Source of the DNA: Hydrogenothermaceae bacterium
GTDB lineage: Bacteria; Aquificota; Aquificia; Aquificales; Hydrogenothermaceae
Assembly (NCBI GenBank): GCA_026418455.1
Contig: JAOABH010000004.1
Location: 496,001 to 560,000, forward strand
DNA: 64,000 bases
Direction: 5' to 3'
Every line of letters starts with the position of its first letter. Positions within the stretch are counted from its first letter, which is position 1. Of the stretch, positions 1 to 64,000 are shown piece by piece. The translations under genes and the position numbers were made by a program. The notes beneath the pieces were generated by a model, which saw nothing but the letters and a program-made list of their open reading frames with translations, made no database searches and was not told the origin of the DNA.

Positions 1-297
1 AAAGATATAGACAACTTCATGGAAGATATAGTAGCTATTTTCTTACAGACAAAACCCTTAAAATCTGTTTTTGATGTTGTTCAAGATACAGAATCAAAAC
101 TAACATTAAAACCAAAGAATAACCCTGATATAAGACTGATAGATATTTATATACAGAATAACACCATACAAAGCATAACGGCTATTGACAGAGATAACAA
201 CAGAGTAGAACTTGAATTTAAGACATTTAAATTTTTAACTCAAAAGCCTCAAGTTGAACTAAACATTCCACCAAACACAAAGATAATTAACTATTAG
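1..297 (+). CDS. LolA-like outer-membrane lipoprotein carrier, C-terminal fragment
   Basis: The reading frame is open to the left edge, so this is the 3' part of a gene whose start lies outside the window; the ATG at 19 is internal. The visible 98 residues alternate short beta-strand-like segments and end in FLTQKPQVELNIPPNTKI, which resembles the closing strand of LolA, the periplasmic chaperone that carries lipoproteins from LolCDE to LolB. With the N-terminus and signal peptide missing, the assignment rests on this tail only. It leads a plus-strand run, and the next gene starts 9 bases downstream. Another small periplasmic beta protein is possible. Confidence 0.5.
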   Translation, partial: KDIDNFMEDIVAIFLQTKPLKSVFDVVQDTESKLTLKPKNNPDIRLIDIYIQNNTIQSITAIDRDNNRVELEFKTFKFLTQKPQVELNIPPNTKIINY

Positions 298-306
298 GAA
301 ACAGAG

Positions 307-747
307 ATGTTAAAAAAAATATCATTGTCAACTATATTTTTACTAACAGCTTTAACTATAATATTTTTCTCAAATAAAACCCTTTTCTACACATTTTTAC
401 TTATAGATATATCTGTGATAACATTTACCATTCTTGTCTGGCTAAATGACAGATACCATAATGAAGAGATAGGTCAGAGAGTTTTGTCTTTTCCACAAAA
501 AGATATGATAAAAGATATAATTCAAAAACAGGCAAACATGCTGAAATTTGACAAGATAGAAGAAAAAACTGATGGATTAGAAGTTTATAAAGGAAAACAC
601 AAAGTTATAGATGTAACTTTTGAGAAGGACGAAAATGGAAATCTATTGGTTATAGATGGTAAATATATTGCAAAAATTGAGGCTCCGGAGTATGTCCTTC
701 ATAATATAGACCAAGAGATTTGGAGCCATATAGGTTTAAAAAAATAA
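307..747 (+). CDS. Membrane protein of unknown function, two N-terminal TM segments
   Basis: I do not recognise a family. The 146-residue product has two hydrophobic helices (about residues 7-23 and 27-46) and then a soluble, charged domain of about 100 residues containing strand-rich stretches such as KHKVIDVTFEKDENGNLLVI. The topology suggests a small inner-membrane protein with a cytoplasmic tail. An AGGA-like site precedes the ATG. It lies between the LolA-like tail and the kinase-like gene, which starts 3 bases after its stop, so the three are probably cotranscribed. Confidence 0.6.
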   Translation: MLKKISLSTIFLLTALTIIFFSNKTLFYTFLLIDISVITFTILVWLNDRYHNEEIGQRVLSFPQKDMIKDIIQKQANMLKFDKIEEKTDGLEVYKGKHKVIDVTFEKDENGNLLVIDGKYIAKIEAPEYVLHNIDQEIWSHIGLKK

Positions 748-750
748 AAA

Positions 751-1251
751 ATGAGATTTGAAGATATAAAAGATAAGATTGAAAATTTAGAAAAGATAGG
801 GGGAGGATGGAGGTCAGTAGTTTATAGAGGATTTTTTGAGGGAAAACTACTATCATTTAAAACTCCTTTAGAAGATATACACCGACATGCTATTCTTAAA
901 GAAGGCAAGATTTTACAAATTGTAAACAAAGAAGGAATTGGTGGAAAACTTCAAATAATAGGAGAAGACTTTATAGCGTATGACTACATAGAGGGAAAAC
1001 ATCTAATAGATGTGTTAAATGAAGAAAACAAAGAGATATTACTAAAACAACTTTTAGACCAAGCCAGAATACTTGATAAACTGAAAATAAACAAAGAAGA
1101 GATGCACAGACCCTATAAAAATGTCCTTGTTGATAAAGATTTAAAGCTCTATCTTATAGACTTTGAAAGATCAAAACCAACATTAAGACCAAAGAATGTA
1201 GCTCAAGTTATGCAGTTTATAAAGAGATTAGATAAAATAGATATTACATAA
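751..1251 (+). CDS. Minimal protein-kinase-fold protein (COG2112-like)
   Basis: This 166-residue protein keeps the core marks of a small eukaryotic-type kinase: a glycine loop GGGWRSVVYRG (17-27), a candidate ATP lysine in FKTP (K37), a helix-C-type glutamate (E51) and a metal-binding DFE (137-139) in place of DFG. The catalytic loop reads HRPYKN (119-124), so the usual HRD aspartate is absent and N124 is kept. This pattern fits the predicted Ser/Thr kinase group COG2112 and is reminiscent of Bud32/RIO kinases. It may phosphorylate a protein or small molecule, or only bind ATP. No strong ribosome-binding site is visible, which suggests coupling to the gene just upstream. Confidence 0.6.
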   Translation: MRFEDIKDKIENLEKIGGGWRSVVYRGFFEGKLLSFKTPLEDIHRHAILKEGKILQIVNKEGIGGKLQIIGEDFIAYDYIEGKHLIDVLNEENKEILLKQLLDQARILDKLKINKEEMHRPYKNVLVDKDLKLYLIDFERSKPTLRPKNVAQVMQFIKRLDKIDIT

Positions 1252-1267
1252 ATTAAGGGGTGAGAAA

Positions 1268-1921
1268 ATGAAGAAGATATATATACTTAGTTTAAAGAAG
1301 AATGAATATCTCTCAAATCTATATGAGATACTTAAAGAGTTTAACATAGAGAGTAAAAATCTTCTAAAAAATCTTAAAGATAACAAGCCATTTCCAGTTG
1401 TATTAGATGATAGTATTGGAGAGAACTTTATAGAAAAAATCAGAGATATTACGAATTTTAAAGTGGAAGAATCGTATTCTAATGAATTGGAAAAAATAGA
1501 TAGATGGGGAGTTTTATCTATACTAATTTTTGATGTAATTTTTATACTTTCAATAGTAGAGATAGCATTTAAAACAGCTGACATCTATAACATAATGTTA
1601 AATATTATAACCATTCAAAAATTCCCCATAATTATAGTTACTATACTTAAAATTTTACTGGTAGTTGTTTTACTTAAAGGAGTTATTAATATAACAAACT
1701 CTACTCCTATTGGATATATATTTAAACTACATTTTATTGGCGATACAAAAAATTTAGTGATGTTTCTATTGCTTCCAGTTATAGGATTTTATATGATAAA
1801 TATGGGTTTTGGGAAAATTTATGAATTATTTGGATTGTTTTTAATAATATTTTTTGTAGTATCAATTCTAACGGCTTTTGAAAATCTTCAGATAAAATTT
1901 AAAAAATCTACTAATTCCTAA
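1268..1921 (+). CDS. Polytopic membrane protein of unknown function
   Basis: The 217-residue product has a soluble N-terminal region of about 75 residues and then four to five hydrophobic helices (about 80-100, 115-135, 160-178, 182-205). A GGGGTGAG site lies a few bases before the ATG. The soluble part (MKKIYILSLKKNEYLSNLYE onward) has alternating helix and strand character, but I cannot tie it to a family. Its 3' end overlaps the convergent flippase gene by 11 bases, with no terminator hairpin between them. Confidence 0.6.
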   Translation: MKKIYILSLKKNEYLSNLYEILKEFNIESKNLLKNLKDNKPFPVVLDDSIGENFIEKIRDITNFKVEESYSNELEKIDRWGVLSILIFDVIFILSIVEIAFKTADIYNIMLNIITIQKFPIIIVTILKILLVVVLLKGVINITNSTPIGYIFKLHFIGDTKNLVMFLLLPVIGFYMINMGFGKIYELFGLFLIIFFVVSILTAFENLQIKFKKSTNS

Positions 1922-3068
1922 ATATCTTAAAGAGATAAATAAACAAATATCCAGAGTTTATCAAAAATATGTATAAGAGATATTCATAAGGTGTTGGAAA
2001 ATTTAGAATTAAAAATCCAAAATAATAAGTCAATAGATGTAGATACACATATTTTGTAATCTTCTCCAAACCTATATTTGCCGTTATTAATGTGACTGTT
2101 AATATCAGGGGTATATTTAGAGGAATGTATACTTTTAAATAACTAAAAGCATCTTGAAAATTTGGTCCAAACAAAAATATAAAAATTTTTTCTCCTATTG
2201 TTAAAATCAACAGCTCTGTTATTAAAAAGATAATTAGGATAAAAGCAAAATAGGAAAGAATTGTTTTCCTATAGTTATTGAAATCTTTAATAATTCTTAC
2301 AAAAAAAGCACTAAATATAGTTATACAGAACCATGTGAAAGCCTTTCCAACTACAGAAGCAGAAGCATATAAACCTGCTGTTTTGGGATCAAATATCCTT
2401 TTTATGAATATATCATCTGCATAGATAAAGAGTCCGGTTGGCACACTTGCCAAAGCAGTACTTATAACTTTTTTAAAGCTAATAAAACTTATATTACCAA
2501 CTAAATTTTTATTAATAGAGATTAAGATAATCAGTGTAGATAAAAGAGCAAGAAAAGTAGCAAATAAAACTCCTAAAATTTCATATCCAAGATAGATGAA
2601 AATTAAAGCAACTAAAAATCTATTTGTTAATTCAAAAGAGTTTATAGCAGAATATAAACCAAATTTCTCCACAGCTTGCAAAAATCCTTTCTCTGCAGAT
2701 GTCATAAATATTAAAAGCCATATAAACGGAACTATAAATAAGTGTTCTTTCTTTACATTTAGGAAATCAGCTAACAGTTCAATGTTTAGTAATGTTAAAA
2801 CTAATAGTATAACTCCTAAAATAATAGATATTAATCTGATAAATCTGAAAATATCATATCTTATCTTTCCATTCTCTATAACCATCTTAATTGTTAAATT
2901 AGGATAAATAACAGATATGAATCCTATAGATAGCATGAAAGAGTATATAACCATAAATTCTCCATATTTTTCCGGACCAAAGGCTCTACTTACTACAATA
3001 TGAAAAACATACCCAAGAATATTTACGTAAAAAAACATTATAGCGAGTAAAAAAGAGTTTCTTATCAT
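1911..3068 (-). CDS. Polysaccharide flippase (Wzx-like, MOP superfamily)
   Basis: The 385-residue protein is hydrophobic throughout, with about 10-12 predicted helices. Its N-terminus FHIVVSRAFGPEKYGEFMVI is typical of polysaccharide-biosynthesis transporters that flip undecaprenyl-linked glycans across the inner membrane. It is a little shorter than usual for the family (400-500). It is the last gene of the minus-strand glycosyltransferase run, and its ATG overlaps the stop of the preceding glycosyltransferase (ATGA). Context suggests it exports the glycan made by the neighbouring enzymes. The substrate cannot be read from sequence. Confidence 0.8.
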   Translation of the reverse strand: MIRNSFLLAIMFFYVNILGYVFHIVVSRAFGPEKYGEFMVIYSFMLSIGFISVIYPNLTIKMVIENGKIRYDIFRFIRLISIILGVILLVLTLLNIELLADFLNVKKEHLFIVPFIWLLIFMTSAEKGFLQAVEKFGLYSAINSFELTNRFLVALIFIYLGYEILGVLFATFLALLSTLIILISINKNLVGNISFISFKKVISTALASVPTGLFIYADDIFIKRIFDPKTAGLYASASVVGKAFTWFCITIFSAFFVRIIKDFNNYRKTILSYFAFILIIFLITELLILTIGEKIFIFLFGPNFQDAFSYLKVYIPLNIPLILTVTLITANIGLEKITKYVYLHLLTYYFGFLILNFPTPYEYLLYIFLINSGYLFIYLFKIFRN

Positions 3069-4138
3069 TTCTGCAATACAGTCAAAAGATAATTTTCATA
3101 AATTTTTGATATTTTATCCCACGTAAAATTTTTGGCAAATTCAATTCCTTTTTTACCCATCTCTTTTATTAATTCTGGCTGTTCTAAGAGAAATAATATT
3201 TTCCTCTTTAAATCTACAGAATCTCCACTTTTAAAACTTATTCCAAATCCATTTTCTACCACATATTTTAACTCCGGAATATCGGAAACAATGACAGGCT
3301 TACCCATAGCAGCAGCCTCAAGAGCAACTATCCCTTGTCCTTCAAATCTCGATGGTATAAGTAAAAATTTAGTATTTTTTATAAAGTTAATTTTATCCTC
3401 ACCAGATAGTTTACCTACATACTTTATATTTGGAATATTTTTAATAAGTTTAATAAACTTATCTTTATCCTTTCCATTACCAGCTACTATAAAATCAACA
3501 TCTGGTATATTTTTCATGGAATTTACAGCTATATCTAAGCCCTTTTGAATAATATCAACTCTCCCTAAATATCCTAAATATTTACCATCAAAAACTGCAT
3601 TATTTTCTACTGTAAAGTCAACTCCATTAGGAATAACATACCCATTTATATTAAATTTTTTATTCAAAACTTCATTTACTACAATGATATTTTTAAATCT
3701 TTTAGGATAAAATTTTTCTATTAAAAAAAAAGGAACTCCAATGATATTGTATTTTTTTAAAATCTCCAAACCTGCATACAATTGAATTTGCAATATCACT
3801 TTTGTATATTCTTCAAATTTATAGGAAAAAATTGGATTCCAAGGTGCAAAGTCTTCAACTATAACATCATAATTTTTATGTATATCTTTTAATAATCTAT
3901 TGGTATAAAAAGCATAAGAGAATGTACTGATTATGTAATTTTTCTGACTTCCAACAAACTTATACTCAAAGTTATCATTTACCTTATAATCTTTAGCTCC
4001 AGGATAATTACCACTTATAACTGTAATAACATGCCCTCTCTCTGATAATCTCTTGTATATCTCATAAACTCTGACAGCACCACCACCACCCACCCACGGA
4101 TTATTAACATGGTCATATATAAGATGTAATATTTTCAT
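3065..4138 (-). CDS. Glycosyltransferase, GT4 family
   Basis: This 357-residue GT-B enzyme has an N-terminal acceptor loop GGGGAVR (17-23). Its C-terminal Rossmann half carries the donor-binding signature EGQGIVALEAAAMGKPVI starting near residue 266. The family transfers sugars from nucleotide donors with retention. Donor and acceptor are unknown. It follows the methyltransferase gene with a one-base-shifted ATGA overlap and precedes the flippase in the same way. It is one of two GT4 genes in this run. Confidence 0.85.
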   Translation of the reverse strand: MKILHLIYDHVNNPWVGGGGAVRVYEIYKRLSERGHVITVISGNYPGAKDYKVNDNFEYKFVGSQKNYIISTFSYAFYTNRLLKDIHKNYDVIVEDFAPWNPIFSYKFEEYTKVILQIQLYAGLEILKKYNIIGVPFFLIEKFYPKRFKNIIVVNEVLNKKFNINGYVIPNGVDFTVENNAVFDGKYLGYLGRVDIIQKGLDIAVNSMKNIPDVDFIVAGNGKDKDKFIKLIKNIPNIKYVGKLSGEDKINFIKNTKFLLIPSRFEGQGIVALEAAAMGKPVIVSDIPELKYVVENGFGISFKSGDSVDLKRKILFLLEQPELIKEMGKKGIEFAKNFTWDKISKIYENYLLTVLQK

Positions 4139-4875
4139 GGCTTTACTGCTATTAAATAAACAGTTCTCCCTAAAATTTCAAAAGGAATAAACGAAAAGTT
4201 AGATTTTGTTAAATTTAAAATTGGAACAATAGGAAGAACAGGTAAAAACTCCCACCATCTTATAATTCCAACTTTATAGATTTTAAAACCCGTAGAATTT
4301 GATAAATTTTTTAAAGATCTTTTAGTCCATGGTCTAACATGAGTTGGGTCGCTATAAAAGTTCCAATAATCTGGACAGAATAAAGATGTATAGTATTCTG
4401 TACTACAATAAAAATAACCACCTTTTTTTAATATTCTAAAAGACTCTTCAAAGAGTTTTTGTGGATTTTGTAAATGTTCCAAGACAAAGTTTGAAATAAC
4501 AATATCAAAAGTATTATCTTCATATGGAAGAGAGCTATGTTCTATATTGTAACTTTTAAACTCTACAAAGTCCGGTAGATATGGATTTTTATCTATATCT
4601 ATACCATAAAATTTTGCATCTGGATTTATATACTCTTTGATATACCTTAAAGTATCTCCTGTACCACAACCAATGTCAAGTATGTTTGATGCTTGAGAAA
4701 TTTTTGGGATGGTTTTTAATTTTTTTACAGATATATTTGTTAATCTGTAATATATTTTTTTTAATAAAAAACTTCTCTGAGATAAATCTTCAAAAAAAGG
4801 TTTGACGCCACTCCTTTTTATTTCTGCCAAGTAATTCTGATAGTTTTTGAATTTATTGTTTTTAAATTCTTCCAA
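4135..4875 (-). CDS. Class I SAM-dependent methyltransferase
   Basis: The 246-residue protein has the SAM-binding motif LDIGCGTGD (66-74), then the acidic motif around GIDIDKNP and the motif IV/post-I region DIVISNFVLEHLQNP. This is a Methyltransf_11/UbiE-like fold. In a glycosyltransferase cluster it probably methylates a sugar or lipid-linked glycan, which is inference. The start is a TTG with GGAGG seven bases upstream, inside the end of the GT2 gene (14-base overlap). Confidence 0.8.
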   Translation of the reverse strand: MEEFKNNKFKNYQNYLAEIKRSGVKPFFEDLSQRSFLLKKIYYRLTNISVKKLKTIPKISQASNILDIGCGTGDTLRYIKEYINPDAKFYGIDIDKNPYLPDFVEFKSYNIEHSSLPYEDNTFDIVISNFVLEHLQNPQKLFEESFRILKKGGYFYCSTEYYTSLFCPDYWNFYSDPTHVRPWTKRSLKNLSNSTGFKIYKVGIIRWWEFLPVLPIVPILNLTKSNFSFIPFEILGRTVYLIAVKP

Positions 4876-5569
4876 ACTTTAACCTCCAGACCATTATCGC
4901 AGCTTCTATGGCTATTTTTTTACTCATCTTTGAAGAGCCACCATTTCTCTCGTAAAATATTATAGGAATTTCTCCAACTTTAAATCCAAGTTTATAAGAT
5001 TTATATGCCATCTCTATTTGGAAAGAGTATCCATTTGATTTAATTTTATCAAGCATAACTGTTTCTAAAACTTTTCTTCTATAACATCTAAATCCGCTTG
5101 TTATATCGGATAAATCTCTTAACCCAAGTATAGTGGTTGCATACCAATTGGCAAATTTTGACAGAAGAAGTCTTTTAAAATCCCAACCAACCACACTTAT
5201 AGTGTTATTCATATATCTTGAACCTATAACAACATCAAAACCCTCGTTTATCTTATCTATAAACTTTGGTATATCGTTAGGGTTATGAGATAAATCACTA
5301 TCCATCTCAAAAAATAAATCATAATCTCTTTCCAGTCCCCATTTAAATCCGGTTATATATGCAGTTCCCAATCCAAGTTTTGCTGGTCTTTGTATAAGAT
5401 TAACTCTATCTGTTTTTTTTATCCAGCTTTTAACTATATCAACTGTACCATCTGTAGAGCTATCATCAACTACTAAAACATCTAAAAAGTCAAAATTTAA
5501 TAGATTGTCTAAAACCTTATTTATGTTATCAGCTTCGTTATAGGTAGGTAGCACTATAAGGACTTTCAT
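4862..5569 (-). CDS. Polyprenyl-phosphate mannose synthase-like GT2
   Basis: The 235-residue soluble GT-A enzyme closely follows the DPM1/Ppm1 pattern: LPTYNEADNI at 7-16, DDSSTDGT at 35-42, metal-binding DSD at 90-92, TSGFRCYRR (157-165), SNGYSFQIEM (178-187) and GGSSKMS (210-216). Such enzymes move mannose (sometimes glucose) from the GDP or UDP sugar to a polyprenyl phosphate, giving the donor for membrane GT-C glycosyltransferases. No C-terminal GtrA-like membrane domain is present. It is ATGA-coupled to the upstream GT4 gene. In this run it is the likely donor maker for the DUF2723 GT-C protein at 9079-7214. Confidence 0.85.
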   Translation of the reverse strand: MKVLIVLPTYNEADNINKVLDNLLNFDFLDVLVVDDSSTDGTVDIVKSWIKKTDRVNLIQRPAKLGLGTAYITGFKWGLERDYDLFFEMDSDLSHNPNDIPKFIDKINEGFDVVIGSRYMNNTISVVGWDFKRLLLSKFANWYATTILGLRDLSDITSGFRCYRRKVLETVMLDKIKSNGYSFQIEMAYKSYKLGFKVGEIPIIFYERNGGSSKMSKKIAIEAAIMVWRLKFGRI

Positions 5570-6624
5570 TTCAGTTCCCTTAAAATTTTAATAAACTCTT
5601 GTTTTGTTTTTTCCCAAGAAAAATTTTTAGCCCATTTTAATGCTTCATATTGCATTTTTTCATATATATCTCTATTTTTACTTAAAAAAATAACCTTATC
5701 TATCATTTCCTTAACATTATTAACCAAATAACCTGTTTTACCGTCTAAAATACTATCCCTTAATCCAGGGACATTATAACCAACTACTATTGTCCCAACA
5801 GCATTTGCTTGAATTACTACCTGTCCCCATCCTTCTCTTATACTTGGTATTAGTAACACATGAGATTCTTTTAAGAGTTCATATTTTTTTAATTCATCTA
5901 CATAGCCATAAAAATTTACCCCTTCTACTGAAGAATATTTATCTCTCAAATAATTTTCCAAGGGACCTGTACCAACTATATTTAACTTTGCATCTTGAAT
6001 TTGTTTTTTTACCTCTAAGAAAGTAAGTATAGCATCTTCTGGATTTTTTGTTTTTTTCAATCTTCCTAAGTAGATCATTGTAAAGTTTTTATTTTTCTTT
6101 GGTAAATTTTCTAATGGTTCAATTTCTAAGCCATTTGGCACTATTTTTATATTTATAAAACCTAATTTTTTCAAATCTTCTAAGGTAGAATTAGAGACAG
6201 TTATCGTTAATCTATTTCTATAGAACCATAAAAGTAATTTTTCTAAAAATTTAAATAAATTTCCTAATATTCCAAATTCTTGAATCCAAAATTCTCCGTA
6301 GATTTGATGAATAAGTAGGATGCTTTTTTTAAATAAAAAACCAAAATATCCTATTCCATTAAATTCATCTATAATAAGCCAGTCTTTTTCCTTTTTTAAG
6401 GCATACAGAAGTCCATAAAAATGAGTTGTGAATTCATTACCTTTTCGTATAAATTTTATTCCATCTATAAACTCTTCTGGTAATAATCCACTTTCCATAG
6501 AGGAAAACCATTCAACTGTCCAGCCAATTTCTACCAATCCCTTTGCTATTTGGTATGTGTATATTTCGGCACCACCTTTTTGGCTGTTTTTAACACATCT
6601 CCTATTTAGGATTAAAACCTTCAT
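5566..6624 (-). CDS. Glycosyltransferase, GT4 family
   Basis: I place the start at the ATG at 6624 because it overlaps the preceding stop as ATGA and begins MKVLILNRRC, the first strand of the GT-B fold; a longer frame to 6648 adds eight residues lacking that logic. The 352-residue enzyme has the acceptor-site motif KGGAEIYTYQIAKGL near residues 16-30 and the donor-site signature EGWGQVVIQANAVGTIVV from about 264. Sugar specificity is unknown. Second of two GT4 enzymes in the cluster. Confidence 0.83.
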   Translation of the reverse strand: MKVLILNRRCVKNSQKGGAEIYTYQIAKGLVEIGWTVEWFSSMESGLLPEEFIDGIKFIRKGNEFTTHFYGLLYALKKEKDWLIIDEFNGIGYFGFLFKKSILLIHQIYGEFWIQEFGILGNLFKFLEKLLLWFYRNRLTITVSNSTLEDLKKLGFINIKIVPNGLEIEPLENLPKKNKNFTMIYLGRLKKTKNPEDAILTFLEVKKQIQDAKLNIVGTGPLENYLRDKYSSVEGVNFYGYVDELKKYELLKESHVLLIPSIREGWGQVVIQANAVGTIVVGYNVPGLRDSILDGKTGYLVNNVKEMIDKVIFLSKNRDIYEKMQYEALKWAKNFSWEKTKQEFIKILRELK

Positions 6625-7217
6625 GCCATAAACAACCCTAAAATCCATAAACTAAAAAATAACAAAAATCCGGCAGTTCCTATAAGAGTATTTTTGTATA
6701 TAGCTACAGCCACAGATATTATCCATAATATCAAAGATATTACTGTTATAAAACTCCAAAAATTTGATGGTGCATTATCGTAATTAAGTAAATTAAGTTG
6801 ATGTTTATACAACCTTTCAAAATCACTTTCTGAATAATCGTTTTTTTCCCACTCTATCATTTGATTTGTTCTTAACTTTGCAATCTCCGGAGTTATCTCA
6901 TTTAAAATATTAGAAAAAGGTTGATAAAAACTCCTAATTTGAATCAGATCAGACCTTAATGTCTCATAACAGTAAAGTTTCTCATCTTCTTTCTGTAAAG
7001 TTTTACATATATTAATCATACCCTCAACAGCTTTTTGGTTATAAGGGCTGAAAGGAACATAAGATAAAATTACTTTTTCATAAGATTTTACTGCGTTTAA
7101 TCCAGACTGATTTTTAGCAATATTTATAAATTCTCTCTGTGTAAATATCTCTCTTACTATTAAAGATAAAACCAGAAACAGAAGTAAAATAGTTATCTTT
7201 TTTACTAAATCTATCAT
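6621..7217 (-). CDS. Membrane protein of unknown function in pilin-glycosylation run
   Basis: No family is recognised. The 198-residue protein has an N-terminal helix (about 7-25), a soluble mostly helical middle of about 125 residues with two cysteines (KTLQKEDEKLYCYETL region), and two closely spaced C-terminal helices (about 155-175 and 178-197). That leaves a periplasmic domain tethered at both ends. It is ATGA-coupled to the DUF2723 gene upstream and to the GT4 gene downstream, so it probably serves the same surface-glycan process, perhaps as a partner of the GT-C protein. Confidence 0.6.
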   Translation of the reverse strand: MIDLVKKITILLLFLVLSLIVREIFTQREFINIAKNQSGLNAVKSYEKVILSYVPFSPYNQKAVEGMINICKTLQKEDEKLYCYETLRSDLIQIRSFYQPFSNILNEITPEIAKLRTNQMIEWEKNDYSESDFERLYKHQLNLLNYDNAPSNFWSFITVISLILWIISVAVAIYKNTLIGTAGFLLFFSLWILGLFMA

Positions 7218-9079
7218 CTATCTTCCTCATAGAGATAAAATTCTCTTTTATTATATGCTCTGATAGCTTTATACATCTCTATATAACTTGCATTTAATGG
7301 ATTAATATAGATTTCAAGCTTAAATGGTGCTACAAATTTTCCATAAGATATATCAGCATCTATGGTTAATTTTTGACTGTTTAATAAAAATACAGGCTTT
7401 ATTGTAGAAGCTACTACTAGATAACTATTAGAAAAGAAATTACACATTTCTATTGTAAAAGGATCATCAGTCTCATGGGTTAAGCAAACTTCCGGTGTTA
7501 AAAATTTAAATTTTTCTTGATTTAATTTATCAAAAAATTGTATTTCTTGATCTTTTTTATTTTTTTCTTTATAGAAAAATATAAATTCATATGGTTGATG
7601 ATAAAAAATGGCGGACAATGGATGTTCTTTAGACAGTGCTACCGTTGAAAGAAATTTATTTTTCTCAGATAATGAGACAAGCTCTCCATTAAAAAATTCT
7701 GGAATAAGAGGTTTATACAGCTGTTTAGGTTTACATCCTTCAACTCTCCATGAGAGGGTATTATAATAATGGGTAGTTATATGGCATACATCATCTCTAT
7801 ATCTGCCTACTAATTTTAGATACCAAAGTTCAAAGGTATGGTTATCTCCATAGGTTGATACGAGAGAAGAAACTGGCATTATACTTAGTAAACCCTTAGA
7901 GTGGTAGTATGGAACCCAATTTTTTTTGTGGTTTGTTGAGATGAAAGTTAGTGGTAAGGTTGTAAAAGGTATAACCATAATAGAGAATACAAAAGTTCTA
8001 GAAGCAGTTATAAGTTGAAGTTTTTTTAATAAATCTACTATATAAACAACTCCTAAGGATATAGTTATACAAATAAAAGAAAGAAAAGGTAAGAAATACT
8101 GATTTGCAGATACATAAGCAGTCGAAAGATTATATTTACTGCTTAATGTAATTTTAGCAAGAAAAAAACCATACATAAAGAGTGTTAATACAAAAAATAA
8201 AAGTAATTTTTTATTGAGTTTATAGAGGTAATATAATCCTAAAATGGATAGTAAAATTGAACCGTACGTTAGGTTTGCAACAGTTAATGTAAATAAATTT
8301 TTTATAGAGTGGTAAAAGCCATCAAAGGTTGCTATAGCTGATATTGGAGCATCAAGGGAAGATGAACTTCCATAAAATTTACGAAGTATAATAGCTATAA
8401 ATCTGTCTAAATTATCTGCTTTATGAGCTGCTGAAAAGCTATCCTTCAAACTTCTTATATAAAGATAGATATTTACACTAAATCCAAGTAGAAACATAAA
8501 AATACTATGAGGAATAACTTTTAAAAAATCTCTGTAATAAAAAAGTCCCACCAATATCAACGGAACTGTCATAAATAAAGCAGTATGATGAATAGATGTT
8601 GCCAATCCTAAAATAAAGGCAGAAAATAAAACATCTCTCTTATCAAGTTTATCAAATAGTATCTGCTTCATTCCGATAAAGAATAACAGCAGTATAATAG
8701 ATAGATTCAGAGTATAGAACTTTTCTACTACAGAGTTAAAGTAATAAGAATAACTAACCCCTAAAAAAAGTAAAGGTGTGATACTAAGGATAGGTTTGTT
8801 TGTCAGCTTTAATGTTATTTTATAAAGAATAAATAAAGATAAAACAGAGAAAAAAACAGAAAGTAAGCCTATTCTTATCCCTATATTACCATTAGGAAGA
8901 AAAGTAAAAATTTTGGATATTTGGAGGTAAAAAGGATATCCTGGTGGATGGGCAATCCCCAGTAGATAAGATGCAGTAATTAATCCGCCACCGTCACCTG
9001 TGGAAAAAACTGGAAACAAACTGTATGTATAAATAAATCCGAAAAACGCTAAAACAAAGTAAATTATCTTACTGTGCAT
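7214..9079 (-). CDS. DUF2723 membrane protein, GT-C/O-mannosyltransferase-like
   Basis: The 621-residue protein has roughly ten to twelve membrane helices in its first 390 residues and a soluble, probably periplasmic C-terminal region of about 220 residues. Its first loop holds the DUF2723 hallmark: an acidic motif TGDGGG around D29 followed by GIAHPPGYPFY (41-51). DUF2723 belongs with GT-C glycosyltransferases and includes the TMEM260-type protein O-mannosyltransferases, which use polyprenyl-linked sugars. Its start lies inside the 3' end of a prepilin gene (16-base overlap), and a DPM1-like donor synthase is in the same run. A role as pilin O-glycosyltransferase is inferred from this context. 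Confidence 0.75.
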   Translation of the reverse strand: MHSKIIYFVLAFFGFIYTYSLFPVFSTGDGGGLITASYLLGIAHPPGYPFYLQISKIFTFLPNGNIGIRIGLLSVFFSVLSLFILYKITLKLTNKPILSITPLLFLGVSYSYYFNSVVEKFYTLNLSIILLLFFIGMKQILFDKLDKRDVLFSAFILGLATSIHHTALFMTVPLILVGLFYYRDFLKVIPHSIFMFLLGFSVNIYLYIRSLKDSFSAAHKADNLDRFIAIILRKFYGSSSSLDAPISAIATFDGFYHSIKNLFTLTVANLTYGSILLSILGLYYLYKLNKKLLLFFVLTLFMYGFFLAKITLSSKYNLSTAYVSANQYFLPFLSFICITISLGVVYIVDLLKKLQLITASRTFVFSIMVIPFTTLPLTFISTNHKKNWVPYYHSKGLLSIMPVSSLVSTYGDNHTFELWYLKLVGRYRDDVCHITTHYYNTLSWRVEGCKPKQLYKPLIPEFFNGELVSLSEKNKFLSTVALSKEHPLSAIFYHQPYEFIFFYKEKNKKDQEIQFFDKLNQEKFKFLTPEVCLTHETDDPFTIEMCNFFSNSYLVVASTIKPVFLLNSQKLTIDADISYGKFVAPFKLEIYINPLNASYIEMYKAIRAYNKREFYLYEEDR

Positions 9080-9468
9080 TCTATACCTTTATTATTTAAT
9101 ATACAAATGGCTGTATAGTCAGTTATACCATTTAAGATACCTCTAATTGTTCCATCATTAACATAACCATCAGACTGACATATAACAGAACCGCTTAAAT
9201 TAACAGTCAAACTTCCGTAAGGAACGATTGTATTTTGACAATTTTTTAATGTAGATATATCTATAGATGTGTTAGAAGATAACTGTAACTCCTGACACAC
9301 CCCGGCAGCATCATAAGCACAGGCTTTTACAACCGGAAGAGCATAAGAGGATACCTTTGATTTCTGCTGATATTTCATATATATGGGAATAGATAAACCA
9401 GCAAGTATAGAGATTATAGCAATAACTACAACTAATTCTACTATTGTAAAACCCCCTATTTTTTTCAT
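9064..9468 (-). CDS. Type IV prepilin (PilA paralogue 2)
   Basis: The 134-residue product has a short type III leader MKKIGG and then FTIVELVVVIAIISILAGL, with glycine at -1, phenylalanine at +1 and glutamate at +5, followed by MKYQQKSKVSSYA as in class IVa pilins. Four cysteines lie in the globular part. The last pair (ICILNNKGIECTVR) could close a C-terminal disulfide loop. It is clearly paralogous to the pilin just upstream. A GGGAG site precedes the ATG, only a few bases after the intrinsic terminator at 9486-9513, so expression probably depends on read-through. Its end overlaps the DUF2723 gene. Confidence 0.88.
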   Translation of the reverse strand: MKKIGGFTIVELVVVIAIISILAGLSIPIYMKYQQKSKVSSYALPVVKACAYDAAGVCQELQLSSNTSIDISTLKNCQNTIVPYGSLTVNLSGSVICQSDGYVNDGTIRGILNGITDYTAICILNNKGIECTVR

Positions 9469-9485
9469 TTAACTTTACTCCCACC

Positions 9486-9513
9486 AATAAAAAAAGGAGG
9501 GTAAAACCCTCCC
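9486..9513 (-). terminator. Intrinsic terminator between the two pilin genes
   Basis: On the minus strand a perfect 6-bp GGAGGG/CCCTCC stem with a five-base loop (stem arms 9507-9512 and 9496-9501) is followed by a run of seven Ts. It lies 18 bases after the stop of the first pilin and just before the ribosome-binding site of the second. It would let the major pilin be made in large excess over the second pilin and the glycosylation genes. Confidence 0.8.
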
Positions 9514-9530
9514 TGAAGATACAACTTAAA

Positions 9531-9938
9531 TTACTCAACTGTACATTTAAATCCGCCAGTCTGAACAGTACATACTGCTGTATAATCGGTAACATTGTCT
9601 AAAGATCCTATTACCGTACCACCTGTTAAACTTCCTGTAGTATCACAAGCGATATTATTTCTACTTAAACCGACAACACCACCAGGGGTGGTAACACCAG
9701 ATACACAATTTTTAAGCGAAACGGAAGTGAGATTAGCAACAGTAGGATTTTCGATACAGTAAGCTACTGCATCCATCAAACATGCTCTTGCAACAGGTTC
9801 TGCATAGGAGCTAACCTTTGCCTTCCTTTGATACTTCATGTACTGAGGAATGGCAATAGATGCCAGTATCGCTATAATAGCGATAACAACGAGTAGCTCA
9901 ATGAGGGTAAAACCCTTCTGAGACCTTAACTTTTCCAT
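9531..9938 (-). CDS. pilA: Type IV major pilin (PilA-like)
   Basis: The 135-residue prepilin has leader MEKLRSQKG and mature start [20 protein letters not shown], the canonical class IVa sequence with E5. The conserved [20 protein letters not shown] follows. The C-terminal half is rich in threonine, glycine and valine and ends in a cysteine-bounded loop ([15 protein letters not shown]). Pilin subunits are cleaved and N-methylated by the prepilin peptidase and polymerise into pili for motility, adhesion or DNA uptake. A strong promoter (9978-10006), an AGGAGG site and an immediate terminator downstream all indicate a highly expressed single-gene transcript, which makes this the likely major pilin. 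Confidence 0.9.
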
Positions 9939-9977
9939 GATTCTTACCTCCTAAAAAGATTTAATTTACAACTATTA

Positions 9978-10006
9978 ATTATAAAGTAAAAATCAAAAAT
10001 CTGCAA
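9978..10006 (-). promoter_or_regulatory. Sigma70-type promoter of the major pilin gene
   Basis: On the minus strand TTGCAG (10006-10001), a 17-base spacer and a perfect TATAAT (9983-9978) lie about 40 bases before the pilin ATG. The -35 matches four of six consensus bases. The spacing is optimal. Confidence 0.75.
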
Positions 10007-10030
10007 TACCTTTTCACGATTTTTTTACGT

Positions 10031-10537
10031 TTATCTGACATAAGAAGCCTCTATTTTTGTAACTGTGTTAAGTGGTCCTGTTGCTTTTGCAACTATTGAA
10101 TATACTTCTCCTTTTCCTCCAGCTTTTTGTGTTGAATATGCAACGCCTGCTATATCGTATCCAGGATTTACCTGATAACCTATAAAACAAACTTTCACTG
10201 TCACAGTATAAAGATTTGGATCATTGGAAAGTTTGTATTTCAAAGTAATATCAGGTTGAGATCCGGACCCTGTACACTGTCCCAAATTTCCTAAATTTAA
10301 TTTATTTTGAATTATCTGAACTACAGCATAATTAACTGCTCCGGCTGCAGCATCCCTTGAGCTGGAATACACCTTTATATCTTCAGAAGTTTTAAAAAAC
10401 TTTGTAGCAAAATAGTAAATACCTCCTAAAACAATTAATAAAAGTAAAGAAGCTGCTATTGCAAAAATTAGTGTTGCACCTTTTTGAGATTTTATCTTAT
10501 ATTTAAGAGTGGTATTGTCTGTTCTACTACTGCCCAT
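10031..10537 (-). CDS. PilX-like minor pilin/pilus assembly protein
   Basis: I choose the ATG at 10537 because GGAGGT lies seven bases upstream; the longer frame begins at a TTG inside that very site. The 168-residue product has the PilX pattern QKGATLIFAIAASLLLLIVL, where the residue five after the cleavage glycine is not glutamate. It then has a TM helix and a globular domain with two cysteines. PilX-type proteins join the minor-pilin tip complex that primes pilus assembly. The gene overlaps the PilW-like gene by 46 bases and ends the minor-pilin run led by pilY1. Confidence 0.75.
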   Translation of the reverse strand: MGSSRTDNTTLKYKIKSQKGATLIFAIAASLLLLIVLGGIYYFATKFFKTSEDIKVYSSSRDAAAGAVNYAVVQIIQNKLNLGNLGQCTGSGSQPDITLKYKLSNDPNLYTVTVKVCFIGYQVNPGYDIAGVAYSTQKAGGKGEVYSIVAKATGPLNTVTKIEASYVR

Positions 10538-11424
10538 CTGTAATACCTCCAATCATAATTAGAAAAATTAAAGCTACCACATCCACTATTTGAGCTATAA
10601 TTAGGTGGAGTTTCCTGTGTTCTCTGTCTTCCACCAACTTGAAGTATCATACATATTTTTATAGCATTTAGATTATTTATATCTGTTATTGATGTAGATA
10701 TATTACCATTAAGATCAACATATCTAACTTGGAAGTTTAATACACAGGATACTATAGGACTTGCCACATCATTTCCTACTTTTCTTTCAAGATTATACGT
10801 TCCAGAAGCACATTCAGATGGTAAATTATTAGTATCGGTATAGTATTGGACTATAAAGTCATCCGGATATGTTTTATTACCTATATAAAATACATAGCTA
10901 TTAGCCTTTGTGGTATCAGGAGAAGCTGGATCATATAAGAAAATACCTTTATTTGCTTTTGATATGCTTAAAAATAAGTAATTATCTTTTACAGGTGTAC
11001 ACTGCTTTGATAAAAAATTAGATACACCGATATCAGACATCTTTATATTTCCATCATTACCCACAAACCCCCAGCAGCCAGAATTTGATTCAGATCTTGA
11101 AGCAAGAGATATAAAATAAAGCTTATCGTTACTACCGTCACTGCATCTTGTTAAAAATGGATTATTTATGCTATCAAGAGGACAGGTATTTCCTCCAGAT
11201 ATCTTTAATTTATCAATATCTACTCCAAAGCCTATTGTAGATAAATCTTTTATAAACTGATTTAAATATATATATATGTCCTGCTGCTTTTTTGCAGTTA
11301 TAGAGCGTGTTAAGTTTTCACTAACTATTGTAGTATAAAAGCTATACATAGCTCCGGCGAGAATCATAGATATTGCCATTACAACTAATAGCTCAATTAT
11401 AGTAAAACCTTTTTTATTTTTCAT
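10492..11424 (-). CDS. PilW-like minor pilin
   Basis: The 310-residue protein begins MKNKKGFTIIELLVVMAISM with prepilin cleavage after G6 and E5 kept, then a helix and a large globular domain with several cysteines (for example GGNTCPLDS and SGCWGF). Length and gene order fit PilW, a minor pilin of the tip/priming complex. The start overlaps the stop of the PilV-like gene (ATGA), and its end overlaps the PilX-like gene, implying coordinated translation. Confidence 0.8.
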   Translation of the reverse strand: MKNKKGFTIIELLVVMAISMILAGAMYSFYTTIVSENLTRSITAKKQQDIYIYLNQFIKDLSTIGFGVDIDKLKISGGNTCPLDSINNPFLTRCSDGSNDKLYFISLASRSESNSGCWGFVGNDGNIKMSDIGVSNFLSKQCTPVKDNYLFLSISKANKGIFLYDPASPDTTKANSYVFYIGNKTYPDDFIVQYYTDTNNLPSECASGTYNLERKVGNDVASPIVSCVLNFQVRYVDLNGNISTSITDINNLNAIKICMILQVGGRQRTQETPPNYSSNSGCGSFNFSNYDWRYYRWAVVEQTIPLLNIR

Positions 11425-12068
11425 TGGTTATTCTCCCTAAAAACTACACTTCTTATAGATTTATACTTTTTTGTTATAGGATCAAAATACCAAGTAGTTA
11501 CACCGATGGCTTTTCCAGATTCTAATGTTGTGTTCGCTATCTTAGCTATAGTTATGGCTGTATATATTCTCATCTGAGAGTTTGATATATCTGATTTTAT
11601 CGAAGCTATACATAAGTTAGGTAAACCTGAAGGACAAGAACTAAACATTGTACAACTGCAAGTTTGTGATGTATTATTTTGAGGTTGAATTGATAAATAA
11701 CCTGCAACCGATAGAGGATTTGAGTAAAATGTGTTATTATCTCCGTTGTAAGGGTCATAAAAATCTGGAATACCATCACCATCACTATCGGAATTTTCAA
11801 AACTACAGTTTTGAGAGGTTATTGTACAAGTTGAGTAATCCCAGTTATTTGCATAAGTGGTTGGATTTATTTGATTATATGGTAAAGTGTAAAAATACTC
11901 TGTAAAAGCTTTATTTACCTCTGTTGCTTTGTCTTTCATCTTTATTTGCATATTATACTGCATAAAAAAAATTATACCTCTCAAAAATCCAAGAGATATA
12001 AAGATAATAATCAAAGATGCTATTAAAAGCTCTATCAGTGTAAATCCATCTTTCTTATTTAGTTGCAT
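11421..12068 (-). CDS. PilV-like minor pilin with calcium-site-like motif
   Basis: The 215-residue product starts [20 protein letters not shown]: leader of eight residues, F+1, E+5. Its globular domain holds DSDGDGIPD (94-102), a thrombospondin-type-3-like acidic loop that usually binds calcium, and five or more cysteines (a cluster at TSQTCSCTMFSSCPSG). Position between FimT- and PilW-like genes fits PilV. It overlaps the FimT-like gene by 10 bases and the PilW-like gene by 4. The calcium role is inferred from the motif. Confidence 0.78.
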   Translation of the reverse strand: MQLNKKDGFTLIELLIASLIIIFISLGFLRGIIFFMQYNMQIKMKDKATEVNKAFTEYFYTLPYNQINPTTYANNWDYSTCTITSQNCSFENSDSDGDGIPDFYDPYNGDNNTFYSNPLSVAGYLSIQPQNNTSQTCSCTMFSSCPSGLPNLCIASIKSDISNSQMRIYTAITIAKIANTTLESGKAIGVTTWYFDPITKKYKSIRSVVFRENNQ

Positions 12069-12544
12069 GATACATTACCTTCCAAAACTCTTATTCTACC
12101 GTATCTATCTACACAGATAGTTTTATACATATCATAGTTATTTTTTAAAACAACAGGTCCAGGTCCCAAACCGCAACTTGCATTAACAGGATATCCTCTT
12201 CTATCAAACAGAAAGAAAATATCATTTATAAAAATTATATTAGTAGGGAGGTTTATATCTCTATAGTTTTCTCCGCTATCATATTGACAATTATTGTTTT
12301 TATCTATAAATTGGTGGATGATTCCTGTATTTTGATCCGCTTGTATTCCCATAAGATTATCTTTCATGATAGAGTATGCTTTTGTTTCGTTGAGTGTAGC
12401 TACTACGATATTGGTAGCTTGATTTAATCGCTGCTTTGCAACAAATATAAGTATAGGTCTGATAACTACTGCCATAAGTATTCCAATTATTATGAGTGCT
12501 ACTAATATTTCAAAAATCGTATAAGCTTTTACTTTTCTATCCAT
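12059..12544 (-). CDS. FimT/GspH-like minor pilin with atypical cleavage site
   Basis: The 161-residue product begins MDRKVKAYTIFEILVALIII. The hydrophobic helix and glutamate at the +5-like position are normal, but the residue before the cleavage point is alanine and the first mature residue tyrosine, instead of G and F/M. A helix of about 25 residues and a globular domain with three or four cysteines follow (CQYDSGENY, NASCGLGPG). FimT/GspH-type minor pilins act in pilus priming or DNA binding. The gene overlaps the end of pilY1 by 16 bases. Confidence 0.72.
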   Translation of the reverse strand: MDRKVKAYTIFEILVALIIIGILMAVVIRPILIFVAKQRLNQATNIVVATLNETKAYSIMKDNLMGIQADQNTGIIHQFIDKNNNCQYDSGENYRDINLPTNIIFINDIFFLFDRRGYPVNASCGLGPGPVVLKNNYDMYKTICVDRYGRIRVLEGNVSCN

Positions 12545-15500
12545 AGTTTAAATCTACCTTTTGAAGTTGGTACTGGTTGTTGTTTTTGTCTCAAAATTGC
12601 CCCTGTAGAGAGCTGTATGAATTTTTCGTACTGATTAGGATTGTTCTGACTGACAGATACTTGGAAAGGATTGCCAGTTGGCGGTATTCCGGTTCCAAGA
12701 GATATTTTTGGATTTACTGTTACATTTTGTCCTATTTCGATCGTTCCTGTTACAGCAGAAGGAGAGAGTATAGCAGGATTTGGATATGCAGTACCGGATT
12801 TATAGTATAGTGCATACAAATTAGAACTTCCTTCAAATGCACATATATCATTAGGAGGTACAAATGTTAAAAAGTCTAATATGGAGCCAAACACTATTCC
12901 TTGAGAGATAACTGCTTCGTTTGTAAGAGTTTTGTACCAGCCCTTTTGGACTTCAGCCGGCTCGTTACCGGATGCGTAGTAAACTATATCTCTATTACTG
13001 CAACCTGATGTATCGCAAATACACATCTGCTTTATATCTGTAATAGTGGCTTGGATATTTTCTGATGTAGTATCAGTGAAATCTGTTTTTGTATATGCGG
13101 TAGAACAACTTCCATCCCAGCATTGGTCTTTAAATCCTATAAAGTAGTTATTGTAGGACAAGGATTTATCAGATTCTGTTAGATACCTTCCTGTTCCGAA
13201 GAAAACCCAGAGTTTGCCAGTTTCATCTTTTGTGAAAGTAGGAGCAGCAGTTATAGGTGGAATATGGTTACTGTTCTTAAAACTACTCATATCAACCGCT
13301 ACGGTTATATCTGAATCTGAAAGATTGCCGATGGCTTTATTTTTTATAACCAATCTGTAAAAATTGCTATAGTTATACCAATTGTTTCCTTGTTTTTGTA
13401 ATCCATATACTCCAAAGTATATAGCATCATCAGAGTAGTCATAATCTACATCAACCGGCATGCTGTCTGCTACAGCTGCAACAGTGTTGTTAGGTAGAGA
13501 TATGTTTAATGTTTTAACTAAAGTGCCGTCTTTTAAGTCAAAAAAGTACAGTTTCGGCGAAGATGAAAAATCTGAGTCAGACGAAGGGCTTGGATTTTTT
13601 GGTCCACTGCCTATAACTACATACCAATTGCCATTATTATTATAGTCCCCTATTCTCACAACAGATGGGTAAGAGAGTGTTAAAGTGTTATCTGGAAGAG
13701 GTTTTTCCCATAGCAGTGTCGGGGTAGTAGTGGTTCCGTTTAACCAGTCTGTTAAGTCTAATACGTATATAGAGGAGCTGTAAGTTTGGCTTCCTATCTG
13801 TATGCTTTTGCCACCAAAACCCATAACGCCTACAAGTACAGTTCTCCATGAATCTTTGGTTTTGGTATCAGTAGCTGATCCATCAATAGATGTGTCAAAT
13901 ATAAAAGTTCTGCTATCAATTGTTGGAATGTGGCAGTAATCTTGCTTACCATACCACAAAAGATAAGGAATGGCATATTTTGGAATAAATGCAAACTCTT
14001 CTTTTCCAATTTCATCATTAGCAGGATCGGCGGGAGAGTTTTGAAGTTTTACCGGGTTATTCTGATCTGTATTAGATTGATCTATAATTGTTCCCATTCG
14101 GAAGAAGTGTAACATACCATCATTAGCACCAACTACCACATAAGAAGGTCTGTTTTTATAATTGGTTGAAGATATATACTGATAATAAGTGTTATCCCCA
14201 TATTTCAAATGATAGGTTCTAAGAGGTTCATTACTTACTACAGAAGGCGTTGAATAGATTATATCTCCAAGTTTCCACTTTTTAATATTATCAGTAGAAG
14301 AGCACCCAAAATCCTTTATATTAACATTCAAGCTTCTTTGTACATATAAAACCGATTGGCAGGTGGTATCATTTGACAGGTCTTCACCTCTTAGATACCT
14401 AATTACACATTTAGCTGTATCTGAACTAATAGAGTTGTTTGAAGTGTTATCATCAACATAATCCCAAATATTCTCTAAATCTGTACTATTTGATTCTGAA
14501 AATTCTTTTAAGGATGTGCCGCTGTTAAAGTAAATCTTCCTATCGGAGGAAGGATCGCAGGTAGAAAGCCAGCAAGAGCTATTGAAGATAGGTATTAACT
14601 CGTTTAACTTTTTTGTGCCGGTTGATTGACAGGTTGAACTGCTGTCTAATAAAGCAGCTTTTGTTTCATTTGAATTCGTATCAAAGTATGTTTGAAAGAT
14701 TTTATCTGAATTTAGATTTAGTATTTTATTAGGGTTTGTATCTTCTCTTGTATCATTCTTTGGATCTACCCAAAAGGATCTTAAAAATCCTATCCATGAA
14801 ACAGTGTTATTTTTACTATCGGTATAAGATGGATAGAAGTATGGCTGAACCAGTAAGGAAGATATTGCAGTTTTTGTAGAAAGGGTTGCAACAGTTGATC
14901 CGGAAGAAGCACGTCTTAGAATGTCAAGTATTGCACTCATCATTGACTCTTTAATCTTTTTTGCATCCGAAGCTGAGAAGAAAGTATCCGGAATACCGTT
15001 GCCATCTTTATCCCAATCTGGCGAAGATGAAGGAAGATTGGCACATGGTGAGCCTTTGCCACAATTGTTAGAATTACAGCAGTCTGTTATAGGACCGCAT
15101 TGAACCTTAGGGTAATCTGATAAACTGTCTGGCCAGTTTTTATTTCTATCAAAAGAGCCATACATTGCAACATTTTTGAGAGATCTTTCTCCAGTTCCAC
15201 CAAGCCAAAGTCCTATACCGTAGAGAGCATCTACATACGAGAATATATTGGTTTTTTGATTAGTGAAACCTTTCTTATGAAGCCAGTAAGCTGGGACAAC
15301 AGGATCAGCGGAAGCATTTTCGTAACCACTATCTATACTACATGTATTATATCCATTGGCTCCAGTATTCCACTGTCCGTCTGTTAGAAGTATTACGAAG
15401 TTTTTTGCGCATGGAACCAGTTTAAATTCATTTCCTTGACAGTTGCCGTCGTTATTATCATCAAAACACTGATACATTGGATTTTTCCATTCTGAACCAT

Positions 15501-16398
15501 TCCCCGTTTGAGGCTGAAAGCCTCCATACTGTGGACTTTTTTGAGCAAAATAGTTATAAGCATCCCAAAGGGCTAAAGCCGTAGGTGTTGAACCGGATGG
15601 ATCTATATAGTTTACGGCGGATATAGTATTTTTGTAGGGATTAACTCCATCAAAATTGGCTGAAGCTGTAAAATCACCTATGTACACTTTTGTATTTCTA
15701 ACACCAGATCCTGAATAAAACATAACACCAAATCTTGGTTTTAACGACAGATTTTTAAGCTGGTATAAAAGCCCTCCATTATTGCCAGTAATTCTATCCC
15801 ATCGAGCCTTAACTTGAACTCCCTTATATGTTTGCAAAGTACAACCACTACTATCACAACTCAATTGGTTATTATTTGAAGGGTATAATTCCGGATCACA
15901 TTGAGAAGGCTGTCCATTTGAACAACTACTAGGTGTTCCACCTGTCAATGCCCATCTTACTAAATCTATCCTTGTCATATAAAGAAAGTTAAGACAAGAA
16001 CCCTGATATAAACTATTTGTATTTATATCTCCAGATGTTTTTGGACAGCTTGCAGGTGTTCCTGTAGTTTCTACCCAGACACCTGATTTAGATTGAGATT
16101 TAGATTGAGATTGAGATTGATATTTGTAAACTTTTGTAGGATCAAAGTACCCTTCCTCAGTGCCTTGATAAGTCCATCCACATCCAGATGAGGAAGAGCA
16201 ACATCCAGATTTATCACTACTAGGATTATAGGCACACCATGACATGGAACCGCTGACATCTACAACCAATAATACATTAGGAGCAACAGAAGTTCCCATA
16301 AACGGTGGTGTATAACAGTAATCTGACATATTAGCAGCTATTATAGATTTTGTTAAAGCTAAAACAATTAAAGAAATTAAAACTTCCAATTTCTTCAT
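12529..16398 (-). CDS. pilY1: PilY1-type pilus tip adhesin with VWA domain
   Basis: This 1289-residue secreted protein has a signal peptide (1-21), a von Willebrand A domain with the metal-site motif DVSGSMS (47-53) and later FVILLTDGQWN, and a C-terminal PilY1 beta-propeller region (FIPKYAIPYLLWYG, VVGANDGMLHFFR). Acidic loops resembling calcium sites occur near 312-322 (DDNNDGNCQGNE) and 459-469 (DKDGNGIPD). PilY1 sits at the pilus tip and controls adhesion and retraction. Cysteines are frequent in the N-terminal half, as in other PilY1 proteins. A six-unit hexanucleotide repeat encodes a QS/KS tract inside the VWA domain. Its ATG overlaps the stop of the 93-residue upstream gene (ATGA), and it leads the four minor pilins, an order different from fimT-pilV-pilW-pilX-pilY1. 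Confidence 0.88.
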   Translation of the reverse strand: MKKLEVLISLIVLALTKSIIAANMSDYCYTPPFMGTSVAPNVLLVVDVSGSMSWCAYNPSSDKSGCCSSSSGCGWTYQGTEEGYFDPTKVYKYQSQSQSKSQSKSGVWVETTGTPASCPKTSGDINTNSLYQGSCLNFLYMTRIDLVRWALTGGTPSSCSNGQPSQCDPELYPSNNNQLSCDSSGCTLQTYKGVQVKARWDRITGNNGGLLYQLKNLSLKPRFGVMFYSGSGVRNTKVYIGDFTASANFDGVNPYKNTISAVNYIDPSGSTPTALALWDAYNYFAQKSPQYGGFQPQTGNGSEWKNPMYQCFDDNNDGNCQGNEFKLVPCAKNFVILLTDGQWNTGANGYNTCSIDSGYENASADPVVPAYWLHKKGFTNQKTNIFSYVDALYGIGLWLGGTGERSLKNVAMYGSFDRNKNWPDSLSDYPKVQCGPITDCCNSNNCGKGSPCANLPSSSPDWDKDGNGIPDTFFSASDAKKIKESMMSAILDILRRASSGSTVATLSTKTAISSLLVQPYFYPSYTDSKNNTVSWIGFLRSFWVDPKNDTREDTNPNKILNLNSDKIFQTYFDTNSNETKAALLDSSSTCQSTGTKKLNELIPIFNSSCWLSTCDPSSDRKIYFNSGTSLKEFSESNSTDLENIWDYVDDNTSNNSISSDTAKCVIRYLRGEDLSNDTTCQSVLYVQRSLNVNIKDFGCSSTDNIKKWKLGDIIYSTPSVVSNEPLRTYHLKYGDNTYYQYISSTNYKNRPSYVVVGANDGMLHFFRMGTIIDQSNTDQNNPVKLQNSPADPANDEIGKEEFAFIPKYAIPYLLWYGKQDYCHIPTIDSRTFIFDTSIDGSATDTKTKDSWRTVLVGVMGFGGKSIQIGSQTYSSSIYVLDLTDWLNGTTTTPTLLWEKPLPDNTLTLSYPSVVRIGDYNNNGNWYVVIGSGPKNPSPSSDSDFSSSPKLYFFDLKDGTLVKTLNISLPNNTVAAVADSMPVDVDYDYSDDAIYFGVYGLQKQGNNWYNYSNFYRLVIKNKAIGNLSDSDITVAVDMSSFKNSNHIPPITAAPTFTKDETGKLWVFFGTGRYLTESDKSLSYNNYFIGFKDQCWDGSCSTAYTKTDFTDTTSENIQATITDIKQMCICDTSGCSNRDIVYYASGNEPAEVQKGWYKTLTNEAVISQGIVFGSILDFLTFVPPNDICAFEGSSNLYALYYKSGTAYPNPAILSPSAVTGTIEIGQNVTVNPKISLGTGIPPTGNPFQVSVSQNNPNQYEKFIQLSTGAILRQKQQPVPTSKGRFKLWIEK
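16085..16120. repeat. Hexanucleotide tandem repeat in pilY1
   Basis: Six consecutive hexamers, GATTTA or GATTGA on the plus strand, run in frame with pilY1 and encode an alternating Ser/Gln/Lys tract. Changes in copy number would lengthen or shorten the tract without a frameshift. Confidence 0.8.
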
Positions 16399-16676
16399 GG
16401 TGACACCTCTTTCAATTCATAAACACCGTTATTTTCACATACATTGCTATTTATAGATACAAAAATTTCATCTCCTTTTTTTATATCTGCCTTTTTAAAG
16501 TCTCCTTTAAGTTTGAGATGATAACCTTTACATGGACCAGTTAAACCGGTTGCATGTATCGTATTTGACGCTTTATCAATAGATTCTACTTTAACTTTTA
16601 TATATAATTCATCAACTGCTTTTACATACAAAAATGGGACTAATAAAATAAGAATTATACTTTTAATCAATCTCAA
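16395..16676 (-). CDS. Small secreted protein leading the pilY1 operon
   Basis: The family is not recognised. The 93-residue product has a signal peptide (about 1-20, ending VKAVDE) and a compact strand-rich domain (VESIDKASNTIHATG, GDFKKADIKKGDEIFVSIN) with two cysteines, resembling a small OB-like or beta-barrel periplasmic domain. The start is a TTG with GGAGG seven bases upstream. It is ATGA-coupled to pilY1, so it may assist PilY1 secretion or folding; that is inference. Confidence 0.6.
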   Translation of the reverse strand: MRLIKSIILILLVPFLYVKAVDELYIKVKVESIDKASNTIHATGLTGPCKGYHLKLKGDFKKADIKKGDEIFVSINSNVCENNGVYELKEVSP

Positions 16677-16742
16677 TTTAACGCCTCCATTTTATTTTTA
16701 TATAAATAATTTAATTCTTTTTCGTAAAAAAATCGTGGAAGG

Positions 16743-17471
16743 TTAGATGAGGGTACAGAATTTTTCAAAATCTTCTTTTGTATCTATTCCTACTGTATCT
16801 TTTGATGCTATAAACACTTTTATTTTGTAGCCATTATATAATAGTCTTAACTGTTCTAACTTCTCTATCTCTTCAATCGGTGATTTTTCCATTGAGTAAG
16901 CAAATGTTAACAGAACATCTTTCCTGTATCCATATACACCTATATGTTTAAGTGGATATTTTAGATTTTTTAGAGTGTTGAAATCTATATCCCGGTAAAA
17001 TGGTATTGAACTTCGTGAAAAGTATATTCCACAACTTTCTCTATCAAGAACAACTTTCACTACATTTGGATTTAGGTAGTCTTCTTCGTTTTCTATTGGA
17101 TATGCAAGAGTGGCTACGGGATACTCTCTTAAACCTTCGGCAACCTTGTGTATATCCTCTGGATTTAAAAGCGGTTCATCTGCTTGGACATTGACAACAA
17201 AGTCAAAATCAAGATTTTTAACGGCAAAGGCTACTCTATCACTTCCACTTTGAAGTTCTGTTGGTGTGAGTATAATATCTACTGGATAATCTTTTAAAAC
17301 TTTTTTAAACTCTTCATCATCACATGCAACTATAACTCTGTCTATACCTTTGACTTTAAGACAGTTTTCTACTGTGTAGGCAATAATAGGTTTATCTTTT
17401 ACTTTTAGAAGTAGTTTATCTTTAAGCCTTGTAGAGCCTCTACGAGCCGGAATAACTATCGCAGTTTTCAA
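16743..17471 (-). CDS. kdsB: 3-deoxy-manno-octulosonate cytidylyltransferase
   Basis: KdsB activates Kdo as CMP-Kdo for lipopolysaccharide inner-core synthesis in the cytoplasm. The 242-residue protein shows the family marks in order: IPARRGSTRLKDKLL near the N-terminus, SGSDRV, VNVQADEPLL, KHIGVYGYRKDVL and SPIEEIEKLEQLRLL. Length is normal. The start is a TTG overlapping the stop of the HepT gene (TTGA). It is the last gene of the minus-strand run from 22045. Confidence 0.93.
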   Translation of the reverse strand: MKTAIVIPARRGSTRLKDKLLLKVKDKPIIAYTVENCLKVKGIDRVIVACDDEEFKKVLKDYPVDIILTPTELQSGSDRVAFAVKNLDFDFVVNVQADEPLLNPEDIHKVAEGLREYPVATLAYPIENEEDYLNPNVVKVVLDRESCGIYFSRSSIPFYRDIDFNTLKNLKYPLKHIGVYGYRKDVLLTFAYSMEKSPIEEIEKLEQLRLLYNGYKIKVFIASKDTVGIDTKEDFEKFCTLI

Positions 17472-17872
17472 CTTCTTAAACCTCTATAGACTACCTCAAA
17501 AGTTTTTAGAATATCTAACTCTTTTATCCGGTTATATATCTCCTTAGCTTGAGATTCATCGTAAACATGGACGAGGTAGTTTCTCAGTAACACCATCTCA
17601 GAAAGTGTTTTTTCAACTTCCTGGTCTATTACACCTTCCTTAAGAAGCTCTTTAAAACAAGATTTTGGAGAGTTACACTCTAAGCCTCTATTTCTTAAAA
17701 ACTCCTTAACTGCTTTCCACATAGCTTCGTATGTGTATTCAAACCTCTTTGTAGTTATCTCTACAATAAACTCATCGCTAAAAATTTCACTTAACAAAGG
17801 AGTGTCTACTACTTCTTTAAATTTCTTAAGAGCTTTTGAAAATCTTTCATAACTTCTGTTGAACTTTTCCAA
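17468..17872 (-). CDS. hepT: HepT-like HEPN toxin (type VII toxin-antitoxin)
   Basis: The 134-residue all-helical protein carries the HEPN signature RNYLVHVY: R97, H102 and Y104 exactly match the RX4HXY motif of HepT, an RNase-type toxin whose tyrosine is AMPylated by its partner MntA. Length matches known HepT/HI0074 proteins. The start is a TTG with GAGGG five bases upstream, and it overlaps the mntA-like gene by 64 bases. The pair sits between thiG and kdsB, an unusual home for a toxin-antitoxin module. Toxicity cannot be judged from sequence. Confidence 0.85.
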   Translation of the reverse strand: MEKFNRSYERFSKALKKFKEVVDTPLLSEIFSDEFIVEITTKRFEYTYEAMWKAVKEFLRNRGLECNSPKSCFKELLKEGVIDQEVEKTLSEMVLLRNYLVHVYDESQAKEIYNRIKELDILKTFEVVYRGLRS

Positions 17873-18171
17873 ATTAGCCCTCTTGATATATTTTTTAGAA
17901 ATTCCGGATTTTTAACTTTCCTGATATCTACTATATCCACTTCTTTGAGTATAGGAAGTTTTTCTATCTCCTCTTCCAACTCAAGCATTTTTATAGCTGA
18001 AATTTCATTATTACACATAACCGCAATATCTATATCAGATATTTTACTAAATCTATCATCAGTGATAGAACCAAAAAAGATGATTAAACATTCCCCTCCC
18101 AAAACCCTATCTACTGTCTGACCTAACATCTGAATATAATCTTCCTTTGAGTATCCTTTAAAGGATAACAT
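17809..18171 (-). CDS. mntA: MntA-like nucleotidyltransferase antitoxin
   Basis: The 120-residue minimal nucleotidyltransferase shows GSITDDRFSKISDID, that is G34-S35, ten residues, then D46-I-D48: the GSX10DXD motif of MntA antitoxins. A third acidic residue, D79 in KEVDIVDI, completes the metal site. MntA neutralises HepT by adding AMP to the HEPN tyrosine. The gene begins three bases after thiG and its end lies inside the HepT gene. HI0073-type housekeeping function is an alternative, but both partners keep their active-site motifs. Confidence 0.85.
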   Translation of the reverse strand: MLSFKGYSKEDYIQMLGQTVDRVLGGECLIIFFGSITDDRFSKISDIDIAVMCNNEISAIKMLELEEEIEKLPILKEVDIVDIRKVKNPEFLKNISRGLIWKSSTEVMKDFQKLLRNLKK

Positions 18172-18174
18172 TTT

Positions 18175-18975
18175 TTATCTACCGATTATACCTTCCATAG
18201 GAGATGAGGCTGAAGCATACATCTTTTTAGGTATTCTTCCAGCTAAGTATGCAAGTCTTCCAGATATAACAGCATGTTTCATAGCTACAGCCATCTTTAT
18301 TGGATCTTGTGCCTGAGCTATTGCTGTGTTCATCAATACTCCATCAACTCCTAACTCCATAACAATAGCAGCATCTGAAGCTGTCCCTATTCCAGCATCT
18401 ACTATAACAGGGACTTTAACAGCTTCCTTTATAAATATTATGTTATAAGGATTTTGTAGTCCAAGTCCAGAGCCAATTGGAGCTGCCAGTGGCATAACTG
18501 CTGCACATCCTATATCTTCAAATCTCTTTGCCATTATAGGGTCATCTGTTATGTAAGGTAAAACTACAAATCCCTCTTTTACAAGTATCTCAGCCGCTTT
18601 TAATGTTTCTATCATGTCCGGGTATAATGTTTTTTGGTCTCCTATAACTTCTAATTTAACAAACTTGTGCCCTAATGCCTCTGCTGCAAGTCTTGCCGTT
18701 AAAACTGCTTCCTCTGCCGTATAACACCCAGCTGTGTTTGGAAGTATCATTATCTTTGAGGTGTCAATGTAGTTTAAAAGGTTATCTTTCGTAGGGTCTG
18801 TAATATTTACTCTTCTAACAGCAACTGTTATCATCTGTGCTCCGGAAGCTTCCGTTGCTTCCTTTGTCTGCTGAAAATCCTTGTATTTTCCGGAACCAAC
18901 TATAAGCCTTGATGTGAACTCTTTTCCACCAATTACAAGTTTGTCATTCTCTAAAAATTTCTGTAGGTCAAACAA
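18175..18975 (-). CDS. thiG: Thiazole synthase
   Basis: ThiG condenses deoxyxylulose phosphate, dehydroglycine and ThiS-thiocarboxylate to the thiamine thiazole phosphate. The 266-residue TIM-barrel protein has [25 protein letters not shown], a lysine-bearing [14 protein letters not shown] strand, [20 protein letters not shown] and [14 protein letters not shown]. The start is a TTG, with AGGAGGT embedded in the last codons of the upstream coiled-coil gene. Other thi genes are not adjacent; only thiD appears, at the right edge of the window. No TPP riboswitch can precede it given the one-base spacing. Confidence 0.94.
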
Positions 18976-19980
18976 CTAAACTACCTCCTTATTTAGTTTA
19001 TCAAAATTTAAAATATCCATATACTCCCATTCTCTGTAAGCCATTGCGTATATACCATTTTTTGTAAGATAGTTGACTATGTCATCTTCTAATCTCAGAG
19101 ATGCAAATATTAAGACTAACTTATAATCTCTATACTCTGTAAAGAGAGTTTTAAATCTCTCAACTTTTTTATCCTTAAATTCATTTATGTACTCAATCTT
19201 TGGTGTAGATTTAACTTCAATTAAAAAAACAGTTTTTGCTTCTTCACTTACAGCTATAACATCAAACTCATCTTTTAAGCTTCCTTTTTTTCTCTTCACA
19301 TTCATAGAAAGAGTATCTAAATCACATTTAAAGTAAGATGTTAAAACTGGCTCCGTTGCCGGAAAAATTATATCTTCAACTATAGTTCCAAGCTTGTTTG
19401 ACAGCTCTCCCCATTTTTTGTTCCACTCTCTTTGGATCTCCTTCTTCTCTTCTTCGTATCTCTTATCTCTCTCCTTCCTTTCCTCTGCCAATCTATTAAA
19501 GTTTTCTTCCATCCTTTTATCAAAATCTTGTTGTTGTTTCTCCATCCTCTCCATAAACTGCCGGTGAGATTCTCTCATCTCTTGCTTGAAGGCTTCGTGG
19601 GATTCTCTTATCTCCTGTTTGAATGATTCACTGGACTCTCTAATCTCCTGTTTGAAAGCTTCATGGGATTCTTGCATCTCTCTTCTGAAGTCCTGATGCT
19701 GTTTTTCCATCTTTTCCATGAATTTCTCATGGGTTTCTCTCATCTCTTGCTTAAAGGCTTCGTGGGATTCTCTCATCTCCTGTTTGAAAGCTTCATGGGA
19801 TTCTTTTAATTCCTGCCTGAATTTTTGATGTTGCTCTTCCATTCTAATTGCCATTTCTTCAAGTCTTAAAGATACTCTTGTTATAGCTGTAAATGCTTTA
19901 TTAAACTCAACCGCAACCATGTTTGTAAAGTTTTCTAAAAGATTCTCTAATCTGTCTACCCTTTCTTCAACTGTCGGCAC
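18976..19980 (-). CDS. Hendecad-repeat coiled-coil protein with PD-(D/E)XK-like domain (DUF3782-like)
   Basis: The 334-residue protein has an N-terminal helix, then ten consecutive 11-residue units (51-160) of the form HEAFKQEMRES, predicting a long hendecad coiled coil. A charged linker (161-190) leads to an alpha/beta domain from about 192. That domain contains DEFDVIAV (237-244) and FLIEVKST (252-259), the spaced acidic and E-X-K residues of PD-(D/E)XK nucleases. The start is GTG with GGAGG seven bases upstream. DUF3782-type proteins of this build are common in Aquificae and cyanobacteria, with no settled function. Nuclease activity is inferred from the motif only. Confidence 0.72.
   Translation of the reverse strand: MPTVEERVDRLENLLENFTNMVAVEFNKAFTAITRVSLRLEEMAIRMEEQHQKFRQELKESHEAFKQEMRESHEAFKQEMRETHEKFMEKMEKQHQDFRREMQESHEAFKQEIRESSESFKQEIRESHEAFKQEMRESHRQFMERMEKQQQDFDKRMEENFNRLAEERKERDKRYEEEKKEIQREWNKKWGELSNKLGTIVEDIIFPATEPVLTSYFKCDLDTLSMNVKRKKGSLKDEFDVIAVSEEAKTVFLIEVKSTPKIEYINEFKDKKVERFKTLFTEYRDYKLVLIFASLRLEDDIVNYLTKNGIYAMAYREWEYMDILNFDKLNKEVV
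19501..19830. repeat. 33-bp coding tandem repeats (hendecads)
   Basis: Ten imperfect 33-bp units encode residues 51-160 of the coiled-coil protein. Units 3-5 and 8-10 resemble each other as sets, suggesting an older 165-bp (five-unit) duplication. They lie inside one reading frame and are not a CRISPR array. Confidence 0.8.
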
Positions 19981-20002
19981 TTTGAAACCTCCAGATTTCT
20001 TA

Positions 20003-21397
20003 CTAATTAATATATATGTATTCTGATTTTTTTACAATGTGGGAGTTTATAGCTACATCTTTCTCTATAGCTTCCTTAAAATCTTTCATAATCTCTGGTT
20101 CACCATGGATTAGGTATGCTAACTGGATATTATTACATGATTTTAAAAACTGTAGTAATCCTGACTGGTCTGCATGGGCTGAAAAGCCGTTTATCGTGTA
20201 TATTTTTGCTTTGACTGCTATCTCTTCTCCGTATATTTTAACCTTTTTTGCACCATCTACTATCTGTCTTCCCAGTGTCCCAACTGCCTGATAACCTACA
20301 AATATAACAGATGCATTTTCTCTCCATAGGTTATGTTTTAGATGGTGTTTTATTCTCCCTCCGTTACACATACCACTACCAGCAAGGATTATAGCATTAC
20401 TTTCAATTTCGTTAATCTTCCTTGACTCCTCAACTGAGGTTGTGAAATACACATCCGGAAAAACAAAGGGATTATGTCCTCTCTCTATTAATCTTTTTAC
20501 TTCTTCGTTAAAATGTTCTGAAAACTGCAAAAATAACCTTGTAGCAGATATTGCGAGAGGACTGTCAAGAAAAACTTTACATTTTGGAAGTTCTCCATCA
20601 TCATACATCCTTCTCAATAGATACAGTATCTCCTGAGCTCTCTCCAATGCAAAGGTCGGTATAATTACATTTCCTCCATCTTTAAAACTGTCTAATATCG
20701 CAGTCTTAAACTCTCTTATTGATTCTTCTAATGGTCTATGATTTCTATTTCCGTAAGTTGATTCTATAAACACTACCTCCGCTTCTGAAGGATATTCTAT
20801 CGGTTTTATTACCAATTTGATGTTAGTTCCTAAATCTCCAGAAAATATGACTTTCTTTTCTTTATAATCTAAATTTACATACATCTCAACATAGGCAGAT
20901 CCCAGTATATGTCCGGCATTTTTTAAAACTATCTTCACATCTTTTGATAAACTGAAAGGTTGATTATAATCCAATATGATTTTAAAATACTCCATAGCTG
21001 TGAAAACATCGTTCTCATCGTATAGAGGAGGGTTAACTTCCTCCGGAGTTCCTCTCCTCATGGCTTTTTTCAGCTGAGTTTTATACTCTTCTCTCATAAC
21101 ATTTGCAGCATCCAATAACATTATCCTTGTTATATGATAGGTTGGTTTTGTTGATATTATCTTCCCTCTAAATCCGTGTTTTACCAAAAGAGGAATTCTT
21201 CCACAGTGGTCTATATGGGAATGGGTAAGGATTAAATAATCAATTATAGATGGGTCAAATCCAAATCCTTGATAATTTTTATCTTCATCTAATCCTTGAA
21301 ACATTCCACAATCTATAAGGATGTTTAATTTTCCTACCTTGACTAAATGACAAGAGCCTGTAACACCCTCTACTCCACCAAAAGATTGAACTATCAT
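20003..21397 (-). CDS. Beta-CASP metallo-beta-lactamase RNA-processing hydrolase
   Basis: The 464-residue protein has the metal motif THSHIDHCGRIP (about 58-69), further histidines in NAGHILGSA, an aspartate in FSGDLG, and the beta-CASP motifs GFSAHADQSG and IHGEPE at the C-terminal side. This set belongs to the CPSF73/YsH1-like group of RNA 3'-end or 5'-end processing nucleases widespread in archaea and thermophilic bacteria. It is probably a cytoplasmic zinc RNase. It follows the SafE-like gene by 15 bases and uses a GGGGG-type binding site. Confidence 0.85.
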   Translation of the reverse strand: MIVQSFGGVEGVTGSCHLVKVGKLNILIDCGMFQGLDEDKNYQGFGFDPSIIDYLILTHSHIDHCGRIPLLVKHGFRGKIISTKPTYHITRIMLLDAANVMREEYKTQLKKAMRRGTPEEVNPPLYDENDVFTAMEYFKIILDYNQPFSLSKDVKIVLKNAGHILGSAYVEMYVNLDYKEKKVIFSGDLGTNIKLVIKPIEYPSEAEVVFIESTYGNRNHRPLEESIREFKTAILDSFKDGGNVIIPTFALERAQEILYLLRRMYDDGELPKCKVFLDSPLAISATRLFLQFSEHFNEEVKRLIERGHNPFVFPDVYFTTSVEESRKINEIESNAIILAGSGMCNGGRIKHHLKHNLWRENASVIFVGYQAVGTLGRQIVDGAKKVKIYGEEIAVKAKIYTINGFSAHADQSGLLQFLKSCNNIQLAYLIHGEPEIMKDFKEAIEKDVAINSHIVKKSEYIYIN

Positions 21398-21412
21398 CTT
21401 AAACCCCCAAAG

Positions 21413-22045
21413 TTAGTGATGATGGCCTGTACCGAAACCTCTCAGTATAGTCCATATACCAAATAAAATTACAATCACCCCGGCTAATCTGACAAGATTT
21501 TTCCTTGTATATGGAGATATCAAATTTATAATCTTTGCAGAGAACAACATAGCCGGGACAGTTCCAAGTCCAAAAACTGCCATAGTTAGCATACCTTTAA
21601 CAGGATCTTTATCTATAACTGCCTTTATTAAGAAGGCATAAACAAGAGGACAGGGCAAAAAGCCGTTAAACATACCTAAGAAAAAAGGAGAACTCCTAAA
21701 CTGATTTAAAAAATCTGCAATAGTATTAAATATAGGGTCTAAAAAAGGAACTCCCTTCTCTTTTATATTTCCAGTTATCTGAAGTCCGAAAATTATCATA
21801 CCTACACCTAATATCAGAGAAAGTCCTTTCTGAAAATACTGAAACCCTATACTGTGAAAATACATTCCAAGAAATCCCGCTAAAAATCCCAAGAATATAT
21901 ATGTAAATATCCTTCCGGAGTTGTAAAGTATATTGCCTACCCAAAAATTTTTATAAACAATCAAAGAAGGTATAAATCCACACATACCTATACAGTGATA
22001 AGACCCAAGGAAACCACCGAGAAAGACAAGGAAAAACTCAAGCAT
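21413..22045 (-). CDS. SafE/TauE-related membrane protein (COG2836-like)
   Basis: The 210-residue protein has about six helices. An N-terminal YHCIGMCG (16-23) puts C18 and C22 in the first helix, and a later loop has NGFLPCPLVYAF. This CxxxC plus P-C-P pattern is typical of the COG2836 branch often labelled sulfite exporter TauE/SafE or linked to copper delivery for cytochrome oxidase. A metal or thiol transport role is likely, and the substrate is unknown. It ends in GTGHHH, a possible metal-binding tail. It opens the minus-strand run to kdsB and is divergent from the alcohol dehydrogenase. Confidence 0.7.
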   Translation of the reverse strand: MLEFFLVFLGGFLGSYHCIGMCGFIPSLIVYKNFWVGNILYNSGRIFTYIFLGFLAGFLGMYFHSIGFQYFQKGLSLILGVGMIIFGLQITGNIKEKGVPFLDPIFNTIADFLNQFRSSPFFLGMFNGFLPCPLVYAFLIKAVIDKDPVKGMLTMAVFGLGTVPAMLFSAKIINLISPYTRKNLVRLAGVIVILFGIWTILRGFGTGHHH

Positions 22046-22051
22046 AGGTAA

Positions 22052-22080
22052 TTTTCCTCACTAAGGATTTGTAATATAAT
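22052..22080 (+). promoter_or_regulatory. Possible promoter of the adh-zinc ABC operon
   Basis: A perfect TATAAT at 22075-22080 lies about 30 bases before the ATG at 22110. The best -35 at optimal spacing, TTTTCC (22052-22057), is weak. It lies in the only spacer between divergent genes. Confidence 0.4.
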
Positions 22081-22109
22081 ATCACAGCCATAAATTTTAG
22101 GGGGTAATT

Positions 22110-23138
22110 ATGAAAGCTGCATACTACGAAGAGTTAAAGGGATATAAAGGAATAAAGATAGGAGAGTTACCAAAACCTACGATAGAGGATGGTGAGGTTC
22201 TCGTCAAGGTAAAGGCATTTTCTCTAAACCATCTTGATGTATGGGTAATGGAAGGAAAGTATCCTATGGATATACCACTACCTCATATATTTGCATCTGA
22301 CGGTGCAGGTGTAGTTGAGGAAGTTGGTAAAGATGTTAAAAATGTAAAGGAAGGAGATAGAGTAGTTATTTTCTCTGGACTTTCCTGTGGTCAGTGTGAG
22401 AGATGTTTGTCGGGAAAAGATAATGAATGTGACAAATTTAGACCATTGGGGACAGTAGATAACGGAGTATCTGCTGAGTATGTCAAAGTACCTGCTGTGA
22501 ATGTTTTTAAAATTCCTGATAATCTTACCTTTGAAGAGGCAAGCTGTATTCCGATAACATATATAACATCATGGCATTCTTTAGTGACAAGAGGCGGAAT
22601 AAAACCTACAGACACTGTTCTTATACACGGAGGAACTTCCGGAGTTGGGACAGCTTTAATACAGATAGCAAAATTATACGGTGCCACAGTTATAACAACA
22701 GTTGGAGATAGCTGGAAAGAAGAGAAGGTAAAACAGTTAGGAGCTGATTTTGTTATAAATTATAAACAGCAGGATTTTGTTGCAAGGGTTAAAGAATATA
22801 CAAATGGAAAACTGTGTGATATAGTTATAGACCATATCGGTGCTGAAACTTTTGCTAAATCCTTATCCTGTGCTAAAAAAGGAGGAAAAGTTATAACTTT
22901 TGGATCTACCACAGGAGCAGAGACAAATATAAATTTAAGATATATATTTGGTAAAAATCTAACTATACATGGTGTTTATATGGGAACGAAGGGAGAATTT
23001 GCAACCCTAATAAAACTCTTTCCAGAAAAGCTAAAACCAATTATAGATAGTGTTTATAGTCTGGAAAATGTCCAAAAAGCTTATGAAAAACTACTTAGTA
23101 GACAGTTTTTTGGTAAGATCGTTGTAAGGATAGATTGA
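22110..23138 (+). CDS. Zinc-type alcohol dehydrogenase (MDR family)
   Basis: The 342-residue protein has the MDR layout: a GroES-like N-terminal half with HIFASDGAGVVEEVG, the structural zinc loop CGQCERCLSGKDNEC (about 91-105), and an NAD(P) Rossmann fold with GGTSGVGTALIQIAK. It likely oxidises or reduces an alcohol/aldehyde or quinone. The catalytic-zinc cysteine position holds NHLDVWV, so the catalytic metal may be altered or absent, as in many MDR subfamilies. GGGGG precedes the ATG. It overlaps the zinc/manganese-type ABC ATPase gene as TGATG. Confidence 0.85.
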   Translation: MKAAYYEELKGYKGIKIGELPKPTIEDGEVLVKVKAFSLNHLDVWVMEGKYPMDIPLPHIFASDGAGVVEEVGKDVKNVKEGDRVVIFSGLSCGQCERCLSGKDNECDKFRPLGTVDNGVSAEYVKVPAVNVFKIPDNLTFEEASCIPITYITSWHSLVTRGGIKPTDTVLIHGGTSGVGTALIQIAKLYGATVITTVGDSWKEEKVKQLGADFVINYKQQDFVARVKEYTNGKLCDIVIDHIGAETFAKSLSCAKKGGKVITFGSTTGAETNINLRYIFGKNLTIHGVYMGTKGEFATLIKLFPEKLKPIIDSVYSLENVQKAYEKLLSRQFFGKIVVRID

Positions 23139-23917
23139 TGATAGAGATTAAAGATTTAACTGTGATAATTGATGGAAAGATAATAATAGAAGATATAAAT
23201 CTTAATATAGAAGATGGTGAAATTGTTGCAATAGTAGGACCAAATGGTGGTGGTAAAACTACACTTATCAAAACCTTACTTGGTTTTATAACACCTTCTT
23301 CCGGGGTTGTATATATAGATGGAAAAAATCCAAAAGGGTTTATAAAGGAAAGTAAAGTTGGTTATCTTCCCCAGAAATCCTCATACGAAAAAGATTTTCC
23401 GGTAAGTGCGTTAGATGTAGTTATGTTTGGATTGATAAATGAAAAAATTCCAAAAAGTCAGAAGATAAGGAAAGCTATGGAGTATATGAAATATGTAGGT
23501 ATGGAAGGATTTGAGAACTATCCTTTTGGAAGGTTATCTGGTGGACAACAACAGAGAGTGATGATAGCAAGAGCGTTAATTTCACAACCAAAGTTATTGA
23601 TACTTGATGAACCATCAACAGGTATAGATGTTGTGGCTCAGGAGAATTTCTATGAATTTTTAAAAAAGATAAATCAAGACAGAGGTATAACAGTGATAAT
23701 GGTATCCCACGATGTAGGTGTGGTAGCAAACTACGTCCATAAAGTAGCAGGATTAAATAGAAAATTACACTTCTTTGGTAAGCCAAAAGATTTTTTCCAA
23801 ACAAATGTTTTAAATCAACTTTACGGCTCAGATGTGAATCTACTTATTCACTCTCCAGAGTGTATAACATGCCAACATTTTATGCCGGATAAACTTTTGG
23901 AAGGTATTAAACATTGA
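23138..23917 (+). CDS. Metal (Zn/Mn) ABC transporter ATP-binding protein
   Basis: I start at ATG 23138, which overlaps the dehydrogenase stop; a TTG one codon earlier is less likely. The 259-residue ATPase has Walker A GPNGGGKTT, Q-loop YLPQKS, signature LSGGQQQRVMIARAL, Walker B LLILDEP and the H-loop VSHD. A histidine/cysteine-rich end (HSPECITCQHF) matches ZnuC-like ATPases of the zinc/manganese/iron uptake family. The permease follows at once. No substrate-binding protein gene is adjacent, so it must lie elsewhere. Confidence 0.88.
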   Translation: MIEIKDLTVIIDGKIIIEDINLNIEDGEIVAIVGPNGGGKTTLIKTLLGFITPSSGVVYIDGKNPKGFIKESKVGYLPQKSSYEKDFPVSALDVVMFGLINEKIPKSQKIRKAMEYMKYVGMEGFENYPFGRLSGGQQQRVMIARALISQPKLLILDEPSTGIDVVAQENFYEFLKKINQDRGITVIMVSHDVGVVANYVHKVAGLNRKLHFFGKPKDFFQTNVLNQLYGSDVNLLIHSPECITCQHFMPDKLLEGIKH

Positions 23918-24723
23918 ATATTTTAGAATTACTTACAACAGATTTTATACTTAATGCAGTTATAGGTGGATTAATACTTGCAATTTTACTCTCCGTTTTA
24001 TCTCTTTTTATATATGTTAAAAAATGGTCTTTTATAAATGTGGGAATATCCCATGCTGCCTTTGGAGGACTTGCAATAGGTTATATTGCCGGTATATCTC
24101 CTTCTATTACCGGAAGTATATTCGCTGTGATAGTTGGCATCCTTATAGGTTTTTTAAGTAAGAGAGGGAAATTTCATGAGGATATATCCATAGGTATACT
24201 TCTCTCTTTTTCTATGGCTCTTGGTGTTATTCTCATATCATTTTCAAATAATTATAACTCAGACTTGTTTAGTTTCCTGTTTGGAAATATTCTCACAATA
24301 ACGAGGGAAGATATAACTACACTTGGAATATTTACGGTTATAGCTTTTGCTTTTCTTTATGTATACTTTAAAAAACTACTTTACTGTTGTTTTGATGAAG
24401 AAGTAGCAAAGGTATCCGGAGTAAAAACAGATTTTCTGTATTACAGCTTGATAGTTTTAATGGCTATAGCAACTGTTTTGTCTATAAAACTTGTAGGCTC
24501 TATACTTGCTTCTGCAATGATGATACTACCTGCTGCAACATCTTCCCAGATTTTCTGGCATTACAGAAGTATAGTTGTATTTTCAATCATCATAAGTATA
24601 TTTACCGTTGTAACCGGTATATTTATATCCTTTGAGTTTAATCTGCCATCTGGATCAACCATCGTTATGGTATACTCAGTTATATTTTTTGTTATTACAG
24701 CTGTTAAGAGGTTCCTTAAGTAG
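23914..24723 (+). CDS. Metal ABC transporter permease (ZnuB/MntB family)
   Basis: The 269-residue protein has about eight hydrophobic helices and the ABC-3 family pattern, including SHAAFGGLAIGYIAG and the late KLVGSILASAMMILPAATS. With the preceding ATPase it forms an inner-membrane importer for zinc or manganese. The TTG start overlaps the ATPase stop by four bases. The next gene starts immediately after its TAG. Confidence 0.9.
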   Translation: MNILELLTTDFILNAVIGGLILAILLSVLSLFIYVKKWSFINVGISHAAFGGLAIGYIAGISPSITGSIFAVIVGILIGFLSKRGKFHEDISIGILLSFSMALGVILISFSNNYNSDLFSFLFGNILTITREDITTLGIFTVIAFAFLYVYFKKLLYCCFDEEVAKVSGVKTDFLYYSLIVLMAIATVLSIKLVGSILASAMMILPAATSSQIFWHYRSIVVFSIIISIFTVVTGIFISFEFNLPSGSTIVMVYSVIFFVITAVKRFLK

Positions 24724-25422
24724 ATGTATAGGCTTCTTGGAAGAAAAGAATCAGATTATCTAATTATTGAAGATGAAGAGCTTCATCATCTTAGAGTTTT
24801 AAGGTTAAAAGAGGGCGATACCGTTGAAGTTAACGACCTTCAGGGAAATGTGTATGAAGGAGAGATTATACAGATAACAAAGAAACAGGCAGTTTTAAAA
24901 CCAATCAGGAAGATAGAAATACAAGAAGACAAGTTGAATATAACATTATACCTTTGTATGCCTAACCAATTATCAAAAGTAGATGATATTATAGAACCTA
25001 TCTCACAGCTTGGCGTAAAGAGGTTTGTTCCGGTAATATCAAAAAGGTCTGCTGTAAAACTTTCAGATATTTTAAAGAAAAAAGAAAAGTGGGAAAAGAT
25101 AGCTCTACAATCAATAAAGCAGTGTAAAAGACTGTTTCCGGTAATTATTGAAAATCCTATAAATCTGACTAATATTAAAAGTGAAGATGATTTTAAGATT
25201 GTATTTTATGAAAAAGAAAGGGAAAATAAGTTGAAAAGCTTAAACTTACCTCAAGTAAGCAATATATCAGTTGTTATAGGTGCAGAAGGTGGATTTGAAG
25301 AAAGTGAGATAAATTTCCTTAAAGAAAAAGGCTTTATATCGCTTTCCTTAGGTGATTACATTCTAAAAATGGAAACTGCTATAATAGTATCAATATGTCA
25401 GATAAAATTTAAATTTGAATAG
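24724..25422 (+). CDS. rsmE: 16S rRNA (uracil-1498-N3)-methyltransferase
   Basis: RsmE methylates U1498 of 16S rRNA in the assembled small subunit. The 232-residue SPOUT protein has an N-terminal PUA-like domain (HHLRVLRLKEGDTVEV) and the knotted C-terminal domain with SVVIGAEGGFEESEI and the closing LGDYILKMETA motif. Length is normal (240). The ATG directly follows the permease stop, so it is cotranscribed with the transporter, probably without functional link. Confidence 0.93.
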   Translation: MYRLLGRKESDYLIIEDEELHHLRVLRLKEGDTVEVNDLQGNVYEGEIIQITKKQAVLKPIRKIEIQEDKLNITLYLCMPNQLSKVDDIIEPISQLGVKRFVPVISKRSAVKLSDILKKKEKWEKIALQSIKQCKRLFPVIIENPINLTNIKSEDDFKIVFYEKERENKLKSLNLPQVSNISVVIGAEGGFEESEINFLKEKGFISLSLGDYILKMETAIIVSICQIKFKFE

Positions 25423-25432
25423 AGGATTAACA

Positions 25433-25909
25433 GTGAAAACTTTAAATAAAGAAGAACTTAGAGAGTTGTATGACAAAGATTATCCTCTTTGGGCTGAAAT
25501 AAATTTGGAACTACTAAGAGAAAAATTATACGACCTTGTTGATTGGGATAATTTACTTGAGGAAATAGATGATATGGCAAAAACAGATCTTAAAACCTGT
25601 ATCAGCCACATTGCTATTATCTTGGAACATCTTTATAAACTTGACAACTTTAAAGATTTGGCTGGAGGAGAAACTGCCGGAAAAAGCTGGATAAGAAGTA
25701 TAAAAAACTCAAGGGTAGAAATAGAGGTTTTATTTGAATACTATCCTAGTTTAAAATCAAAACTACCTTTAGAGATGGATAAAGCTTGGTTAAAAGCAAG
25801 GAAAAAGTTGGAGATTTGGCTTGAGGATAACAATCTTGATCCAAGAATGTATAATATCCCTCAAAATTGCCCATACAGCTTTGAAGAAGTTATGAATAGA
25901 AAAGTTTAA
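25433..25909 (+). CDS. DUF29 family protein
   Basis: I choose the GTG at 25433 because GAGG lies eight bases upstream; a TTG at 25415 would overlap rsmE. The 158-residue helical protein has the DUF29 pattern: YDKDYPLWAEINLELLRE, then VDWDNLLEEIDDMAK and a conserved HLYKL helix. DUF29 proteins are common in cyanobacteria and Aquificae, often in many copies, with no known function. It shows no membrane segment or signal peptide. Confidence 0.8.
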   Translation: MKTLNKEELRELYDKDYPLWAEINLELLREKLYDLVDWDNLLEEIDDMAKTDLKTCISHIAIILEHLYKLDNFKDLAGGETAGKSWIRSIKNSRVEIEVLFEYYPSLKSKLPLEMDKAWLKARKKLEIWLEDNNLDPRMYNIPQNCPYSFEEVMNRKV

Positions 25910-25925
25910 ATAGGAGGTTTTTAAT

Positions 25926-26354
25926 ATGAAGAAAGTTATAGCTTTAACAGTAGTTGCTGCTTTTTTGGTAACAAGTTGTGCGGAAACTTACAGACCATCT
26001 CAAACAACCTATGAAGGTGGATTAATTGGAGCTGTAACAGGTGCAACAGCCGGTGCTATTTTGACAAGTGGCAACAAATGGAAAGGTGGAGTTATAGGTG
26101 GAGTTATAGGTGCAATAGCTGGAGCTACCATAGCAGAGATATCAAAGAGAGGAGCAGTAGAGGCAGTTCAGTCAAACAGACCTGTAAGATATCAGACAGA
26201 AGATGGAAGAGGTGTGTATGAAGCTGAACCAGTTGGATATGATGCTAAAACAAGATGCCATAAGGTCCATGAGAGAGTATATGAGAACGGCAAACTTGTA
26301 AAAGATCAGATAAAAGAAATCTGTGAAGCTGAGAAAGTAGAGAGGAAATATTAA
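25926..26354 (+). CDS. Glycine-zipper lipoprotein
   Basis: The 142-residue protein has a lipoprotein signal with lipobox VTSC (cysteine 18). A glycine-zipper membrane segment follows (about 33-75: GLIGAVTGATAGAI and GGVIGGVIGAIAGAT), then a soluble tail with a KTRCHKVHERV stretch. Such proteins resemble the SlyB/OsmB or 17-kDa surface antigen group, anchored in the outer membrane. AGGAGG lies at the correct distance from the ATG. Confidence 0.82.
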   Translation: MKKVIALTVVAAFLVTSCAETYRPSQTTYEGGLIGAVTGATAGAILTSGNKWKGGVIGGVIGAIAGATIAEISKRGAVEAVQSNRPVRYQTEDGRGVYEAEPVGYDAKTRCHKVHERVYENGKLVKDQIKEICEAEKVERKY

Positions 26355-26372
26355 CCTTAAATAGGAGAAGGG

Positions 26373-27347
26373 ATGAGCTTTCCTGTAAACAGATTAAGAC
26401 GTTTGAGAAAAAACGAAAATATAAGAAGATTGGTTAGAGAAAATGTTTTGACTGTTGATGACTTGATTTATCCTATCTTTGTAGAAGATGGTGAAAATAT
26501 AGAAAAGGAAATACCATCTATGCCGGGAATATACAGATACTCCATCGATAGAATATCTAAAGAACTTGATGAAGTTGTAAGATTGAATATTCCGGCTGTT
26601 TTACTTTTTGGTATTCCTTCCCATAAAGATGAGGTAGGGTCTGACACTTGGAATGAAGAGGGAATCATACAGAAAGCTGTCAGATATATAAAGCAGAACT
26701 ATCCACAGCTTTATGTTATCACCGATGTATGTTTCTGTGAATACACATCTCATGGACACTGTGGAGTTTTACACAATCAAGATGTAGATAATGACGAGAC
26801 TTTAGAAAACACAAGAAAACAGGTTATCTCTCATGTAAAAGCTGGAGCTGATATGGTGGCTCCTTCCGGAATGATGGATGGAGTTGTAAAAACCATAAGA
26901 GAAGCTCTTGATAGTGCAGGATTTTACCACATTCCAATAATGGCTTACTCTGCAAAGTTTGCGTCCTCTTACTACGGACCATTTAGGGAAGCTGCAGACT
27001 CTACACCTGCATTTGGAGACAGAAGAACATACCAGATGGATCCTGCAAATAGAAGGGAAGCTATAAGAGAAGTTGAGTTAGACATACAAGAGGGAGCAGA
27101 TATAGTTATGGTAAAACCTGCCCTTTCTTACCTTGATATTATCAGGGATATAAAAGATAGATTTTTACTACCTGTTGCAGCTTATAATGTAAGCGGTGAG
27201 TACTCGATGATTAAAGCAGCAGGAAAACTCGGTTGGATAGATGAGAAAAAGGTTATGATAGAAACTATTTTATCAATGAAGAGAGCTGGAGCTGATATAA
27301 TAATAACATACTTTGCGAAGGAGGTAGCAAGGATATTAAAACAATGA
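26373..27347 (+). CDS. hemB: Porphobilinogen synthase (delta-aminolevulinate dehydratase)
   Basis: HemB joins two 5-aminolevulinate molecules to porphobilinogen for haem synthesis. The 324-residue protein has the zinc-cysteine site [12 protein letters not shown], the Schiff-base lysines in [15 protein letters not shown] and [11 protein letters not shown], and the [16 protein letters not shown] substrate loop. Three cysteines in the metal loop indicate the zinc-dependent type. Its stop overlaps the following exonuclease gene (ATGA). Confidence 0.96.
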
Positions 27348-28228
27348 AGAGATTGCTTCTCATAGACTCCTCCTCATATATATATAGAGCTTTTTATGCC
27401 CTTCCTCCTTTAACTTCTCCAAAAGGTATCCCAACCGGAGCTATATACGGATTTGTCAGGATGCTGTTAAAACTCTTAAATGATTTTAATCCTGAATATG
27501 TAGCAGCTGTATTTGACTCAAAAGGAAAAACAATAAGACATATGCAGTTTACAGAGTATAAAGCAAACAGAAAAGAAACACCGGACAGTTTATCAATACA
27601 AATACCCTACATAAAAGAGATTTTAAATACTTTAAATATAAAAATAGTAAAAAAAGAAGGATTTGAAGCAGATGACATAATAGCAACATTGGCAAAAGAT
27701 GCAGAAAAAAAAGGATTTGAAGTTATAGTGGTAACACCAGATAAAGATATGCTTCAGCTTGTAAATGATAAAATAAAAGTTTTCAATCCGGTAAGTGAAA
27801 TTTTATATGATTCACAGAAAGTAAAAGAAAAATACGGTATAGAGCCAAACCAGTTTGTTGATTATCTATCATTGATAGGAGACCCTGTTGATAATGTTCC
27901 TGGAATAAAAGGTGTAGGTCCAAAAACAGCCTCTGAACTTTTAAATAAATACGGCTCTATTGAAAACATACTACAAAATTTAGATAAACTTCCAGAAAAG
28001 TATAAAAAACTTTTTGAAAATATAGACAGAGAAAGTATAGAAAAATCAAAACAACTTGTAAATCTGTACCAGACAGAAATTGAGATAGATATAGAAGACC
28101 TTAAAAAAGGAAAACCTGATTTAATTAAATTAAAACAGATATTTGATGAACTTGGATTTAAATCTCTTATGAAAGATGTTGAAAAGAGTAAGCCGAAAGA
28201 AGAGATAAAACAGAAAACTCTTTTCTAA
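27344..28228 (+). CDS. Stand-alone 5'-3' exonuclease (Pol I N-terminal type)
   Basis: The 294-residue protein corresponds to the 5' nuclease domain of DNA polymerase I without the polymerase: [40 protein letters not shown], then the helix-3-turn motif [18 protein letters not shown]. It should remove RNA primers and flaps during replication and repair. In Aquificae the polymerase is reported to lack this domain, which explains the separate gene. It is coupled to hemB by ATGA. Confidence 0.9.
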
Positions 28229-28241
28229 AAGAGGTAGGAAA

Positions 28242-29216
28242 ATGTTTACAGTTCCAATAATAGAGAGATTAAAAAGGGAAGAGAGAGAAATACTTATATT
28301 TACCCATGAAAATCCAGACGGTGACGGTATAGGAAGTATGATAGGGTTGTATCTTTTCCTGAAGAAGTTAGGTAAAAATGTTACAGCAGCGATGAAAGAC
28401 GATCTACCATATATATACAACTTCCTACCGGCTGTAGATGAAATTAAAAAATTACCCATAGATAAAGTTTTTGATGTTGCAATCCTCGTTGATGCAGCTC
28501 ATAAAGGAAGAGCTGGAGTTGAAATTAAAGCAAAAGAAATTATAAGAATAGACCACCATAGAGGCGGAGAGTTTGAAAGTATGTATGACTATGTAGAGGT
28601 AACAAGTCCTTCAACAACCTTTATAGTAACTCAGATACTAAGAGAGTGGGATGAAAACCTTATAGATAAGGATATAGCAACATGTCTATACACGGGGCTT
28701 ATAACAGATACAGGAAGTTTCAGATATAACAACACAGATGAGAGAGCATTTGAGGTAGCGAAATTTTTAGTATCAAAAGGTGCAGATCCATTTTATATCT
28801 CAAAGATGGTTTTTGAAAGAAACAAACTTTCAACGATAAATCTATTACAGAAAACTTTATCTACATTAGAAATTTACGGAGAAGGTAAAATTGCCATATT
28901 AACAGTTTTTAGAGATTTTTTAAAAGAATGTTCAGCATTGGAAGAAGAGACAGAGGGATTTGTAAACTTTGCAAGAAGTATAGATGGAGTGGAAATTGCC
29001 ATACTTATGATACAAAAGGAAGACCTTAAAACATGGAGAGTATCTTTAAGAGGAAAAGGAAATGTAAATGTCCAACAGATAGCTTCACACTTTGGTGGTG
29101 GTGGACATAAAGATGCTGCTGGATGTAGAATAATTGGAGATTATTATGAAATAAAAAATCAGCTTATACAAAAATCTAAAGAATATTTACATAATGAAGC
29201 TTTAATAGTAGTATAA
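28242..29216 (+). CDS. DHH/DHHA1 phosphoesterase, NrnA-like
   Basis: The 324-residue protein has DHH motifs HENPDGDGIGS (N-terminal), VDAAHKG, IRIDHHRGG and GLITDTGSFRYNN, then a DHHA1 domain ending in GGGGHKDAAGC. This is the NrnA group, which degrades nano-RNAs and dephosphorylates pAp with manganese. The gene starts 13 bases after the exonuclease stop with a GAGG site. Nuclease versus pAp-phosphatase activity cannot be separated by sequence. Confidence 0.88.
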   Translation: MFTVPIIERLKREEREILIFTHENPDGDGIGSMIGLYLFLKKLGKNVTAAMKDDLPYIYNFLPAVDEIKKLPIDKVFDVAILVDAAHKGRAGVEIKAKEIIRIDHHRGGEFESMYDYVEVTSPSTTFIVTQILREWDENLIDKDIATCLYTGLITDTGSFRYNNTDERAFEVAKFLVSKGADPFYISKMVFERNKLSTINLLQKTLSTLEIYGEGKIAILTVFRDFLKECSALEEETEGFVNFARSIDGVEIAILMIQKEDLKTWRVSLRGKGNVNVQQIASHFGGGGHKDAAGCRIIGDYYEIKNQLIQKSKEYLHNEALIVV

Positions 29217-29251
29217 TCATCATAATAGATATTAAAAAATGAGGTAGAGAG

Positions 29252-29413
29252 ATGGAAGATAAATTTGCCGATTGGTTTGAACTTGGTGGAATTATATTCT
29301 TCACATGGATGGTTATTATAGTTGGGCTTTTATGGGGACTATCTATAAAAGCAAGTTATAACGAAGAGAAACAGAAGAAACAACAGGCAGAGAATGGAAA
29401 CGAAAACAAGTAA
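29252..29413 (+). CDS. Small single-TM protein of unknown function (53 aa)
   Basis: This short frame begins at ATG 29252 after a GAGG-type site and reads MEDKFADWFELGG, one hydrophobic helix (IIFFTWMVIIVGLLWGL), and a charged Lys/Gln/Glu tail to TAA at 29411. It overlaps the next membrane protein gene by 20 bases, which supports real translation coupling. I recognise no family. Size and layout resemble small subunits of membrane complexes. Confidence 0.6.
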   Translation: MEDKFADWFELGGIIFFTWMVIIVGLLWGLSIKASYNEEKQKKQQAENGNENK

Positions 29414-29894
29414 AAATATACCTTTTATAGTTATTACCGGATTTGGTATAATAGCAACCTTATTTTTCATTTACTTTTTTGTCTATAACAAAGCGGTAGA
29501 TACTGTAAGAAAAGACCTTGTTATACAAAAAGCATATCCAAAGATAAAACCACAGGAATTTATAACAGAGCTTATTTTTATAGCTTCTAAATCAGGATTT
29601 TCTATATCCCAGATCTATACCGATAACAGGACTTTTTTGGTTAATATCTACTCCCAAAAAGAGATAGATCAAGTTATAAATCTTAATCCCAATGCTTTAG
29701 CTTATATAAATGTAGGTTTAGTTATATACGATCTTGGAGATGGGACAGCTGTAGTTGGAAATAACCCTTATATCTGGGATATAATATTTGAAGATAAAAA
29801 TTTAGATGAGAGAGCTCAAGAGTATAGCCAAACTGTAAGTAATCTACTTGATAACGTTTATCTCTCAATAAGGGAGAAGAAAAAATCTATTTAG
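29394..29894 (+). CDS. Membrane-anchored DUF302-like protein
   Basis: The 166-residue product has one N-terminal helix (about 10-30). A soluble domain follows in which LNPNALAYINVGLVIYDLGDG and AVVGNNPYIWDIIF resemble the core strands of DUF302, a small domain found in thermophilic chemolithotrophs, often near sulfur or energy genes. The function is unknown and the resemblance is moderate. It is coupled to the 53-residue gene upstream and lies 9 bases before the phosphohexomutase. Confidence 0.55.
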   Translation: METKTSKNIPFIVITGFGIIATLFFIYFFVYNKAVDTVRKDLVIQKAYPKIKPQEFITELIFIASKSGFSISQIYTDNRTFLVNIYSQKEIDQVINLNPNALAYINVGLVIYDLGDGTAVVGNNPYIWDIIFEDKNLDERAQEYSQTVSNLLDNVYLSIREKKKSI

Positions 29895-29903
29895 GGGGAA
29901 GTT

Positions 29904-31277
29904 ATGATAAAATTTGGTACAGATGGATTTAGAGGAGTTATAGGAGATAACTACACATTTGAAAACATAAGAAAGATAGCACAAGCTCATGCTGAATCTT
30001 TGAAAGAGAGGAAAGGGAAGAAAGTTATAGTAGGATACGACACAAGGTTTATGTCAAGAGATTTTGCTTTGGCGGTTGCGGAAGTTTTCAGTTCAAATGG
30101 GTTTAAAGTTATAATTTCAAAAGGTATAACAACTACACCGGCTCTTTCTCTGGCTGTAAAAGAGTTTAAATGTGATGAAGGAGTTATGATTACAGCTTCC
30201 CACAACGGATACAAATACAATGGTTATAAGATAAAAGGTAAGTACAGTGGTCCGGCAACAGAAGAGATAATAAAAGATGTTGAAAACAGAATAGGAAAAA
30301 GCCAGATAAAGACAGGAAAAAATGAGTTTAAAGAAGAGGATTTACAAAATATATACATTAACAAACTGAAAAGCTATTTTGATCCAAACATATTTAAACA
30401 GAAACATATGAAAATCATACATGACCCAATGTATGCAACAAGCAGTAATCTGTATAACTCAATCCTTGAAGATAGTTTCATATCTGTTGAATCTATTAAT
30501 AACTGGTATAATCCATACTTTGGAGGACACCATCCTGAACCTATAGACAAAAATCTGTCTCTTTTGAAAGCAAAAGTAGTTGCAACTCAGGCAGATTTAG
30601 GGATAGCAAATGACGGAGATTCTGACAGGGTAGGAATAGTTGATGAAAAAGGAGAGTTTGTAAATACACAGATACTATATGCTCTACTTTTACTCCATAC
30701 TATAAGAAACAGGAAAGTAAAAGGAAGTATAGTAAAAACAGTATCTACGACTTACTTGGCGGACAGGATAGCAAAAAAGGAAAAAAGAAAGATACATAAA
30801 ACACCAGTTGGATTTAAGTATGTAGCAGATATAATGCTTAAAGAGAAAGTAGCCTTTGGAGGAGAAGAATCTGGAGGCTATGGTTTTGGATTTCATATTC
30901 CAGAAAGAGACGGCGTTTTATCCGGACTTCTTATAATTGAGATGATGAATCTTTACGGAAAATCTATGTCTGAACTTGTAAAGGAGTTGTTTAAAGAGTT
31001 TGGTGAAGCTTATTACAAAAGAGAAGATTTAAAAGTAGAAGGAACTCAAGGATTGGATTTTGTAAATAAACTTAAAAGTAAAGAGATTAAAGAGTTTGCT
31101 GGTTTTAAAGTAAGAGAGGTAGATAAAACAGATGGTGTTAAAATAATCTTTGAAGATGATAGCTGGCTTTTGTTTAGAGCTTCCGGAACAGAACCAGTTT
31201 TAAGAATATACGCAGAATCACCTTCCATTGAGAAAACAGATAAGCTTATAAAAAGTTCTATCTCTATGATAGAATAA
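29904..31277 (+). CDS. Phosphoglucomutase/phosphomannomutase family enzyme
   Basis: The 457-residue alpha-D-phosphohexomutase has all four domain signatures: KFGTDGFRG at the N-terminus, the phosphoserine loop TASHNGYKYNGYK, metal loop NDGDSDRVGIVD, sugar-specificity loop GGEESGGYG, and phosphate loop RASGTEPVLRIYAES. It interconverts hexose 1- and 6-phosphates for glycogen or cell-surface sugars. Whether glucose, mannose or glucosamine is preferred is not decided by sequence. GGGG precedes the ATG. Confidence 0.92.
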   Translation: MIKFGTDGFRGVIGDNYTFENIRKIAQAHAESLKERKGKKVIVGYDTRFMSRDFALAVAEVFSSNGFKVIISKGITTTPALSLAVKEFKCDEGVMITASHNGYKYNGYKIKGKYSGPATEEIIKDVENRIGKSQIKTGKNEFKEEDLQNIYINKLKSYFDPNIFKQKHMKIIHDPMYATSSNLYNSILEDSFISVESINNWYNPYFGGHHPEPIDKNLSLLKAKVVATQADLGIANDGDSDRVGIVDEKGEFVNTQILYALLLLHTIRNRKVKGSIVKTVSTTYLADRIAKKEKRKIHKTPVGFKYVADIMLKEKVAFGGEESGGYGFGFHIPERDGVLSGLLIIEMMNLYGKSMSELVKELFKEFGEAYYKREDLKVEGTQGLDFVNKLKSKEIKEFAGFKVREVDKTDGVKIIFEDDSWLLFRASGTEPVLRIYAESPSIEKTDKLIKSSISMIE

Positions 31278-31308
31278 GATTTGAAAATTATTCAAAAAGG
31301 AGATGAAT

Positions 31309-31716
31309 ATGGAAAATTTCTATGAACCTTACGAAGTAGTTTTATCAGATGATAACAAACTTGCTGTTTTAGTGGAACCTGATGAAAATTTAGAAAAAGC
31401 TCTTGAAAATGCAAAAGAACCAGAGTTAATGGTAGATGTAGATTATGATGAAGAGTCAGAAGAGTTATACCTATTAATATCTGTTATATTTGGAGAAGAA
31501 GAGATATTTTTTGGACTTCCATATGGGGAAGCCTGGGAATCTCTCATAGAGGAAGGTAGCTTTGTCATAGCTTTTCTTCCAGAAGAAGAGTTTAGATCAG
31601 GTAAGTTTGATGAAGTCCCTTCTATTGAGATAGAATTTGATGATATTACCCTTGGATTTGTAGAAGGAGCCAACAGAACAGCAGAGGTTTTACTCGGAGA
31701 AACAGAAGAAGAGTAA
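31309..31716 (+). CDS. Acidic protein of unknown function
   Basis: I choose the ATG at 31309 because AGGAG lies six bases upstream; the ATG two codons earlier abuts that site. The 135-residue product is strongly acidic (EPDENLEKALENAKEPE, VDVDYDEESEELY, EIEFDDITLG), cytoplasmic and without cysteine. I recognise no family. It sits between phosphohexomutase and thioesterase genes, starting two bases before the latter. Confidence 0.65.
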   Translation: MENFYEPYEVVLSDDNKLAVLVEPDENLEKALENAKEPELMVDVDYDEESEELYLLISVIFGEEEIFFGLPYGEAWESLIEEGSFVIAFLPEEEFRSGKFDEVPSIEIEFDDITLGFVEGANRTAEVLLGETEEE

Positions 31717-31718
31717 TA

Positions 31719-32132
31719 ATGACACTTACCTACACCAGAAAGGTTAATTTTTATGAAACAGATGCCCAGGGGATAGTTCACCACTCAAACTATCCAAGAT
31801 ATTTTGAAGAATGTAGAGGCTTTTATCTTGAAAATATAGGCTTACCCTACCATATTCTTAGAGATGAGTATAATGTTGATGTTGTATTACTGGAGCTTAA
31901 CATTAGATATATGAATCCATTGAGATTTGGAGATAAATTTAAAATAGAGTTTAGATTAGACAGCATAGACAGTTATTTCTTCAGTTTTAAATATGAGATT
32001 TATACAGACAAGAAGATAGCAGAAGGTTTTACAAAACATTGCTGTGTAAATTCCCAAACGAAGAGAGTTATAAAAGTCCCAAAAGTTTTAAAAGATAAAA
32101 TGGAGTTAAGAGATGTTGGAAGAGATAGTTAA
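31719..32132 (+). CDS. Acyl-CoA thioesterase, YbgC/4HBT family
   Basis: The 137-residue hot-dog protein has the YbgC motif YETDAQGIVHHSNYPRYFEE with the catalytic aspartate in ETDAQG. It then has the expected LNIRYMNPLRFGD strand. Such enzymes cleave acyl-CoA or acyl-ACP thioesters, in some bacteria linked to phospholipid or Tol-Pal function. Length matches the family (about 135). The next gene overlaps by 20 bases. Confidence 0.88.
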   Translation: MTLTYTRKVNFYETDAQGIVHHSNYPRYFEECRGFYLENIGLPYHILRDEYNVDVVLLELNIRYMNPLRFGDKFKIEFRLDSIDSYFFSFKYEIYTDKKIAEGFTKHCCVNSQTKRVIKVPKVLKDKMELRDVGRDS

Positions 32133-33438
32133 AAAAGCAAAAGAGAAGTTAGCTGGTTATGATTGGGAGATTTTTTACTTTAAAAATAAAAAATTGAAAA
32201 GTGAATCTAACGATTTAAAGATTGATAAACTTACAGCTTCAGAAGATATAGGATTCAGTGTAAGAGTCTTAAAATCCGGTCGTCAAGGATTTTCTTACTC
32301 AACAACATTGGATAAAGACTCAATAGAATTTACAATACAGAGTGCAAAAGAGCTGTGTGATATAGCAACAGAAGAAGAAGATATTTTTTTAAACGAAAAA
32401 TTAGAAAAAGGCAAAGAGATAGAGTACTTTGACACATTTGCAGTAAATCTTCCTGTAGAGGAGAAGATAGAAAAAGCCATAGAACTTGAAAGATTGGTAA
32501 GAACTATGGATGACCGGATAAAGTCTGTCAGAAGCTCCACATTTACAGAAAATATTTATGAAAGAGTTTTGATAAACTCCTTGGGATTAGATATAAGAGA
32601 AACTGGAACAGTTTACTCTGCTATGGTCTCTGCAGTCGCCACAGATGGCAAAGATTCACAGATAGCTTGGAGTTATAATGCAAAGAGATTTATATCTGAT
32701 TTAGATTTAAAAGAGATAGCAAAAGAAGCCGTATTTAACTCAACATCTCTACTTGGTGCTACCTCTATACCTACAAAAAATATGTATGTCCTATTTCCTC
32801 CTTACGCAATGGCAGAACTTTTAGATGCTTTTTCATATCCATTTTTGGCAGATGCTCTTATAAAGGGTAAAACTTTGTTTAAAGATAAAGTTGGTGAGAA
32901 AGTGGCTCACGAAGAGATAACTATAGTAGATAATGGAATCCTTGAAAAAGGTTTAATGTCATCTACATACGATGCAGAAGGTACTTTAAAGAGGAAAAAT
33001 ATCCTTGTAGAAAAAGGTATTTTAAAAGGGTTTTTACACAATCTATACACTGCTAAGAAGTTAGGAGTTTCACCTACGGGGAACTCTATCAGGTCTGATT
33101 TTAGATCACTACCAACAGTTGGAATAACAAACTTCTATATAGAAAACGGTAAACAGAATATAAAAGATGTTATCTCAGATTTAGATGAAGTTTTTTATGT
33201 GATAGATATGATGGGACTTCATACTGCAGACCCTATCTCCGGAGATTTTTCTCTTGGAGTAAATGGTCTTATAATAAGTAAAGGAGAGATAATTAAGGCT
33301 GTAAGAGGAGCTACATTAAGTGGTAATTTTATAGAGCTACTACAGAAAGTTGTGTCTGTTGGAAATGATTTAAAGTTTTACGGTAATTTAGGAAGTCCTT
33401 CAATTTTAGTAGAGAACTTAACAGTAGCAGGAGATTAA
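32113..33438 (+). CDS. pmbA: TldE/PmbA-type peptidase-complex subunit
   Basis: The 441-residue protein follows the TldD/PmbA fold: an N-terminal DIGFSVRVLKSGRQGFSYST strand set and C-terminal GNSIRSDFRSLPTVGITNFYIENG and GLHTADPISGDFSLGVNG motifs. It lacks the HExxxH metal motif of TldD, so it is the TldE/PmbA partner that forms a heterodimeric metalloprotease with TldD. No tldD lies in the window. The ATG overlaps the thioesterase gene by 20 bases. Confidence 0.88.
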   Translation: MLEEIVKKAKEKLAGYDWEIFYFKNKKLKSESNDLKIDKLTASEDIGFSVRVLKSGRQGFSYSTTLDKDSIEFTIQSAKELCDIATEEEDIFLNEKLEKGKEIEYFDTFAVNLPVEEKIEKAIELERLVRTMDDRIKSVRSSTFTENIYERVLINSLGLDIRETGTVYSAMVSAVATDGKDSQIAWSYNAKRFISDLDLKEIAKEAVFNSTSLLGATSIPTKNMYVLFPPYAMAELLDAFSYPFLADALIKGKTLFKDKVGEKVAHEEITIVDNGILEKGLMSSTYDAEGTLKRKNILVEKGILKGFLHNLYTAKKLGVSPTGNSIRSDFRSLPTVGITNFYIENGKQNIKDVISDLDEVFYVIDMMGLHTADPISGDFSLGVNGLIISKGEIIKAVRGATLSGNFIELLQKVVSVGNDLKFYGNLGSPSILVENLTVAGD

Positions 33439-33444
33439 TTTAGA

Positions 33445-33528
33445 TGCCCAGGGTGGGATTTGAACCCACACGCCCTCTCGGGCACTACCCCCTCAAGATA
33501 GCGCGTCTGCCAGTTTCGCCACCTGGGC
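33445..33528 (-). tRNA. tRNA-Leu (anticodon GAG)
   Basis: An 84-base class II tRNA reads on the minus strand: acceptor arms GCCCAGG and CCTGGGC with discriminator A, D-arm, anticodon stem CTATC/GGTAG with loop TTGAGGG (anticodon at 33494-33492), a long variable arm and a T-arm GTGGG TTCAAAT CCCAC. CCA is not encoded. It decodes CUC and CUU. Confidence 0.95.
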
Positions 33529-33544
33529 TTAAAGGTAGATAAAT

Positions 33545-33573
33545 ATTATAATCAAAAAGGTTTAAAAATGCAA
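33545..33573 (-). promoter_or_regulatory. Probable promoter of tRNA-Leu
   Basis: On the minus strand TTGCAT (33573-33568), a 17-base spacer and TATAAT (33550-33545) lie 17 bases before the tRNA 5' end. The -35 hexamer falls on the first two codons of the divergently read A-adding enzyme gene. Confidence 0.55.
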
Positions 33574-36105
33574 GTAGTATTATTACAGGAAGGTTCAGAC
33601 TTAGATGCTCTATCTTCGGCATACGGAATTATATTACTAAACAAAAAAGCTAAAATATTGCTACCAAACAGCTTAAGTTCATCCGTTATAGAGGCTTTAA
33701 ATCTGTTTAAGGATATATTTAAGGAAAAGACTGTTAAGAAAGATGAACTGGATTTTTCCAAAGTGGAAGTTTTGTACATAACTGATAGTCAAGATATTCC
33801 AAAAGATTTTACCGGAAAAATTATCATATACGACCATCATATAAAAGATTCAACCTTTCCGGAAAATATAGAGTCCCATATAGAACCGGTTGGAGCTACA
33901 ACTACCTTAGTTGTTGAAGAGATAAAAAAGAGAAAGAAAAAGTTATCTTCCGAAGATGCTACCATTTTAGCTCTTGGAATATACGAAGACACCGGAAGTC
34001 TAAAATTTAAAGGTACAACAGTAAGGGATATAAAAGCATTAGAGTATCTTTTTAAGTTTAAAGTGGATTTAAACACTGTTAGGAAGATAATAGAAGATAA
34101 ATTTAACATCCAAGACCTTTCAGTAATGGAAGAGATAACAAAAAATACAGAGATAGTTGAGTTTAAGAATCTTAAAGTGGCTATATCTTACTATAAAGGA
34201 AGGTATTCAAAAGATATATCAAAAATTTTAAAGTATATAAGAATATTAGAAGATACAGATGCTTACTTTGTGGTGGTTGGACAGAAAGGTAAGTTATACA
34301 TAATAGGAAGGTCAAAGAGTGATAGTATAGATGTAGCAAAAATTATATCAGTATTTGAGGGGGGAGGTCATAGTTATGCAGCAGCGGCAAAGGTAAAAGG
34401 TTTCTCTGTAGAAGAGATAGTAAATTTTATCAAATTTATTCTGATTGAGAGAAAATTAACGGTAAAAGAGATGATCGAAACCGGGGTTCCTACAGTAAAA
34501 ATCGGAGAAACAATCGGATATATAAGTAATCTACCTCATTTTCCAATGTATGTTGTAGTGGATAACGTAGGTAGATTTGAAGGAGTGATAAACTACAAAG
34601 TAGTAAAAGACCTTTTAAAACATGGGTTTGAAAGTGAAAAGATAGATAACTTTATAGTAGATTGTGTAGTCTTATCGGCGGATAGTTATCTGTTTGATAT
34701 AGCTAAACTGTTTAAATCAACAGACCAAGAGATATTTCCAGTAGTTGAGAAGGGAAAGTTTATAGGTATAGTAAGCAGAAAGAGTATATTAAAGACATTA
34801 TTTAAAGAAGATTCAAAAAATATATGGAATGTAAAACCTAAGGAAAGAAGTTATCTACTAACTTTACAGAAAAGCCTTCCACAGAGTGTTATTACTCATT
34901 TTAGAGAGATAGGGCAGTTATCACAGAAACTTGGATTTAGAGCTTTTTTAGTTGGCGGGTTTGTAAGAGACATCGTTATGGGAAGAAAAAATCTTGATAT
35001 AGATATCCTTATAGAAGGAGATGCAACTGTTGTAGTTAGAGAGTATGGCAAGTTAAAAAATATAAGTTATTTTTATTATCCCGAGTTTTTAACAGGTTAT
35101 ATTAAAACAGAAGAAGGTTTAAAGATAGATTTTGCATCAGCAAGAAAGGAGGTTTATGACTATCCGGGAGCTTATCCAAGGGTAGAGATAGCTTCTGTTA
35201 AAGAAGATTTAATCAGAAGGGACTTTACTATAAACACACTACTTATAGAGATTACAGGAGAAAATTTTGGAAAACTTATAGATTACTTTGGAGGATTAAG
35301 GGATATAAAGGAAAAAAGAATAAGGGTTTTACATCCTGTAAGTTTTATAGAAGATCCTATAAGAATACTTAGAGCCTTGAGATTTGCAGGAAGATTTAAC
35401 TTTAAACTTGAAGGTAAAACAGAAAAATTACTGATAACAGCCGTTAGCAGAGATATATTAGAGTTTGCACCTCCTGGAAGAGTGAAGCTTGAGTTTGAGC
35501 TAACTTTTAACGAAAAAAATGTTTTTGAGATTTTAAAACTTATGGATAAGTATAAAATCCTATCCTACATATTCCAGATAGATAATTTATCGGAGTTTTT
35601 AATAAGAAAACTACAAAAAACACAGGACAGTATAAACCTTTTCAAAGAGCTCTTCAATAAAAATTTAGATAAAACATTCCTTTATTCTGTAGTCCTTATT
35701 TCTGACAAACCGTTGGAGATAGGATATAAGATACTGAAAAGTTATCATTTTGAAAGGGAGGCAAAAAATCTTGAAAAGATTTACAGATATATTGAAACCA
35801 TAAGATCAGATAAACAGAATATTCAGAATTATGTAGAGTTATCAAAACAGCAGCCAGAAATAGTAGCACTTACAGTTATTCTATCTGACGATGATGTATC
35901 ATCACATATTATAAATGTAATAAAAAAGATAGAAAAACCGATAATCTCTGGAAAAGATTTAATAGATTTAGGTTTAAAACCCTCACCACTTTTTAAAGAG
36001 ATACTTAGTAAAATAAATAATCTTTACCTTCAAGGGGAGTTTAAAACAAAGGAAGATTGTATAAAATATATAAAAGAAAATTACATAAATAAGGTGAGAG
36101 AATGA
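33568..36105 (+). CDS. A-adding tRNA nucleotidyltransferase with DHH and CBS domains
   Basis: The 845-residue protein joins an N-terminal DHH/DHHA1 phosphoesterase-like module (IIIYDHHIKD near 85-95, EGGGHSYAAAAK), two CBS repeats (about 305-425) and a class II tRNA nucleotidyltransferase head with GGFVRD (463-468) and the DID metal site near 477-479, then RRDFTINTLLIEI and a helical body. In Aquifex the DHH-CBS-type enzyme of this size adds only the terminal A of CCA, and a separate enzyme adds CC. I therefore call it the A-adding enzyme; a full CCA enzyme cannot be excluded by reading alone. It ends in an ATGA overlap with the response regulator gene. Confidence 0.87.
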   Translation: MQVVLLQEGSDLDALSSAYGIILLNKKAKILLPNSLSSSVIEALNLFKDIFKEKTVKKDELDFSKVEVLYITDSQDIPKDFTGKIIIYDHHIKDSTFPENIESHIEPVGATTTLVVEEIKKRKKKLSSEDATILALGIYEDTGSLKFKGTTVRDIKALEYLFKFKVDLNTVRKIIEDKFNIQDLSVMEEITKNTEIVEFKNLKVAISYYKGRYSKDISKILKYIRILEDTDAYFVVVGQKGKLYIIGRSKSDSIDVAKIISVFEGGGHSYAAAAKVKGFSVEEIVNFIKFILIERKLTVKEMIETGVPTVKIGETIGYISNLPHFPMYVVVDNVGRFEGVINYKVVKDLLKHGFESEKIDNFIVDCVVLSADSYLFDIAKLFKSTDQEIFPVVEKGKFIGIVSRKSILKTLFKEDSKNIWNVKPKERSYLLTLQKSLPQSVITHFREIGQLSQKLGFRAFLVGGFVRDIVMGRKNLDIDILIEGDATVVVREYGKLKNISYFYYPEFLTGYIKTEEGLKIDFASARKEVYDYPGAYPRVEIASVKEDLIRRDFTINTLLIEITGENFGKLIDYFGGLRDIKEKRIRVLHPVSFIEDPIRILRALRFAGRFNFKLEGKTEKLLITAVSRDILEFAPPGRVKLEFELTFNEKNVFEILKLMDKYKILSYIFQIDNLSEFLIRKLQKTQDSINLFKELFNKNLDKTFLYSVVLISDKPLEIGYKILKSYHFEREAKNLEKIYRYIETIRSDKQNIQNYVELSKQQPEIVALTVILSDDDVSSHIINVIKKIEKPIISGKDLIDLGLKPSPLFKEILSKINNLYLQGEFKTKEDCIKYIKENYINKVRE

Positions 36106-36776
36106 AAATACTGATTGTAGAAGATAACGTAGATTTAAACAACAATCTAAAAGAGATATTAGAGCTTGAAAGACATATAGTTGATTCAGCTTTTGACGGT
36201 AGAGAAGCCCTTGATTTAATAGAAAGATTAAATTATGACATAGTGATACTTGATATTATGCTTCCATATATTGACGGATACAGTGTTGCAAAATTGATGA
36301 GAGAAAAAGGCATAGAAACTCCCATAATAATGCTAACAGCTTTAGGAGAGTTGGAGAGTAAGCTACGAGGATTTGAAATAGGAGCAGATGACTATATAGT
36401 TAAACCTTTTGAGATACCGGAACTTATAGCCAGAGTAAATGCAATAGGAAAGAGAGTTGATATGAAAAAAATTCCTCCTATTGAGATAGGAGATGTGATA
36501 GTTGATATATCAAAGAGAGTTGTGAAGACAAAAGATGGTAAAGAGATAGATATAACCCAAAAGCTATTCTGTATTTTGGAGCAATTACTAAGGAACAGAG
36601 GGAAAATAGTAACTCAGGAAGTCCTGGCAGCAAAATGTTGGGAAAAAGGCCAGCAACCTTCCGGAGAAAATATGAGAGCCCATATAAAACTTTTAAGAAA
36701 ACTCATAGGTGATAAGGATAAGACCATAATCAAAACTATCTCCGGTGTAGGATACAGAATTGATAAAGAAGATTGA
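36102..36776 (+). CDS. OmpR-family response regulator
   Basis: The 224-residue protein has a receiver domain with acidic pair EDN (7-9), phosphoacceptor D51 in VILDIML, and lysine in DYIVKPF. A C-terminal winged-helix DNA-binding domain follows (ITQKLFCILEQLLRNRGKIVT, HIKLLRKLIGD, IKTISGVGYRI). It is the partner of the kinase that overlaps its 3' end by 17 bases. The target genes are unknown. Confidence 0.93.
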   Translation: MKILIVEDNVDLNNNLKEILELERHIVDSAFDGREALDLIERLNYDIVILDIMLPYIDGYSVAKLMREKGIETPIIMLTALGELESKLRGFEIGADDYIVKPFEIPELIARVNAIGKRVDMKKIPPIEIGDVIVDISKRVVKTKDGKEIDITQKLFCILEQLLRNRGKIVTQEVLAAKCWEKGQQPSGENMRAHIKLLRKLIGDKDKTIIKTISGVGYRIDKED

Positions 36777-37896
36777 TGATTTTACTAAATTAAAGATAAA
36801 GCTTATAACATTTTTAATATTCTTAGTTTTCATTATAGTATCTATCCTATCATACTCTATCTATCTCTCTTACAGAGAGCAGAGGATAACCGAAATAAAA
36901 AATAGGTTAAAGGAGCAAATTCCGGAAATCACAGGTTTACTTGATATATATGGATTACAGATAAAGAGCCTTTTTCTTACAAATATTCCGGAGGGAACAT
37001 TTATCTGTGTTCATTCTCGGGAAAAAAAACTGTGTGTTTACAATAAAGATGGTATGGTAACTTTCTATAAAAAAAACCAACCAGAAGGATATATATTGAT
37101 ATCTACTCAATACAAAGATTACAAAATAGATTTAGGAGTAGAAGAAAACACCATTGAAAATGAGCTTAAAAAATTAAAACTTTCCATAATCCTATCTGAC
37201 ATAATGGTGATTATTCTTTCTGGATTTCTCGGATACCTTGTTTTCGGAAGATTACTAAAACCTATAAAAGAAAGTGAAGACAAATTGAAACAGATTCTAC
37301 AGATTGTATCCCATGATATAAGAACGCCGATATCTGTTATAAACACGAATTTATACCTTATAAAGAAAAAAGGAGAGTGTAAATCCAAAAATCTTGATAA
37401 CATAGAGAAAAATGTGGAATATATAAAAACTCTTATAAAAAATTTAAATTATATATCGGCAAAAAAACAGACTGTAAAGGAAGAAGTCGATATTAACACA
37501 TTGGTAAAAGAGTTGTTAGAAAAGTTTGAAACAAGCATTAAATTAAAAAATATCACCATAGATTTAACCGAAAACAGCAACCTTAAAGTTTTTGCCAATA
37601 AAGATGATATGAAGGTAGTACTATCAAATTTGATAGATAATGCCATCAAATACAACTATCAAAACGGAGAAATTCATATAGAGATAAATGAGAACTGTTT
37701 TATTATAAAGAACACCGGAAATCCTATAAAAGATAAAAAGAAAATCTTTGATATTTACTACAGGGAAGATGAGTCTGGAACAACAGAAGGAATGGGTATA
37801 GGTCTTGCTATAGTAAAGAAACTATGTCAAGCTTACAACCTCAGACTAAATGTAGAAACAACTAATGAATTTAATACATTCTCAATATGCAAGTAG
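36760..37896 (+). CDS. Sensor histidine kinase
   Basis: The 378-residue kinase starts at a TTG with AGGA seven bases upstream. It has one helix (about 12-32), a periplasmic domain of about 105 residues with two cysteines (TFICVHSREKKLCVYN), a second helix (about 145-165), an H-box with phosphohistidine H185 in SHDIRTP, N-box NLIDNAIKYN and G-box GMGIGLAIVKKL. It should phosphorylate the adjacent regulator. The small cysteine-bearing sensor region has no recognised ligand. Confidence 0.9.
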   Translation: MIKKIDDFTKLKIKLITFLIFLVFIIVSILSYSIYLSYREQRITEIKNRLKEQIPEITGLLDIYGLQIKSLFLTNIPEGTFICVHSREKKLCVYNKDGMVTFYKKNQPEGYILISTQYKDYKIDLGVEENTIENELKKLKLSIILSDIMVIILSGFLGYLVFGRLLKPIKESEDKLKQILQIVSHDIRTPISVINTNLYLIKKKGECKSKNLDNIEKNVEYIKTLIKNLNYISAKKQTVKEEVDINTLVKELLEKFETSIKLKNITIDLTENSNLKVFANKDDMKVVLSNLIDNAIKYNYQNGEIHIEINENCFIIKNTGNPIKDKKKIFDIYYREDESGTTEGMGIGLAIVKKLCQAYNLRLNVETTNEFNTFSICK

Positions 37897-37914
37897 GTGG
37901 GAATTTTTCCCACC
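37896..37914. terminator. Hairpin between convergent genes
   Basis: A perfect 6-bp inverted repeat GGTGGG/CCCACC with a seven-base loop begins at the last base of the kinase stop and precedes the end of the 67-residue minus-strand gene. No clear T-run follows on either strand, so termination is only possible. Confidence 0.4.
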
Positions 37915-37922
37915 AATGAAGT

Positions 37923-38126
37923 TCAATCTTTCTTTGTTTCGAACTCAATGTGATCCTCTTTACATACATACTTTTCACCACTTACCTTTTGAACTAATGG
38001 ATCAACCTTACATGAGATTTCTTCAATCTTTCCAGATACCTCTTCTTTTGCCTTCTTCACAAAGTACATAACATAAGCCAGCATTGCAACTGTAAAAGCC
38101 AAGAGAAAAACTACATAAGCTTCCAT
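37923..38126 (-). CDS. Small single-TM protein with two cysteines
   Basis: I start at the ATG at 38126, which has a perfect AAGGAGG eight bases upstream; a longer frame reaching 38243 adds 39 residues lacking any signal. The 67-residue product has one helix (about 4-23: VVFLLAFTVAMLAYVMYFV) and a charged soluble tail with cysteines 15 residues apart (SCKVDP and YVCKEDH). The function is unknown. The cysteine pair might bind a metal or form a disulfide. Confidence 0.7.
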   Translation of the reverse strand: MEAYVVFLLAFTVAMLAYVMYFVKKAKEEVSGKIEEISCKVDPLVQKVSGEKYVCKEDHIEFETKKD

Positions 38127-38199
38127 GATAAACACCTCCTTTTTAATGTATAATTTTATTCTCTTGAAATTAAAATTAATTTTTGTATGTAGAACGGAT

Positions 38200-38982
38200 A
38201 TGATTAAAATCATAAATTTTACACTTATTATATTTTTTATCACTAATATAGTCTCTGCAAGTGAGATTAATATGTATGGATCAGACCAGCAAATTATTAA
38301 ATTAAAAGATCATTTTTATATAAAAAATTTGGAAATCTTTGAAATAAATCCGGATGGAACCTTTGGCGATATATATTACTATAAGGTAGATAAAGAAAAA
38401 AATCTTGTAGATGTTGCCTATAATCTAAAGTTAGGATACTATGAGTTAAAAATGGCAAATCCTGATATTGACCCATTTAAATTAAAAAAAGGTCAGATAA
38501 TAAAGGTAGATTTAAAGTTTAAATTATCTAAAAATTTTAAGATTGGGAAAGTGTATGTTGATACACACAGAAAGCGTTTATTTTTACCATATTTAGAAGA
38601 TGGAAAATTGTATATAATTACATTCCCGGTTGGAACAGGAGATGAAAATTATCCTACACCTTTAGGTGTATATAAAATAACAGAGAAAAAAGTAAACCCT
38701 GATTGGGTAGTTCCTCCAAGTGCCAAAAAAAATAATCCAAATCTTCCACCAGTCGTTCCATATGGAAGTCCAGAAAATGGACTTGGTAGTAGAGCTATGA
38801 GATTAAATGGAAGTGAGTATATGATACACGGCACAAGTAAAAAGAGTGAAAAGGGTGTTGGGATGAATATAAGTTATGGTTGTGTCGTTATGAGAAACGA
38901 GGACATTGAGAGAATTTTTGATTTAGTTCCTTTAAATACAGAAGTTATAATCTACGATTCAAGTAAAGAGAACCTCCCATAA
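38200..38982 (+). CDS. L,D-transpeptidase (YkuD family), periplasmic
   Basis: I start at ATG 38200, which gives a clean signal peptide (MIKIINFTLIIFFITNIVSA); the earlier frame start overlaps the divergent gene. The 260-residue protein has a LysM-like segment (VDVAYNLKLGYYELKMANP, LKKGQIIKV) and the YkuD catalytic domain with MIHGTSKKSEKG and NISYGCVVM: histidine and cysteine of the HX..SxGC motif. It should make 3-3 peptidoglycan crosslinks or attach proteins to the wall. Confidence 0.87.
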   Translation: MIKIINFTLIIFFITNIVSASEINMYGSDQQIIKLKDHFYIKNLEIFEINPDGTFGDIYYYKVDKEKNLVDVAYNLKLGYYELKMANPDIDPFKLKKGQIIKVDLKFKLSKNFKIGKVYVDTHRKRLFLPYLEDGKLYIITFPVGTGDENYPTPLGVYKITEKKVNPDWVVPPSAKKNNPNLPPVVPYGSPENGLGSRAMRLNGSEYMIHGTSKKSEKGVGMNISYGCVVMRNEDIERIFDLVPLNTEVIIYDSSKENLP

Positions 38983-38988
38983 GGGAGG
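38973..38988. terminator. Stem-loop overlapping the transpeptidase stop
   Basis: A perfect 6-bp CCTCCC/GGGAGG stem with a four-base loop spans the stop codon at 38980-38982, followed by AATTCAATTTAT on plus and TTCTCTTT on minus. It lies between convergent genes and could end both transcripts weakly. Confidence 0.5.
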
Positions 38989-39003
38989 AATTCAATTTAT
39001 CTT

Positions 39004-40197
39004 TTATCTTTTAGAAGTAAATCTTCTTCTTGAAGTAGACTGTTTTCTAAACTGCTTTTTTTCTTGCTGTATATTTTCTGAAGATAGATTTATAATCTCT
39101 AAGCTTTTACCTATCTTCTTTTGTATCTGGGCAAGTAATTTATCTTGATCAGGTGTCATAATAGAGATAGCAGTTCCTTCTTTACCAGCTCTTCCTGTTC
39201 TTCCGATTCTATGAATATAACTTTCAACATCTCTTGGAAGTTTGTAATTTATTACAAGTTCAACTCCCTTTATATCCAATCCTCTTGCTGCAACATCTGT
39301 AGCTACCAATATTTTAAGTTCTCCTGTTCTAAACTTCCTTAAAACGGCTTCTCTTTTATTTTGACTAAAATCTCCATGGATAGCTTCTGCGTTAAATCCA
39401 TCTCTTCTTAGATCTCTGGAAACCTCATCTGCTTCAAGTTTAGTTTGGGTAAAGATGATAATTTTTTCAGCGTTATTTTCGATAAGTATATTCTTTAAGG
39501 TTTTATAAAGTTCAGAAGAGGTTACCCTGTATATTATCTGCTTTATCTTCTCTACTGTAACTTCATCTGGTTTAACTTTTATCGTTTCATAATCCGGTTT
39601 TAAAAACTCTTCTGCAAGCTCTAAAATCTCTCTTGGCATAGTAGCAGAAAATAAGAGATTTTGTCTATCTTCCGGAAGTTGAGACATGATAAACTCTATA
39701 TCTTCAATAAATCCCATCTCTAACATTCTATCTGCTTCGTCAAGGACAAAAGTTTTGACGTTGTCAAGTTTCAGATAACCTCTCTCTATAAGGTCCCTAA
39801 CTCTACCAGGAGTTCCTACTATCACAACATCATTACCTTTTTTAAGAAAATCTATCTGATGTTTTATAGATTTTCCTCCATAAACTGCAAGGACAAATAC
39901 TCTTTTGTTTTTACCTAAATCTTTCAGTTCCTTTGCCACTTGTATAGCCAATTCTCTTGTTGGAACTAATACCAGAGCCTGAATCTTTCTTTCTTTTGGA
40001 TTTACTTTTTCAAGTAATGGGATACCAAAAGCTGCCGTTTTTCCAGTTCCAGTTTGTGCTTGAGCAACAATATCCTTTCCGGATTTAACCAGTGGTATTG
40101 CTTTTTGCTGAATCTCTGTAGGTTGAGTATAACCCATAGAGTCGATTGATTTTAGAATCTCCTTTGAGATTCCGAGAGTTTGAAATGAATTTGACAT
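39004..40197 (-). CDS. DEAD-box RNA helicase
   Basis: The 397-residue protein has the full motif series: Q motif with PTEIQQKAIP, AQTGTGKT, PTRELAIQ, VLDEADRML, SAT, the C-terminal helicase motifs ARGLDIKGVEL and HRIGRTGRAG, then a short basic tail (KQFRKQSTSRRRFTSKR). It unwinds structured RNA, for example in ribosome assembly or mRNA decay. Short tail and length resemble RhlE/CshA-type enzymes. An AAGGAGG site lies eight bases before the ATG. The preceding 120 bases hold a long hairpin that may regulate it. Confidence 0.93.
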   Translation of the reverse strand: MSNSFQTLGISKEILKSIDSMGYTQPTEIQQKAIPLVKSGKDIVAQAQTGTGKTAAFGIPLLEKVNPKERKIQALVLVPTRELAIQVAKELKDLGKNKRVFVLAVYGGKSIKHQIDFLKKGNDVVIVGTPGRVRDLIERGYLKLDNVKTFVLDEADRMLEMGFIEDIEFIMSQLPEDRQNLLFSATMPREILELAEEFLKPDYETIKVKPDEVTVEKIKQIIYRVTSSELYKTLKNILIENNAEKIIIFTQTKLEADEVSRDLRRDGFNAEAIHGDFSQNKREAVLRKFRTGELKILVATDVAARGLDIKGVELVINYKLPRDVESYIHRIGRTGRAGKEGTAISIMTPDQDKLLAQIQKKIGKSLEIINLSSENIQQEKKQFRKQSTSRRRFTSKR

Positions 40198-40227
40198 AAA
40201 AATGCCTCCTTAAAATAGTTTAATTTT

Positions 40228-40310
40228 AAAGAGGAAAGATTCTCTCGGAACATTAGATAACACTCTGTGAAATCCCCATCTAATGTTGCGTTAGAGGATG
40301 TTTCCTCTTT
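40228..40310 (-). ncRNA. Structured leader or spacer RNA upstream of the helicase gene
   Basis: A long imperfect hairpin spans 83 bases: outer arms AAAGAGGAAA (40228-40237) and TTTCCTCTTT (40301-40310), a short CTCT/AGAG pairing, and an inner 10-bp stem (40249-40258 with 40278-40287) capped by a 19-base loop. On the minus strand it lies 31 bases before the helicase ATG and 10 bases after tRNA-Ser. No known RNA family is recognised. Confidence 0.5.
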
Positions 40311-40320
40311 TTATTGTAAG

Positions 40321-40408
40321 CGGAGGAGGAGGGATTCGAACCCCCGGAGGGCTGTCAACCCTCAAGTGATTTCAAATCACCCGCTTTCGTCCACTCAGCC
40401 ACTCCTCC
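40321..40408 (-). tRNA. tRNA-Ser (anticodon UGA)
   Basis: An 88-base class II tRNA on the minus strand: acceptor GGAGGAG/CTCCTCC, discriminator G, anticodon stem GGTGA/TCACT with loop TTTGAAA (anticodon TGA), long variable arm with GAGGGTTGACAGCCCTC and T-arm with GGTTCGAATCC. CCA is not encoded. It reads UCA and related serine codons. Confidence 0.95.
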
Positions 40409-40422
40409 GAAAACAGATAAAT

Positions 40423-40451
40423 AATATATAGCAATTCAGACAAAATTGCAA
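40423..40451 (-). promoter_or_regulatory. Promoter of tRNA-Ser, possibly also of the helicase
   Basis: On the minus strand TTGCAA (40451-40446), a 17-base spacer and TATATT (40428-40423) lie 14 bases before the tRNA. No terminator separates tRNA-Ser from the helicase leader, so a joint transcript is possible. Confidence 0.6.
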
Positions 40452-40484
40452 GCATTTGTAGAAGTCTATATAATTTCAGACATA

Positions 40485-43259
40485 TTAAAGATATTCCTTT
40501 AAAAACTTTCCAGTATATGAATTTTGGTTTTGGGCTACTTGCTCTGGTGTTCCTTGGGCTACTATCTGTCCTCCCTTATCTCCACCTTCTGGACCCAAAT
40601 CTATTATCCAGTCAGCACATTTGATAACATCAAGATTATGTTCTATGACTACAACTGTATTACCTTTTTCAACCAACTTTATCAAAACTTGTATAAGTTT
40701 ATTTACATCGTGGGAATGTAATCCAGTTGTTGGTTCATCAAGTAAGTATAGAGTATTTCCTGTGTCTCTTTTCGATAACTCCCTTGATAGTTTTATTCTC
40801 TGAGCTTCTCCTCCACTTAAGGTAGTTGCTGGCTGTCCAAGTTTTATATAGTCAAGTCCTACATCATGTAAAACTTTCAATTTGTTCCTTATCACAGGAA
40901 TATTTTCAAAAAACTCAAGAGCTTCTGCTACCGTCATATCAAGAACATCAGCTATATTTTTACCTTTATATAGTATAGATAACGTCTCTTTATTGTATCT
41001 TTTACCTCCACATACTTCACAGGTTACATAAACATCTGGTAAAAAGTGCATCTCAATTTTTACAACTCCATCTCCCTCACAAGCTTCACACCTTCCTCCT
41101 TTTACATTAAAAGAAAATCTTCCTGGAGTATATCCTCTTAAAACAGCTTCCGGAGTTTTTGCAAAAAGCTCTCTTATATGATCAAAAACTTTCGTATAGG
41201 TTGCCGGATTTGATCTTGGAGTTCTTCCTATCGGTGATTGATCAACATTGATAACCTTATCTATATGTTCCCAACCTTCTATTTTGTCATGTAAGCCAGA
41301 CTCTTCGTTTGAAAGATAAAATCTCTTCTTTGCTTCTTGCCAGAGTATATCGTATATAAGTGTTGATTTTCCGCTTCCGGATACACCAGTTATAGCAACA
41401 AAAAGTCCCAATGGTATCTTTACATCTATATTTTTAAGGTTATTTTGTTTTGCTCCGTATATTGTAAGAAATTTATCTGTTGGTTTTCTTCTCTCTTTTG
41501 GTAAGGGTATATGAAGTTTTCCGCTTAGATACTTTCCAGTTAGAGAGTGAGGATTTTCTTTTATCTCTTCCACAGTTCCAACAGCAGTTATATGTCCTCC
41601 ATAAACTCCACTTCCTGGTCCTATATCAACTATATAGTCTGCTTCTTCTATAGTTTCAAGGTCGTGTTCCACAACTATAACTGTATTTCCTAAATCTCTC
41701 AACTCCTTTAATGTTGAGATAAGTTTCTGAGTGTCTCTTGGATGAAGTCCTATTGACGGCTCATCTAAAATGTATAAAACTCCAGTTAATTTTGATCCTA
41801 TCTGGGTAGCAAGTCTGATTCTCTGGGCTTCACCACCACTTAGTGTGGTTGCGGATCTGTCTAAAGTTAGATAATCAAGTCCAACATCGATGAGAAATTT
41901 TAATCTTTCTCTTATCTCTTTAAGTATCTTTGATGCTATTATTCTATCTTTTTCTGACATTTGGTAGTCTTCTTCAAGATATCTGAAAAATTCCCAAGCT
42001 TCCTTTATATTCATACGGACAACATCATGTATATTTTTACCAGCTATCAACACAGTAAGGGCTTCTTTTCTTAATCTTGAACCTTTACAGTCCGGACAGG
42101 TAAGTTCCTTTATATATTTTTCTATCTCTTCTCTTACTCTTTCTTGATCTGTTTCAAGATATTTTCTCTCTAAGTGAGGAATTAATCCATCAAAGTATGG
42201 ATACCTATCTTTTCTGCCATAAAGAAGTTCTTCTTTAACTTTTTCCGGCAGGTCTTTAAATTTTGTGTATTTGCTTATTTTGTATAAATCTAAAATCTCA
42301 CTTATAAATGCTTTTATATATTTAAAGTATATACTTTCTGATATCCTAACAGATTCTACTGCTGATCTATTCTTATCTATAAGTAAATTTTCATCTATTT
42401 TATGTATAACTCCAAGTCCTTTACAGGTCGGACAAGCTCCATAAGGTGAATTAAAGGAAAATAGTCTTGGTGATAGCTCCGGTATTGAAAAGTTGTGGAT
42501 AGGACAGGCAAATTTTTCACTGTATATAATCTCTTTACCTTCATCTACAAGATTTACGATAACTATACCATCTGAAAGCTTTAAAGACTGTTCCACAGAG
42601 TCATACAGTCTTGTTTTTACATCAGGCTTAACAACAATTCTATCAACAACTATCTCTATGGTATGTTTTTTATTTTTTTCAAGTTTCTGTGGTAATTCTT
42701 CTGTAAGATATATCTCTCCATCTATCCTTATTCTCGGATATCCGGTTCTCTTAGCTTTTTCAAGGATATCTTTATGTTCCCCTTTTTGACCTCTTATCAA
42801 CGGTGCAAGGAGCTGTATCCTTGTGTTTTCTGGAAGTTTTAAGATATTTTCTGTTATCTCTTGGACTGATTGGGATACTATTGGTTGACCACACTCTGGA
42901 CAGTGAGGTTTTCCTACCCTTGCAAACAAAAGCCTAAGATAGTCATAAATCTCTGTAATTGTTCCAACTGTTGAACGAGGATTTTTTGAGGTTGTTTTCT
43001 GGTCTATAGCTATCGCTGGAGATAAACCTTCTATACTATCTACATCAGGTTTCTCCATAAGTCCCAAAAACTGTCTTGCATATGCAGAGAGACTTTCCAC
43101 ATATCTTCTCTGTCCTTCTGCATAAATTGTGTCAAAAGCTAAAGAAGATTTTCCGGAACCAGAAGGTCCTGTTATAACTATTAACTTATTTTTTGGTAGT
43201 TCTAAATCTATATTTTTTAGGTTATGTTGTCTTGCACCATGTATTACTATCTTATCCAT
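40485..43259 (-). CDS. uvrA: Excinuclease ABC subunit A
   Basis: UvrA recognises bulky DNA damage with UvrB in nucleotide excision repair. The 924-residue protein has two ABC ATPase modules (Walker [12 protein letters not shown] and [11 protein letters not shown]; two LSGGEAQRI signatures; [13 protein letters not shown] and [13 protein letters not shown]) and zinc-finger cysteine pairs ([39 protein letters not shown]). Length is usual. The ATG lies one base after the recN stop, making a repair operon recN-uvrA. Confidence 0.97.
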
Positions 43260-43260
43260 C

Positions 43261-44838
43261 TCACTCCTTTAACGTATTTATAAACTCTCTTGCATACTCA
43301 ACAGATTTCTCATCTATTTCACCTTTCAGCATCCTTGCTATTTCTAAAACTTTATCTCCTTCATCTAATTTTTTTGCTATTCCTATAGTTTTATCCCTTT
43401 CTAACCTTTTTTCAATATGGTAATGATTATCTCCAACAGCTGCTATCTGTGGAAGATGAGTTATTAATATTATCTGGAAATCTTTTGAAAGCTCTTTTAA
43501 TTTTTTTGCCATACTTAGAGCTGTTTTTCCACCTATTCCGGTATCTATCTCATCAAAAATCATAGTAGGGACCGATTTTTTTGATACAAGTTTTATTGCA
43601 AGTGAGACTCTTGATATTTCTCCTCCTGAGGCTATTTCCGACAGAGGCTTTAATTCAAAACCTTTATTTGAGCTAAATAAAAATTCAATCTTATCTTTAC
43701 CATATAAATCAAGTTGTTTATCTTCTATTGAGACCTTAAAATCAACAGATAAAAATGCTAACTCTTTAAGATGAGATATAACCATATCCTCAAAAGACTT
43801 TACGGCTTCTTTTCTTCTTTGCGATAAACTTTCAGCCAATCTGCATAGTTTTTCTTCCACTTCTTTAACTTTCTTTTCTAAAATAGGAAGTTCATACTCT
43901 AAGTTTTCAAAACTTTCAAGCTGAACTTTTAAATTTTCTAACAGTTCTATCAAACCATCTGCATTGGTGTTATACTTTCTTTCCAGAAAGTTTATCTGGT
44001 TCAATCTCTCTTCAATATATGTAATATCCTGATTATCATACTCATCAAAAGATGATAAGCTGTAATATATATTTTCAACTATAATTTTGGCTTCCTTTAA
44101 ATCGTTATAAACAGACTCTATATTTTTACCGAAAGTAGAGATTTTTTGAAGAGTTTTATCTATCTGTCTTAGATCTGGAATAACTCTCTCGGAAAGTATA
44201 TTTAGAGAAAAAGAGATTCCTTCCTTTATTAGCTGTATATTTTTCAGATATCTGTACTCTTCCTCAATTTTTTCCTTTTCTCCTTTTTTTAAATTTAGGT
44301 TTTCTATTTCTGTTATCTGATATTTTAGTATATCTATCATTCTTAGTCTTTCTGACTGTTTTTGACGAAGTTCTTCAATCTCTTTAAGAAGATTTTTATA
44401 CTCCGTGTAAATACTCTGATATTGATGCAGTATATCTTCAACTTTTGCAAATTTATCAAATATATCTCTCTGATAATCTTTTTTGAAGAGATTTTGACTT
44501 TGATGTTGTCCGTGTATCTCTAAAAGTGATGGAAAAATTTCTTCAAGTAGTGATTTTGTTACTTTTCTACCATTTAAGTAATATATACTTTTGCTATTTT
44601 TAATCTGCCTTGAGAGTATTAATATTCCATCTTCACTGTAATCATTTTCAACTTCAAAGGTCAACTCAACGAAAGCTTCATCATCAAAAGATTTTTTCCC
44701 AAAAACAAACTCTATGGCATCTAATATTAGAGATTTTCCGGCTCCAGTTTCTCCTGTAAAAACATTTAAGCCACCTTTAAAATCTATACTTATATCTTGA
44801 AAGTATAGGAACTTTTTGATTGTTACATTTGTTAACAA
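43261..44838 (-). CDS. recN: DNA repair protein RecN
   Basis: RecN is an SMC-like ATPase acting in double-strand-break repair. The 525-residue protein has Walker [16 protein letters not shown] near the N-terminus, a central coiled coil of about 250 residues, and C-terminal [16 protein letters not shown] and [15 protein letters not shown]. It is slightly shorter than the typical 550. Divergent from lysC across a 95-base spacer. Immediately followed by uvrA. Confidence 0.94.
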
Positions 44839-44875
44839 ATAAAACCTCTGAGTTTATAGACATTCATATAAAAAT

Positions 44876-44903
44876 TTTACCATATAGAAGTTTAATGTAT
44901 AAT
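44876..44903 (+). promoter_or_regulatory. Probable promoter of the lysC-lonB run
   Basis: TTTACC (44876-44881), a 16-base spacer and TATAAT (44898-44903) precede the lysC start by about 30 bases, in the only spacer before an eight-gene plus-strand run. Confidence 0.5.
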
Positions 44904-44933
44904 AATTAACTAAAATCCAGCGGAGGTAAAATA

Positions 44934-46159
44934 TTGCCTTTAATAGTGCAAAAGTATGGTGGAACTTCTGTAGGGTCTATAGATAGAATAAAGAATGTTG
45001 CAAAGAAGATAAAAAAAGCAGTAGATGAGGGTAATAAGGTTGTTGTAGTTTCTTCAGCTATGACTGGGGAAACAGATAGACTTATTAATTTAACAAGAGA
45101 ACTTTCTAACAGACCTGACCCAAGAGAGCAAGATATGGTAATATCAACAGGAGAGCAAGTAGCAATAGGATTAGTTGCAATTGCTCTAAAAGAGCTTGGC
45201 ATAGATGCTATTAGTTTAACTGGATGGCAAGTTCCTATAATAACAGATGATGTCCATACAAAAGCAAGGATAAAGAGGATAGATAAACATAGAATAATGA
45301 GACATCTTGATGAAGGAAAAGTCGTTGTAGTTGCTGGATTTCAAGGTGTTACAGAAGGTGGTGATATAACAACCTTAGGAAGAGGTGGATCTGATACCTC
45401 TGCCGTAGCATTGGCAGCTGCATTAGGAGCAGATGTATGTGAGATTTACACAGATGTTACCGGAGTGTTTACAGCAGACCCAAGGATAGTTGAAAATGCA
45501 AAAAAAATTCCGGTTATCTCCTATGAAGAGATGATGGAGATGGCTTCCCTTGGTTCAAAAGTTATGCAGATAAGGTCAGTTGAGTTTGGAGCAAAGTACG
45601 GCGTTAAGATACATGTAAGGTCATCTTTTAACGATGAAGAAGGAACTTGGATAGTGGAGGAGAATGAAGAGATGGAAAAAGTAGTAGTTAGAGGAATAAG
45701 TCATGAACTGAAAGAGTCAAGGATAACGGTTGTTCAGGTACCAGATAAACCAGGAATAGCTGCAAAACTGTTCAGAGCATTGGCAGATAAAAACATAGTA
45801 GTGGATATGATAGTTCAAAACGTATCCCATAAAGGTCATACTGATATATCATTTACAGTGAATAAAGTTGATGCAGATTTAGCTGAAGAGATAGCAAGAG
45901 AAGTTGCCAGAGAAATTGGAGCAGCGGACGTTGAAAGAAATGATAAGATAGCAAAGATATCTGTTGTAGGACTTGGAATGAGAACACATGCCGGGACAGC
46001 AGCAAAGATGTTTGAGGTCCTATACAGAGAAGGGATAAATATATATGCTATCTCAACTTCAGAGATAAAAATATCATGTTTGATAGATGAAAAATACGCA
46101 GAGCTTGCTGTAAGGTCTTTACATGAAGCATTTATAGAAAACGGGGAAGGTGAAGTTTA

Positions 46160-46160
<1 letters not shown>
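44934..46160 (+). CDS. lysC: Aspartate kinase
   Basis: LysC phosphorylates aspartate, the first step to lysine, threonine and methionine. The 408-residue protein begins with the kinase motif [12 protein letters not shown], has [18 protein letters not shown] and [15 protein letters not shown], and ends with two ACT regulatory domains ([36 protein letters not shown]), so feedback control by amino acids is expected. The start is a TTG with GGAGG seven bases upstream. The TAATG overlap couples it to the biotin carboxylase gene. Confidence 0.95.
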
Positions 46161-49267
<3,107 letters not shown>

Positions 49268-49275
<8 letters not shown>

Positions 49276-49915
49276 ATTTAACCTTTATATCTTTGATCTT
49301 GACGGGACAATCCTTGACTCAAAAGAAGATATAGCTATTGCTGTTAATTACGGACTTAAGAAGGTAGGACTTAAAGAGAGAGACACACAGGAGATTGTCA
49401 GGTTCGTAGGCTATGGAGCAAAGAAGTTGATAGATGACCTGTTACCGGAGTTTAACGAAGATATAAGGAAAGAAGTTCTTGGATACTTTAGAGAGTTCTA
49501 CACACAGAACCCAGTTATAAAATCTACATTATATCCTGGTGTGGAAGATATATTAAAGAATCTTAAAAACAGTGGGAAAAAAGTATCTATAGTTACAAAT
49601 AAATACGAAGAGATATCAAAGAGGATAATAGAACATTTTAAAATAGACAGATATATAGATTTGGTTGTTGGTGCAGATACCACTTCTGAAAAAAAACCAA
49701 ATCCAAAACCGGTATTCTACACGTTAGAAAAGTTAGAAGAAGATAAAGAAAAGTCCATTTTGATAGGAGATAGTGAAACTGATATACAAACTTCAAAGAA
49801 TGCAAGTATATCTGGGTGTCTTGTTTTACACGGATATGGAAACAAAGAGTTGGCTTTAAAACTGAATCCTGATTTTATAATAAAGGATTTTTACGAATTT
49901 GAGGTGATAAGATGA
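49268..49915 (+). CDS. gph: HAD phosphatase, phosphoglycolate-phosphatase-like
   Basis: The 215-residue HAD protein has the nucleophile motif FDLDGTILDSK (D10 and D12), the second motif VSIVTNK, the lysine in KPNPKP and the acidic motif ILIGDSETDIQ. The cap type and length match Gph, which removes 2-phosphoglycolate. Other HAD substrates are possible. It is linked to the citryl-CoA lyase homologue by ATGA. Confidence 0.85.
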
Positions 49916-50685
49916 AAAAATGGAAAACAGCCATATCTTTTAACACTAAAGAGGAAACCTATATAAGAGGATATCCTCTTACACAGATGATAGGAACCCT
50001 AACCTTTACAGAAAGTATATTTTTAGTTTTAAAAGGAGAGCTTCCGTCTGAAAATGAAAAAAAGATGTTTGATGCTATGCTTACAGCAGTAATTGAACAC
50101 GGAGTTGCACCTCCTTCCGTTACAGGAATGAGAAATATCCTATCTGGAGGAAATGATTTACACGTAGGAGTTGCCGGGGGAATACTTGCATTTGGTAAGT
50201 ATCATGGTGGTGCCTTGGAAGATGCTATGAGATTCTTTCAAGAAAGTGTAAAAGATGAGGAAGATGTCTATGGTCTTGCAGAAAGATTAGCAAAAAAAGC
50301 CATAGAGGAAAAGTGGAGAATTTCCGGCTACGGACACAAGTACTACAAAGATTACGACCCAAGAAGTAGAAAGCTGATTACATTAGCAAAAGAGTATGGA
50401 TTTTATGGAAAACATACAGAGTTTGCTGTAGCTTTTGAAGATGCTATCCATAAATTAAAAGGGAAAAGATTAGTTATGAATGTTGACGGAGCCATAGGTG
50501 CCATTGCTTCCGATATGGGATTTGATTATAGATTAGGTAAGGGATTTTTTATAATAGGAAGAGTTCCAGGACTTGTTGCCCACGCTTTTGAGGAGCTTAC
50601 AACAGAAAAACCTTTCAGAAGACTTGATGAAGAGACAGAGGTTGAATACACAGGTGTTCCCCCAAGAGATCTACCAAAGAGATAA
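49912..50685 (+). CDS. ccl: Citryl-CoA lyase homologue (short citrate-synthase-like)
   Basis: The 257-residue protein covers only the catalytic core of citrate synthase: IEHGVAPPSVTGMRNI (62-77), KYHGGALEDAM (96-106), GYGHKYYKDYDPRSR (139-153) with H142, NVDGAIGAI (190-198) with D192, and GRVPGLVAHAFEE. Full citrate synthases are about 370-430 residues. This short form matches citryl-CoA lyase of Hydrogenobacter, which cleaves citryl-CoA to acetyl-CoA and oxaloacetate in the reductive TCA cycle. Its partner citryl-CoA synthetase is not in the window, so the in vivo reaction is not proven. Confidence 0.82.
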   Translation: MKKWKTAISFNTKEETYIRGYPLTQMIGTLTFTESIFLVLKGELPSENEKKMFDAMLTAVIEHGVAPPSVTGMRNILSGGNDLHVGVAGGILAFGKYHGGALEDAMRFFQESVKDEEDVYGLAERLAKKAIEEKWRISGYGHKYYKDYDPRSRKLITLAKEYGFYGKHTEFAVAFEDAIHKLKGKRLVMNVDGAIGAIASDMGFDYRLGKGFFIIGRVPGLVAHAFEELTTEKPFRRLDEETEVEYTGVPPRDLPKR

Positions 50686-52652
50686 TGATTGACCTAAGGA
50701 ATAAAAAGACACAAAACATATTAATAGCTTTAATTGTAATATCTCTCTTTTTATTATCCAATTTGTATGTCTATACAAAGCTAACAAAATTAAAAGAGAT
50801 ATTCAATCCATATATATTTCTGTTTATACTCAACATAGACATCATATTTATTCTTATAATAATAGCAACAGCTTTAAAATACCTCGTAAAGATATTTTTT
50901 GAAACAGGTTTAACCGGAAAATTAAGGATAAAACTGTCTATAATTCTTATATCAATAATAACAATTCCTTCCATAATTCTATTTACCGTATCCGTATCCT
51001 TAATATCAAGTGCAACAAATCTGTGGTTCTCCGGAAAAGTTGGTTCAGCAATAGGAAAATTTGATGAAATTCTATCTTACAGTATTGTCACAAATCAGGA
51101 ATGGTTAACAAAAGCTTACACTTTACTTTATAACAATCAGATATCACCGGAGACCGCATATAAAACTTTTGGACTAACTTCAATTGCCATATTTGATAAC
51201 TCGGGAAGACTTGAGGAGTTTTACGGTGAAGGATTAGATAATGAAGTTATCAGTATGTTGTCAAAAACTGGAATATATTTGACAGAAAATAAAATGATGT
51301 TTTCAGGACTTTTAAGTGATGGTAATAAAGTTTTAATGATTTATGAACTTCCGGATTATCTTCTACTTTCAAAGGATCAACTTAATCTAATATCTCAGAT
51401 ATACCAAGAATTTAGATACTACAAAACACCTATAAGGATAGGTTATATACTGATCTTACTTACTATAACAGTTGCTGTTATATTTGCAGGTCTTTGGCTT
51501 TCAAGATTTATCGCAAGACAGATAACACTACCATTAGAAGAGCTTACAAAGGCAGTTTATAAACTTTCAGAGGGAGATTTATCTGTAAGAGTGAACATCC
51601 GTTCCTCTGATGAAATAGGAGTTCTTATAGACCAGTTTAATAAAATGGTAGAGCATCTTGATTACCTATATAAAAAATTACAAGATAAAAATCTGACTCT
51701 TAAGAAAAATAAAGAGTATTTAGAGGCTATCCTTGATAATATAAAAACCGGAGTTATATACTCTTCAGAGGAAGGGATTGTTGAAAGTATCAACAAATCA
51801 GCTGTTGATATGGTGGGAGAAGAGATTTTACAGATAAAAAAACAGGACATAGAGAAGATTAAAGAGATTTTGGGTGTAGACCTAAAAACAGAACAAAATC
51901 AAACTTTAGAGTATAATGGTAAAACCTTAGTTATAAAAGTAAAAAATATAAGCAAAAGAGGGTATGTAATTGTAATTGACGATATAACACAGCTTATAAT
52001 AGTCCAGAAGTTAAATACATGGAAAGAGATTGCCCAGAGACTTGCCCACGAGATAAAAAATCCGTTGACACCTATAAAACTTTCCGCTGAGAGAATACTT
52101 ACCCAGTCAAAAAGATCAAACCCAAATTTACAAGAAATTATAGAAAAAAGTGTTTCAGTAATAATAAAAGAAGTAGAACATCTATCAAACTTAGTTAAGG
52201 ATTTCTCACAGTTTGGTAAAAACTTTACCAGTCCAAGTATATCATCTATTGATGTATGTAGTTTACTTTATGAACTAAAAGATAGTTATAACTACGAAGA
52301 TTTTAAAATTGAGATATTATGCTCAGACAAGATTCATATAAAAGCAGACAAAAAACTTTTAAAACAGGCTTTTTCTAATATAATACAGAACAGTTTTGAG
52401 TCTGCTTCAAAACTTCTGATTAAAGTAGAGAAAAAGGATAACAAAGTAAAAGTAGAGTTTATAGACAACGGTCCGGGAATACCTCAGGACAATTTAGATA
52501 AGATATTTTTACCTTACTTTTCAAACAAACCCAAAGGCAGTGGTCTTGGACTTGCCATATCAAAAGAGATAATAGAAAATCACGGAGGGAACATAAAAGC
52601 GTTGTATAATAAAGAAGGTGCCCATATAGTAGTTGAACTTCCGGAGGGATAG
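50685..52652 (+). CDS. NtrY-like sensor histidine kinase
   Basis: The 655-residue kinase has three N-terminal helices (about 11-30, 41-66, 84-110), a periplasmic domain, a fourth helix (about 256-277), a HAMP region (ITLPLEELTKAVYKLSEGDL), a PAS-like segment (about 345-440), the H-box AQRLAHEIKNPLTPIKLS with H455 and an ATPase domain ending GSGLGLAISKEII. This architecture is that of NtrY, a nitrogen or redox sensor. No response regulator is adjacent. The ATG overlaps the preceding stop (TAATG). Confidence 0.88.
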   Translation: MIDLRNKKTQNILIALIVISLFLLSNLYVYTKLTKLKEIFNPYIFLFILNIDIIFILIIIATALKYLVKIFFETGLTGKLRIKLSIILISIITIPSIILFTVSVSLISSATNLWFSGKVGSAIGKFDEILSYSIVTNQEWLTKAYTLLYNNQISPETAYKTFGLTSIAIFDNSGRLEEFYGEGLDNEVISMLSKTGIYLTENKMMFSGLLSDGNKVLMIYELPDYLLLSKDQLNLISQIYQEFRYYKTPIRIGYILILLTITVAVIFAGLWLSRFIARQITLPLEELTKAVYKLSEGDLSVRVNIRSSDEIGVLIDQFNKMVEHLDYLYKKLQDKNLTLKKNKEYLEAILDNIKTGVIYSSEEGIVESINKSAVDMVGEEILQIKKQDIEKIKEILGVDLKTEQNQTLEYNGKTLVIKVKNISKRGYVIVIDDITQLIIVQKLNTWKEIAQRLAHEIKNPLTPIKLSAERILTQSKRSNPNLQEIIEKSVSVIIKEVEHLSNLVKDFSQFGKNFTSPSISSIDVCSLLYELKDSYNYEDFKIEILCSDKIHIKADKKLLKQAFSNIIQNSFESASKLLIKVEKKDNKVKVEFIDNGPGIPQDNLDKIFLPYFSNKPKGSGLGLAISKEIIENHGGNIKALYNKEGAHIVVELPEG

Positions 52653-54980
52653 ATGGCTATAAGAGAGCTAAAGTATGATGAAATAAATCTAGACTTTGAT
52701 ATAAAAGTTTCTACAAAAGAAGTAGAACCATCTTTCTACTTTTTAGGACAGGATAGGGTTGAAAAGGCTTTTGATGTTGGATTAAACACAAAAAGTGAAG
52801 GTTATAACATATTTGTAGCTGGAGTTGATGGTAGTGGTAGAACAATTTATACAAAGAAAAAATTGGAAGAAGTTCAGAAAAATCACGAAACTCCGGAAGA
52901 TATAGTTTATTATCACAACTTTGAGGAACCTTTAAGACCAAAGTATCTTTTATTAAAAAATGGATTTGGAAAAGTCCTATCCCAAAGAATAGACTCAATT
53001 ATAGAAAGATTGAAGAAAGAAAGTATGAAAGTTTTTGAAGATAAACAGTATGAAGATGAAAAAGTAAAAATACTAAAGGAAGCGGAAGAAAAGAGAGAAA
53101 GGATATTTGAAACACTAAGAGATGAAGCTTTAAAGTATAACCTTGGTGTTATTATAACTCCTACTGGAATAAATTTACTTCCAATAATTAACGGCAAAGT
53201 AATAACGAACATAGAATCACTATCAGATAAACAGTTTGAAGTATATCAATCAAATCTTGAGAAGTTTGACGAAAATTTTAGAACATATTTAAGACAGTTA
53301 AGGGAAATTGATCATACACTTGAAGAAGCATTAAAAGAACTAAAAAAGAGAGTTTCTAGGCAACTTATAGATAACATATATTTTATGGTAGAAGAAGAGT
53401 TTAGAGAAGATGCCAATGTTATAAATTTCATACATTACCACAAACAAAAGGTTATAGAAAATATAGATATATTCGTAGAATACAAGCTTACAGAAAACAA
53501 TCCGATTGTAAATAAATCTATAGAACAGGATATAAAACTTTTTAAATTAAATGTGATAGTAGATAACTCAAAAGTTGAGGGGGCACCTATCATCTTTGAA
53601 ACAAATCCCACATTTAAGAATTTATTCGGAAAAATAGCATATGAAGCATATATGGGGATTTTATTTACATCACACATGAATATAGTTGCTGGGAGCTTAC
53701 ATAGATCAAGAGGAGGATTTCTTGTTTTATATGCAAAAGATATACTTAAAAATTTTTTACTATGGGAAACTTTTAAGAGAACATTACTTACAAAAGAGAT
53801 AGCAGTTGGAGGAAATTCAAATATAGATATATTCTCTCTACATATAGGAATAGACCCAGAACATATTCCTTTCAACACAAAGGTTATAATGATAGGAGAC
53901 AGCTATACCTACAACATCCTGTCAGAATATGATGAGGAGTTTGACAGAATATTCAAGATAAAAGCTGAATTTAATCCCGAGAAGAATATTACAGATGAAG
54001 ATATAGAGATATTTCCAAAATTTATAAAAAAACTTACAATAGATGAAAATATAAAAGATGTTGATAAAGAAGGGATAAAAGAACTTCTGAAATTTTCTGT
54101 TATACTTTCTGGAAGTAGGAAAAAGATAAATTTGGTTTTTAACACATTAACGGATATTTTAAGAGAAGCAAACACTTTATCTAAAACAGATATAATAAAA
54201 TCGGAAGATATAAAAGAGGTCATTAATTTAAGAAAATACAGAATAAATCTAATAGAAGAGAAGATATATGAGCTTATAGAGGAAGGTAAATTAATCATAG
54301 ATATAGAAGGTAAAAAAATAGGACAGATAAATGGTTTGTCAGTTTATTCTGTAGCTGATTTGCAATTTGGAAAACCAAGTAGAATAACAGCTTCTGCTTA
54401 TATAGGAGAAAAAGGAATTATAAATATAGAGAGGGAAGTAGAACTAAGTGGACCTTTTCACAGTAAGGGAGTTTTAATACTAACAGGTTTTATAGGTAGA
54501 AAATATGGTTCAGATTTTCCACTTACACTTTCCTGTAGTATAGCTTTTGAACAGTCTTATGGAGAGGTAGAAGGTGATAGTGCCTCTACTGCTGAAGCAT
54601 TAGCTATCCTATCTGAGATAGGAGAAATACCACTCAGGCAGGATATAGCTGTTACCGGCTCTATCGATCAACATGGAAATGTTCAACCAGTTGGAGGAAT
54701 AAAAGAAAAGGTAGAGGGATTCTTTAGGGTATGTAAAATATTTGGACTAACAGGAAGCCAAGGTGTAATAATACCTTCAAGAAACTATGATAATCTGGTA
54801 TTAGATGATGAAGTTTTGGAAGCTGTAAAGGAAGGGAAATTTCATATTTACACAGTAGATAACATAGACGATGCTATAGAAATACTGTCGGATATGGATT
54901 CTCAATCTTTCCACAGGAGAGTAAAAGCAAGACTAGAAGAGTTCTTTAAGAACTCTCAAAAGGTTTTTAAACAGAGGTAG
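52653..54980 (+). CDS. Lon-like ATP-dependent protease (LonB/AAA_32 type)
   Basis: The 775-residue protein has a modified AAA+ part, with a Walker-A-like GVDGSGRT (57-64), a helical insertion, and AVGGNSNIDIFSLHIGIDP and ILSGSRKKINLVF segments. A C-terminal Lon peptidase domain has nucleophile S643 in EGDSASTAEALA and K684 in VGGIKEKVEGF. This is the Lon-related family found in thermophiles, distinct from classical LonA. It starts directly after the kinase stop and ends one base from the convergent mraY. Confidence 0.88.
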   Translation: MAIRELKYDEINLDFDIKVSTKEVEPSFYFLGQDRVEKAFDVGLNTKSEGYNIFVAGVDGSGRTIYTKKKLEEVQKNHETPEDIVYYHNFEEPLRPKYLLLKNGFGKVLSQRIDSIIERLKKESMKVFEDKQYEDEKVKILKEAEEKRERIFETLRDEALKYNLGVIITPTGINLLPIINGKVITNIESLSDKQFEVYQSNLEKFDENFRTYLRQLREIDHTLEEALKELKKRVSRQLIDNIYFMVEEEFREDANVINFIHYHKQKVIENIDIFVEYKLTENNPIVNKSIEQDIKLFKLNVIVDNSKVEGAPIIFETNPTFKNLFGKIAYEAYMGILFTSHMNIVAGSLHRSRGGFLVLYAKDILKNFLLWETFKRTLLTKEIAVGGNSNIDIFSLHIGIDPEHIPFNTKVIMIGDSYTYNILSEYDEEFDRIFKIKAEFNPEKNITDEDIEIFPKFIKKLTIDENIKDVDKEGIKELLKFSVILSGSRKKINLVFNTLTDILREANTLSKTDIIKSEDIKEVINLRKYRINLIEEKIYELIEEGKLIIDIEGKKIGQINGLSVYSVADLQFGKPSRITASAYIGEKGIINIEREVELSGPFHSKGVLILTGFIGRKYGSDFPLTLSCSIAFEQSYGEVEGDSASTAEALAILSEIGEIPLRQDIAVTGSIDQHGNVQPVGGIKEKVEGFFRVCKIFGLTGSQGVIIPSRNYDNLVLDDEVLEAVKEGKFHIYTVDNIDDAIEILSDMDSQSFHRRVKARLEEFFKNSQKVFKQR

Positions 54981-56048
54981 TTATCTTATCTTTAAGGTAG
55001 AAAGGGCAATTATAGACAGAAGGATAGATATTATCCAAACTCTTACAACTATCTTTGGCTCCGGTGTTCCGCTCAACTCAAAATGATGGTGTATAGGAGC
55101 CATTTTAAAAAGTCTCTTTCCTCCAGTTAACCTGTAATACCCCACCTGCAGTATTACAGATATAGTCTCCAAAACAAATATTCCACCTACTATAGCAAGA
55201 ACAAGTTCCTGTTTTGTGATTATGGATATCAAACCAAGAGTTGCACCTATGGATAGAGATCCAGCATCTCCCATAAACATCTCTGCAGGGAAAGAGTTAA
55301 ACCATAAAAATCCAAGTCCGGCTCCAAGAAGAGCCATCAGGAAAACTACAAGTTCACCTGCTCCATCTACATATGGTATAAATAGATACTTTGCAAGAAC
55401 TATATTACCAGCAAGATATGCAAACACTGCAAAAGTAGATACAGATATAAGAGATGGACCTATAGCAAGACCATCAAGACCATCTGTAAGATTAACTGCA
55501 TTAGATGCTCCCACAATCACAAATATCATAAATGGTATATAAAGTAAGCCTAAATCAAAGCTTAAATTCTTAAAAAATGGCACATATAAAATCTTACTAA
55601 ACTTCGGGTAAGTGTAAAGAAGTATAGATACAACAGATGCCACTAAAAATTGAAGTGAGAACTTTAACTTAGATGATATACCCTTTTTATTTTTAACTTT
55701 TATATAGTCATCAAAAAAACCGATAAGTCCGAAAGATAGAAATATAAGAAGAGTTATCCAAAAATAAAGGTTATCAAGTCTACTCCACAGCAATGATGTT
55801 AAAAAGACAACAATTAATATTAAAACTCCTCCCATTGTAGGAGTGTGTTTCTTCATTTGATGCCAGTCAGGAGTATCCTCTCTTACATAACCACCTTTTT
55901 TATTTTGAAACTCTTTTAATCTATTGATAATAGGAGGTGCTAAAATAAGAGATAGTAGAAATGCTGTTATAAGTGCATAAAAACCTCTAAAAGTTATATA
56001 TTTAAACAGATTTATATCAAAATGTTCATAAAATATATGGTAGAACAA
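54981..56048 (-). CDS. mraY: Phospho-N-acetylmuramoyl-pentapeptide transferase
   Basis: MraY makes lipid I in the inner membrane. The 355-residue protein has about ten helices and the family signatures DFGFFDDY-type GLIGFFDDYIKV, NLTDGLDGLAIGP, FMGDAGSLSIGATLG and the HHH motif in MAPIHHHFE. Length is normal. It is the last gene of the minus-strand run from mqnD and lies apart from a mur/fts cluster. Confidence 0.96.
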   Translation of the reverse strand: MFYHIFYEHFDINLFKYITFRGFYALITAFLLSLILAPPIINRLKEFQNKKGGYVREDTPDWHQMKKHTPTMGGVLILIVVFLTSLLWSRLDNLYFWITLLIFLSFGLIGFFDDYIKVKNKKGISSKLKFSLQFLVASVVSILLYTYPKFSKILYVPFFKNLSFDLGLLYIPFMIFVIVGASNAVNLTDGLDGLAIGPSLISVSTFAVFAYLAGNIVLAKYLFIPYVDGAGELVVFLMALLGAGLGFLWFNSFPAEMFMGDAGSLSIGATLGLISIITKQELVLAIVGGIFVLETISVILQVGYYRLTGGKRLFKMAPIHHHFELSGTPEPKIVVRVWIISILLSIIALSTLKIR

Positions 56049-56060
56049 TCTTTCTCTCCT

Positions 56061-56633
56061 TTAACATCTATTTGGTGAAAATAGTCTGTCCATTATGATA
56101 GCCGCAGCATTTCTAACAGATAAGTGATTATAATCTCCAGCTCCAAGTATAGGTTCTAAAATATAATCACAACTTTCAACTAACTCTTTAGGCATTCCCC
56201 AGCCTGTTCCAAGTAATATAAGAAATATATCTTCTCTTTTATCCATTATCTGTCTCATCTGACTATAAGATACTGTCTGAGGATATCTTTTTGCAGATGT
56301 TCCTACAAGCTTAGGATACTTTCCCTTTTCTCTCTTTATCTCTTCCATAACTTCCGTTAAAGAAGAAGCAATTCTTACCATACTTCCTGCCATAGACCTT
56401 CTGGGATTGAATTTAGACCCAAAACCTTCTGTCCAATATTTTAACTGCTCTCTTATAATAAACTGTTGAGCTTCCAATGGTTGAACTATGTAGTATGCAG
56501 CAAGCTCATAAGTCCTTGCTGGTCTTGCTATATCATGAAAATCTAATGTTGTAAAGGATGTGCAAACCCATCTTCCTTCTTTATTAACAGCTGGATAGTG
56601 TAAAACTGTTATATAAACGTGATCGTTAACCAT
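56061..56633 (-). CDS. SPOUT RNA methyltransferase (COG4752-type)
   Basis: The 190-residue protein has a SPOUT C-terminal knot with LLGTGWGMPKELVESCDYILEP-like pattern (GTGWGMP near 143-149) and HLSVRNAAAIIMDRL, matching the predicted SAM-dependent RNA methyltransferase family known from Aquifex and Thermotoga. The RNA target is unknown. The ATG overlaps the cimA stop by 8 bases. Confidence 0.8.
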   Translation of the reverse strand: MVNDHVYITVLHYPAVNKEGRWVCTSFTTLDFHDIARPARTYELAAYYIVQPLEAQQFIIREQLKYWTEGFGSKFNPRRSMAGSMVRIASSLTEVMEEIKREKGKYPKLVGTSAKRYPQTVSYSQMRQIMDKREDIFLILLGTGWGMPKELVESCDYILEPILGAGDYNHLSVRNAAAIIMDRLFSPNRC

Positions 56634-58224
56634 TTTCCTCCTCTAAAGGTTTTATTCCATCTTTAACAAGTTTATATATTATACTGTCAACTACAGCCTG
56701 CCATGAAGCCTCTATTATGTTATCTGAAACACCAACAGTTCCCCATTTCTTATCTCTATCTCTACTTTCTATTAAAACCCTTATTTTTGCTGCAGTTCCT
56801 CCACTTTCATTTACTATTCTAACTTTATAGTCTATAAGCTCTACTTCAGCTAAGGAAGGGTATCTGTTTATCAACGCTTTCTTTAAAGCTCTATCTAAAG
56901 CATTTACCGGACCATGTCCTAATGAAGCTGTATGTTCATATTCATTTTTTATCTTTATTCTAACTGTTGCTTCAGATATAGGTGTTAGATCTGTGTATCT
57001 TCTTGCTATCAAAACTCTATAAGCATCTAAATCAAAATATTTTCCAAGAGTTCCTAAATGTTTTCTTACAAGAAGTTCCAAAGACCCTTCTGCTGCTTCG
57101 TAGTGGTATCCTTGATTTTCTAACTCTTTTATCTCTTGGACAAGTTTTGTTATTCTCTCATCTTTCTCATCTATCTCTATACCAAGTTCCCTGGCTTTAT
57201 AAACGATATTACTTTTTCCTGCAAGGTCTGATACTAATACTTTCCTTCTGTTTCCCACTTCTTCTGGAAGAATATGTTCATAACTTCGCGGAGTTTTCAA
57301 TACTGCTGAAGCATGAACTCCTCCCTTATGGGCAAAGGCACTATCCCCAACATAAGGCATATTCTTAGGGACTGGCATGTTCACAATATCAGAAACAAAG
57401 TTAGATATTTCTTTTAATCTCTTTATATTTTCTCTTGGCACAGTTTCATAACCAAGTTTTAAAGATAAGTTTGGAATAATAGAACATAGATTTGCATTTC
57501 CACACCTTTCTCCTATACCGTTTATAGTTCCATGTATCATAACAGCACCGTTTAAAACAGCAGTTATTGATGTCCATACAGCAGTATCAGAGTCGTTGTG
57601 GGCATGTATTCCAAGTTTTGCTGTTATACCAGCTTCTTTTACTGCTTTAAATATCTGATCAATCTCATTTGGTAGTGTCCCGCCGTTTGTATCACATAGA
57701 ACCAGATAATCTGCACCAGCTTGCTGAGCAGTTCTTAAAACTTCTATTGCATACTCAGGATTAGCTTTATAACCATCAAAGAAATGTTCAGCATCAAATA
57801 TAACTTCATCTGTAAATCTTTTTAGATACTCTATAGATGAAAATATCATTTCGAGGTTCTTTTCTAATGTTGTTTTTAAAGCTTCTGTAACATGTAAATC
57901 CCAGGATTTTCCAAATATAGTTATAACTGGAGTTTCCGCTCTTAAAAGATCCTGTATCTGCTGATCTTCTTCAACTTTTAAAGAGGCTCTCCTTGTTGAG
58001 CCAAAAGCAGTAATTTTGGAGTTTTTTATATTAAGTTTCTTCACTTCTTTAAAGTAAGTCATATCTTTTGGATTTGAACCGGGCCAACCAGCTTCTATAT
58101 AATGAACTCCGAAGCTGTCAAGTTTTTCTGTTATCCTTAATTTATCCTCAACAGATACACTAACACCTTCAGCTTGAGTTCCATCTCTAAGAGTTGTATC
58201 GTATATCAAAACTTTCTTTTCCAT
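56626..58224 (-). CDS. cimA: (R)-citramalate synthase
   Basis: CimA condenses pyruvate and acetyl-CoA to citramalate, a threonine-independent route to isoleucine. The 532-residue protein has the DRE-TIM start YDTTLRDGTQAEG, EAGWPGSNPKD, IHAHNDSDTAVW, GTINGIGERCGNANL and a C-terminal regulatory domain. The ITAFGSTRRASLKVEED stretch is typical of the citramalate rather than the isopropylmalate branch. It is cotranscribed with hisF upstream. Confidence 0.9.
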   Translation of the reverse strand: MEKKVLIYDTTLRDGTQAEGVSVSVEDKLRITEKLDSFGVHYIEAGWPGSNPKDMTYFKEVKKLNIKNSKITAFGSTRRASLKVEEDQQIQDLLRAETPVITIFGKSWDLHVTEALKTTLEKNLEMIFSSIEYLKRFTDEVIFDAEHFFDGYKANPEYAIEVLRTAQQAGADYLVLCDTNGGTLPNEIDQIFKAVKEAGITAKLGIHAHNDSDTAVWTSITAVLNGAVMIHGTINGIGERCGNANLCSIIPNLSLKLGYETVPRENIKRLKEISNFVSDIVNMPVPKNMPYVGDSAFAHKGGVHASAVLKTPRSYEHILPEEVGNRRKVLVSDLAGKSNIVYKARELGIEIDEKDERITKLVQEIKELENQGYHYEAAEGSLELLVRKHLGTLGKYFDLDAYRVLIARRYTDLTPISEATVRIKIKNEYEHTASLGHGPVNALDRALKKALINRYPSLAEVELIDYKVRIVNESGGTAAKIRVLIESRDRDKKWGTVGVSDNIIEASWQAVVDSIIYKLVKDGIKPLEEENG

Positions 58225-58235
58225 ATTTCACTCCT

Positions 58236-58994
58236 TTAAATCCTTACATTTACACCTTGTTCTTTAAGGTATCTTTTTAAATCAGGTATATCAATCTCTC
58301 TAAAATGAAAGAGAGAAGCCGCTAATGCCGCATCAGCCTTTCCTTCTGTAAATGCCTGATAAAAATGCTCCATATTCCCTGCTCCACCAGAAGCTATAAC
58401 AGGTATTTTAACAGCTTCCGATACAGCTCTTGTAAGAGCAACATCATATCCTGATTTTGTTCCGTCCTTATCCATAGAGGTTAGAAGTATCTCTCCGGCA
58501 CCAAGATCATAAACAGCTTTTGCCCATTGAACTGCATCAATTCCAGTTGGAGTTCTTCCACCGTTTATATAAACTTCCCATCTATTTTGATCAACCTGTT
58601 TTGCATCTATTGCCACCACTATTGTAGATGAACCAAACCTCTTTGCTGCAGACTCTACTAAAGATGGATTTTTCACAGCAGCTGTATTTATAGAAACTTT
58701 ATCTGCACCACTTTCCAATAATCTTCTTATATCTTCTAATGTCCTAACACCACCACCTACTGTAAGAGGCATAAAAACTGTTTCAGCTGTTTTTTTAACT
58801 ACATCAAGTATTATATCTCTATCTTCTGCTGAAGCAGTTATATCAAGAAAAACTATCTCATCAGCTCCCTGAGAGTCATAGATAGATGCAATCTCCACGG
58901 GATCTCCGGCATCTATGAGATTTAAAAACTTCACACCTTTAACAACTCTACCTTTATTTACATCAAGACAAGGAATAACTCTCTTTGCAAGCAA
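58236..58994 (-). CDS. hisF: Imidazole glycerol phosphate synthase subunit HisF
   Basis: HisF is the cyclase of histidine synthesis and works with the glutaminase HisH. The 252-residue TIM barrel has [16 protein letters not shown] with catalytic D11, [34 protein letters not shown] with the second catalytic aspartate, and [11 protein letters not shown]. hisH is not adjacent. Weak AGGAG-like site before the ATG. Confidence 0.97.
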
Positions 58995-59035
58995 TCTATA
59001 AACTCCTAAAAAAAGATTAATATATTTTATGCTAT

Positions 59036-59371
59036 TTAAGGTATATTTTCTATTTCTTCTATATTGAAATTTCTGAGAAACTCTCTGAAAGAAGTATCAA
59101 TCTCAACACCTTCAGAAGATAAAAGTTGCTGAAACTTTTGAGTCATCTTTTCTCCATGTTTATCAAGGTCAAAAAGTATAATACACAGATCGCAATTTTC
59201 TATAATCTCTTCTACAACATCGTAGAATCTTTTTCCTTTGAGAGTGTAGATATTTTGAATATTGAAAGAAGAAAGTTTAGCAAAATCCCTTTTACCTTCC
59301 ACAAGGATGCAAACTCTGTTTTGCGAAGACATCTCTTTTAAAATCTTTTTCCAGTCCTCTAAACTTTCCAC
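59036..59371 (-). CDS. Small Toprim-domain protein
   Basis: The 111-residue protein keeps the Toprim motifs: glutamate in ILVEGKRD (E25) and DLD in LFDLDKHGE (D68, D70). Its size and layout match stand-alone Toprim proteins related to RNase M5 and small primase-like proteins, which bind magnesium and act on nucleic acid. The function is not established. The start is a GTG directly after the stop of the receiver-like gene. Confidence 0.75.
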
Positions 59372-59845
59372 TTATCCTTTTCCAAAAATCTTTTTGAAAA
59401 ACTCTATAATTTTTGCAAGTATAGATTTCTTCTCTTTCTTTGGTTCCTCGAGAATCTCTTTTACTACCTCTTCACCTTTTGTATCCTTAATATAGTTTGT
59501 TATAACTAAGAAAATTTCCAGAGGATTAAATGGTGTTTCAAAAACTTCTGCAACTCCCAAGGTTTTATAGTACTCTATCTCTTCTTGAGTAGGTTCATTG
59601 GCTATCATAACAAAAGGTATTCCCAACATTGAAGGGTCTTTCTTTACTATTGCAAGGATATGAAGACTTGGTCCATCACTTAACTTCTCAGATGCTATAA
59701 CTGCATGGATATCTTTATTAACATTTAAAAACTCTTTTGCCTCAGCCAAACTTTTCAACCATATAACCTTAGAATCACTTAAAGATGCAACCTCATTTAG
59801 AACTTCATAACTAACTTCGTCTTCCGTTATAAGAAGTATCTTCAT
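59372..59845 (-). CDS. Degenerate receiver-domain protein with basic tail
   Basis: I start at ATG 59845, which has GAGG eight bases upstream and does not overlap mqnD; six more N-terminal residues would need a start inside mqnD. The 157-residue product has a CheY-like fold (MKILLITEDE) but the phosphoacceptor position reads AVIASEKLSDG with serine, and the conserved lysine region is VFETPFNPLE, lacking K. It cannot be a normal phosphorylated regulator. A lysine-rich tail (EEPKKEKKSILAKIIEFFKKIFGKG-like helix from about 132) may be amphipathic and bind membrane or nucleic acid. Confidence 0.72.
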   Translation of the reverse strand: MKILLITEDEVSYEVLNEVASLSDSKVIWLKSLAEAKEFLNVNKDIHAVIASEKLSDGPSLHILAIVKKDPSMLGIPFVMIANEPTQEEIEYYKTLGVAEVFETPFNPLEIFLVITNYIKDTKGEEVVKEILEEPKKEKKSILAKIIEFFKKIFGKG

Positions 59846-59855
59846 TTTCAAATCC

Positions 59856-60683
59856 TCACACAAATTCTATTTGCGGTAATTTTTCTATCAAGCCTTTTTC
59901 ATAAGCTTCCTTTAAGAAAAGCTCTATAGCCTTTTTACCTCTCTCACCATAATCCACTGTCAAATCATTAACATACATTCCTATAAATTTATCTGCCTTA
60001 CTTTTATCCATTCCCCTTGCAAATTTTAAAGCATACTCAACAGCTTCTTCCCTATGTTCTAAAGAGTATTTTATACTTTCTCTGAGTATTTCGGAAATCT
60101 CTTTCATTACTTTAATTCCTAAATCTTTTCTAATTACATTTCCTCCTAAAGGTAAAGGCAAGCCATTGGTCTTTTCATACCACCACTTTCCAAGGTCAAC
60201 GATACATACGAGACCTTCCTCCTGATATGTCAACTGTCCCTCATGAATTATCAATCCAGCTTCAACTTCTCCTTTTTTAACAGCATCTATGATTTCGTCA
60301 AAAGGAATTACAACGTAGTTAATATTAGGTTCAAACAATCTTAATGCAAGGAATGCAGATGTTAAAGTCCCTGGTACAGCTATTTTTTTATTTTTGAGTT
60401 CAGAAAGGTCAAACTGCTCTCTTGCAACAACCATTGGTCCATAGTTATCTCCCATACTGGCACCACTGGAAAGTAAAGCATACTTATCTGCAACATAAGG
60501 AAACGCATGTATAGATATGGCAGAAACTTCATAAGTTCCTTTTAGAGCCTCTCTGTTTAAGGTCTCTATATCTGAAAGTACATCTATAAATTCATAACCT
60601 TTTGTATCAATCTTTCCACTGTTTAAGGCATAAAACATAAAAGCATCATCTGAATCTGGGCTGTGAGCAACATGTATCTTCAT
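59856..60683 (-). CDS. mqnD: 1,4-dihydroxy-6-naphthoate synthase
   Basis: MqnD converts cyclic dehypoxanthine futalosine to 1,4-dihydroxy-6-naphthoate in the futalosine menaquinone pathway. The 275-residue periplasmic-binding-fold protein begins MKIHVAHSPDSDDAFMFYAL, the MqnD signature, followed by VSAISIHAFPYVADKY, LIIHEGQLTYQEEGL and GLPLPLGGNVIRKDLG. Its presence implies menaquinone or a related naphthoquinone. It is the first gene of the minus-strand run to mraY. Confidence 0.92.
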   Translation of the reverse strand: MKIHVAHSPDSDDAFMFYALNSGKIDTKGYEFIDVLSDIETLNREALKGTYEVSAISIHAFPYVADKYALLSSGASMGDNYGPMVVAREQFDLSELKNKKIAVPGTLTSAFLALRLFEPNINYVVIPFDEIIDAVKKGEVEAGLIIHEGQLTYQEEGLVCIVDLGKWWYEKTNGLPLPLGGNVIRKDLGIKVMKEISEILRESIKYSLEHREEAVEYALKFARGMDKSKADKFIGMYVNDLTVDYGERGKKAIELFLKEAYEKGLIEKLPQIEFV

Positions 60684-60783
60684 ACTTTAAACCTCTAACT
60701 TTTTTGTAAATATTATAACTTGAAAAATTTGCTTTTTAATTAATAACACCTTATCTTTAAAATTAAAGAAGTAGAAAAAGGAC

Positions 60784-60812
60784 TTGACAAAAATATACTA
60801 AGATTATATTAT
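60784..60812 (+). promoter_or_regulatory. Strong sigma70-type promoter of hsp20
   Basis: A perfect TTGACA (60784-60789), a 17-base spacer and TATTAT (60807-60812) lie 38 bases before the hsp20 ATG. No CIRCE inverted repeat is seen near it. Confidence 0.8.
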
Positions 60813-60849
60813 TAAATATGTATAAAATATTTTTAAGGAGGTGGTAACC

Positions 60850-61299
60850 ATGGACAGAAGATTGATTCCTGCGTTTGCAATTTCACCATTAAGAGAGCTT
60901 GCAAGGTTAGAGAATGAAATCAACAGACTATTTAAGGAGCTTGTTCCAGAGGAGAAGGTAGAGACCCAAGTAGTTGCATGGTCTCCAAGAGTTGATGTTT
61001 ACGAGAAAGATAGCAACATAGTGATTGAAGCAGAAATTCCAGGTGCAAAGAAAGAGGATATTGAGGTAAAAGTGAAAGATAATGCTGTGGTAGTAAAGGG
61101 TGAAGTAAAGAGAGAAGAGGAGAAAAAAGAGGAAAACTACTACAGAAGTGAGAGATTTTACGGTAAATTTGAGAGAGTTCTTCCACTTCCAACAGATGTG
61201 AAAGTGGAAGAAGCAAAAGCAACTTTTGAAAATGGAATCTTGAAATTAACTATACCAAAAGCAACTCAAGAGAAAGAAGTAAAAGTAGAAATAGCATAA
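60850..61299 (+). CDS. Small heat shock protein Hsp20
   Basis: I start at ATG 60850, seven bases after AAGGAGGTG; the GTG at 60841 is part of that site. The 149-residue protein has a hydrophobic N-terminal arm, an alpha-crystallin domain (about 45-140, with SPRVDVYEKDSNIVIEAEIP and RSERFYGKFERVLPLP) and a short tail. It forms oligomers that hold unfolded proteins. It has its own promoter and intrinsic terminator, so it is a monocistronic stress gene. Confidence 0.95.
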   Translation: MDRRLIPAFAISPLRELARLENEINRLFKELVPEEKVETQVVAWSPRVDVYEKDSNIVIEAEIPGAKKEDIEVKVKDNAVVVKGEVKREEEKKEENYYRSERFYGKFERVLPLPTDVKVEEAKATFENGILKLTIPKATQEKEVKVEIA

Positions 61300-61326
61300 A
61301 AACATAAAAGAAAGATGCTATAATAG

Positions 61327-61351
61327 ATGGGCTTTATGCCCATTTTTTTTA
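61327..61351 (+). terminator. Intrinsic terminator after hsp20
   Basis: A perfect 6-bp ATGGGC/GCCCAT stem (61327-61332 with 61338-61343), five-base loop and a run of eight Ts, 27 bases after the hsp20 stop. Confidence 0.88.
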
Positions 61352-61370
61352 TTTTTAGGGGAGTATGATG

Positions 61371-61838
61371 ATGAAATTTTTAAAGAAGATTTTAGAAGCA
61401 AACTATTTAGGTAAAAAATTAGGGGATATATTTGAGTTATTTGAAGATTTCGTCATTGTAATTCTCTCGATTCTACTTTTTTATCTAAGTTTGGTAGCAT
61501 TATATGATATAGGATATGCTATCTATGATAGTAAAGCAACTTTCATAGAGTTAATACCTAAATTTTTATATATCTTCATACTTGTTGAGCTTTTCAGACT
61601 TATGATAGTTTATCTTACAGAGAGAAGAATTGATACATCAATGGTAGTAAAAACAACCTTAATAGCTATCTTAAGAGAAGTGATAATAAAGGCTCCACAT
61701 TTAAAATTTGAGGATTACTTAGGAGTATCGGTTTTAATAGCTGTCCTTGGATCTATGTACTATATACCAAAAGTGATTTTCTATTCAGAAAAAGATTTTG
61801 CCTTAAAGCAAAGAAGTTTTAAAGTTAAAAAAAAGTAA
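61371..61838 (+). CDS. PsiE-like membrane protein
   Basis: Three ATGs follow each other; I choose the third (61371), seven bases after AGGGGAG. The 155-residue protein has four hydrophobic helices (about 26-48, 60-80, 95-110, 118-135), with LVALYDIGYAIYD and LVELFRLMIVYLTERRI matching the phosphate-starvation-inducible PsiE family, whose function is unclear. It lies between hsp20 and aspS, each apparently with its own promoter. Confidence 0.78.
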   Translation: MKFLKKILEANYLGKKLGDIFELFEDFVIVILSILLFYLSLVALYDIGYAIYDSKATFIELIPKFLYIFILVELFRLMIVYLTERRIDTSMVVKTTLIAILREVIIKAPHLKFEDYLGVSVLIAVLGSMYYIPKVIFYSEKDFALKQRSFKVKKK

Positions 61839-61903
61839 AAAAGATTTTGCCATAAATCTAAACATCTAAAATCTCTTTCACTATCTATAACTTTATCTCA
61901 TTA

Positions 61904-61912
61904 TGGTAGAAT
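61904..61912 (+). promoter_or_regulatory. Possible extended -10 promoter of aspS
   Basis: TGG followed by TAGAAT (61907-61912) forms an extended -10 element 34 bases before the aspS ATG. No good -35 is found at normal spacing. Confidence 0.4.
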
Positions 61913-61945
61913 AGATAAAAATTTTCTTTTTCCAAGGAGAGGTGT

Positions 61946-63757
61946 ATGATTGTAGATTTGTTAGGTGATTTTAAAAGAGATTACTGGTGTGGAGATTTAA
62001 CAGAAAATAATATTGGAGATACGGTAAGATTACTTGGTTGGGTTGATACTGTAAGAGACCACGGCGGAGTTATATTTATAAATCTCAGAGACAGAGAAGG
62101 TATAGTTCAGGTAGTATTTGACCCTTCTAAAACTAAACATGATGTTTATGAAAAAGCGAAAAAATTAAAAAGTGAATATGTTATAGGAGTTTTAGGAATA
62201 GTCAGTAGGAGACCTGCCGGAACAGAAAATCCAAAGATGAAAACCGGAAATATAGAAATAACTGGTGAAGATTTATTAATTCTTAATACATCGGAAGTTT
62301 TACCTTTCCAGATAGAAGATAACATAAAAGTAAGTGAAGAAGTTAGGTTGAAATACAGATATTTAGACCTAAGAAGAGAATCAATGAAGAAAAATATAAT
62401 ACTTAGACATGAAGTTTATCAAGCTGTAAGAGAGTTTTTGGTTGGTAATGGATTTTTAGAGATAGAAACTCCTATGCTTACAAAATCAACTCCAGAAGGT
62501 GCAAGAGATTTTTTAGTGCCTTCAAGACTTGAAAAGGGAAAATTTTATGCTTTACCCCAATCACCCCAGCTTTTCAAACAGATTTTAATGGTTGCCGGAT
62601 TAGAGAGATATTTCCAGATTGTAAAATGTTTCAGAGATGAAGACTTAAGAGCAGATAGACAACCGGAATTTACTCAGATAGACTATGAGATGTCTTTCGT
62701 ATCTCAGGAAGACGTTATGACTATATCAGAAGCTTTAATACAACACGTATTTAAAAAGGTTTTAGGTATAGATGTTAAAACTCCATTCAGAAGAATGACT
62801 TATGATGAGGCTATGAATAGATACGGTACAGATAAACCAGATTTAAGATACGGACTTGAGCTTATAGATATAACAGATATAGCATCAGAAGTTGAGTTTA
62901 AAGTCTTTAATGATGTGGCAAAATCTGGAGGATTGGTAAAAGGTATAAATGTAAAAGGTGGTGGAAAGTTCTCAAGAAAAGAGATAGATGACCTTACAGA
63001 GTATGCTAAGAAATTTGGTGCAAAAGGTATGGCATGGATTAAACTTGAAAATGGTGAGATAAACTCTCCTATACTTAAATTCTTTACGGAAGACCAGAAA
63101 CAAAAACTTTTTGAAAGAATGGATGCTAAGGATGGAGACCTACTTGTATTTATAGCAGATAAAAGAGATATTACCCACAGGGTTTTAGGATTTTTAAGAA
63201 AACATTTAGCTGAAAAGCTAAATCTTATAGAAGATGGTAAATGGGAGTTTCTCTGGGTTGTTGATTTTCCTCTCTTTGAGTGGGATGAAGAAGAAAATAG
63301 ACTTGTTGCAATCCATCACCCATTTACAAGTCCAAAAGATGAAGATATACAGAGGTTAGATGAAGCTCTCAAAGATGTAAATATAGCACTTTCTTTTAAA
63401 TCAAAAGCTTACGATATGGTTTTAAACGGTGAGGAGATAGGAGGAGGTTCTATAAGGATACATAATCCTCAGATACAACAAAAGATATTCAAACTTTTAA
63501 ATATTTCTGAAGAAGAAGCAAAAGAAAAATTTGGATTCTTAATAGAAGCTTTAAGTTATGGAGCACCTCCTCACGGTGGACTTGCTTTTGGATTAGATAG
63601 GATAATAGCTCTTATGACAGGTTCAGAGAGTATAAGAGATGTTATAGCATTTCCAAAAACCCAAAAAGGTATCTGTCCTCTAACTGGAGCTCCGGATTTT
63701 GTTTCTCAAAAACAGTTGGAAGAATTAGGTATAAAAGTTGTTAAGGAAGAAGATTGA
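61946..63757 (+). CDS. aspS: Aspartyl-tRNA synthetase, probably non-discriminating
   Basis: The 603-residue bacterial-type class II synthetase has an OB anticodon-binding domain (LLGWVDTVRDHGGVIF), motif 2 region FRDEDLRADRQPEFTQID, a GAD insertion and motif 3 GLAFGLDRIIALMTG. H39 in RDHGG and the RRPAGTENP loop match the residues reported for non-discriminating AspRS, which charges tRNA-Asp and tRNA-Asn. That implies Asn-tRNA formation by GatCAB, as in Aquifex; this specificity is inferred. Its stop overlaps the thiD start. Confidence 0.95.
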   Translation: MIVDLLGDFKRDYWCGDLTENNIGDTVRLLGWVDTVRDHGGVIFINLRDREGIVQVVFDPSKTKHDVYEKAKKLKSEYVIGVLGIVSRRPAGTENPKMKTGNIEITGEDLLILNTSEVLPFQIEDNIKVSEEVRLKYRYLDLRRESMKKNIILRHEVYQAVREFLVGNGFLEIETPMLTKSTPEGARDFLVPSRLEKGKFYALPQSPQLFKQILMVAGLERYFQIVKCFRDEDLRADRQPEFTQIDYEMSFVSQEDVMTISEALIQHVFKKVLGIDVKTPFRRMTYDEAMNRYGTDKPDLRYGLELIDITDIASEVEFKVFNDVAKSGGLVKGINVKGGGKFSRKEIDDLTEYAKKFGAKGMAWIKLENGEINSPILKFFTEDQKQKLFERMDAKDGDLLVFIADKRDITHRVLGFLRKHLAEKLNLIEDGKWEFLWVVDFPLFEWDEEENRLVAIHHPFTSPKDEDIQRLDEALKDVNIALSFKSKAYDMVLNGEEIGGGSIRIHNPQIQQKIFKLLNISEEEAKEKFGFLIEALSYGAPPHGGLAFGLDRIIALMTGSESIRDVIAFPKTQKGICPLTGAPDFVSQKQLEELGIKVVKEED

Positions 63758-64000
63758 AAGTAGCTTTAACTGTTGCCGGCTCTGACCCTTCTGGGGGGGC
63801 TGGTATTCAAGCAGATATAAGAGTTTTCACTACTTTTGGAATTTACTCAATGTCTGTAATAACAGCTTTAACCGTTCAAAATACCTTGGGAGTAAAAGAG
63901 TCTATTCCTGTTTCATATGATCTTTTTAAAAAACAGCTTGAAACTGTTTTAGAGGATATAATCCCTGATGTCTTAAAAGTAGGAATGATTCAAACTGCTG
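63754..64000 (+). CDS. thiD: Phosphomethylpyrimidine kinase, N-terminal part
   Basis: A TTG start overlaps the aspS stop (TTGA). The 82 visible residues read KVALTVAGSDPSGGAGIQAD, TTFGIYSMSVITALTVQNT and VLKVGMIQTA, the signature of ThiD, which phosphorylates hydroxymethylpyrimidine for thiamine. The gene runs off the right edge. Confidence 0.93.
   Translation, partial: MKVALTVAGSDPSGGAGIQADIRVFTTFGIYSMSVITALTVQNTLGVKESIPVSYDLFKKQLETVLEDIIPDVLKVGMIQTA

Follow-up and report, generated by a model that had tools for sequence, protein, structure and literature searches.

A conserved leader with two mutually exclusive predicted folds before the DEAD-box RNA helicase gene of Hydrogenothermaceae, a candidate autogenous translational switch

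What does the structured RNA between a tRNA gene and a DEAD-box RNA helicase gene do in a Hydrogenothermaceae bacterium? We examined this locus in a stretch of 64,000 nucleotides (hereafter the window), in which its features lie on the minus strand. A promoter-like site, TTGCAA-N17-TATATT (40423-40451; 9/12 in a consensus scan), stands upstream of tRNA-Ser(UGA) (40320-40408 by ARAGORN; Rfam tRNA, 57 bits at 40321-40408) and, judged by that scan alone, is likely the promoter of a tRNA-helicase transcript. The 3' end of the tRNA abuts the helicase mRNA leader, which was delimited by sequence and folding at 40198-40320 (covariance-model match 40195-40310) and carries the Shine-Dalgarno sequence (SD) AAGGAGG at 40205-40211, 7 nt before the ATG at 40197. 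The gene itself (39004-40197) encodes a CshA/DbpA-like DEAD-box RNA helicase of 397 aa, assigned by protein and profile comparison; its best-fitting models are CshA and DbpA, both with scores below the cut-off. Among the best 7 of 10 DEAD-domain matches in the genome it alone is recognisable as a DEAD-box RNA helicase; the other six resemble a DECH-box helicase, Mfd, RecG, reverse gyrase, a Snf2 helicase and Cas3. The Cas3-type helicase domain lies at G000:C8:37164-37655 (L118). No shared upstream ORF (leader peptide) was seen by eye in the leaders.

An earlier sequence-only reading had described outer and inner 10-bp stems forming an 83-base hairpin between the tRNA-Ser and the ribosome-binding site of the helicase, and this description proved exact. 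The outer stem pairs AAAGAGGAAA (40310-40301, hereafter the P arm) with UUUCCUCUUU (40237-40228, the Y arm), the inner stem pairs AACAUUAGAU (40287-40278) with AUCUAAUGUU (40258-40249), and the whole rod spans 40310-40228. On the minus strand it folds with -29.8 kcal/mol and a z-score of -5.16, none of 200 shuffled sequences being as good; the same hairpin read on the plus strand has a z-score of -5.80. As a control, the regions upstream of all 41 ORFs of at least 180 aa in the window, helicase included, have a median z-score of -0.25, with two below -2. No Rfam family matches the leader, the matches being at chance level and far below the cut-off. A search for other genomic copies, which the earlier reading had proposed, gave one BLAST match and one significant covariance-model match. 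The leader is thus present in a single copy in its own genome, which leaves a mobile repeat (MITE, REP), a candidate looked for as several copies, unsupported.

The same 3' arm has a second partner which the earlier reading had not noticed. Y together with the A-rich bases that follow it is complementary to the SD with its U-rich upstream flank (CCUCUUUAAAAU/AUUUUAAGGAGG, 12 pairs), giving a hairpin CCUCUUUAAAAU-UAAACU-AUUUUAAGGAGG over the SD at 40205-40234. The rod and this Y:SD hairpin share the Y strand and are mutually exclusive. In the fold with the rod P is paired with Y and the SD is free (ON), while in the other P is paired locally with the segment CCUCU at 40293-40297 (L) and Y lies over the SD (OFF); the apical stem-loop AACAUUAGAU...AUCUAAUGUU (40249-40287) fits both. 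In its loop a GGGG run (40274-40277) is kept in L033-L037 and L041 while other loop bases change; it could serve for protein contact or for pairing with CCUC of the L segment.

At 37 C the full window leader reaches its energy minimum not as the rod but in the OFF fold, with P paired to the nearby CCUCU; at 70 C the minimum is the rod. The ensemble energy of OFF minus that of ON is -4.6 kcal/mol at 37 C, -2.4 at 50 C, -0.6 at 60 C and +0.9 at 70 C, and the predicted probability that an SD nucleotide is unpaired rises from 0.01 at 37 C to 0.45 at 65 C and 0.61 at 70 C, which places the predicted midpoint between the folds at about 65 C; folding energies at 60-75 C are extrapolations. A stricter measure, the whole SD core unpaired with 30 nt of coding sequence included, gave 0.01 at 70 C in the window, as against 0.61 per nucleotide without those 30 nt, and disfavours the open state; it mixes in unrelated pairings and was set aside. 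Given the 7-sequence clade alignment, RNAalifold arrived at the OFF fold without being steered to it. To release the helicase SD from pairing within 45 nt takes 10.5 kcal/mol; the runner-up among the 41 window ORFs takes 4.9. When folding of a growing chain was followed, P:L formed first, P:Y formed once Y appeared, and at 37 C P:L together with Y:SD came last. After the SD has appeared OFF wins at 37 C in all four leaders tried, while at 65 C L032 and L033 keep the rod and L035 and L041 go over to OFF. For the window leader and its Sulfurihydrogenibium-like relatives, two exclusive folds with one shared strand, one of them covering the SD, are therefore predicted, and in this clade OFF and ON are nearly equal in stability.

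We then asked how widely this arrangement is conserved. BLAST with the leader alone finds leaders only in g1 and partly in g8, and BLAST with the leader and the tRNA is swamped by tRNA genes; relatives were therefore collected through the helicase protein (cut-off E 1e-60). In the groups used here g8 is Sulfurihydrogenibium-type, g7 Persephonella-type and part of g5 Hydrogenothermus; f3 is the sister family and f2 a third family. The helicase was found at this cut-off in 32 of 37 Hydrogenothermaceae genomes; genomes with no match were G006, G019, G026, G035 and G036 in the family, G048 in f3 and G052 in f2. A structured leader precedes the orthologous helicase at 31 of the 32 Hydrogenothermaceae loci and at all six f3 loci, and it is absent at the 12 f2 loci examined out of 16 f2 genomes with a helicase match. 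The exception in the family is G004 (L059), a helicase without the leader, which was kept apart from the 37 leaders. Two helicase matches, L045 (G027) and G038:C34:4220-5386, hold one in-frame TAA each, which is either a sequencing error or a broken gene.

The 37 orthologous leaders, whose limits were set by hand after inspection of the sequences, have a median z-score of -4.1, and 36 of them lie below -2. The controls range from -1.5 to +1.6 at the 12 f2 loci and have a median of -0.2 at DEAD-box homologues of other phyla (n=35 with a usable start, of 37). A covariance model of the clade (R1) marked one place per genome in 11 of 41 genomes at E up to 0.1. Ten of these places are the helicase leader; the eleventh (G004:C83, E 0.045) is weak and lies elsewhere in the genome whose helicase has no leader, so that the element appears confined to the helicase gene. 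The leaders are 81-192 nt long and their interior varies in sequence and length. Those of L038, L039 and L040 (g8), at 191-192 nt, carry a long interior insert and retain the P, L, Y and SD segments. The arm sequences differ between genera while the two-fold pairing layout persists across this thermophile family and its sister family.

Does the match between Y and the SD go beyond what any pyrimidine-rich arm would show towards a purine-rich SD? The Y:SD duplex has z-scores of -3.7 to -5.2 against shuffled Y in all ten leaders of g1, g8 and g10, and it is strong in four of the six f3 leaders (fraction of shuffles as good at most 0.008). One of these four, L093, has an SD that reads CGGGAG and a Y that holds CUCCCG. 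The duplex is intermediate in g5 (fraction 0.008-0.14) and weak in g2, g6 and g9 (0.06-0.19); in g7, g4 and g3 it is weak, U-rich and unexceptional against shuffled Y (0.08-0.26). At 37 C the ON fold of g7, g3 and g4 is favoured over OFF by 5-9.4 kcal/mol, and folding gave no credible OFF fold in g9. In an alignment-free swap test with one leader per genus from 11 genera, matched Y:SD pairing came to -9.7 kcal/mol vs -8.1 for swapped pairs (median p 0.0025, 5-95% range 0.0005-0.012). The SD played no part in the choice of Y and P, so that the test is free of circularity. It indicates that a pairing which covers the SD is kept between lineages, although in g7, g3, g4 and g9 taken singly such pairing is weak or absent. 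Matched P:Y pairing is not independent proof, because P and Y were defined by folding, and the swap test for P:L is weak (median p 0.023, up to 0.24).

The covariation of the rod that the earlier reading had called for was found in part. Four f3 leaders show changes on both sides at 2 of 16 rod pairs (3 distinct), but the rods of the Persephonella-type leaders (g7, g4 and g3) have none of 16; there, 5 of 16 pairs changed on one side only, with 96% of cells paired. Formal covariation of the rod thus appears modest. These counts were made on alignments A5 and A6 only, because MAFFT on the larger sets (A1-A3) brought P and Y out of register, and a position-by-position comparison of pairs was set aside as dominated by register shifts and by the choice of paired positions.

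The tRNA before the leader had led to the suggestion of a processing site separating tRNA from mRNA. This is not the purpose of the element: a -10-like hexamer, in any of five spellings, precedes the P arm by 4-32 nt in 27 of the 31 family leaders, which places the rod at or near the 5' end of the mRNA, and a tRNA occupies that place only in the other four, the window (tRNA-Ser) and three g5 genomes (tRNA-Asn). In the congener G001 the leader has no tRNA before it, and the tRNA-Ser lies about 19 kb away. On this comparison of sequences the tRNA-Ser is incidental to the leader, and the leader 5' end may there be made by tRNA 3' processing instead of by transcription initiation. The tRNA-Asn(GTT) lies directly upstream of the leader at L050:2371-2446, L051:2758-2833 and L053:2763-2838; it is apparently independent of the window tRNA-Ser, which suggests at least two separate origins of such a tRNA between promoter and leader.

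The reading that we favour, with moderate confidence, is a cis-acting autogenous two-state translational switch on the helicase mRNA, in which the helicase would open the rod and so close the SD. The structural part, a conserved leader with both folds, is well supported; the helicase as trigger is what we infer. What was computed is that the leader is conserved, that it has both folds, that these are about equally stable in the Sulfurihydrogenibium-like clade and that Y matches its own SD region better than swapped ones; the course of transcription, which way the switch works and what triggers it belong to the model. During transcription the small P:L hairpin would form first; as Y emerges, P would pair with it into the long rod, and the SD that follows would stay single-stranded and usable. 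If the outer 10-bp duplex of the rod were opened, P would fall back on L and the freed Y would close on the SD in the 12-bp hairpin. DEAD-box proteins typically act on short duplexes with single-stranded A-rich flanks, for which reason the helicase is the presumed opener of the outer duplex. By the order of folding in the growing chain the OFF fold would be reached only by opening the rod, so the simplest agent would be the product of the gene itself. Plentiful helicase would then shut off its own synthesis, which would resume when the helicase is titrated onto other structured RNA. An autoregulatory leader had been proposed from the sequence alone, and it stands as the best reading, being conserved before the ortholog, structured beyond the controls, present in a single copy and provided with an alternative fold that sequesters the SD. 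More tentatively, and with somewhat less than even chances in our estimate, the leader may represent an RNA switch whose input is unwinding activity: a kinetically favoured rod would stay ON until the helicase opens it and the SD is closed, so that the leader would meter free helicase.

The strongest competitor, although unlikely, is that the rod is simply a stem at the 5' end which shields the mRNA from 5'-end-dependent decay or serves as an RNase III site, its match to the SD being a by-product of pyrimidine-rich arms. The rod is indeed conserved more widely than the strong OFF fold, which g7, g3, g4 and g9 do not share, and in 27 of 31 family leaders it stands, as such a stem would, at or close to the 5' end. 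Such a stem could still be all there is in the Persephonella-type leaders, to which this explanation applies best. It leaves unexplained, however, why in g1, g8 and g10 the match to the SD extends over 12 bp including an A/U flank, why SD and Y are both altered in L093, and the outcome of the swap test.

We regard as improbable an RNA thermosensor in which temperature alone picks the fold, shut at low temperature and opened near 65-70 C, with the helicase uninvolved. That the element might respond to temperature had also been suggested, and for the window this is borne out to the extent that the predicted states cross near 65 C; the energies cross between 60 and 70 C in L033, L035 and L037 as well. 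Between species, however, the crossing is not conserved: it ranges from below 20 C in L040, where ON is favoured at every temperature tested, to above 70 C in L041, and the leaders of g7, g3, g4 and g5 and most of f3 are predicted to be ON at all temperatures tested. DEAD-box genes are usually induced by cold, whereas a sensor of this kind would lower helicase production on cooling. With a balance temperature that changes from species to species, a bare thermosensor is less probable than the autogenous switch.

Transcription attenuation, in which the OFF hairpin followed by UUUUU would be an intrinsic terminator just before the AUG, is very doubtful; the scan does flag the hairpin as terminator-like in the window, but it has only three G-C pairs, and a conserved hairpin with a U-run was not found, the U-run being absent in g7, g3 and most f3 leaders. 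Slighter still is the chance that another protein or a ligand binds the apical stem-loop and sets the fold, since against the loop GGGG common to g1, the short g8 and the g10 leaders (alignment A4) stands an interior otherwise variable in sequence and length, with no Rfam match. A metabolite riboswitch was rejected, as no conserved ligand-binding core was seen in this variable interior, and on the plus strand a T-run does follow the outer stem, which had raised the idea of a terminator or antisense RNA there, but it is accompanied only by a promoter match (40191-40219) whose -35 falls in the helicase start codons and whose -10 lies in a spacer that differs in G001.

Little is understood of how bacteria gauge their RNA-helicase activity. 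If the autogenous switch is true, a leader that senses unwinding by which of two folds it adopts would answer this directly and in a testable way, in organisms where only one DEAD-box RNA helicase is recognised, and it would offer a reporter design in which any helicase that opens a 10-bp duplex is assayable by closure of the SD.

Literature searches found no description of this helicase leader. In the parts seen of three comparative RNA surveys, the mentions of helicases or Aquificota include no helicase leader in PMC11109978 (one unrelated mention) and PMC2864571 (none), while PMC8632094 includes the phylum Aquificae and its helicase mentions concern hflX. For the sole DEAD-box helicase of Helicobacter pylori the portion consulted describes control of RNase J, not of the helicase (PMC5874925). 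A close likeness, by description and not by sequence, is the rhlE mRNA of Caulobacter crescentus, also a DEAD-box helicase mRNA with a long structured 5' UTR: expression of a transcriptional fusion is higher without RhlE, which may regulate its own mRNA, but the 186-nt UTR is needed for maximal expression and the passages available describe no two-state SD switch (PMC5472812). Similarly, crhR of Synechocystis needs the activity of its DEAD-box helicase for control of its own expression, but the mechanism is left open and the part of the paper seen describes no leader switch (PMC3485376).

The leader described here has neither a conserved aptamer-like core nor an Rfam match, and its arms change between genera, in which it is unlike translational riboswitches and ribosomal-protein leaders. 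In both of these, exclusive folds of the 5' leader open or close the SD, and the ribosomal-protein leaders are autogenous. The leader of E. coli cspA likewise has two exclusive folds that set access to the SD in response to temperature, with translation favoured in the cold, whereas the fold predicted here opens with heat.
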